In this document: positions 1-34,124 of the stretch, in pieces
Layout: every line of letters starts with the position of its first letter
Position numbering within the stretch: the first letter of the stretch is position 1
Source: Armatimonadota bacterium
Lineage (GTDB): Bacteria; Armatimonadota; UBA5829
Length of the DNA stretch: 34,124 nucleotides
Assembly: GCA_026392045.1 (NCBI GenBank)
Contig: JAPLCU010000192.1
Coordinates: forward strand, 1 to 34,124
Reading direction: 5' to 3'
Notes under the pieces: generated by a model
Database searches by the model: none
Told to the model about the DNA's origin: nothing
Seen by the model: only the letters and a program-made list of their open reading frames with translations
Translations under genes and position numbers: made by a program

Positions 1-28
1 TTGGGAAGGGGAGAAGAATGGAGTGATG

Positions 29-56
29 GTGTTAGGTGTTAGGTGTTAGGTGTTGG
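29..56. repeat. Heptamer tandem repeat (GTGTTAG)x3 + GTGTTGG
   Basis: Four consecutive 7-bp units lie in non-coding DNA: three exact GTGTTAG and one GTGTTGG. The same period-7 style recurs at 16974-17001, 20667-20696, 22186-22209 and 33608-33635. It resembles the short tandemly repeated repetitive (STRR) heptamers known from cyanobacteria in form, but not in sequence. Confidence 0.85.
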
Positions 57-69
57 ATTTGAGGGGACC

Positions 70-169
70 GTCATCCCGAGCGCAGCGAGGGATCTGCTTT
101 GAACTGAGCGCTGAAAGCTGATAGCTGAAAGCCAAAAGCAGATTCCTCGTCGTTCCTCCTCGGAATGAC
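70..169. repeat. REP/BIME-like inverted doublet with internal heptamers
   Basis: A left arm starting GTCATCCCGAGCGCAGCGAG (70-100) and a right arm (134-169) are imperfect reverse complements. Both begin GTCATYCCGAG and end ATCTGCTTT when read in the same sense. Each arm also folds on itself (ATCCC with GGGAT; ATTCC with GGAAT). The centre (110-137) holds the period-7 units GCTGAAA, GCTGATA, GCTGAAA, GCCAAAA. Two inverted self-complementary arms are the layout of a bacterial interspersed mosaic element. The internal GTCATTCCGA-type arms of the 121-bp elements at 20705 and 22210 have the same design. Confidence 0.7.
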
Positions 170-201
170 AGTGTGCGGGGCGACGCGCTATCACTTTTCA
201 A

Positions 202-231
202 TTGCCAATTGCACCCAATTTGATATATACT
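202..231 (+). promoter_or_regulatory. Probable sigma-70-type promoter for the acetylesterase gene
   Basis: TTGCCA at 202-207 and TATACT at 226-231 are each one base from consensus and are 18 bp apart. They lie about 40 bp upstream of the start codon at 274. The call is by pattern only. Confidence 0.5.
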
Positions 232-273
232 TAGCCGATAGATCGTCAAAATACTCAGGAGGAAAATTACACA

Positions 274-1854
274 ATGAAGAAAAGTTTATTCGGAATCGCC
301 GGCGCAGCTTTGATACTGGCGATTTCGGCAGCAGCAGTGCAGGCTGTTGAGCTGCCAAATGTTTTCGCAAACCACATGGTGATCCAAAGAGATATCAAGG
401 CGCCTGTGTGGGGGAAAGCAGCAGCAAATTCTACTGTGACCGTCGAGTTTGCCGGTCAGAAGAAAACTGCAACTGCAGATGCAGGCGGCAAGTGGATGAT
501 TAAGTTAGACCCAATGAAAGCCAACGCGAAGCCGCAGACGATGACCGTCAGCGAGCCGCCGAGCGTTGTGACTTATGAAGACGTGCTTGTCGGCGACAAC
601 TGGCTCTGTTCCGGTCAATCTAACATGGAATTCGACATGAACGGAACCACTAATTCGCAGCAGGAACTCGCGGATGCTGTGAATTATCCAACCATAAGAT
701 TCTTCCGCGCAACCGAGCATATTTCCACGCCTACTCCGCTGGATAACGCTCCAGGCACCTGGAATACTCTCACCCCTGATTCGGCTCGCCAGCTCACGGC
801 AGTCGGATATTTCTTCGCACGCAGGATCAATAAAGAGATTGAAGTTCCAATTGGAGTTATACAATCAGCTTGGGGCGGTTCTCCCATAGAACCATGGACA
901 ACCCCTGCCGGGTTCCGCATGGTGCCGGAGCTTGCCGATTTCTCTAATAGGATCGACATGTTCGATCCAACCACTACCGTGGGAAAGGAATTGCAGAAGG
1001 ATATCATCAAAAAGGTGTCGGAATGGCTGCCAGCCGCCCAGGCAGCGGTTGATGCTGGAAAAGTTATGCCTCCGGTTCCGGATACACCCAGGCCCGATGG
1101 CACCTGCGGCATGTATAACGGCATGATCGCCCCGTTGGTTCCCTATGGAATAAAGGGAGCGCTGTGGTATCAGGGTGAGTCCAATGGCGGCGAAGGTATC
1201 TCGTATTTCCAAAAAATGCAGGCTCTCATCGGCGGTTGGAGGAAAGCGTTTGGCGTGGGAGATTTCCCATTCTACTTCGTGCAACTCGCAAATTTCCAGG
1301 CGCCAAACCCGAACCCGGAGGGCGGCGACGGTTGGGCCAAAGTGCGTGAAGCTCAGCGCAAATCTCTTGAGATTCCAAACACTGGCATGGCAGTTGCGAT
1401 TGATCTCGCCGACGCCGGTAACCCCGGTGACATTCACCCCAAAAACAAGCAGGACGTGGGCGGAAGGCTTGCGCAGTGGGCTCTATATCAAACTTATGGC
1501 AAGAAAGACGTTGTTCCGAGCGGGCCGCTGTTCAAGAGCGCTGCTGCTGATGGAAACAAGCTGACTGTAACATTCAATTGGGTTGGAGGCGGTTTGATCG
1601 TAGGCGAGAAGAAAGGCCTTGATCCTGTTAAGGCGATTGCTGGCGGAACGCTCAAAGGATTCGCTATCGCAGGCGAAGACAAGAAGTGGGTATGGGCGGA
1701 TGCGAAGATAGTTGGCAAGACTGTTGTGCTAACAAGCGCCGAATGCCAGAACCCCGTTGCAGTGCGCTATGCGTTCACTATGAACCCTGATACTGCTAAC
1801 CTTTACAATAAGGAGGGCCTCCCTGCGTCGCCGTTCAGAAGCGATGACTGGTAG
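274..1854 (+). CDS. Secreted sialate O-acetylesterase (SASA/SGNH-hydrolase family)
   Basis: Predicted exported carbohydrate esterase of 526 residues that would remove O-acetyl groups from sialic acids or other acetylated glycans. An N-terminal signal peptide (about residues 1-24, KK then a hydrophobic run ending AVQA) directs export. The SASA hallmarks are present: GQSN with nucleophile S116, the WYQGES block around 298-303, and a DxxH-like segment with D386 and H388. The length is normal for the family. The start is fixed by AGGAGG at 257-262, 11 nt before the ATG. The gene stands alone with its own promoter and a downstream stem-loop. The true substrate cannot be read from sequence; many members act on acetylated xylan or host glycans rather than sialic acid. 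Confidence 0.9.
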   Translation: MKKSLFGIAGAALILAISAAAVQAVELPNVFANHMVIQRDIKAPVWGKAAANSTVTVEFAGQKKTATADAGGKWMIKLDPMKANAKPQTMTVSEPPSVVTYEDVLVGDNWLCSGQSNMEFDMNGTTNSQQELADAVNYPTIRFFRATEHISTPTPLDNAPGTWNTLTPDSARQLTAVGYFFARRINKEIEVPIGVIQSAWGGSPIEPWTTPAGFRMVPELADFSNRIDMFDPTTTVGKELQKDIIKKVSEWLPAAQAAVDAGKVMPPVPDTPRPDGTCGMYNGMIAPLVPYGIKGALWYQGESNGGEGISYFQKMQALIGGWRKAFGVGDFPFYFVQLANFQAPNPNPEGGDGWAKVREAQRKSLEIPNTGMAVAIDLADAGNPGDIHPKNKQDVGGRLAQWALYQTYGKKDVVPSGPLFKSAAADGNKLTVTFNWVGGGLIVGEKKGLDPVKAIAGGTLKGFAIAGEDKKWVWADAKIVGKTVVLTSAECQNPVAVRYAFTMNPDTANLYNKEGLPASPFRSDDW

Positions 1855-1862
1855 ATTATTAG

Positions 1863-1895
1863 CATCCCTTCAGATATGAATTGTCTGGAGGGATG
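1863..1895 (+). terminator. Stem-loop after the acetylesterase gene
   Basis: CATCCCTTCAGA (1863-1874) pairs with TCTGGAGGGATG (1884-1895) across a 9-nt loop, giving a 12-bp stem with one G-T wobble. It begins 9 bp after the stop codon. There is no T-tract on the plus strand, so it may be a weak terminator or an mRNA 3' end stabiliser. Confidence 0.5.
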
Positions 1896-1902
1896 ATGTA
1901 GG

Positions 1903-1931
1903 TAGACATTCATGACATTGCGTGGTATGAT
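1903..1931 (+). promoter_or_regulatory. Promoter of the 36-residue lysine-rich gene
   Basis: TAGACA (1903-1908) and TATGAT (1926-1931) are separated by exactly 17 bp, each one mismatch from consensus. The predicted transcription start near 1938 gives a leader of about 30 nt ending in a strong AAAGGAGG Shine-Dalgarno (1951-1958). Confidence 0.6.
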
Positions 1932-1966
1932 AACGTCATATTGACATCTGAAAGGAGGATATCGCA

Positions 1967-2077
1967 ATGGGTGACAAGTCTCCAAAGAAAGATGTAAAAG
2001 GACCGAAAAAGGACATCAAAGAGAAACGCCGCGATAAGCAAGAGAAGCAGGCAACCAAAAAGACATTCTCTGCATAA
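1967..2077 (+). CDS. Lysine-rich 36-residue microprotein (MGDKSPKK...)
   Basis: This short gene encodes 36 residues beginning MGDKSPKKDVKG and ending KKTFSA. About half the residues are Lys or Arg, acidic residues are interspersed, and there is no hydrophobic stretch. It therefore looks like a soluble, probably disordered, basic peptide that could bind nucleic acid or ribosomes. Evidence that it is real: AAAGGAGG sits 8 nt before the ATG, a good promoter lies upstream (1903-1931), and a strong intrinsic terminator follows (2105-2142), so it is a complete one-gene transcription unit. From memory, other bacteria carry short proteins with a similar MGDKSPK start and no known function; I could not verify this by search. 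Confidence 0.7.
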   Translation: MGDKSPKKDVKGPKKDIKEKRRDKQEKQATKKTFSA

Positions 2078-2104
2078 TTCCTTAACTCTTTGAGAAACAC
2101 ATGG

Positions 2105-2142
2105 TCGCCCGGGACAAATTACAGTCTCGGGCGATTTCTATT
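2105..2142 (+). terminator. Intrinsic terminator of the lysine-rich microprotein gene
   Basis: TCGCCCGGGAC (2105-2115) pairs with GTCTCGGGCGA (2124-2134), an 11-bp GC-rich stem with one wobble and an 8-nt loop. TTTCTATT follows immediately. It lies 27 bp after the stop codon. Confidence 0.8.
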
Positions 2143-2385
2143 GGGCTGATATCATGTGCCCATTTACCGTACAAAAAAGAAGGCTTCGCAAAAGCTTGCG
2201 CAGCCCAAAGGAAGGAGGAAAAGATGGTTGTTTGTGCCATTATAGTATTGCCATGATTTGGGGCGGCAATCACCAATTATTTTCGGAAATCCCAATTATT
2301 TTCCCGTGCAATACCAGTAAGATTCAGGCGAAGGCCGTAAAGAAGATCAATGACGCCTTGAAAAAAAGTGAATCCAAGGCAAAAG
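2143..2385. other. Gap between convergent units; weak 82-codon ORF only
   Basis: No confident gene. A plus-strand ORF (2154-2402, 82 codons) overlaps the 3' end of the NB-ARC gene and has a basic C-terminal helix-like end (KKINDALKKSESKAKA). The best Shine-Dalgarno in the area (AAGGAGG, about 2211-2218) instead serves an ATG at 2224 that opens only ten codons. A small imperfect hairpin occupies 2182-2205. The 12-mer CCAATTATTTTC is repeated at 2273 and 2292. I see no family signature. Confidence 0.4.
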
Positions 2386-4962
2386 CTAATACGCAAATGT
2401 AGCCAGACTTCTTCGGATGCCTTCCGTATTCGGGTGGAACATACCGTGCTGCTCCTGAGAGATGAGCAGCGCCCTGCCAAGTTGTATTCGCGCGTTCTTT
2501 GAATCGCCAAGGTCTCTGAACACGTCGCTCAGCGCCATCAGGTCATCAACCAGATCGACCGCAGTGGCTCCATATACGCTTTGATGTATTTCAATTGCGC
2601 GCTCCAGCTGCTGGCGCGCGCTGAATAGATCACCGGCCGCGGTATAGGTTTTTCCTAATTTCAAAGCTCTTTTGGCTACTTTGATGTCGTCTGAACCGTA
2701 CGCCATTTCCTCTATCACCAGCGCCTGCAGATAATAATCTTTGGCAGCCTGGTAGTTACCCATCTTCTCCAGAATGCAGCCAAGGGCATCAATACGAGAG
2801 ACAAGATTAGGGTGCATCGACCCGTAAACTGCCTCATCAATCGCGAGCGCCTCTTCATAACAATCCCTCACACCTTCAAGGTCTCCTATACTCTCAAAGA
2901 AGAGCCCCAAATAAGTGACGCGCGCTGCCACACGCGGATGGTTGTATCCATACGTGGATTTCTCTATCCTTAACGCACGTTCAAAACACATTTGCGCCTG
3001 ATCCGGATCGCCAAGTTCCGTGTAGACTAACCCCAGGCAGTGAACGCGATCCGCGACGCCGGGGTGTGTGAGGCCGTATATTGTTTCATCAATTTCCAAA
3101 GCGCGTTGGAAGAGCTTTTTTGCCTCTTTGAGATCACCCTTCGCCTGCAGGGCCAGAGCAAGGCTCGTGGAGCGTGCGGCGACATTGGCGTGATCTGAAC
3201 CATACGTCGCCTCGGCAATCTCCAGCGCCCTCTCGAGATAGGCGCTGGCCTGCTCAGGAATGCCAAGTTCGCGAAGTATATCACCCATATTGCCTAATCG
3301 CACTGCCACACTGGGATGATTGGGGCCATAGGCGGTTTCATCTATCTTCAGAGCGCGTTCATACTGGTTGCGCGCGCCAATAAGATCCCCGAGTTTGTGC
3401 AGGCTGGCTCCGAGAGTATCGGCGCATACGGCAATGCGCGGGTGAGTCGAACCGAATGTCACCTCGGCAATGGAAAGCGCTCTGTAAGCCAAATCCACCG
3501 ATCTCTTGAGTTCTTCGCAGGCGCGCATATAGATTGAAACGTCATCGAGAAGCGACGACATAACATCAGACTTAACTCCCAAATCGTCTGCATAGTCAAC
3601 TGCAGCCAGCGCATGCGTAAACACCAGTGAGCATCTTGAGCGAGATTCCCTTTCCTTGCTATCGAAACTGAACATGTTCGCAGCAAGATTGAGAGCTTTC
3701 TCGGCCCAGGCAGCTTTCTTGTCGCCTTCTAAAGCAGAACGCACCGCAGCTCGCACAAGACCGTGCGTGTATATCATGTTGTTGCCCAGGGACACCAGCG
3801 CGTTCTGGTGAAGCGTCTTGAGCGCCTGGTCAAATATGGATTCGTCTGAAAGGCTCAACTTGAACTCAGATGTTTCCTGCAGAGCCTTTTTCAGGGTAGG
3901 CGCCGGAAGGCCTTCAGAGGATAGGAACGCCAACAAATTAAGCAGATCCACCGCCGCGTCAGATTCCTTGCGCACCTGATCCAATGCAATTGACAGGGTA
4001 ATGCTGATGACATCGTCACTGTCGATTGTCTCGCCAATTTCCGGCGCAATCAACTTCTTTCGTGCGCGAAAAGTGGTTAGATAGTCGCCCAAGGACATAC
4101 GTGATCTGTATGCATGCACAATGGCCTGATCAAGAGCCAGCGGAAGATCATTCATCAGATGTGCGAGCTGAGACGCAATCACACCGTTGGTCGATTTACA
4201 GCGCGCCAGCAGCATTTCGGCGCTTTCAGCGCGCTCGAAGCCAAGCATTGATATTGGCACTGTACACTGCCACCAGTCAGAAACCCTGGACGTAATGATA
4301 ACGTGTCCATTTTCTCCACTAGGGATATAGGAGCGCACCAGTTCCGGATTAACGGCGTCATCGAAGATCAGTAACCAACCATCACAACGACCCAAAGCAT
4401 GGCAAACAGCTTCGCGCACAACATCCGGGCCGGCATCTTCAAACCTTAGATCGAGTTTAGCGGCGAGACTTGCAAAATCCGCCGATATCAATGCCGAATC
4501 CGAGGCGCGAATCCACCAGATCAGCTTGTAGTCATTCATATAACGGAGGGCATATTCCACTGCGACAGACGTCTTGCCCACCCCACCAAATCCCTGAGCG
4601 CCATCCACCAAAGAAACGTGACTTTGAGACGCAAAATTAGACCTGATTTTACTCATCAGTTTTTCACAGCCGTAAAATCTGGGGTTGCGCGTGTGCGGGA
4701 TGTTGCTGATGCAGACATCCTCTGTCTCTTCCTCGGGCACGGCAGGGACAAGGGCAGGGGCAGGGGCAGGGGCGTTAGCAGGTTCCGGCTCGCTCATTTG
4801 CACAGGTTCTGCTGCTTTCGGCGGCTTAGCTCGCTTTTCATTGCGCCTGTGCGCAGCAGCATCCGCCCGTGAGCTTGCCGTAATCGCAAAGATTATTGCT
4901 CCAAGCGCACCCGCGACACATAGGACTGTCAATATTGAAATAATTATAGTCGTCTCGTTCAT
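2386..4962 (-). CDS. Membrane-anchored NB-ARC (STAND) ATPase with C-terminal TPR array
   Basis: Signal-transduction ATPase of 858 residues. Order: one N-terminal membrane segment (about 5-28), an Ala/Pro-rich linker, the entry motif NIPHTRNPRFYGCEK, then the NB-ARC core with Walker A GFGGVGKTS (124-132), Walker B LLIFDD (197-202), IITSR and LPLAL. The C-terminal part holds eight full 42-residue TPR units of the A-x-x-I-x-x-x-x-YG-x-x-HP type, with a partial ninth. STAND proteins are normally held inactive and oligomerise when the sensor repeats bind a ligand; some bacterial members are antiphage sensors. No separate effector domain is seen, so the membrane helix may be the output. The start at 4962 is chosen because upstream codons are repeat DNA, although its Shine-Dalgarno is weak. 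Ligand and role are unknown. Confidence 0.85.
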   Translation of the reverse strand: MNETTIIISILTVLCVAGALGAIIFAITASSRADAAAHRRNEKRAKPPKAAEPVQMSEPEPANAPAPAPALVPAVPEEETEDVCISNIPHTRNPRFYGCEKLMSKIRSNFASQSHVSLVDGAQGFGGVGKTSVAVEYALRYMNDYKLIWWIRASDSALISADFASLAAKLDLRFEDAGPDVVREAVCHALGRCDGWLLIFDDAVNPELVRSYIPSGENGHVIITSRVSDWWQCTVPISMLGFERAESAEMLLARCKSTNGVIASQLAHLMNDLPLALDQAIVHAYRSRMSLGDYLTTFRARKKLIAPEIGETIDSDDVISITLSIALDQVRKESDAAVDLLNLLAFLSSEGLPAPTLKKALQETSEFKLSLSDESIFDQALKTLHQNALVSLGNNMIYTHGLVRAAVRSALEGDKKAAWAEKALNLAANMFSFDSKERESRSRCSLVFTHALAAVDYADDLGVKSDVMSSLLDDVSIYMRACEELKRSVDLAYRALSIAEVTFGSTHPRIAVCADTLGASLHKLGDLIGARNQYERALKIDETAYGPNHPSVAVRLGNMGDILRELGIPEQASAYLERALEIAEATYGSDHANVAARSTSLALALQAKGDLKEAKKLFQRALEIDETIYGLTHPGVADRVHCLGLVYTELGDPDQAQMCFERALRIEKSTYGYNHPRVAARVTYLGLFFESIGDLEGVRDCYEEALAIDEAVYGSMHPNLVSRIDALGCILEKMGNYQAAKDYYLQALVIEEMAYGSDDIKVAKRALKLGKTYTAAGDLFSARQQLERAIEIHQSVYGATAVDLVDDLMALSDVFRDLGDSKNARIQLGRALLISQEQHGMFHPNTEGIRRSLATFAY

Positions 4963-5018
4963 CAAGGTAATTATGCCTGATTTGCGAAGTAGTATGACAT
5001 GAATATTTGAACGGCAGG

Positions 5019-5217
5019 CTTCGGCATCAGGATACCGAAGCAAATAATATTTGAACGGCAGGCTTCGGTATCAGGATACCGAAGCAAATAACGGCACGCT
5101 TCGGCATCAGGATACCGAAGCAATATTTTAACGGCACGCTTCGGTATCAGGATACCGAAGCAAATAACGGCACACTTCGGCATCAGGATACCGAAGCAAC
5201 TAAGAGGGATATCGAAG
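5019..5217. repeat. Tandem array of five palindromic hairpins
   Basis: Five 22-bp palindromes, CTTCGG[C/T]ATCAGGATACCGAAG, lie at 5019-5040, 5063-5084, 5099-5120, 5139-5160 and 5175-5196. A degenerate half copy (GGATATCGAAG) is at 5207-5217. Each can form a 9-10 bp stem (some copies have a C-A mismatch). Spacers are short and recurrent: variants of GCAAATA, ATATTTGA and ACGGCA[G/C]. The array starts 56 bp upstream of the NB-ARC start codon, so it could sit in that gene's leader or promoter region. Confidence 0.9.
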
Positions 5218-5232
5218 CAACTAGACCCATAA

Positions 5233-5274
5233 AGAATGGCCTTTTGGTCTGTAGTTAGATCAAAAGGCCATTCT
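5233..5274 (-). terminator. Long stem-loop downstream of the FGE-fold gene
   Basis: Bases 5233-5249 (starting AGAATGGCCTTTTG) pair with 5258-5274 over 17 bp with one wobble and an 8-nt loop. It lies 39 bp after the stop of the minus-strand FGE-fold gene and before the palindrome array, the place expected for a terminator. The T-tract on the minus strand is short. Confidence 0.6.
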
Positions 5275-5313
5275 GCTTTATGGTTAAGAATACTCTTGCA
5301 CCCTCGGTAAGCT

Positions 5314-6273
5314 TTACTTGGCCTTGCCAAGGTCCGGCGCGAGAACGATGCGGAAGCCAATAATCGGCATTGGAAAATCCGGGAGGAACTTACCCCGGTA
5401 TGCTGAGCGCAGGCAGCGTTGGTCTATGGTCGGATTCGGGGCTCTTCCGTCTAACTTGCCGGAAAGATAGCAGCCGCCTCTCGCCACTTTTTTCTCACCA
5501 TTGGCGGGGCCAGTCGGGTCTAATGTTTGGCTGTCATCGTAAGAGCTATACCAGTCCATGCACCATTCGTAGACATTGCCATGCATGTCATAAAGGCCCC
5601 ACGCATTCGGCTTACGTCCTTCTTTGACCAGCTTTGTGTTTTCAAGATTTGGTCCCGCGACCGAAAAAGTGTTGATAGCGCCTTCAACGTTGAACAGGGC
5701 GGTTGATCCGGCTCGGCAGGCATATTCCCATTCTGCTTCGGTCGGCAGACGATAGATATAGCCATCTGGCAGGCGGCCTGCATTCTTTTCGCGTTCGGTA
5801 ATCTTATTGCAAAACTCGACTGCCTTCCCCCAGATGACGCCCTCCATCGGGTGCTTGGCAGAATCAAGTATGTTTCGGCTGACGGTGTTAAATGGGCCGC
5901 CTCTGTCCACTTCGGGCAGGCTTAACCCATACGCGGCTGCATTGATAAAAAACGGTTTGTAGGTGGGGATGATGACAGGAATATATTGCTCCTGCGTAAT
6001 CTCGGTTTCCGCCATATAGAACGGACGGCTGATGGTCACCGTATGCTGCTTCTCATCGTCCCATCGCCCAGCTTCTGCCGCCGGGCTGCCCATTGTCACT
6101 GTACCTTTTTCGATGCGAAGCATCCGAATTCCCAGTGAATCAGGGATTTCAAATGCCTTTTGCGCGAGGACATCCTGCGCCCGCGCGGGATATATTGGCA
6201 GCATGCTCAACGCACCGATCAAGAGCGCTGTCGCGGAAAGCATCGTGCCTAATTGTTTGCTCATTCGTTTCAT
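5314..6273 (-). CDS. Secreted FGE-sulfatase / SUMF1-fold protein
   Basis: Exported protein of 319 residues with a signal peptide (about 4-32, ending ARAQ) and the formylglycine-generating-enzyme fold. Family motifs seen in order: FYMAETEITQEQY, GVIWGKAVEFCNKI, YRLPTEAEWEYACRAG, WGLYDMHGNVYEWCMDW, VARGGCYL and GFRIV. True FGE uses a two-cysteine copper site near the C-terminus. Here the first position after YL appears to be Ser, with one Cys in QRCLRSAYRG, so formylglycine formation is doubtful. Many bacterial members of this fold have other or unknown roles. The start has AGGAG about 8 nt upstream. The gene begins 25 bp after the stop of the giant HEWGH protein gene, so the two are probably co-transcribed and may act together outside the inner membrane. 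Confidence 0.85.
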   Translation of the reverse strand: MKRMSKQLGTMLSATALLIGALSMLPIYPARAQDVLAQKAFEIPDSLGIRMLRIEKGTVTMGSPAAEAGRWDDEKQHTVTISRPFYMAETEITQEQYIPVIIPTYKPFFINAAAYGLSLPEVDRGGPFNTVSRNILDSAKHPMEGVIWGKAVEFCNKITEREKNAGRLPDGYIYRLPTEAEWEYACRAGSTALFNVEGAINTFSVAGPNLENTKLVKEGRKPNAWGLYDMHGNVYEWCMDWYSSYDDSQTLDPTGPANGEKKVARGGCYLSGKLDGRAPNPTIDQRCLRSAYRGKFLPDFPMPIIGFRIVLAPDLGKAK

Positions 6274-6298
6274 TTCTTGTTCTCCTGTCCGGGAAATC

Positions 6299-9200
6299 TT
6301 AGTGATACATGTAAGGCTTCATCCGCTTCAGCCACCGCTGCATAAGAGGCGACAACTGCGCGTAGGACTTCTCCCACGAAGTGCGGCCGTCCCAATCAAC
6401 TTTTGTGCTCCATTTGCCTATCTGGAACGGGGCTGCCTGGCGCATCTGGTTCTTGTCTTCGGGCATCAGCGGCAGAATCTCGCCTTTCAAACGTTCCACG
6501 ATAATCTGCTTATACTGATCCTTGCCCCAACCGAGGGAAACAAGGGCCTGATATTCGTCCGGGTTATTGGCAAGCGCAGTATCTACGCGCAGGCTCTTAA
6601 TTTTGCCCTGCATTTGGCCAATCTGCGCTGGCATTCCAGCCGTACCCTTCATGACATACGCATCACGGGCTGAGTTGGTATTGAAGTTGTTTCTTTCGTC
6701 TTCAAGTGCAACCAAAACAGGATCGGACCAGATTCCTCGCTCCAAATCCTCGCGTTTTTGCTGATACTTTCGCTGGTCGGCTGATGCGTTGGCATAACGC
6801 GGGTCTTTACCAGCGACCTCATCAATCTTGGCTCTCTCTTCCTGATTGATGCGTTCGAACTCTCGATCAAATTGTCGCCATTCGGAATCGTCCCGAAGCA
6901 AAACATCGCGCCGTCTCCACTGCTCGTCGTTCAACTGGCGCTCTCGCTCTCTCAATTGATCATTGCGCTGGGTGGTCGGCTTGGGATCGGTCTTATTCAA
7001 CTCATCCATCACGCTCTGATATTCCTTACGATTCTTTATGATGACCGAGTCAGTCTTCATTATGCCGTCCTGATACGCGTTTCTTCTCTTCTCGACGTCC
7101 GCGCGCTTGTCATTTAGCGCCTTGAGCTCGGCTTCGAGACTCTTACGCGCAGCCTGCTCAATTTCCTCTCTCAGCCTACGCGCATCATCTTCGCTTTTTT
7201 GCGCAGCTGCACATTCCGCATTAGCATTCCGAAGCTCACGGAAGCGATCCTGACGCTTTCTTTCGGCATCATCAGACTTTTGACGCTTTGCTATATTCTC
7301 TGGCTGTTTATCAAACTCTGAGCTGAGTTCGCCTCGGCGGGTATCCAGTTTCATCTGGAGGTCCTTTAGCTGCTGCTCCAATTTGCTGACTTCCTCCGAA
7401 TTGCCAAGCTCGGCAATACGGGCATCGACCTTTTTAATCCATGCATCGTAGAACATATACATGTCCGTCTTCTGGACATCATCTCTATATTTGGCTTCCT
7501 TCGATTCATAGTCGGCGAATTTCTTGTCAAAACTCGCCATGAAATCAGCGTCGATGCGGCGCGACGAAACCATCGGCACCTCCGGCGCCGCAGCAAAATC
7601 GTCGTATACGGTGAAATAGATATGCAAATAATCGATGGCGCCTTTGAAGAACTGCTTCTGATCGCGAGTAGCTGCGATGAAGTTGCGTTTCTCAGCGCCT
7701 GCCGGGAAGACGTTCGCTGCGCGGAAATCAGACGCCTTTTCAGCGATTTTCTCGTTATTCAGCCAAAGGCGAATATTCTGGCCATCTATCTCAACGCGGC
7801 ATGTCGCCCATTTTCCAGTTTCGATGAGCTTGGAGCCGGTTATCTTATCGATCTTGGCGCCCTGGTTCATAACCAAAGCGAGTTCGCCAGACGGTGCGAT
7901 TGTCAGTTTGAAGCAGTTCTCCTTAGAAGTGCCGAAATCAAAGACAGTCTGCTCGCCGCCGCCATCCCACTTGAGTGAGATATCTATCGTAATCTCCCCA
8001 AGATCAGCCACGGCGCCATCGGCCTCGGCGTATTGATCCTTGCCATTAAATGTGAATGCTCGAATGTCGCCGTCTTTCACAAAACCGGGCTTGCCATAGA
8101 GCACACCGTCATAAAAGATCAGATCGTTGCTATGAGCGCCAAAACCAAACATTCCAAAGCTGTGTTCCTGGAACCAGTCCTCTAGCAAAATCGTTTCAGG
8201 ACGATCAAACGCATAATTCGCCTCAAGCTTCAAGCCTGCGTTCTTAAACACGTCTACCCGCTCCTCAGGAGCGTCACGCTTGACCGGCACGCCGGTAATC
8301 ATCTGGAAATTACATATCGGCGCAGTTTTGTTGAAGTCTACCTTGCTAGCGCGGTTATATATATTGCGAAAAACTCTCGCATAGTCAGTGAGAATAACAT
8401 CGCCGCAAACAACTGCCTTACCATAGACCTTTGCGTGGTCCTTTATCAGCACTTTCGGACCGCTGATCATCGCATAATCTTCTATAATCGCATTGTCGAG
8501 CACCTGAGCGCCATCAAGCACCATACAGTCCGGGCCGACATACGCGCTGGGGGCCACTTTGGCGCTCTTTGCGACCCAGCCGCCGCCATTCGGGTGCCGT
8601 GCGCCCTGCGCGTTCTCTAGCAGCCACTTGGCTCGCCATTCGAGGAATGTGGCCGAAGCCAGCGCCGTCTGACGTGAGATGGGTCTATTCGCAATCGGGC
8701 AAAACATAGCGTCCGTGAAAAGTCCATCCTGCATAACACGGTCAATCATCTGCGGAGCTTTCACTAAAAGCGATTCCAGAGTCTGTTTCATCTGGGCATA
8801 TTGCGGAGTGTCGGAAGGATGAGGCCAGTCAGTTTGACCGCAATTATCATTATTGGCGTCCGCTCTTGCCATTAGACTCGGGCCGATAAGTTCCATGTTT
8901 TCATTGACGCCGATAGGGGCGTTCGGATTTGCCGGACGGCATCCTGTTAGTTGGACTTCATACGGATACTTATAGGTGAAGCCTCCCTGGTAGATATGGT
9001 TCATCCTGCCGCCGCCATCGATCATACCAGGCGCCAGCGCATAAGGCGTGGCGGTGACGGTCAGCCAAAATCGCCTGTCGCCCTCTTTCATGTCCATACT
9101 CATTTCGCCCTTGTTCCATAGCGGGCTGTAGCGCGGACGATTATTAGCGCCTACAACGACGATACACGCGCGCCAATCGCCATAGGTATCCGGGTCATAG

Positions 9201-10732
9201 AGTCCCCTGAAATCAACAGTTATCTTCTTTGCGCCGGGTTCGGCGGTCATCCGCACAACATTACAGCCAAATGGTTCGGGCGCTTCCGTTCTCGTGCTTC
9301 GATACAGTCCTTTGGAGCGGTCGAGCGCAACAAGATATGCGCGATTGGGCTGCGGGTATGTCTCGCGCAACATGCCTTCCAGTTCGTAGTCATATTCGGC
9401 GAATCGCGCGCCTATTTCCCCCATGAAATCGCCCATTCCCTTGATGCCGTTATCCCAAATGCCGCGCTCCTGACCAAGCCGCGCTATTGCGTGCATGGGA
9501 GTATTTTCTGTCTCGGTCATAAGTGATGGGAAACTCGCTACAGCCGCATAGCCCCAGTTTGGATCGTCACCCATCATCGTGTAGCCGAATCCGCCGGGAT
9601 ATTGTCCCCAGAAGAAGTTCTTGTATGGCCTATTGATCCCAAACGTCACTTTGCGAACAAGAGATGGATCAGCCATGGTCTGCATAGCGTCACAGCGAGT
9701 CTCGCCGCCGCCCAGCAACACCATCGGGTCACTGCAACAGCCGTGTCCCCATTCGTGATACAGACCTTCCCAGCACGCAGTGCTGCATCCGCCGTATCCG
9801 CCGCCGTTGCCACGCCCGATTATTTCAATCCCGTTTACCAGGGTGCCGCCGTAGACAACGCTGTATTTGTACTGAACTGGTTTTTCCCAATAAGGCATCA
9901 AGTGACCAGAATATTCGTTATAAGCCCAATAATCCTCGAACATTCGCAAGGTAGCGGCGCGGTGCTGCACCGAATCTTTTTCTCTCGCCTGGTTGATCCA
10001 GACGCCGGGGACACCGTCACCAGCCTCTTCGGACCCGGAAGAAATCACAAAACGATCGCTTTGAATTCTAAAAGTGCCGGGCGAATAGAGTTTACCTATA
10101 GGATACCGCGACTCAAGGTCCGGTGGAATCTTGGTGGGAGGTGGTTCAAGCGTCTTGCGGACCCTGGCCATCTCCTTCTCATAGAGGTCAAGGATATACT
10201 TTTGATCGGCATCGCTGAATGAGCCCTTGGTAAAGCAGCGCTTCCGTCCATCCTCGAGACGGAGTATAACGCCAGGACAAATACCCCTGCCCTGTGCAAG
10301 AATCCGCCCTTCATCCCAGAACGGAATATCTTGTGCGGTACCGATGCCTCGGAAGCCGATCAGATGGGCCTTGAACTGTTTCTTGCCCCGCAGATCCTCT
10401 GGCCACCATTTGGCAAATACACCCACTTCAACCAGCGGCTCGATCTCGGGCGTGCGGATGGTCCAAGTGCGCAATTCCACGCCCTTTGGCACATCAACTA
10501 TATCCACACCCTTCTTCGGCCACCATGTTACAACGCGCTTGTTGTAACCAACAGCATCCGAGCCGCCCTCTTGACTGATTTTATCCAGACCAACATCAGC
10601 CCGGCGTTTCCCTGGATACTGAATATTCTTAAAATAATCATATCCTTCGGCAAAGGCCGATGCCGCAAGTCCGAGAGTAATCAACGACATCAAAGCCCTC
10701 AACGCCCACACGTTTCGTTGCGTTTTTATCAC
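6299..10732 (-). CDS. Giant secreted HEWGH-motif protein with beta-helix, LamG-like and coiled-coil regions
   Basis: Exported protein of 1477 residues with a signal peptide (about 1-29, ending ASAFA). A probable zinc-metallopeptidase site is HEWGH (326-330), followed by GGGETRCDA, where E344 could be the third ligand. Around 724-784 a run of V/I-spaced short repeats (VGPDCMVLDGAQVL..., VLIKDHAKVYGKAVV) looks like a left-handed beta-helix. About 894-1044 resembles a LamG/concanavalin-like sandwich (AFTFNGKDQYAEADG; RLWLNNEKIAEK). From about 1100 to 1365 it is highly charged and coiled-coil-like. The start is GTG (10730-10732) with an AGAGGA-type Shine-Dalgarno; the nearby ATG at 10740 is out of frame and stops after three codons. 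Peptidase activity is inferred from the motif only. I do not recognise the complete architecture. Confidence 0.8.
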   Translation of the reverse strand: MIKTQRNVWALRALMSLITLGLAASAFAEGYDYFKNIQYPGKRRADVGLDKISQEGGSDAVGYNKRVVTWWPKKGVDIVDVPKGVELRTWTIRTPEIEPLVEVGVFAKWWPEDLRGKKQFKAHLIGFRGIGTAQDIPFWDEGRILAQGRGICPGVILRLEDGRKRCFTKGSFSDADQKYILDLYEKEMARVRKTLEPPPTKIPPDLESRYPIGKLYSPGTFRIQSDRFVISSGSEEAGDGVPGVWINQAREKDSVQHRAATLRMFEDYWAYNEYSGHLMPYWEKPVQYKYSVVYGGTLVNGIEIIGRGNGGGYGGCSTACWEGLYHEWGHGCCSDPMVLLGGGETRCDAMQTMADPSLVRKVTFGINRPYKNFFWGQYPGGFGYTMMGDDPNWGYAAVASFPSLMTETENTPMHAIARLGQERGIWDNGIKGMGDFMGEIGARFAEYDYELEGMLRETYPQPNRAYLVALDRSKGLYRSTRTEAPEPFGCNVVRMTAEPGAKKITVDFRGLYDPDTYGDWRACIVVVGANNRPRYSPLWNKGEMSMDMKEGDRRFWLTVTATPYALAPGMIDGGGRMNHIYQGGFTYKYPYEVQLTGCRPANPNAPIGVNENMELIGPSLMARADANNDNCGQTDWPHPSDTPQYAQMKQTLESLLVKAPQMIDRVMQDGLFTDAMFCPIANRPISRQTALASATFLEWRAKWLLENAQGARHPNGGGWVAKSAKVAPSAYVGPDCMVLDGAQVLDNAIIEDYAMISGPKVLIKDHAKVYGKAVVCGDVILTDYARVFRNIYNRASKVDFNKTAPICNFQMITGVPVKRDAPEERVDVFKNAGLKLEANYAFDRPETILLEDWFQEHSFGMFGFGAHSNDLIFYDGVLYGKPGFVKDGDIRAFTFNGKDQYAEADGAVADLGEITIDISLKWDGGGEQTVFDFGTSKENCFKLTIAPSGELALVMNQGAKIDKITGSKLIETGKWATCRVEIDGQNIRLWLNNEKIAEKASDFRAANVFPAGAEKRNFIAATRDQKQFFKGAIDYLHIYFTVYDDFAAAPEVPMVSSRRIDADFMASFDKKFADYESKEAKYRDDVQKTDMYMFYDAWIKKVDARIAELGNSEEVSKLEQQLKDLQMKLDTRRGELSSEFDKQPENIAKRQKSDDAERKRQDRFRELRNANAECAAAQKSEDDARRLREEIEQAARKSLEAELKALNDKRADVEKRRNAYQDGIMKTDSVIIKNRKEYQSVMDELNKTDPKPTTQRNDQLRERERQLNDEQWRRRDVLLRDDSEWRQFDREFERINQEERAKIDEVAGKDPRYANASADQRKYQQKREDLERGIWSDPVLVALEDERNNFNTNSARDAYVMKGTAGMPAQIGQMQGKIKSLRVDTALANNPDEYQALVSLGWGKDQYKQIIVERLKGEILPLMPEDKNQMRQAAPFQIGKWSTKVDWDGRTSWEKSYAQLSPLMQRWLKRMKPYMYH

Positions 10733-10779
10733 AGCGCCATTCCTCTTTCTTTCTTGAGATTTCTCTGAGAACTAACTCC

Positions 10780-10878
10780 GCTTACGGGCGGGATTGCAAA
10801 TCCGCCCGAACAAGCACAGTGCAGCAACAGGCGCATCAGAGATTGCGCCCGAACAATATTTGATTGCGCCCGAACAAT
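10780..10878. repeat. Hairpin and short repeats in the 10733-10891 gap
   Basis: An imperfect palindrome near 10785-10808 (CGGGCGGGATT with AATCCGCCCG) is followed by two copies of GATTGCGCCCGAACAAT at 10841-10857 and 10862-10878. CGCCCGAACAA also occurs once just after the hairpin. The block lies after the stop of the DUF3352-like gene and before the giant secreted gene, both on the minus strand, so it may include a terminator. Confidence 0.6.
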
Positions 10879-10891
10879 CATTCGCTCCCGA

Positions 10892-12562
10892 CTATTTCCC
10901 AAAAGGCACGACGGTCAGCAATTCATAACTTGTTGGGGTTGATGTCCCGACAATGCCAAATCTGCCAACTTTATGTGAGATCACAATTACAGATTTCATA
11001 TCCGGGTCGGCCTTCTCAGCAAAAGTATCGACTATTTGACCAATGTCACCGAAGACAAGAAACTCAGATTGGTTCGGCAAGTATTTCTTAACCAGTTGGA
11101 AGCCCTCGGATGACATCTTATCGTTTGTTTCGTATACACTGATAACGTGCTTGGCGGCGCCTGGCACACCTAAGCTCAAGATCAACTTGTCTCCCATCAT
11201 TACCTCAGAAAGATAATCTTTGTCGATGGAAGCCAGGAAACCTGGTTGGCCGGCGATATTGGTGGGCTTAACAGTCACCCCGCCCATTGTCGCCATCACC
11301 AAATGCAGTTTTTTCATGGATTCAGTCATGACATCAGGTTTATCGACCGTAAGCACAACATTCAGCGCACCGGGAAATCCCTGCGGCTTTTCTGGCGCCT
11401 TGGGCACATAAAAAATCTGTAAAGATTTGATTCTGTCCAAAACATCCTTGCTGATGTCCAATCCCACAGCCTCTTTCACCTGTGCAAACGCTTTGTCCAT
11501 CTCGGCCTTTGCGCTGGGATTCTTTTCGATCTGCTTTTTGTATTGGGTCCAAGTATCCCTGAAATTGTTCATCGAGATCAAGATCGCAGCGTCTTTCGGA
11601 GCGCCTGCCATCAGTGTATAAATGCTGGAGGTCTTGCCTGTTATTCCACTGTCTTTGGTAATGCCGCGCGTTGTGAATGTCAGCCCATCCGCAGTGGCTT
11701 CCGCTGTGCAGACTGTGGAAATGTTGTTTTCAATGCCCTCTTTAAGATTATCCGCCGTGCCGGGAGGCGCCATAGCAGATATCACCTGCAACATAGGTCC
11801 CACGAGCTTATAAAGATTCCCGCCCGAATAATATGACGTGGCGAAGGCAGCAGAGGTATTATTGCGAAGGCTGGTGTAGTTCTTTTCGGCGAGAAGACTC
11901 GGCTTGCCTTGAGCTACATCCACCATCTTCTTGAAGGCATTCTCACTATTTGTAATTGTGATTGAGTTCTTAACCGCTCCCACATAGAACACAAGCTCCG
12001 CCGCGCTAAACTGGGTCGGAATGTCGCCCATTGGATTTTTTGTGCTTATGCGTAAGCAAGATTCGCCAGCATACTCGAACTTGCTGAAAGTAATCTTGTT
12101 CTTCGTGAGCTGGTTCTCGATAATGGTCATAAGCGCTTTCGCTTCACCATTGCTCTTTATGCCTATGGCTCCTGCCATCTCGGGCGCTGCTCCAGCCATT
12201 TCGGTGAGCACAGCAAAAGCGCCAGTGCTGTTCAAATGCTCAAGAACGTCTTTCTCGACATCCAACCCCAACTGCTTGTTGATCTCAGCGATATCTTTCT
12301 TCTCGATCTTAATACCAGCTTCTTTGAACATTTCGACGGTATACTTTAGAGCCGCTTTCTTATCAGCGGTGGATGTGGCGTCAATCGTGATAGCGAATGT
12401 CGCTTCCTGAGGAATAAATGCAGCCGGATCATTTGGCTTCATTTTGCCAAGTATCATGTATGCTGCGACCGCCGCAACGATCACCAGCGCCGCCAACACC
12501 AATATTGGTGTGCGTTTTTTTGACTTCGGTTTTTCTACGACAACATTGACTTGCTCTTCCAT
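10892..12562 (-). CDS. DUF3352-like membrane-anchored protein
   Basis: Protein of 556 residues with a short cytoplasmic lysine-rich N-terminus, one membrane helix (about 18-39, TPILVLAALVIVAAVAAYMI) and a large outside domain. The domain begins PNDPAAFIPQEATFAITID, the pattern of DUF3352-type proteins, whose function is not established. Repeated segments such as DIAEINKQLGLDVEKDVLEHL and AQVKEAVGLDISKDVLDRI suggest an internal duplication. The start at 12562 is preferred over the upstream in-frame ATG because AAGGGGGAACC precedes it and the membrane helix follows at the usual distance. It is a single-gene unit, divergent from the glycoside hydrolase gene. Confidence 0.6.
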   Translation of the reverse strand: MEEQVNVVVEKPKSKKRTPILVLAALVIVAAVAAYMILGKMKPNDPAAFIPQEATFAITIDATSTADKKAALKYTVEMFKEAGIKIEKKDIAEINKQLGLDVEKDVLEHLNSTGAFAVLTEMAGAAPEMAGAIGIKSNGEAKALMTIIENQLTKNKITFSKFEYAGESCLRISTKNPMGDIPTQFSAAELVFYVGAVKNSITITNSENAFKKMVDVAQGKPSLLAEKNYTSLRNNTSAAFATSYYSGGNLYKLVGPMLQVISAMAPPGTADNLKEGIENNISTVCTAEATADGLTFTTRGITKDSGITGKTSSIYTLMAGAPKDAAILISMNNFRDTWTQYKKQIEKNPSAKAEMDKAFAQVKEAVGLDISKDVLDRIKSLQIFYVPKAPEKPQGFPGALNVVLTVDKPDVMTESMKKLHLVMATMGGVTVKPTNIAGQPGFLASIDKDYLSEVMMGDKLILSLGVPGAAKHVISVYETNDKMSSEGFQLVKKYLPNQSEFLVFGDIGQIVDTFAEKADPDMKSVIVISHKVGRFGIVGTSTPTSYELLTVVPFGK

Positions 12563-12722
12563 TAATGGTTCCCCCTTAAATATGAGCGAACAATTGGCCC
12601 GTAGTGCGCCAAAAATAACTCGCCACTTGCCACTGTATTCTACACGCGCACGCATGAATCCTTCCGTTATATGAAAATTGCCATCGGAAGATTCAAAACA
12701 AGAATACCAACGCCAATAAAAC

Positions 12723-12731
12723 TGCTATAAT
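12723..12731 (+). promoter_or_regulatory. Extended -10 promoter element ahead of the MITE and glycoside hydrolase gene
   Basis: TGCTATAAT matches the extended -10 form TGnTATAAT exactly. No convincing -35 is visible, which extended -10 promoters tolerate. Its predicted transcription start falls at about 12738, the left edge of the 202-bp element, so the element would be transcribed as a leader of the glycoside hydrolase mRNA. Confidence 0.4.
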
Positions 12732-12736
12732 GTGTG

Positions 12737-12938
12737 GGGTGCATCCCATGTTTATGACAGTCAACAATTTTCATCACGGAAGCACGGAATTTGTGAATCA
12801 TGGAATGGAGCAATCAAAAAGTTCTTGTGTTCAGCGAAGCCGCACGCGCCATTTAATTGTCGAATCGAATCGTTTCTGTGCTTCCTCTATTCCGTGTTTC
12901 CGTGATTGTGTTTCTTTCCATCAATGTGGGACGCACCC
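12737..12938. mobile_element. 202-bp MITE-like element with a 9-bp target duplication
   Basis: The ends are inverted: GGGTGCATCCCATGTTTATG on the left, and on the right (reverse complement) GGGTGCGTCCCACATTGATG. A second inverted pair lies further in, ATCACGGAAGCACGGAAT (12773-12790) against 12889-12906, with one mismatch. The element is bounded by TAATGTGTG (12728-12736) and TAATGTTTG (12939-12947), an 8/9 direct repeat exactly abutting both ends. It has no coding capacity, so it is a non-autonomous element. The family of the mobilising transposase is not known; 9-bp duplications are made by several IS families. Confidence 0.75.
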
Positions 12939-12982
12939 TAATGTTTGTTGATGCTTGACACATTGCAAGAGGTTATTGAAAG

Positions 12983-15076
12983 ATGAATACGAAGACTTTT
13001 GGCACGCCTAAGTATAGGTTGGATATCGAATGGGATGAACAGATCGGCAATATAACACTCACCGACATATATTCCAAAGTGGCTTTTGCCGACAGCCAAT
13101 ACCGATATTCCGCATTTCTGGAATATGAGGACAACATCGTCGATCTTGAAGGCCTTTATGAGCCAACGTTCGAGGAAGAGACTCCCGACAGAGGCGGCGT
13201 GATTGTCACCATCAGCGGATATTTGGGCGAGCCCGGCGGCCCATTGCTCATCAAGCTCAGCCATCGCCTGTATATCCCTGAGGACGAAGATTTTCTTGAA
13301 GAGCGAATACTTCTGCACAATGAAGGCAGAATAGATATTGTGCTGCGCGGTTACAGGTTCGGCTTTCGCAAAAAGCTCCAAATGCCCAAGCGCTATGGCG
13401 GCCCTGGCATTGATATAGAAGATTATAGGATTGTCGCGCTGCCTTTCAGGCTGCAGCCGGATGGAACCAAGTATGACTATCAGTTGGATGATATTTACCA
13501 TGGCCGCTACCAGAGCGCCCAGTTCTTCAATCCGGCTCGCCTTGTGCAGGAGGTCGTCGACAAAGGCAGATCTCGCTCTGAAGGATGGGCCTGGACCGAT
13601 GGCGAAAATGGCTTCTTGATAGTAAAATACAACCCGACCAACATAGAATACTCTATGCTCGACACTGAGCGCCGTGATGGCGAAACCTACCTGAGCTTTG
13701 GCGGGGCCTCACCATCGCTCTATAATGAACCAGTAGAGGTCAGAAACTTGCGGGCGAATGCCGAAGTCGGTTTCGGCATCACAAAATATCATTTTTATGA
13801 AGGTCTGTGGCGGCGGGGCGCATACATTTTTCGGGAATATATGGACAGCTTGGGGCACAGTCGACCAGAAGATTATTCGCCAATGCTTCTCTGGGATTCT
13901 GAATACGAAATCGGCAGGCATGGGAGTGACCCGGATCAATTAGCAGCCAATTACAGCCTGGAAGCCCTGGAGAACGAGGCTAGAAATGCCCGGGAGATGG
14001 GTTGCGAAGCTATTTTCCTAGGCCCCGGCTGGGAAACCTCCGAAGGCAGCTCTATCTGGGATACCGAACGTCTGGGTGAGGTAGACCAGTTTGTTGCCCA
14101 CATGCGTGACGAATACAGCCTGAAAGTTGGCTTCAAGACCATTGGCAGGAATTACTCAGACGACTTCCGCGGACTGTATCGCAGGCGACCAGATGGCAGC
14201 ATCGGGTTCTATGCGCCGTATCACAATAAGCCATTCTATGAACCCTGCTATTGCACCCTTAAGTATCAGCAGATTCAGATGGGCAGAATCGGCAAGTTGT
14301 TGGATGCCGGGATGAGCTTTGTTTCCTTTGATGAATTCGATTGGCGAGGGTCATGCGGTGACGCAACTCATGGCCATCCCACGCCAACCACCCCCAATAT
14401 GCACTCGATTGCGGTGGCCGATATCGTCAGGGGAGTGCGCGAGAAATTTCCACAGGTAAGTATCTCAATGCACGATCCGGTCTGGCCTTGGGGAATACGA
14501 TATTTGCCGGCATATTATTTACACGGGCTTGGGGAATCATTCGATGAGCTGTGGGGATTCGATTTCACCTGGAACGCTCTGGACGATCTTCTCTCCGGTA
14601 AAGCTCTCAGTTTGTTCTATTATAATCTGGCGTATGATATTCCTCTCCACCTCAACATCAGCATGGAGAACGATAATGACAACTGCCTCGCGTTCTGGTG
14701 GTATGCTTCAACCGTCAGGCACTTGGGCATAGGCGGCAGGAAGGGCAATAACATCAGATTTGCGGCATACAGGGCTGCCATACAAGAATACAAGGCATTG
14801 AAATGCTTATATACTCAAGGCACATTCTATGCACTGGATGAACTCACACACCTGCACGCTGATATCGAATCCGGGCAAGCGGTAGTGAATGCATTCAATC
14901 TGACAGACAGGGCGATGTCGCGTACGGTCGAAATACGGCTTCCCGAGATCGGTTTCTTCGAGAAAATGGAAGTTCAAGGGGTCCAACACGAAGTGCAAGG
15001 CAGTAAGTTGGTTCTCAACCTGGAGATTCCGCCGTTCAGCCCGCTGCTCATAAAGCTCAGCGCAGTTCGAGACTAG
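12983..15076 (+). CDS. Predicted glycoside hydrolase (alpha-galactosidase-like, tentative)
   Basis: Protein of 697 residues without a signal peptide, so probably cytoplasmic. Residues 1 to about 280 look like a beta-rich N-terminal domain. A TIM-barrel-like region follows, with strand-like segments CEAIFLGPGW, KVGFKTIG, MSFVSFDEFDW (acidic D450, E451, D453), VSISMHDPVWPWG and LHLNISMENDND. The final 100 residues are again beta-rich (AVVNAFNLTDRAMSRTVEIRLPEIG). This three-part plan and the acidic strand end fit clan GH-D-type enzymes (GH36/GH27), but I cannot assign a family or substrate. AGAGG lies about 10 nt before the ATG. The MITE and an extended -10 lie upstream. The oligoendopeptidase gene follows after 94 bp. 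Confidence 0.5.
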   Translation: MNTKTFGTPKYRLDIEWDEQIGNITLTDIYSKVAFADSQYRYSAFLEYEDNIVDLEGLYEPTFEEETPDRGGVIVTISGYLGEPGGPLLIKLSHRLYIPEDEDFLEERILLHNEGRIDIVLRGYRFGFRKKLQMPKRYGGPGIDIEDYRIVALPFRLQPDGTKYDYQLDDIYHGRYQSAQFFNPARLVQEVVDKGRSRSEGWAWTDGENGFLIVKYNPTNIEYSMLDTERRDGETYLSFGGASPSLYNEPVEVRNLRANAEVGFGITKYHFYEGLWRRGAYIFREYMDSLGHSRPEDYSPMLLWDSEYEIGRHGSDPDQLAANYSLEALENEARNAREMGCEAIFLGPGWETSEGSSIWDTERLGEVDQFVAHMRDEYSLKVGFKTIGRNYSDDFRGLYRRRPDGSIGFYAPYHNKPFYEPCYCTLKYQQIQMGRIGKLLDAGMSFVSFDEFDWRGSCGDATHGHPTPTTPNMHSIAVADIVRGVREKFPQVSISMHDPVWPWGIRYLPAYYLHGLGESFDELWGFDFTWNALDDLLSGKALSLFYYNLAYDIPLHLNISMENDNDNCLAFWWYASTVRHLGIGGRKGNNIRFAAYRAAIQEYKALKCLYTQGTFYALDELTHLHADIESGQAVVNAFNLTDRAMSRTVEIRLPEIGFFEKMEVQGVQHEVQGSKLVLNLEIPPFSPLLIKLSAVRD

Positions 15077-15170
15077 AACAACAAGAGTAAGGCGCAGAAC
15101 GTGTGTGGTCAACGTCACCCTGAACTCTTACATATACTATTGCGCCACTACTTCACAACAGGAGATATAT

Positions 15171-16973
15171 ATGCCAGACTTAACAACCGCCGCTTGGGAC
15201 CTAAGCGATCTCTTCGCCGGAATCGACGATCCGAAGATCGAGAAATCTCTTGACGACAGCCTTGAGCGAGCCAAAGAATTCGCCGCAAAATACAGAGGCA
15301 AAATTGATAGCGATACCCTCACCGCTCAAACTCTGTTCAATTCCATCAGCGAATACGAAAGCATGGTGGCCGAAATGGCAAAGCCTGCCTACTATGCCTC
15401 GCTGGTTTTCGCGGCGGATACAAGCAAGCCTGAGCACGGCGCCCTCATGCAGCATGTGCAGGAGAGGGGGACAGAGATAGCCCTTGAGCTAATGTTCTTC
15501 GACCTCGAACTTATGGCTGCGAAGCCCGAAATTATCGACTCTATAATCGACAACACTATTCTTACCAAATATCGCCATTTCATCAAGGCCGCGAGGCTAT
15601 TTCGCAGCCACCGTCTTTCCGAACCGGAAGAAATAATTCTCGAAGAAAAAGCCAACACCGGCGGAAGAGCTTTTGAACGCCTTTTTGAAGAATCCGTTTC
15701 GGCTATAGAGTTCAAAGTAATACTCGAAGGCGAAGAGAATATCATGACCGAGCCCGAGGTTCTCGCCCTCCTGCGAAACCCCGACCGCAAGGTGCGCAAA
15801 ACAGGCGCAGATGCTCTAACTAAGGGGCTCCTGGCAAACGGTCACCTGTTGACATTCATCTTCAACACCCTGCTCTATGACAAATCCGTGGATGATCGCC
15901 TGAGAAGATACGAATACCCGGAGCAGGCTCGCAATCTCTCCAACGAGCTCGACATGGAAACCGTAGAGACCGTGATCTCGACGTGCGCCGATAATTATTC
16001 ACTTGTAGCCCGGTATTATCGCATCAAACGAGAAATTCTTGGGCTGGATAAGCTCACACACTACGACCGCTACGCTCCACTGTTTGAAGCAAAAGAGCAA
16101 TACTCCTGGGATCAAGCGAAAGATATCGTGCTGACATCTTTTGGCGATTTTTCAAAAGAAATCGCCGCCGCTGCAAGCGAGTTTTTTGATAAAAACTGGA
16201 TCGATGCCGCCTCCAGAAAAGGCAAGCGCGGCGGGGCGTTCTGTTCATACACAACCCCGGACAACCATCCGTATATTCTCTTGAGCTATCTGAACAAAGT
16301 GGACGATATAATGACTCTCGGCCACGAACTGGGGCATGGCATCCACGCATATCTGGCCAGGCCGCAGGGGTACCTGAACTTCTCCAGCGCTCTACCCGTG
16401 GCTGAGCTTGCGAGCACATTCGGCGAGATGCTGGTATTCCAAAACATAGCCGAAAAGCTCAACCTTGATGACAAAATGGCGCTTTATGCTGAAAAAATCG
16501 AGAGCATATTCGCAACCATCTTCCGCCAGGCTTCTATGTTCAGATTCGAGCAAGAACTTCACCGCGCGCGCCGCGAAGAAGGCGAACTCACCGCGGATGA
16601 TATCGGCGAAATCTGGCAGCGCAATATACAGGCGATGTTCCTTGATTCGGTAGAAATGGGCGAAGACCACAAAAACTGGTGGATGTATGTAAGTCATTTC
16701 GTAGGGTCGCCGTTCTATGTCTACGCCTATTCATTTGGCGAACTGCTGGTAATGGCGCTCTACGCGATGTATAAAGAGCAGGGCGAAGCATTCGTGCCTA
16801 AGTTCATCGAGCTCCTAAAAACCGGCGGCGCGTGCTCTCCGCAGGAGCTCCTGGCTAGAGTAGGAATCGACATCAAGTCCCCCGAGTTCTGGCAGGGCGG
16901 CGTGAAAGTGGTCGAACAGATAGTGGCCGATTTCGAGAAACTGCACGCGCAATGGTCAGCAGCGAAGGGATAG
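15171..16973 (+). CDS. pepF: Oligoendopeptidase F-type M3B metallopeptidase
   Basis: Zinc peptidase of 600 residues (usual family length) that cleaves short oligopeptides in the cytoplasm. The active-site HELGH is at 385-389 within DIMTLGHELGHGIHAYLA, with the downstream glutamate helix ELASTFGEMLVF. The N-terminal WDLSDLF and the YSWDQAKDIV region are typical of M3B. The start at 15171 has AGGAG six nt upstream (15160-15164). An in-frame GTG at 15105 would add 22 residues lacking family similarity and is rejected. The gene follows the glycoside hydrolase on the same strand and may be co-transcribed. Heptamer repeats begin right after its stop codon. Confidence 0.92.
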   Translation: MPDLTTAAWDLSDLFAGIDDPKIEKSLDDSLERAKEFAAKYRGKIDSDTLTAQTLFNSISEYESMVAEMAKPAYYASLVFAADTSKPEHGALMQHVQERGTEIALELMFFDLELMAAKPEIIDSIIDNTILTKYRHFIKAARLFRSHRLSEPEEIILEEKANTGGRAFERLFEESVSAIEFKVILEGEENIMTEPEVLALLRNPDRKVRKTGADALTKGLLANGHLLTFIFNTLLYDKSVDDRLRRYEYPEQARNLSNELDMETVETVISTCADNYSLVARYYRIKREILGLDKLTHYDRYAPLFEAKEQYSWDQAKDIVLTSFGDFSKEIAAAASEFFDKNWIDAASRKGKRGGAFCSYTTPDNHPYILLSYLNKVDDIMTLGHELGHGIHAYLARPQGYLNFSSALPVAELASTFGEMLVFQNIAEKLNLDDKMALYAEKIESIFATIFRQASMFRFEQELHRARREEGELTADDIGEIWQRNIQAMFLDSVEMGEDHKNWWMYVSHFVGSPFYVYAYSFGELLVMALYAMYKEQGEAFVPKFIELLKTGGACSPQELLARVGIDIKSPEFWQGGVKVVEQIVADFEKLHAQWSAAKG

Positions 16974-17001
16974 GTCTTAGGTCTTAGGTCTTAGGTCTTA
17001 G
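16974..17001. repeat. Heptamer tandem repeat (GTCTTAG)x4
   Basis: Four exact GTCTTAG units start at the base following the pepF stop codon. Two further 7-bp units (AGTTCTG in minus orientation, about 17010-17026) follow and form the 3' end of the convergent ABC gene. Confidence 0.9.
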
Positions 17002-17011
17002 ATTCCCCAAT

Positions 17012-18835
17012 TCAGAACTCAGAACTCCTATTGACCACTACCTCATCTTCGTTCATCAATTCTCTAAACTGCGCATCATACAACCTACGATAAATGCCAC
17101 CCTGCTCAAGAAGCTCAGCGTGGGTGCCGCTCTCCGCAATCTGACCGTCATCTATAACCATGATCCTATCTGCCTCGGATATCGTAGAAAGCCTATGGGC
17201 AATTACAAACGATGTGCGCCCCTTCAGCAGATTCCTGAGCGCATCTTGTATAAGAATCTCGGTATGCGTATCGATGCTGGACGTCGCCTCATCAAGAATC
17301 AAAATTCTAGGGTCTGCAAGCAAAGCGCGCACAAAAGAAACCAACTGTTTCTGGCCGGTCGAAAGCTTGGAAGCGCCCTCCTGCACCTGCGTTTTATATC
17401 CCTGCGTTAGATTTCGAATAAACTCATCAACTCCGAGCGATTTAGCGGCAGATTCCACTTCTTGATCGGTGGCATCAAGCCTTCCATATCGGATATTCTC
17501 CTTGACCGAAATCGGGAACAAGAAGCTATCCTGCAACACCACAGCCAACTGCTTTCGCAGCGAATCCATGGTCACTTCCCGAATATCGATGCCGTCTATA
17601 GTTATCGATCCGCTCTGAATGTCATACTGCCGGCCGAGCAGGCTGGCGATGGTAGTCTTACCAGCGCCCGTCGGCCCCACCATCGCAATCGTCTCGCCCG
17701 CTTTCACGGTAAAGCTGATATCCTTGAGAATAACAGCATCGTTATAACCAAACGTCACATTCCTGAACTCAACATCACCTGTAATCTGAGGCAAATCCAT
17801 AGCGCCGGGCTTATCCTGCACTGTCGGCTCGGCATCAAGAATCTCAAAAATGCGCTCCGCGCCTGCCATAGCGCCCTGCATCGTATGATAAAGCTGGCTA
17901 AGCTGAACAATCGGCTGGAAGAATCTGTCGATGTAGCCAATAAATGCCACAACGATTCCCACCGAAAGCGTACCAGCCTGTATTTGCCGCCCGCCATACA
18001 GGAAAATAATAGCCGCGGCGCTGATATTGATCGCTATCATTATCGGATGCAGCAGCGACGAAAGCGCAGCCGCGTGCATTACCGCTTTCCGGTTCTCTGT
18101 ATTGATCTTCTCGAATCTTCGCAGGTTTTCTTTTTCACGCGAGAAAGACTTTACGGCCTTTACACCCACCACATTCTCCGCAATATGCGCGGTAACTGTG
18201 GCAGCTTTTATACGCACCCTCTTATATGCGACCCTCACTTTGCCCCTGAACACTATTGAAACCAACGCGACCAAAGGCACCAAAGACATACTCACTAACG
18301 TCAGTTTCGGATTCATCCGAAGCATTATGAAGACAATTCCGACAAGCGTAAATATAGAGTTAACCAGAGTGATCAGCCCGGAAGTAAGAAACTGATTCAA
18401 TGAACCGACGTCGCCCACTATTCTCGATATCAGCCTGCCAACCGCTATCTTGTCGAAGAAGTCCAGCGATTGCGAGGCTATGTGCGCAAAAAGCGTGTGG
18501 CGAATATCAAAGATAACATGCTGACTCAAAACCGAGAGAATCCGCACCTGAACATATTGGAATATCCAGTAAACGATATATGCGCCAATGTATGCCCAAG
18601 CGCATTGCACCAGAATATGATAATCGCCTTTTCCTGTGCGAGCGCCTACCCCATAATCGATGGCAACTCCTGCAAGATAAGGAGGCGCCAAGTTGGTCGC
18701 GGTTGCTACAAGGGTAGCAAACAGTGCGATAAGCAGCTTTTTTTTGTGCGGCGCCAAGAACACCATCGACTTGCGAGTCAATCTGCTATCAAAGGCTTTG
18801 CCCAGAATTTCATCTTCAAATACCGGCCTAGGCAT
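17012..18835 (-). CDS. ABC exporter half-transporter, partner with a canonical Walker B but degenerate signature
   Basis: Protein of 607 residues with a six-helix membrane domain (about 30-310) fused to an ATPase domain (about 350-600). Walker A is GPTGAGKT (387-394), Walker B ILILDE with catalytic E516, and the switch histidine is H547. The signature is LSTGQ (491-495) instead of LSGGQ. The upstream gene overlaps it by 8 bp and has the complementary defects. This fits a heterodimeric exporter of the TM287/288, BmrCD or LmrCD type, with one consensus and one degenerate ATP site. Cargo is probably lipids, drugs or peptides and cannot be read from sequence. The last residues (NRSSEF) are encoded by a heptamer repeat, suggesting the original C-terminus was replaced. 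Confidence 0.93.
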   Translation of the reverse strand: MPRPVFEDEILGKAFDSRLTRKSMVFLAPHKKKLLIALFATLVATATNLAPPYLAGVAIDYGVGARTGKGDYHILVQCAWAYIGAYIVYWIFQYVQVRILSVLSQHVIFDIRHTLFAHIASQSLDFFDKIAVGRLISRIVGDVGSLNQFLTSGLITLVNSIFTLVGIVFIMLRMNPKLTLVSMSLVPLVALVSIVFRGKVRVAYKRVRIKAATVTAHIAENVVGVKAVKSFSREKENLRRFEKINTENRKAVMHAAALSSLLHPIMIAINISAAAIIFLYGGRQIQAGTLSVGIVVAFIGYIDRFFQPIVQLSQLYHTMQGAMAGAERIFEILDAEPTVQDKPGAMDLPQITGDVEFRNVTFGYNDAVILKDISFTVKAGETIAMVGPTGAGKTTIASLLGRQYDIQSGSITIDGIDIREVTMDSLRKQLAVVLQDSFLFPISVKENIRYGRLDATDQEVESAAKSLGVDEFIRNLTQGYKTQVQEGASKLSTGQKQLVSFVRALLADPRILILDEATSSIDTHTEILIQDALRNLLKGRTSFVIAHRLSTISEADRIMVIDDGQIAESGTHAELLEQGGIYRRLYDAQFRELMNEDEVVVNRSSEF

Positions 18836-20573
18836 TTACGTCCTCCATTTCCTGCCCGCTAAATTGTAGATTAAATAGCTCGGCATAATGTCCATTTTTA
18901 GCCATAAGCTCATCGTGAAAACCACTCTCAACCAGCCTGCCTTTATTTAATACGATTATCTTATCCGCCCGCTTCACGGTGGACACTCTCTGCGCAATCA
19001 CGAATGTTGTCCTGGATTCTGTCAGTGAAGCCAGCGCCTGTTGAATGAGCGACTCCGTTTCGGTATCCACACTCGATGTGGCATCGTCCAATATCAAAAT
19101 AGGCGGATTCATCAAGAGCGCCCTGGCAATAGCAACCCTCTGTTTCTGCCCTCCGGAGAGATTCACTCCCCTCTCGCCGAGCAAAGTATCGTAACCATCC
19201 GGCAATGAATCAATAAAATCGTGAATATTGGCAGCCTTTGCAACTTCCACAACCTCTTCAAAAGGAGCGCCCGGCCTGCCATAAGCGATATTTTCATATA
19301 TCGAGTCACCAAACAAAAACGGCTCCTGCGATACAATTCCTATGTGCCTGCGAAGCGATTCCAGCTTGTATTTCCTTATGTCGACTCCATCCACAAACAC
19401 CGCGCCTTCTGCCACATCGTAGAATCTCGGAAGCAAGTTAATCAGCGAACTCTTGCCGGAGCCGGTATCGCCCATCACAGCAATCATCTCGCCTGGTTTT
19501 GCCTCAATCGATATACAACTCAGCGCCCTGCTGCCGTCCGTATAACAAAACGATACATTGTTAAAGACCACATGCCCGCTGCAATTCTTAAGAACGCGAG
19601 CGCCGTCCTTGAGATGCGTCTCAGAATGCATGTCCAGAATCTCAAAGATGCGCTCCGCCGATACCAACGCATTCTTAGTAAGCTGAGTAATATAGCCCAT
19701 CATCCTGATCGGCCAGACAAACGACATCACGTAAGCCATGAAAGCGATCATCACACCGAGCTTGATGTCCTTATCCAACACCTGCACGCCGCCCTTCCAC
19801 AAAACAAAAGCAAATCCATAAGCGGCGATAAAATCCATCATAGGCCCATAAAACGCCTGCACCTTAGCGGCATCAATGTTCCTCGCGAGCAATTCCTGGG
19901 ACTCGCGGTCAAACTTCTCAGTCTCATACTCTTCTCTTGCAAACGCCTTCACCACGCGAATACCCGAGAAGCTCTGCTGGATTGCCGAGGTCCTCTCGCC
20001 CAGTTGCTGCTGCACGGCGGCAAATAGCGGCCCTATTTTCTTGCTGAAGAAATAGACTGCTATAACAAGAAACGGCACCATCGAAAGCGCCGCAAGAGAC
20101 AACTGCCAGCTCATCGAGAAGCATATAATCAATAGGCCGATCATAGCAAACGACTCAGAAAGTATGAAAAACATTCCGTCGCTGAGGAACCCTTGCAGCG
20201 CATCGGCATCTGCTGTGGCGCGAGAGATCAATTGTCCCGTCTCGGCCTCGTCATGATAACTGAAAGAGAGCCTCTGAATATGATCGAACATCTTGTTCCT
20301 GATGTCATATATAGTCCGCTGGGCCACATACTGGGCTAAATATCCCCATCCAAAGCCAAAAATGGCCCGTATAATGCCGCAGACTATGTATAACATCACT
20401 ATATGATTGAGAAGCTCAAAATGGCCGCCCTCGTAGCACTCATCTACAATACGGCGCTGAAACTGAGGAAGAATCAGCATGATGCTTCTTGTAATCCAAC
20501 AGCAGATTATAGTCGCACCAACCACCATCCAGTATGGTTTCGCAAATCCAAGAAGTCTTCTAATCGTACGCAT
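18828..20573 (-). CDS. ABC exporter half-transporter, degenerate-site partner
   Basis: Protein of 581 residues from the ATG at 20573 (a GTG three codons upstream is possible). It has an N-terminal six-helix membrane domain, then an ATPase with Walker A GDTGSGKS (368-375) and canonical LSGGQ (472-476). Walker B is ILILDD, with Asp497 in place of the catalytic Glu, and the switch His is replaced by Gln528 (IAQRVST). Such replacements mark the non-hydrolysing site of heterodimeric exporters. The downstream partner, overlapping by 8 bp (ATG inside GCCTAG), supplies the canonical residues. The Shine-Dalgarno is weak (GGTGG). A 46-codon ORF with a strong Shine-Dalgarno (20507-20647) overlaps the start in another frame. 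Confidence 0.93.
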   Translation of the reverse strand: MRTIRRLLGFAKPYWMVVGATIICCWITRSIMLILPQFQRRIVDECYEGGHFELLNHIVMLYIVCGIIRAIFGFGWGYLAQYVAQRTIYDIRNKMFDHIQRLSFSYHDEAETGQLISRATADADALQGFLSDGMFFILSESFAMIGLLIICFSMSWQLSLAALSMVPFLVIAVYFFSKKIGPLFAAVQQQLGERTSAIQQSFSGIRVVKAFAREEYETEKFDRESQELLARNIDAAKVQAFYGPMMDFIAAYGFAFVLWKGGVQVLDKDIKLGVMIAFMAYVMSFVWPIRMMGYITQLTKNALVSAERIFEILDMHSETHLKDGARVLKNCSGHVVFNNVSFCYTDGSRALSCISIEAKPGEMIAVMGDTGSGKSSLINLLPRFYDVAEGAVFVDGVDIRKYKLESLRRHIGIVSQEPFLFGDSIYENIAYGRPGAPFEEVVEVAKAANIHDFIDSLPDGYDTLLGERGVNLSGGQKQRVAIARALLMNPPILILDDATSSVDTETESLIQQALASLTESRTTFVIAQRVSTVKRADKIIVLNKGRLVESGFHDELMAKNGHYAELFNLQFSGQEMEDVNA

Positions 20574-20647
20574 AAAAACCACCGCATTGCTGTATTACTT
20601 GCAGAGACTAAAAAAGCCCTCCGTTGTTTTACCATTTTGGCGAGCAT
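20507..20647 (-). CDS. Possible 46-residue leader ORF overlapping the ABC operon start
   Basis: The ORF starts MLAKMVKQRRAFLV and ends GWWLVRL. GTGGAGG stands seven nt before its ATG, much stronger than the Shine-Dalgarno of the ABC gene. It covers the ABC start codon in a different frame and ends about 65 nt inside that gene. It could be a leader peptide coupling translation, or chance. I recognise no family. Confidence 0.25.
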   Translation of the reverse strand: MLAKMVKQRRAFLVSASNTAMRWFLCVRLEDFLDLRNHTGWWLVRL

Positions 20648-20666
20648 AAGTCAACCTCCACAGGTC

Positions 20667-20696
20667 AGGGAATAGGTTACAGGGAACAGGGAATAG
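20667..20696. repeat. Degenerate heptamer array (AGGNNNN)
   Basis: AGG recurs at exact 7-bp spacing: AGGGAAT, AGGTTAC, AGGGAAC, AGGGAAT, AG. It lies between the ABC operon start and the first 121-bp element. Confidence 0.65.
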
Positions 20697-20704
20697 AAGG
20701 GAAA

Positions 20705-20825
20705 GTAAGAGTTCAGTCTTAGTGTATTTGTCATTCCGAACTTGATTCGGAATCTAAGCCTTAAGCGTAACAGATCCTGAATCGAGTTCAGGATGACATG
20801 TAATTCCCGCAAGACTGAACTCTCT
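20705..20825. mobile_element. 121-bp MITE/REP-like element, copy 1
   Basis: The terminal inverted repeat AGAGTTCAGTCTT / AAGACTGAACTCT is 13 bp and perfect. The interior holds two inverted hairpin arms (GTCATTCCGAACTTGATTCG... and its diverged partner ending CAGGATGAC). The sequence is identical to copy 2 at 22210-22330. Flanks are GAAGGGAAA (20696-20704) and CAAGGGAAA (20826-20834), an 8/9 direct repeat. It has no coding capacity. It lies upstream of the DAHP synthase gene. Confidence 0.85.
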
Positions 20826-20899
20826 CAAGGGAAAAGCGAAACTGGATTTCGAGCACAACTTAATGTATACTATTAATATCGAAATTTGGAGGTCGGGTA

Positions 20900-21928
20900 A
20901 TGATCATCATAATGGACCCTCGCGCCACTGGCGAAGAGATAGAAGCAATTCAGCAAGAGATTACAAATATCGGTTTTATCCCATTTATAAACCCGGGGGT
21001 GGAACGAAAAGTGATCGCGGTGCTTGGCGAGTTTGATGTGAGCAAAGCCGACCTCAGCGACCACTTCCAGGCAATGCCCGGCGTGGCAAGAGTTGAGCTG
21101 ATTTCAGACCTTTGGAAGCTCGCTTCCCGCGCCTACCATCCTGAAAATAGCATTGTTCAGATAGGCAATGTAAAAATCGGCGGCAATGAAATCATAGTTG
21201 CGGCTGGCCCTTGCAGCATAGAATCTGAAGAGCAGATGCTGGGGCTTGCGCATGAGGCAAAGGCTTCCGGGGCAAAGATGCTGCGCGGCGGCGCGTTCAA
21301 GCCCAGATCATCCCCTTATGCGTTCCAGGGGATGGGCGAAGAGGGCCTCAAGATACTCGCCAAAGCGGGAAAAGAGACCGGCTTGCCTGTGGTGACCGAA
21401 ATCATGGATGCTCACGAATTGGACGTAGTATGCAAATACGCTGATGTGCTGCAAATTGGCGCAAGAAACATGCAAAACTATTCTTTACTCAAGAAGGTCG
21501 GCACGACCCGCCACCCAGTAGTCCTCAAACGAGGTCCTGGCTCCAAGATCAAAGACCTTTTGATGAGCGCTGAATATATAATGGCTGGCGGAAACCAATC
21601 GGTGATACTCTGCGAGCGAGGCATAACCACTTTTGAGGACGCCACCCGCAACACCACAGACATCAACGCTGTTCCCGTGCTCAAAAATTGGACTCACCTG
21701 CCGGTTATACTCGACCCAAGCCATGCCACCGGCAACTGGCATTATGTCGGCTCCATCGCGAAGGCAGGCATAGCCGCAGGCGCCGATGGCCTCCTGATAG
21801 AAACCCACTCAGACCCGGCACACGCAATGAGCGACGGTCCCCAGTCCCTAAAGCCGAAAAAGTTCAGCGAGCTAATGGGTCAACTGGCCCGCATAGCCGA
21901 AGCGGTTGATAGAAGCATAAATCTTTAA
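20900..21928 (+). CDS. aroF: 3-deoxy-7-phosphoheptulonate (DAHP) synthase with N-terminal regulatory domain
   Basis: First enzyme of the shikimate pathway: phosphoenolpyruvate plus erythrose 4-phosphate give DAHP, in the cytoplasm. The 342-residue protein has an N-terminal ferredoxin-like domain of about 70 residues (MIIIMDPRATGEEIEAIQQ) and a TIM barrel. This is the type I-beta arrangement found in Thermotoga, where the small domain gives feedback control by aromatic amino acids. Motifs: AAGPCSIES, MLRGGAFKPRSSPYAFQG, VVTEIMDAHE, LQIGARNMQNY, LKRGPGSKI, AGGNQSVILCERG and ILDPSHATG. TTGGAGG sits six nt before the ATG; a TATACT at 20866-20871 may be the -10. The gene stands alone between two identical 121-bp elements, followed by tandem terminators. 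Confidence 0.95.
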   Translation: MIIIMDPRATGEEIEAIQQEITNIGFIPFINPGVERKVIAVLGEFDVSKADLSDHFQAMPGVARVELISDLWKLASRAYHPENSIVQIGNVKIGGNEIIVAAGPCSIESEEQMLGLAHEAKASGAKMLRGGAFKPRSSPYAFQGMGEEGLKILAKAGKETGLPVVTEIMDAHELDVVCKYADVLQIGARNMQNYSLLKKVGTTRHPVVLKRGPGSKIKDLLMSAEYIMAGGNQSVILCERGITTFEDATRNTTDINAVPVLKNWTHLPVILDPSHATGNWHYVGSIAKAGIAAGADGLLIETHSDPAHAMSDGPQSLKPKKFSELMGQLARIAEAVDRSINL

Positions 21929-21957
21929 CGAGAAAATACGTTGGGTTCGCTGTTTCG

Positions 21958-21990
21958 ATGGGACGGGAAATCTGTTCCCGTCCCATTTTA
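21958..21990 (+). terminator. Intrinsic terminator of the DAHP synthase gene (first of two)
   Basis: ATGGGACGGGAA (21958-21969) pairs perfectly with TTCCCGTCCCAT (21975-21986) across ATCTG, followed by TTTTA. It begins 29 bp after the stop codon. Confidence 0.88.
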
Positions 21991-21995
21991 CTGCG

Positions 21996-22028
21996 ATGGG
22001 CAGGGAAATCTGTTCCCGTCCCATTTTA
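21996..22028 (+). terminator. Second, duplicated terminator copy
   Basis: A copy of the preceding hairpin 38 bp downstream, with the left arm altered to ATGGGCAGGGAA (two mismatches) and the right arm TTCCCGTCCCAT plus TTTTA unchanged. It arose by tandem duplication and probably works as a back-up terminator. Confidence 0.75.
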
Positions 22029-22114
22029 GTTGTTTAGTTGTTAGTTGTTTCGGGATTTCCGGGTTGGGTTAGACGCTTGGACTATAGTTTGGATGATTAC
22101 GTCGCTGCGACCAG

Positions 22115-22184
22115 GGGAGGGCGAAGGCCCCCCTGAGCCGTTTCCCTTCGCAGGCACAAGGCTCGGCGGGAGCCTCGCCCTCCC
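22115..22184. repeat. Long imperfect GC-rich inverted repeat
   Basis: The left arm 22115-22139 (GGGAGGGCGAAGGC...GAGCC) and right arm 22160-22184 (GGCTC...GCCTCGCCCTCCC) pair over about 25 positions with roughly five mismatches and a 20-nt loop. It is part of the repeat island between the DAHP synthase and ileS genes. A degenerate TTAGTTG array occupies about 22025-22050. Confidence 0.65.
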
Positions 22185-22185
22185 A

Positions 22186-22209
22186 CCTAAGACCTAATAC
22201 CTAACACCT
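22186..22209. repeat. Heptamer array CCTAAGA-CCTAATA-CCTAACA-CCT, split by a mobile element
   Basis: Three period-7 units and a partial fourth; read on the minus strand they are TTAGG-type heptamers. The 121-bp copy 2 follows directly, and CTAACACCT resumes at 22331-22339 on its far side. Confidence 0.8.
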
Positions 22210-22330
22210 GTAAGAGTTCAGTCTTAGTGTATTTGTCATTCCGAACTTGATTCGGAATCTAAGCCTTAAGCGTAACAGATCCTGAATCGAGTTCAGGATG
22301 ACATGTAATTCCCGCAAGACTGAACTCTCT
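22210..22330. mobile_element. 121-bp MITE/REP-like element, copy 2
   Basis: Identical over its whole length to 20705-20825. It is flanked by a perfect 9-bp direct repeat CTAACACCT (22201-22209 and 22331-22339), with the same 13-bp terminal inverted repeats. The target was a heptamer array. It ends 18 bp before the ileS promoter -35. Confidence 0.9.
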
Positions 22331-22347
22331 CTAACACCTTCCCTCAG

Positions 22348-22376
22348 TAGACCAAAATCCATTTTGAGCGTATAAT
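22348..22376 (+). promoter_or_regulatory. Promoter of the ileS operon
   Basis: TAGACC (22348-22353) and a perfect TATAAT (22371-22376) are 17 bp apart. The leader to the ileS ATG is about 36 nt, too short for a T-box riboswitch. Confidence 0.65.
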
Positions 22377-22418
22377 AAGAGTTAATAATTGTAAACTAAT
22401 CAAGAGGCAACCTCTAAA

Positions 22419-25169
22419 ATGGATTATAGTAAAACAATAAACCTGCCGAAAACCGAGTTCTCTATGAAGGCTGACCTGGCCACGCGTGAGCCGGGGATTC
22501 AGAAGACCTGGGAAGAGAACAAAATATATGAGAAGCTGATCGAGCGCGATGCGCCGAATGGAGATTTTATTCTTCATGACGGCCCGCCGTATTCCAATGG
22601 CGATATTCACATCGGGCACGCTCTAAACAAGCTCTTGAAAGACTTTATCGTCCGTTATAAGGCGATGAAAGGCTATCGCACGCCGTATATACCCGGATGG
22701 GATAACCATGGCCTGCCTATCGAGCAGAAAGTGGCTGAGGCGTTTCGCAAGAAAAAAGAAGCGCCCACTAAGCTCGAAATGCGCCAGGCTTGCCGTGATT
22801 ACGCGGCAAACTGGGTTGATATCCAGCGGGAGCAGTTCAAGAGACTTGGCGGAATCGGCGATTGGGATAATCCGTATCTGACGATGTCGTATGATTATGA
22901 AGCGACTATCGTTAAGACTTTCGGCGAGCTTGCTAAGCAGGGCTATATCTATCGCGGCCTCAAGCCCATTCACTGGTGCATCAACGACGAGACCGCCCTT
23001 GCGGAAGCCGAAATCGAGTATGCTGATCATAAATCGCCGTCAATACACGTGCGCTTCCCGCTGGTCGAAGACCCCAACGGCCTCTTCGATGCCGCGGGCA
23101 AGGGCTGTTATACCATAATTTGGACAACTACGCCTTGGACGATTCCTGCGAATCTGGCATTGGCAGTTCATCCAGACTACGAATATAATATCGTGGACGT
23201 GGACGCTAATCGATATCTGATCGCAGCCGAGCTTGTCGGCAAAACAATGATTGCTATGGGCGTTGAAAAATATTGCGTGGCGAAGACTGTCAAGGGCGCT
23301 GACCTGGCAGGTATGGTCTTCAAACACCCGATTTTTGACCGCACATCAATACTGGTGCATGCAGATTACGTCACCCTCGAAGATGGCACTGGTGTGGTTC
23401 ACACCGCTCCCGGGCATGGCCGAGACGACTTCGAGACCGGGCATCGATATGGCTTGACCCCGCTGAACCCGGTGGACGATAGAGGCATATTCACCAAAGA
23501 GGCCGGTCAGTTCGAAGGACTGCATATCCTGAAGCAGGGCAACGCGGCGGTTCTTGAGGTTCTCCAAGAGAATGGCAACCTGGTAGCTTCGGGCGAGATC
23601 ACTCACAGCTATCCGCACTGCTGGAGATGCCGCAAGCCGGTGGTCTTTAGAACGACCGTGCAGTGGTTCATGGCAATTGATCATAATGACCTGCGCCAGA
23701 AGATGCTGGATGAAATCGACAAGATCGCGTTCTATCCGTCAGAAGCAAAAAACCGACTTTCGGGGATGATAGAGAACTCGCCGGACTGGTGTCTCTCGCG
23801 GCAGCGTTCGTGGGGCGTGGGTGTACCTGTGTTCTTCTGCAAGGACTGCGACGAGGCGATCATGACCGAAGAGAGCATCGACGCCGTATATCAGGACTCG
23901 CTGGTAAATGGTTCGGACTCTTGGTTTGGCAAGAGCCCGGCGGAGATTCTTCCCAAGAACTTCAAATGCCCCGAGTGCGGCGGAACTGAGTTTGGCAAGG
24001 AAACTGATGTGTTGGACGTGTGGTTCGATTCGGGTTCAAGCTGCCGAGCAGTGGTGGAAAATCGACTGCACACTTATCCGGCTGATATGTACCTGGAGGG
24101 TTCGGACCAGCACAGAGGATGGTTTAACAAATCGCTGGTGATCGGCACCGCGACCATGGGCAGATCGCCGTATAAAGAGCTCGTGAGCCACGGTTTCACC
24201 ATCGATAGTGAAGGCAAGGCGATGAGCAAATCCATCGGGAACACTGTTGCGCCGCAGAAGATCATATCCAAGCTGGGCGCGGATGTGCTGAGGCTGTTCT
24301 TCTCGTCGACTGACTATTTCGAGGATGTGCGCATCGGCGATGAGATTATTACCCGCGTGACGGATGCTTATCGTAGAATGAGGAACACTTTCAGGTTCAT
24401 TCTCGGTAATATCAGTGACTTCGACCCGGCAAAGGATACTGTCGCGTATGCCGATCTTCTGGAAATAGACCGCTACGAGCTGAACCGGCTTAACGAGGTC
24501 ATTGAGCAAGTCACAGCTTTTTATGATGCGTATGAGTTCCATAAGGTCTACCAAGCGATACACAATTATTGCGCGGTGGATTTAAGCAGTCTTTATATGG
24601 ATATCCTGAAGGATAGATTGTATGCTTCCGCAGCAGACTCAACGGAGCGGCGCTCCGCACAAACCGCGCTTTATGAGATTCTATCGGCCCTGACGAGGAT
24701 GCTGTCGCCGATTATTTCACATACTGCTGAGGAAGTTTGGCAGATTATGCCTGGCAAAGGCAAAGCTGAATCGATAATTCTGGAATCATTCCCAGAACCT
24801 AATGCGGGCTGGGTGGATGCCGAACTGGCCAAGCGATGGTCGCGGATATTCGAAGTTAGAAGCAAGGTATTACTTGCCCTTGAAGAAGCACGGCAGGCGG
24901 GGACAATAAGAAAGCCGATGGAATCGCAAGTGACGCTGACAGCGCCGGGAAAGCTATACGATTTTCTGAGCTCGTATAGCGCGATATTGCCGTCCATATT
25001 AATCGTCTCACAGGTGGTGATCAAGAAGGGCGACAGCAAGGAAATGAGCGTGGAAGTGCAGTCTCCGCAAGGTGAAAAGTGCGAGCGCTGCTGGCTGGTG
25101 TTGGAGTCTGTTGGAAATCATGCAGACCACCCCACCCTCTGCGACCGCTGCAGGCAAACGATACAATAA
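22419..25169 (+). CDS. ileS: Isoleucyl-tRNA synthetase
   Basis: Class I aminoacyl-tRNA synthetase of 916 residues charging tRNA-Ile in the cytoplasm. HIGH is at 64-67 in GDIHIGHALN, the KMSKS-type loop is KAMSKSIGN near residue 597, and the editing domain lies between. The C-terminal zinc knuckle is intact (CERCW near 888 and LCDRC near 908). The length and zinc ends are those of the standard bacterial type. An AGAGG Shine-Dalgarno precedes the ATG. It is the first gene of a cluster with a DksA-like gene, lspA, a nucleotidyltransferase and lgt; ileS next to lspA is a widespread arrangement. Confidence 0.97.
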   Translation: MDYSKTINLPKTEFSMKADLATREPGIQKTWEENKIYEKLIERDAPNGDFILHDGPPYSNGDIHIGHALNKLLKDFIVRYKAMKGYRTPYIPGWDNHGLPIEQKVAEAFRKKKEAPTKLEMRQACRDYAANWVDIQREQFKRLGGIGDWDNPYLTMSYDYEATIVKTFGELAKQGYIYRGLKPIHWCINDETALAEAEIEYADHKSPSIHVRFPLVEDPNGLFDAAGKGCYTIIWTTTPWTIPANLALAVHPDYEYNIVDVDANRYLIAAELVGKTMIAMGVEKYCVAKTVKGADLAGMVFKHPIFDRTSILVHADYVTLEDGTGVVHTAPGHGRDDFETGHRYGLTPLNPVDDRGIFTKEAGQFEGLHILKQGNAAVLEVLQENGNLVASGEITHSYPHCWRCRKPVVFRTTVQWFMAIDHNDLRQKMLDEIDKIAFYPSEAKNRLSGMIENSPDWCLSRQRSWGVGVPVFFCKDCDEAIMTEESIDAVYQDSLVNGSDSWFGKSPAEILPKNFKCPECGGTEFGKETDVLDVWFDSGSSCRAVVENRLHTYPADMYLEGSDQHRGWFNKSLVIGTATMGRSPYKELVSHGFTIDSEGKAMSKSIGNTVAPQKIISKLGADVLRLFFSSTDYFEDVRIGDEIITRVTDAYRRMRNTFRFILGNISDFDPAKDTVAYADLLEIDRYELNRLNEVIEQVTAFYDAYEFHKVYQAIHNYCAVDLSSLYMDILKDRLYASAADSTERRSAQTALYEILSALTRMLSPIISHTAEEVWQIMPGKGKAESIILESFPEPNAGWVDAELAKRWSRIFEVRSKVLLALEEARQAGTIRKPMESQVTLTAPGKLYDFLSSYSAILPSILIVSQVVIKKGDSKEMSVEVQSPQGEKCERCWLVLESVGNHADHPTLCDRCRQTIQ

Positions 25170-25188
25170 GTTAGAAAGGGCAAAAGAA

Positions 25189-25536
25189 ATGGATACGGCT
25201 AAGTTTAAAAAGATGCTGCTTGATGAGCGTGACCGCCTTGAACTGGAGCATCGCATTCAAACAGAGAACCTTGCCGAGCCCGAGGCCGAGCTAGCTAATT
25301 ACGACAGCCACCCGGCGGATACGGCGTCTAACACTTATGAACGCACCAAAGAATATGCCATTGACGGAAATATTGAAGAGCTTATTCAGCGCATAGACGA
25401 TGCTTTGAGAAAAATAGAAGATGGCAGCTACGGAATATGCGACCGGTGCAAAACAAAGATAAAGCTGGACAGGCTTAGGGCCATTCCCTACGCTACGCTT
25501 TGCATTGATTGCCAGGAATCGCTGGAGAGGTATTAA
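25189..25536 (+). CDS. DksA/TraR-family zinc-finger protein
   Basis: Cytoplasmic regulator of 115 residues with a predicted N-terminal coiled-coil half and a C4 zinc finger at the C-terminus (CDRCKTKIKLDRLRAIPYATLC plus CQE: C-x2-C...C-x2-C). DksA-type proteins bind the secondary channel of RNA polymerase; short members like this are less studied. The acidic tip pattern of true DksA is not clear, so promoter control is inferred. The start at 25189, not the longer in-frame start overlapping ileS, has AAAGGG nine nt upstream and begins the family-like sequence. It lies 19 bp after ileS and abuts the lspA start. Confidence 0.88.
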   Translation: MDTAKFKKMLLDERDRLELEHRIQTENLAEPEAELANYDSHPADTASNTYERTKEYAIDGNIEELIQRIDDALRKIEDGSYGICDRCKTKIKLDRLRAIPYATLCIDCQESLERY

Positions 25537-26037
25537 TTGACTGCGAAGATCAAGAATTTGTCGTTCTACGCGATAGCCTTAGGCTTAACCGTGTTGGACC
25601 AGGTCACGAAAGACTTGGCGCGAATCTATCTGCACGATGGAAAACCGGTCAGTGTAATTCCTGGATTCTTTGATCTGCAGCTGAGTTTCAACAATGGCGC
25701 CGCGTTTGGAATAATGCCGAACTGGGCTCCAATGTTTATTCTGATTGCGCTGGCAGCCATTTTTGCCATTGTGAAGTTGCGAGGCAATGAAAACCAACCA
25801 AAAGCGCTCAGTATCGGTCTGGCGCTGCTTTTGGGAGGGGCGCTGGGCAATCTGATCGATAGAATAGCCTCGTCCCATCACGAGGTCACCGATTTCTTGA
25901 GCGTTCATGTGAACCTTAGCGGTAATGTTTACGCCTGGCCAACATTCAATGTTGCAGATGCGGCCGTGGTAATTGGCGCAATACTGATGATTTTTCACGT
26001 ATATGTATTGGAGAAGCGAAGAATTGAGACCTCGTAG
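25537..26037 (+). CDS. lspA: Lipoprotein signal peptidase II (TTG start)
   Basis: Inner-membrane aspartyl protease of 166 residues that removes the signal peptide of lipidated prolipoproteins. Family blocks are intact: LDQVTKDLA (about 20-28), FNNGAAFG, GALGNLIDR, and the catalytic aspartates D119 (VTDFL) and D141 (FNVADA). Four membrane helices are predicted. Translation starts at TTG immediately after the stop of the DksA-like gene (TAATTG), with GGAGAGG about seven nt upstream, implying translational coupling. lgt, the enzyme acting just before it in the pathway, lies 405 bp downstream. Confidence 0.95.
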   Translation: MTAKIKNLSFYAIALGLTVLDQVTKDLARIYLHDGKPVSVIPGFFDLQLSFNNGAAFGIMPNWAPMFILIALAAIFAIVKLRGNENQPKALSIGLALLLGGALGNLIDRIASSHHEVTDFLSVHVNLSGNVYAWPTFNVADAAVVIGAILMIFHVYVLEKRRIETS

Positions 26038-26070
26038 CTTTCCAGACAGTTGTCCAAAAGGGCTGAACCT

Positions 26071-26361
26071 ATGAATATGGACCGGTTGATAAAAGAAAAG
26101 CGCGCAGAGATACTGAGCATTGCAACTACTTATGGAGCATATAATGTTCGTCTATTTGGATCGGTAGCACGCGGTAACGCGGGGCCTGATAGCGACGTAG
26201 ACGTGCTTGTTGATGTTGAACAGGGCAGGAGTCTGCTTGATCTGGGCGGGATGCTAATGGAGCTTCAGGAACTGCTCGGGTGCAATGTTGATGTGGTGAC
26301 TGAGAAGGGGTTGCGCGAGCGCATTCGTGAGCGTGTCCTGAAGGAGGCAGTTCCTTTATAA
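26071..26361 (+). CDS. Minimal nucleotidyltransferase (MNT/MntA-like), apparently without HepT
   Basis: Protein of 96 residues with the polymerase-beta-type site [19 protein letters not shown], matching the GS-x10-D-x-D motif of MntA antitoxins, which in characterised pairs AMPylate the HepT toxin. Catalytic residues look intact. A HepT partner normally lies adjacent; here the following 81 bp before lgt hold only a 14-codon ORF (MAFEHTKILSELGD). Either it is an orphan antitoxin or it has another role. AAGGG precedes the ATG at 26071; the upstream in-frame TTG at 26050 has no better support. It sits 33 bp after lspA, so probably in the operon. Confidence 0.85.
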
Positions 26362-26442
26362 GCGGCGCATTAACGATAACAGAATGGCATTTGAGCATAC
26401 AAAAATACTTTCGGAACTAGGCGATTAGGAATAACCTCTGAA

Positions 26443-27198
26443 ATGCACTCAACTCTTTTTACAATATTCGGAATCCCCATACGCGCTTACGGCCTGATGA
26501 TGGTTGTGGGGTTCGCGATGGGCCTTTGGCACGCCAAGGTGGCGGCTAAGCGCCGCGGCTTTGATCCAGACCGCATCTATGATCTTTCCCTGATCGCGCT
26601 GCTTTCAGGGATTGTGGGCGCGCGGCTGCTCTATATTGTGCTGAATCCGGATACGGAGAGCTTCAAGGACTTTTTCGCGGTCTGGAACGGCGGTTTAAGC
26701 TTCCATGGAGGGGTTCTGTCTGCTGTTATTGCGGCAATTATCTACACAAGATGGAAAAAACTTTCATTTCTTGAATGCGCAGATTTGCTGTCGCCATCGC
26801 TTGCCATCGCTTATGCGTTCACGCGCATCGGCTGTTTTTTGAATGGCTGTTGCTATGGAGTTGCTACCGGCTTGCCGTGGGGTGTGAGATTTCTGGAGGA
26901 TGGTCAATGGACAGCGCCATCTCACCCAACCCAAATCTACGCATCTATTGCCAATACTCTGATTTTTGTGCTGCTCACGAGGCTGGAAAAGCTGAATCGC
27001 GCGCCAGGGTTCATATTCGTAAGTTACCTCGGGCTCTATTCAGCGTATAGATTCCTGGTGGAATTTCTTCGGGTGGGCACATCAGCCAAACTCTGGCTTC
27101 TGAGCCTCACGCAAGCGCAATGGGCGAGCCTTATAATTCTTGGCGTATCCGCCGCGTTAGTGTTTACGGTCTATCGAAAGGCTGTGAAGAAGATATAA
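26443..27198 (+). CDS. lgt: Prolipoprotein diacylglyceryl transferase
   Basis: Inner-membrane enzyme of 251 residues that transfers diacylglycerol from phosphatidylglycerol to the lipobox cysteine, the first step of lipoprotein maturation. Seen: GLSFHGG (85-90), RIGCFLNGCCYG (128-139), HPTQIYAS (161-168) and seven hydrophobic segments. It works immediately upstream of LspA in the pathway and sits in the same cluster. The lipoprotein encoded at 28764-29636 is a likely substrate. The Shine-Dalgarno is weak (AGGA at long distance). Confidence 0.96.
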   Translation: MHSTLFTIFGIPIRAYGLMMVVGFAMGLWHAKVAAKRRGFDPDRIYDLSLIALLSGIVGARLLYIVLNPDTESFKDFFAVWNGGLSFHGGVLSAVIAAIIYTRWKKLSFLECADLLSPSLAIAYAFTRIGCFLNGCCYGVATGLPWGVRFLEDGQWTAPSHPTQIYASIANTLIFVLLTRLEKLNRAPGFIFVSYLGLYSAYRFLVEFLRVGTSAKLWLLSLTQAQWASLIILGVSAALVFTVYRKAVKKI

Positions 27199-27220
27199 GG
27201 AAGCGAGTCTAACATACTAT

Positions 27221-27248
27221 GCTTCGCGGGCGCTTTTTGCCCCGAAGC
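27221..27248. terminator. Bidirectional hairpin after lgt
   Basis: GCTTCGCGGGC pairs with GCCCCGAAGC (one bulged C) around a TTTTT-containing loop. It is the first of three stem-loops in the convergent lgt/lptA gap. Confidence 0.55.
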
Positions 27249-27257
27249 AGGTATGAG

Positions 27258-27350
27258 AACTAAACTCTTCGGGACGAAAAACAGTCCCGAAGCATAGCAA
27301 GCATAGCAACTAAACTCTTCGGGACGAAAAACAGTCCCGAAGCATAGCAA
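27258..27350. repeat. 43-bp direct repeat, each copy carrying a CTTCGGGAC hairpin
   Basis: Two identical 43-bp units (27258-27300 and 27308-27350) each carry CTTCGGGAC-gaaaaaca-GTCCCGAAG (27267-27292 and 27317-27342), a perfect 9-bp stem. They are spaced by GCATAGC. They lie between convergent lgt and lptA and may terminate both. The CTTCGG/CCGAAG outer stem followed by GCA matches the palindromes at 5019-5196. Confidence 0.9.
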
Positions 27351-27370
27351 CTTATTACCTATCACTTCTC

Positions 27371-28126
27371 TTACGGCTTCGTTTCCTCGTCCAAATCGAC
27401 CTTAAACGATGCGCTAGCGTTTGGCGCTTCGATCCATTCATCGCCCTTTTTGAGCGAAATTGTCACCTTATCCTGGGTTTTGAATGTCTGTCCATCTACA
27501 TCGACGCCATGCACGTTGCCCGTGAGACTTAGTATCTCTTTGTTTTGGTCGTAAACTGCCTTATCGGCGTAGACCGTACGCTTCGTCTGTTTGAAAACAA
27601 CACCGCCCTCTGCACTTGCTATTTTCTTCGCGTAGAAATACTCCATGCGGTTGCAGGTAATAGTTGTGGGCAGCTTGAAGCTGGCGATGGAATTGGGATC
27701 GCTGCTGGCCGTATTGGCCTCACTCGCTTTAGGTTTAAGCTGCATCAGGACGTTGCCCTCGGTCACCCCTACTTTCTTCTTGAAGTTCGCCATACCCTTG
27801 TCGCCATTGATGTCGCACTCCGGGTTGGTGATCTTTATGGCGCCGGGCGAGGTTGCGATTTTGGTGTTATCGTCGTAATCGACCTGCTCAGAGGTTATCA
27901 GGGTATCATCGTGTGTGCACCTCACGTTGCCCTTAAGCAGTGTAGTGTGCTTATCGCCTAAATCCGACTTCATGTAATTGGCTTTGATTTCAACTTCGGA
28001 CTTCTTCTTCGCCGCATCTGTTGCTGCGGGCTTATCGGGCGTTTGCTGCGCGAAAATGCTCGGGCTAAGCGCCACAGCCGCCAGTCCCAATACCACTGCT
28101 ATTATCACAAGGCCTTTACCGCGCAT
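27371..28126 (-). CDS. lptA: LptA/OstA-like periplasmic LPS-transport protein
   Basis: Protein of 251 residues with a signal peptide (about 1-27, ending SIFAQ) and an OstA-like beta-jellyroll pattern: TLLKGNVRCTHDDTLITSEQVDYDD, MEYFYAKKIASAEGGVVFKQTKRTVYADKAVYD and ILSLTGNVHGVDVDGQTFK. LptA carries LPS across the periplasm; a role with a non-LPS lipid cannot be excluded. The start at 28126 has AGGAGG ten nt upstream and overlaps the end of the lptC-like gene by 11 bp, so they are translationally coupled. The longer ORF start at 28150 lacks this support. Confidence 0.75.
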   Translation of the reverse strand: MRGKGLVIIAVVLGLAAVALSPSIFAQQTPDKPAATDAAKKKSEVEIKANYMKSDLGDKHTTLLKGNVRCTHDDTLITSEQVDYDDNTKIATSPGAIKITNPECDINGDKGMANFKKKVGVTEGNVLMQLKPKASEANTASSDPNSIASFKLPTTITCNRMEYFYAKKIASAEGGVVFKQTKRTVYADKAVYDQNKEILSLTGNVHGVDVDGQTFKTQDKVTISLKKGDEWIEAPNASASFKVDLDEETKP

Positions 28127-28709
28127 TCTTTTTTGCCTCCTGCACACCATCTACAATATCTCCAACCGTGAAAGACATGGTTATGTTCCACATATCCATT
28201 TGCTGATTGCGTAAATCAACTATCAGCTTATCTGCCTGAATTTTGCTTGATCCATTTTCATATATAACCTGTCCCATACTACGCAAAACCTGCATCGCTG
28301 AGTTCCAATATGCACCGGCTGCGCATATTTTTTGCCCTTTGACCCCAAGGACCTCCACCCCATCCGCCAAACGCAGATTCCTGGTGAATGTATCATAAAT
28401 AGCAGACCCCGCCTTAACTTTGAGAGCTACTTTGCCTTTATCGAAGATTTTACCATCGTGGAGGTTCGTGATTTTTGTGCGTGAACGGCTCCTGCCGATC
28501 ACGACCGATCCGGCCTTGGCGCTCCAAATCTTGCCTTCGTGACCGAGTCCTACAAGATAGACGTCATTCATTTCCATTACGATTGCCGGGAGTTGCTTAG
28601 GGCCGAGGTCGATTCCGGTGTAGGGTAAGTATCTCCTGAATATGAATACACTCAGAAGCAATACGCCTATAGAAGTGATGGCAAGCGCTAAAACAATTGG
28701 CCGTTTCAT
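28116..28709 (-). CDS. lptC: LptC-like LPS export protein
   Basis: Protein of 197 residues with one N-terminal membrane helix (about 5-24) and a beta-rich outside domain in the style of LptC: KGKVALKVKAGSAIYDTFTRNLRLADGVEVLG, then VIYENGSSKIQADKLIVDLRNQQMDMW. LptC anchors the LptA bridge to the inner-membrane ABC complex LptBFG, which is not in this window. The gene order lptC-lptA with an overlap strengthens the call. The Shine-Dalgarno is poor: GGGGGGAG lies about 16 nt upstream, inside the preceding terminator. Confidence 0.7.
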   Translation of the reverse strand: MKRPIVLALAITSIGVLLLSVFIFRRYLPYTGIDLGPKQLPAIVMEMNDVYLVGLGHEGKIWSAKAGSVVIGRSRSRTKITNLHDGKIFDKGKVALKVKAGSAIYDTFTRNLRLADGVEVLGVKGQKICAAGAYWNSAMQVLRSMGQVIYENGSSKIQADKLIVDLRNQQMDMWNITMSFTVGDIVDGVQEAKKNAR

Positions 28710-28717
28710 GGGTTAAA

Positions 28718-28754
28718 CCAAAAAGCTCCCCCCAATGGATGTTGAGGGGAGCCT
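28718..28754 (-). terminator. Intrinsic terminator of the lipoprotein gene
   Basis: On the minus strand GGCTCCCC pairs with GGGGAGC across a 14-nt loop and is followed by TTTTTGG. It lies just after the stop at 28764 and separates this unit from lptC-lptA. Confidence 0.85.
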
Positions 28755-28763
28755 AACTTTCAA

Positions 28764-29636
28764 TTAGGGTGGAGGAGGAGGATTATCATCGTCTCCACCG
28801 CCGCCACCGGAACTATCTCCGATCAATACGACTACGTTGCCCAAGTCGGTCGAGAGGTTCCAAAGAACATCATCCGGCACAGGAATATTATTCGCAGCAG
28901 AAATCTGCCCGCCATAAGAAACCTGCACGGCTCCGATCAATCCTGGGACTGCTTTAGCCGGAACGCTTATTGAGAATGTCTTATCAGATGCCATAAACAG
29001 GGAAATAACATTCACGTCACGCCCGACGTTTAGCGCAAAGTAGCCGCCTTTGCCCGTGACTGTTTGGGTTGTGACGGCAGTACCAAAGGTTACTGTCACA
29101 CCCGCTATACCAACGCTCGGCGTGTCTGACCTGACTACGCGCCCGGCAATGACCGTATCTTTGATGGGGTACGGTATCATTGGCGTGCCATCAGGCGAGT
29201 AACGCGCGGTTAATGTGCCCAAGTCGTCTGTGTCACCATTTCTAACGCCCACTGGAATGTCGACGGCATTGAAGAGATATTCCTGCCCGTTATACGTGAT
29301 CAGGTCATCTCCAATGAAGCCCACTCCGACTCCGGACACATCCACCATAAACGTGCTCGGGATTTCCTCGTCAAGAGGTATGGGCCCTATCCTGAAAATG
29401 CCATCACCGCCAGTCTCAACCGTACGCTCTCCCAATGATATTACTACATGAGCTACCGCTGGGCTGCCTGTTGCAGAACTGACGACCTTTCCAATTATGG
29501 TGCGATTCGTCGGGTCTTTCGTTGTACCGCCTCCGCCGGTGTCAGTCGGAGCGCTGCTGCTGCCGCCGCCGCCGCCGCCGCAACCGACCAAAGTAACAGC
29601 TAAAGCAACCAGGAGACCTGTTAAAAACCTGCTCAT
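28764..29636 (-). CDS. Lipoprotein with two carboxypeptidase-regulatory-like beta-sandwich repeats
   Basis: Protein of 290 residues with a lipoprotein signal peptide ending LVGC, followed by a glycine/serine-rich linker (GGGGGGSSSAP). Two related domains follow, TIIGKVVSSATGSPAVAHVVISLGE...GIFRIGPI and VIAGRVVRSDTPSVGIAGVTVTFGT...GYFALNVG, typical of the carboxypeptidase regulatory-like fold found in surface and binding proteins. The tail is GGGGGDDDNPPPPP. The start at 29636 is supported by AAGGAG ten nt upstream; the longer reading frame start is not. It would be matured by Lgt and LspA encoded nearby. Ligand unknown. Confidence 0.75.
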   Translation of the reverse strand: MSRFLTGLLVALAVTLVGCGGGGGGSSSAPTDTGGGGTTKDPTNRTIIGKVVSSATGSPAVAHVVISLGERTVETGGDGIFRIGPIPLDEEIPSTFMVDVSGVGVGFIGDDLITYNGQEYLFNAVDIPVGVRNGDTDDLGTLTARYSPDGTPMIPYPIKDTVIAGRVVRSDTPSVGIAGVTVTFGTAVTTQTVTGKGGYFALNVGRDVNVISLFMASDKTFSISVPAKAVPGLIGAVQVSYGGQISAANNIPVPDDVLWNLSTDLGNVVVLIGDSSGGGGGDDDNPPPPP

Positions 29637-29653
29637 TGCAAACTTCTCCTTAT

Positions 29654-29704
29654 ATGATTCCAAAGTAACTGAATCATTATACTGCAAACGTAAGATTTAG
29701 TGAA
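29654..29704 (-). promoter_or_regulatory. Promoter and overlapping palindrome of the lipoprotein gene
   Basis: On the minus strand TTCACT (29704-29699) and a perfect TATAAT (29681-29676) are 17 bp apart. ATGATTC (29654-29660) and GAATCAT (29671-29677) form a perfect 7-bp inverted repeat over the predicted transcription start, which could be an operator or an mRNA hairpin. Confidence 0.55.
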
Positions 29705-29804
29705 TAGGCCATATTGTCCGATGCGCGACCTATTTCGTTAATTCGGATGCAAACCCATATCTAAGACTGCTATTCTGCTTCTAATGTTCCTTCGGCATAT
29801 TGTA

Positions 29805-30878
29805 TTATACAATCAGCGCTTTGGCAAGCTCCCCAGAATTCAGCGCCAGGATTCTAAGCTCAGAAGCTCTTTGCGCGACACTCCCAGAAAGGGCCGCGCG
29901 CTCGTTCCAGACCTGCATCACTGCATTTTTTACTTCTTGTGATGTAACTGCGCCGATGTCAATCTGCTTATCGCATCCGACAACCGACGCGAACGAACTC
30001 ACCTTCGGATCGTAAGAAATCGGCAAGAAAGGCACGCATTCGCTCGCTGCGAGTATCAAAGCATGCAGCCTCATCCCCACAATAAGACCGCATTTTGAGA
30101 TCAAACCTTTGACCACCTCAGGCCTTCCCCCGCCTTTAAGCACAATTCCGCCGCAAATCGCCTCGCACACACCACAATCCTCAGATTCCTGCATTGGAAT
30201 AAGAGCCGGCTTTACCCCAAGCTCTCTGCACGCCTCATCGATGCCCTCCACTGCCTCCGCAATCTGATTCTCATATCCCGGCCACGGCCTCAGCGACACC
30301 CCGATCATTTCAGCGCCGCTCGACCCTTGCTGAGCAATAATTCTCTCTGCTTCGCCAATGTCCGCATTGAGAACAAGCGCAGGGTCCGCGCTCAGATGGA
30401 TCTGCGGCCTTTTTACGCCGATTTCCTGCAAGAGCCTCTTAGAGTCCGCATCGCGCACGGTAATCACATTCACTCTATCCAGCGTTTTCCCCACGGCCCT
30501 GCGCATGGAGTCTGTATTGAGCGGCCCCACCCCTTGCGCGTAGATCATGGTCTTTCGCCTGAAGAACTGCGCCATCTGCAAAATAAATAAATAATATCTC
30601 ACCGATCTCGCACTGGTGACATCCTGAAACAGGCTCCCGCCGCCGCTGATAACCAGATCAGCCCCGCGAATAATTCTTATAAGATCAAGTATACGGTATC
30701 TATGCACCGATTCCACGCCTGCGTGCTGAGCTATTGTTTGCGCTGGGTCAGCCGACAACACGGTAACCCGTGCGTCCAAGCCGACCTCCCTGAACGTAGT
30801 CAGCATTCCCGCGAGAACAGCCTCATCGCCGGTGTTACCAAAACCATAGTAGCCTGAAATGACAATACTCTTAGGCAT
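29805..30878 (-). CDS. csaB: Polysaccharide pyruvyl transferase CsaB
   Basis: Protein of 357 residues. CsaB adds ketal-linked pyruvate to a cell-wall polysaccharide so that SLH-domain proteins can bind it. The family start ISGYYGFGNTGDEAVL is intact, with ADLVISGGGSLFQDVTS, IYAQGVGPL, VITVRDADSKRLL, ADPAL and LIVGMRLHALILAA following in the usual order. The start overlaps the DUF5693 gene end by 8 bp with GGAAG upstream, so this is the last gene of a three-gene operon. No SLH-domain protein is visible in the window. Its presence beside LPS-transport genes points to a diderm lineage with SLH-anchored envelopes. Confidence 0.93.
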   Translation of the reverse strand: MPKSIVISGYYGFGNTGDEAVLAGMLTTFREVGLDARVTVLSADPAQTIAQHAGVESVHRYRILDLIRIIRGADLVISGGGSLFQDVTSARSVRYYLFILQMAQFFRRKTMIYAQGVGPLNTDSMRRAVGKTLDRVNVITVRDADSKRLLQEIGVKRPQIHLSADPALVLNADIGEAERIIAQQGSSGAEMIGVSLRPWPGYENQIAEAVEGIDEACRELGVKPALIPMQESEDCGVCEAICGGIVLKGGGRPEVVKGLISKCGLIVGMRLHALILAASECVPFLPISYDPKVSSFASVVGCDKQIDIGAVTSQEVKNAVMQVWNERAALSGSVAQRASELRILALNSGELAKALIV

Positions 30879-32766
30879 CTTTCTTCCCGCATACGAAGTG
30901 TAGAACGATCATCCCGATCAATCCGCCGACCACAGCCCCGTTTACAACTCTAAGCAAACTCAACTCAATAGGCGTATGGATATGGCAGAAAGTATTAAGC
31001 GCGGATATCAGGCCTATGGAACCGACAATCACAAGCGGCGCGGCCCACTGCCTCATCCCCTTTAGAGCAAATGCTATCCCTGCGATTAATGCCGGATAGC
31101 CGATCAAAAACTCCTTGGTGCGCGGTCTCACAAAGAGAACTTTGTCCAATATTGATCTAAACTTTAGCTCCAGCGCGCTCACGCCCACGCCGGAGTCGTT
31201 GCCCGATCTCACAACCATAAGCCCCACTATCACCAGCGCCGCAAGAGTGACCACTGCCTGCCCGATCAGTATAGGATTAACCGCTATTTCTTTAACTTTC
31301 TTATACAGCAGCGCCTTTTGGTCGGCCCAAGCGCCGCTCCTCCAGGCAATCCCGCCAGCATATAGCGCGGCTAAGATCAACACTGGCAGCAAGTGTGCAA
31401 GTTTGACCCCTAAAAATTGATCAACCCTTAACATAAAGCTGCGTTCGCTCAATAACCCCACTATCAACATGCCTCCGATAGAGACAGTCAATACAGCAAC
31501 AAGAAATCTTGCAATGGTTCGCGGGACCAGTCCTGAAGCCGTGGTTGGCGAATCTGGGGTCGATTTTGTTGCGTTTATAACCGCGAGGGTCGGAAATACA
31601 ATCGCAGAAAGCAGCGCAACGGCCTTTCGGCCTATCTCAGCGGCTCCGGCCATCGCCGCGCAGGCCAATATCAACCCAAAGCCAAGCACAGTCAGCGCGC
31701 CCGCAGAAAGATCGAATATCGCCAGCAACAGCAGCATAGCGCCAGCGCCGACACCCGCGCCTGCAAGCGCTCTCATAATTCTTGGAGATTGCACCTCGCC
31801 AATCGTGTGAGATGGCTTGAGCGTGTATCCGGCCTTTCCAATCGCTCGCGAGATTGACTGCACGTAATCCACATTATCCCTCAGAATATCGTCAGACGCG
31901 GTCTCATACATCCTCACATAACATATCTTCACTCCGCGCTCCCGCACGGCTTTCTGGAATCTATCGACAATGCTCGGCCTGTCCATTTTGGGCATCTCAT
32001 CGGCGGCGATGCTGTGGACGGTGATGGTGTTCGCGATGGTCTTGAAAGCCAACCTGTCATCGCCTTTTTGTTTAGAAAACTCAACTCGGCCGTTATAGAG
32101 ACCGTTCGCTGCGATTGCTTTAGCCGTGTCATCTATCGCCCCCTTGAAACCAAGAACCTGATCGCCGGAAAATATGATTGTTCTGATACCCTGAGATTTA
32201 ACTTCCTTGAGCTTAGAATTAATAGCTTCGGAGCTAATGCCGGGGTAGTTTACGAGGCGTGCGATGGGTATAAGGCCAGCTTGCTTTACCTGAGCCAGCG
32301 CTTTGGCTGGCATACCCATCGGCAACTGAGCCAGATAATCAGAAGACATATCCGCAGGCAAAGAAATTTCTATGCGCGTGTTCGGCGATGCCTCTATCAA
32401 AGGCGGCCTCAAGCCTAGTTTTGCGTGAGGGAGGTCGTGCTCAATCATTTTATACAGACGGTTGATTTCAGTCATCGTTCCGCTGTAGCGCCCATTGCCC
32501 AGGGCGGTTATCCTGCCATCGCTTAAGGCATCTTCTAGCGTCTCCTCTTCAACTGCCACACTCGTCGCCCCAGCCTGCTTGAAGCTCTTCATTACTTTGA
32601 CCGGGCTTTTACCGATTGCGGCGGCAATCTGCCCAATTTCATCGTAATCCAGCGCGATCTCAACGGCCTTGTTCGCCGATTCCACTCTAACGCGCTGAGC
32701 TGCCATAAAAAGCGACGCGCCAAGCCCTAGAAGCAATACCGCCAAAATAACAATTCGTCTATTCAC
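30871..32766 (-). CDS. DUF5693-family polytopic membrane protein
   Basis: Protein of 631 residues. One N-terminal helix (about 5-22) is followed by an extracytoplasmic domain to about residue 330 (VKVMKSFKQAGATSVAVEEETLEDAL; GIRTIIFSGDQVLGFKG), then about ten membrane helices to the end. This plan and the position directly upstream of csaB fit the DUF5693 family, often found beside csaB. Its function is unknown; a role in making, flipping or modifying the pyruvylated polymer is inference. The start codon is GTG (32764-32766) with AAGGA about ten nt upstream, and the gene lies 22 bp after the rhomboid gene. Confidence 0.8.
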   Translation of the reverse strand: MNRRIVILAVLLLGLGASLFMAAQRVRVESANKAVEIALDYDEIGQIAAAIGKSPVKVMKSFKQAGATSVAVEEETLEDALSDGRITALGNGRYSGTMTEINRLYKMIEHDLPHAKLGLRPPLIEASPNTRIEISLPADMSSDYLAQLPMGMPAKALAQVKQAGLIPIARLVNYPGISSEAINSKLKEVKSQGIRTIIFSGDQVLGFKGAIDDTAKAIAANGLYNGRVEFSKQKGDDRLAFKTIANTITVHSIAADEMPKMDRPSIVDRFQKAVRERGVKICYVRMYETASDDILRDNVDYVQSISRAIGKAGYTLKPSHTIGEVQSPRIMRALAGAGVGAGAMLLLLAIFDLSAGALTVLGFGLILACAAMAGAAEIGRKAVALLSAIVFPTLAVINATKSTPDSPTTASGLVPRTIARFLVAVLTVSIGGMLIVGLLSERSFMLRVDQFLGVKLAHLLPVLILAALYAGGIAWRSGAWADQKALLYKKVKEIAVNPILIGQAVVTLAALVIVGLMVVRSGNDSGVGVSALELKFRSILDKVLFVRPRTKEFLIGYPALIAGIAFALKGMRQWAAPLVIVGSIGLISALNTFCHIHTPIELSLLRVVNGAVVGGLIGMIVLHFVCGKKDA

Positions 32767-32788
32767 TTCATCCCATCCTTAATTATAG

Positions 32789-33538
32789 CTATCTGTCCCA
32801 CCTTGAGAGCCTGCCATCCCTGCGCTGCCTGTAGCCTTGCTGCACATTCGCAAGTTTTCTTCCGCCCATTATCAGAATCAAAATCACGCCCGCCACGAAC
32901 CCGCCAATGTGCGCCCAATATGCAACCCCGCCGCCCTGAAGACCGCCGCTTCCGGCTATATTGGTGAGCTGCACCACAAACCATGCGCCCAACACGTATA
33001 CAGCAGGTATCTCAACATAATCCCAGTAAAACGGCAGCGTGATGAGAGTTTTAATCGTGTGTCCCGGGTAAAGAATTAAATAAGCCCCTAACACACCGGC
33101 AATCGCGCCGCTGGCCCCGACGGTCGGTATAAGCGAGTTCGGTCCGCTCAAAATATGCGCCAACCCGGCAAGCGCTCCAGCGGCAAGATAAAACAGCACA
33201 AATTTTACATGCCCCAAAGCATCCTCGATGTTATTTCCGAAAATCCATAGGTAGAGCATATTGCCAGCAATGTGCATAAATCCGCCATGCATGAACATAG
33301 ATGTAAACAAGGTAAGCCACTGCGGCGGCAATTGTGAATAGCCGACAAACTGTCCTACCTGATTATAATGCGGCGCAACTTGGACATTGTGGATCACAGA
33401 ATATGGAATCATAGACCAAAACTCCACCGCACGCAGGTGAAATACCTCAGCTATATACACCAACACGTTCAGCGCGATAATGATATAGGTCACATACGGC
33501 GTAGTGCGAGTTGGATTATTATCTGACAGCGGAATCAT
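32789..33538 (-). CDS. Rhomboid intramembrane serine protease
   Basis: Polytopic membrane protease of 249 residues. Catalytic Ser143 lies in GASGAIAG and His210 in YWAHIGGFVAG, with the supporting N93 region HIAGNMLYLWIFGNNIED. Six core helices are predicted. It cleaves membrane-protein substrates within the bilayer; the substrate is not known. The start at 33538 (MIPLSDNNPTRTTPYV) is the typical beginning for this subfamily; the ORF extends 15 codons upstream without support, and GGAG lies about 14 nt ahead. First gene of the rhomboid-DUF5693-csaB operon, which hints at a link to envelope assembly. Confidence 0.93.
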   Translation of the reverse strand: MIPLSDNNPTRTTPYVTYIIIALNVLVYIAEVFHLRAVEFWSMIPYSVIHNVQVAPHYNQVGQFVGYSQLPPQWLTLFTSMFMHGGFMHIAGNMLYLWIFGNNIEDALGHVKFVLFYLAAGALAGLAHILSGPNSLIPTVGASGAIAGVLGAYLILYPGHTIKTLITLPFYWDYVEIPAVYVLGAWFVVQLTNIAGSGGLQGGGVAYWAHIGGFVAGVILILIMGGRKLANVQQGYRQRRDGRLSRWDR

Positions 33539-33607
33539 AATATATTCATACTCCAGAAAAATTGACCGTCCTAATTCTATCACAATATGCCGTTTGAGTG
33601 GTATTAT

Positions 33608-33635
33608 TTAGGTGTTAGATGTTGGGTGTTGGAAG
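33608..33635. repeat. Heptamer array TTAGGTG-TTAGATG-TTGGGTG-TTGGAAG
   Basis: Four diverged period-7 units upstream of the rhomboid operon, of the same TTAGGTG family as 29-56. Confidence 0.75.
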
Positions 33636-33696
33636 GGAAGCTTGCGTTTTCCATCACCTGAAAATACCGGAGGTATTTCATTTATTCGATCCTAGA

Positions 33697-33756
33697 ATGA
33701 AGAAACTCGCTGATCTGCTGGTCGGCTATTCGACGAAAGTTGGGACTGGCGAATAG
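33697..33756 (+). pseudogene. Possible 5' remnant of an M29 aminopeptidase gene
   Basis: Nineteen codons, MKKLADLLVGYSTKVGTGE, then TAG. The segment LADLLVGYSTKVxxGE closely resembles the N-terminus of M29 (AmpS/PepT-type) aminopeptidases as I remember the family. Nothing downstream in any frame continues the homology, and an intrinsic terminator follows at 33787. GGAGG lies about 20 nt upstream, too far for efficient use. It is probably a decayed fragment; a leader peptide or chance similarity is possible. Confidence 0.35.
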
Positions 33757-33786
33757 ACCGATTCGCAAAAGCATATCGATTTCCCC

Positions 33787-33826
33787 AACCCCTTTGGGCT
33801 GTTGCCTGGAGGGGTTTTCTGTTATT
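33787..33826 (+). terminator. Intrinsic terminator in the 33539-33956 gap
   Basis: CCCCTTTGGGC (33789-33799) pairs with GCCTGGAGGGG (33804-33814), 11 bp including wobbles, with a TGTT loop, followed by TTTTCTGTTATT. It lies 30 bp after the short M29-like ORF and before the final gene. A small AAATACC-GGA-GGTATTT hairpin lies at 33662-33678. Confidence 0.7.
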
Positions 33827-33956
33827 CTTCGCATACCGGTAAATAAACCTGCAATCCCAGTAATTGTTACAGCATCCTTGCCCGGCAATCCTAGGAATCA
33901 CCCCATTGTAAGTAACTCGGCCATCATGTAAATTTGCTCAAGCAAGGAGAACTAGA

Positions 33957-34124
33957 ATGCGCCTTACAATCACCTGTTTCGCAATTGGACTGCTCATGGC
34001 ATTGGCGATTCCATCCATGGCGGCCTACAGTGGACTGACCATAATTCCAACTGCAGATACGCTCGGAGCTAATCAGTATTCACTTTCGCTTGCAACGGAT
34101 GGTTCACTCCGAGAGCCCTGCGTC
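33957..34124 (+). CDS. Secreted or outer-membrane protein, cut by window end
   Basis: The first 56 codons of a longer gene. Residues 1-22 are a signal peptide (MRLTITCFAIGLLMALAIPSM, cleavage near AA-Y). The mature start, YSGLTIIPTADTLGANQYSLSLATDG, has the G-L-x-x-x-P-T-A then alternating pattern seen at the N-termini of some outer-membrane beta-barrels; this is a suggestion only. AAGGAG (33944-33949) stands seven nt before the ATG. The reading frame is open to the last base. Confidence 0.75.
   Translation, partial: MRLTITCFAIGLLMALAIPSMAAYSGLTIIPTADTLGANQYSLSLATDGSLREPCV

Follow-up and report, generated by a model that had tools for sequence, protein, structure and literature searches.

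Short non-coding elements with ISKra4-type ends tend to lie a fixed distance upstream of promoters in an Armatimonadota genome

Introduction

According to Guerillot et al. (2014, PMC3942029), prokaryotic Mutator-like transposases generate target repeats of 8-9 bp, and the insertion sites of TnGBS, ISLre2 and some of the ISKra4 group precede the -35 of sigma-A promoters by 15-17 bases. In that survey, the ISKra4 IS belong to the p-MULT 4 Mutator-like transposases and ISLre2 and TnGBS to p-MULT 3, and the phylum considered here was not listed for p-MULT 4. Bacterial MITEs, for example MITEAba12 (PMC6382973), are short, non-coding, IS-derived elements with inverted ends and multiple genomic copies. 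We found no description of ISKra4-derived MITEs with promoter targeting in the open-access literature, which is not proof of absence.

Here, we describe a 202-bp element in a stretch of 34,124 nucleotides (the window) from an Armatimonadota genome assembled at 3.55 Mb in 206 contigs (G000). The element resembled ISKra4 IS in its terminal repeats, which start with GGG and end in C, its 9-bp duplications, its placement 15-17 bp ahead of a -35, and the presence in the same genome of a family transposase with matching ends; unlike those IS, it codes for no protein. The fixed -35 spacing and the one preferred orientation are also known from ISLre2 and TnGBS, although these come from different phyla and the transposase found in our genome, on contig C165, scored 93.9 against ISLre2, below the cut-off of 200. 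With MITEs of the MITEAba12 type the element shared its short length, lack of coding content, inverted ends, genomic copies and apparent derivation from an IS, whereas its sequence was different and it was accompanied by a likely ISKra4-family partner and a fixed promoter spacing. Our main reading, to which we assign a probability of roughly 0.8, is that an ISKra4-family transposase moved this MITE, with a 9-bp duplication, to a site some 16 bp ahead of the downstream gene's -35.

Structure of the 202-bp element

The element occupied positions 12737-12938 of the window on the + strand, defined as the orientation in which its 3′ end faces the promoter, and began with GGGTGCATCCC and ended with GGGACGCACCC. 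The terminal inverted repeats were 20 nt long and 80% complementary; the left one (12737-12756, + strand) was like the right end of the C165 IS, and the right one (12919-12938, - strand) like its left end. A second, inner inverted repeat had arms of 33 nt that were 76% complementary, the left (12773-12805, + strand) with CACGGAA motifs and the right (12874-12906, - strand) pairing with it. Target duplications of 9 bp abutted both ends, TAATGTGTG at 12728-12736 and TAATGTTTG at 12939-12947, and matched at 8/9 positions. A sequence-only reading of the window had proposed a MITE-like insertion on the basis of inverted ends, an inner inverted pair and this abutting duplication, all of which were present. 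There was no ORF of at least 80 aa inside the element. Short, non-coding, bounded by 20-bp terminal inverted repeats and a 9-bp duplication, and dispersed in copies, the 202-bp element is a MITE.

Copies in the genome and in relatives

The same reading had anticipated copies elsewhere, and many further matches were recovered across the genome. The family comprised about a dozen copies, seven full-length and several partial; a sequence model built from the seven full-length copies scored these at 150-184 bits and ranked the partial copies next. Target duplications of 9 bp (8/9 or 9/9) flanked five of the seven full copies, that in the window included, and the other two had none.

A perfect 9-bp duplication also surrounded a cargo-bearing copy at C28:23152-24833 (L031:553-2234). 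This 1.69-kb element was considered as an autonomous IS and rejected, as it carried a gene for an FGE-sulfatase-domain protein and no transposase; it resembles a MITE copy interrupted by about 1.5 kb of foreign DNA. The FGE-sulfatase-domain protein had a possible PEP-CTERM tail. At another locus (L002, C102:20687-20885), two tandem MITE fragments shared one internal breakpoint, each with TCGAGTAAT following it, which suggests rearrangement.

In 60 relatives, a simple search at the DNA level returned no full copy of the element. The sequence model, which is more sensitive, located relatives of the element in seven further genomes from the class, of which G018 was the richest with 27 matches, and some of these elements had GGG-type ends and inner CACGAAA repeats. 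A brute-force search for ends plus duplication among such elements, in G018 and in other genomes, recovered one locus under overly strict criteria. Five related elements of G018 (L128, L129, L132, L133 and L135) carried CACGAAA arrays together with internal periodic repeats of the AACGCGGATAAACGCTGATAAGCGCAGATAAA type.

Solo palindromic ATCACGGAARCACGGAAT units that lacked GGGTG ends were present at seven loci of the window's own genome (L015, L017, L018, L020, L024, L025 and L030), some of them directly 5′ of start codons. The ATCACGGAARCACGGAAT motif had 41 matches in this genome, and only one other of the 151 phylum genomes searched had it.

The predicted fold of the element was more stable than that of shuffled sequences (-71.6 versus -49.5 kcal/mol, z -4.96), a strong hairpin that arises because the ends are symmetric and the inner CACGGAA repeats inverted. 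An Rfam search with the element yielded no match. The stable fold, the paired changes in the stem and the occurrence of the inner CACGGAA palindromes alone near start codons would each suit a repeat under selection as a regulatory module of RNA or DNA (a REP-like unit or an attenuator) and not a transposable element; we nonetheless consider such an origin very improbable, given the target duplications and the matching IS, the lack of a common gene context among the copies, and the concentration of changes in the terminal repeats. Specifically, four of the six pairs changed on both sides fell in the terminal stem (columns 6-9), and no structure conservation in excess of that attributable to the terminal repeats was found. 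Such a concentration would be expected where a single transposase has to accept both ends. The paired changes, being mostly terminal, therefore offer no independent support for RNA function, and we rejected covariation as an argument for it.

A likely partner IS

A search with the terminal motifs led to contig C165 and a 432-aa ORF (L034:265-1563) that encodes an ISKra4-family transposase (NCBIfam NF033572, 277.9 bits against a cut-off of 205); a Pfam search with this protein gave no match. The IS around it had GGGTG...GCACCC ends, GGGTGTGCACGCCAAATTCATGGTC on the left and GGCGTGCACCC on the right, so that the IS with matching GGGTGC ends called for by the sequence-only reading exists in the same genome. 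The ends of the MITE copies were GGGTGCACGCC...GGCGTGCACCC, or GGGTGTGTCC.../...GGGACACACCC, or mixtures of these, and the MITE 5′ end resembled the right end of the C165 IS and the MITE 3′ end its left end. No clear target duplication was found in the flanks of the C165 IS. Four related IS in the class (L061, L064, L066 and L067) combined GGGTG...C(A/G)CCC ends with perfect 9-bp duplications. At L061, the transposase was 80% identical to that of C165 (NF033572, 277.4 bits), the ends were GGGTGCACGCC and GGCGTGCACCC, and CATCACCCA was present at both flanks. Based on these similarities, the C165 IS is likely the MITE's partner.

An alternative is that the element was moved by a different transposase, absent from the assembly, and that its ends only look similar to ISKra4 ends. 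The assembly contains a single ISKra4 transposase gene, that of C165, and with 206 contigs it may miss repeats; moreover, the MITE ends are of at least two types (CACGCC and TGTCCC), and the C165 IS closely matches the first only. Against this, the GGGTG ends, the 9-bp duplications and the 16/39-bp rule described below jointly match the ISKra4 elements of the class, and the same traits match the published behavior of the group (PMC3942029), and we regard an absent mover as unlikely. Most likely, an ISKra4-family (Mutator-like DDE) transposase recognized the GGGTG...CACCC ends of the 202-bp MITE, moved the non-autonomous element and left the 9-bp target duplication, and the mover was probably the C165 transposase or a close relative.

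Position of the elements relative to promoters

Flanks of the MITE copies (11 on the 3′ side and 10 on the 5′ side) were scored for promoter elements with E. coli-type weights that we supplied and that were not trained on this phylum. Under these weights, the mean -35 score of the 11 3′ flanks peaked at offset 16 and the mean -10 score at offset 39, corresponding to a spacer of 17, and these peaks were matched at any offset by 8 of 1000 (-35) and 4 of 1000 (-10) dinucleotide shuffles; the 10 5′ flanks, scored in the same manner, had no such promoter peak. With the window copy left out, a good -10 was present at exactly 39 in 5 of 10 flanks, versus an average of 0.33 per offset, while the -35 signal was weaker, with a good -35 at exactly 16 in only 2 of 10. 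The averaged peaks at 16 and 39 thus agree with insertion 15-17 bp upstream of the -35, and the per-copy -35 matches are weaker. Three related copies in other genomes, chosen by eye and illustrative only, also fitted, with TTGACC at 17 and TATCAT at 40 (L117), TTGACT at 16 and TAGAAT at 40 (L128), and TAGACA at 16 and TAGAAT at 39 (L134). Collectively, the MITE family tends to insert at a fixed distance upstream of promoters, about 16 bp before the -35.

Candidate promoters at the window locus

The gene downstream of the element (12983-15076, + strand) encodes 697 aa, and its family orthologues align from residue 1-6. It had been labeled a glycoside hydrolase from its letters, and this label is unconfirmed, with no Pfam, NCBIfam or PDB match. 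The divergent neighbor (10892-12655, - strand) encodes a 587-aa DUF3352 protein (PF11832, 99.4 bits). No empty site was found, and in the relatives examined the family orthologues of the 697-aa gene never adjoined a DUF3352 gene.

Exactly 16 bp past the element's 3′ end was a candidate -35 of the downstream gene, a perfect TTGACA (12955-12960, + strand), in keeping with the family rule. The expected -10 region (GAAAGA / AAAGAT, 12978-12984, + strand) was a poor match and overlapped the start codon, and AGAGG (12968-12972, + strand), a candidate ribosome-binding site, preceded that codon by 10 bp. In three family relatives (L044, L046 and L047), TTGACG-17-TACAAT/TAAAAT preceded the same gene and ended 6 bp before its start codon; the upstream region of L059, from Armatimonadetes bacterium SKW42, was the same as that of L044. 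Taken together, the family rule, the TTGACA at 16 bp and the promoters of relatives indicate that the gene's own promoter probably lay downstream of the insertion point. The element would have inserted in a single orientation, leaving roughly 16 bp between its 3′ end and the TTGACA at 12955, a position that would reflect the known preference of the transposase group that contains ISKra4; the TTGACA would be, or have been, the -35 of the gene, and the insertion was presumably largely neutral.

The sequence-only reading had placed the element simply downstream of the gene's promoter, pointing to an extended -10 that ends five bases before the insertion. That sequence, TGCTATAAT, was indeed present as a candidate at 12723-12731 (+ strand). 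The placement fared less well, as the family sits about 16 bp upstream of a -35 and the TTGACA beyond the 3′ end fits this arrangement. A leader model in which TGCTATAAT is the working promoter, with an mRNA that starts at the element and a leader of about 245 nt whose long hairpin may affect expression, draws on the perfect extended -10 five bases 5′ of the element, on the AGAGG that falls outside the long hairpin, on a region without a terminator-like site and on the lack of a good -10 in the downstream promoter. However, TGNTATAAT occurred at near chance frequency (one occurrence in the 34-kb window versus 0.73 expected), no -35 preceded TGCTATAAT, the family targets promoters beyond its 3′ end, the promoter of relatives directly precedes the gene, and the terminal repeats account for the conservation of structure. 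We hold the leader model to be plausible, at a little under even odds. It is compatible with transposition of a MITE, because it concerns the present effect of the insertion and not its nature. The perfect TGCTATAAT upstream of the element may thus have taken over as promoter or may be a matter of chance, and transcription may run from it through the element.

A second MITE family

Two copies of another repeat, previously measured at 121 bp, were located in the window at 20705-20826 and 22210-22331 (GTAAGAGTTCAGTC...GACTGAACTCTCTC), and the family numbered 40 or more copies genome-wide, many of them near-identical. Among the copies that were read, TAAGAG was always preceded by G, a base that often disagreed with the 3′ copy of the duplication. 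This G therefore belongs to the element, which is 122 bp long with 8-bp duplications, perfect at 10 of the 13 sites read. In the 3′ flanks, the -10 score at offset 39 had a mean of 1.62, versus a maximum of -0.55 among 500 shuffles, and a -10 was present at this offset in 11 of 22 flanks; the -35 signal was split between offsets 9 and 16 and did not exceed shuffles. A search for a partner IS through the ends of the 122-bp family found no transposase. Several of these ends were close to where contigs stop, a location typical of repeats collapsed in assembly.

That one transposase type served both families had been suggested from a shared 9-bp duplication. The duplication is not shared, being 8 bp in the 122-bp family, but both families obey the 39-bp rule, and one insertion rule in two MITE families unrelated in sequence favors one transposase type. 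A broader reading is that both families inherited promoter finding from a Mutator-like transposase and placed long hairpins at a fixed distance before many promoters, that related elements in other genera of the class share ISKra4-type ends around inverted CACGRAA repeats, and that some copies, such as that in the window, may be part of a gene's transcription signals; we advance this whole only tentatively, as somewhat less likely than not.

With these data, a transposase group already known to insert before promoters gains a MITE family and a likely partner IS. Two unrelated families that follow one 39-bp rule provide dozens of natural sites in a single genome for studying promoter finding. 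The data also correct how such sites are read, in that the relevant promoter normally follows the element's 3′ end and is not the sequence apparently interrupted.

Finally, short tandem units, each with a hairpin, were present elsewhere in the window at 5002-5197, 21956-22028 and 27246-27345 (e.g., CTTCGGTATCAGGATACCGAAG).
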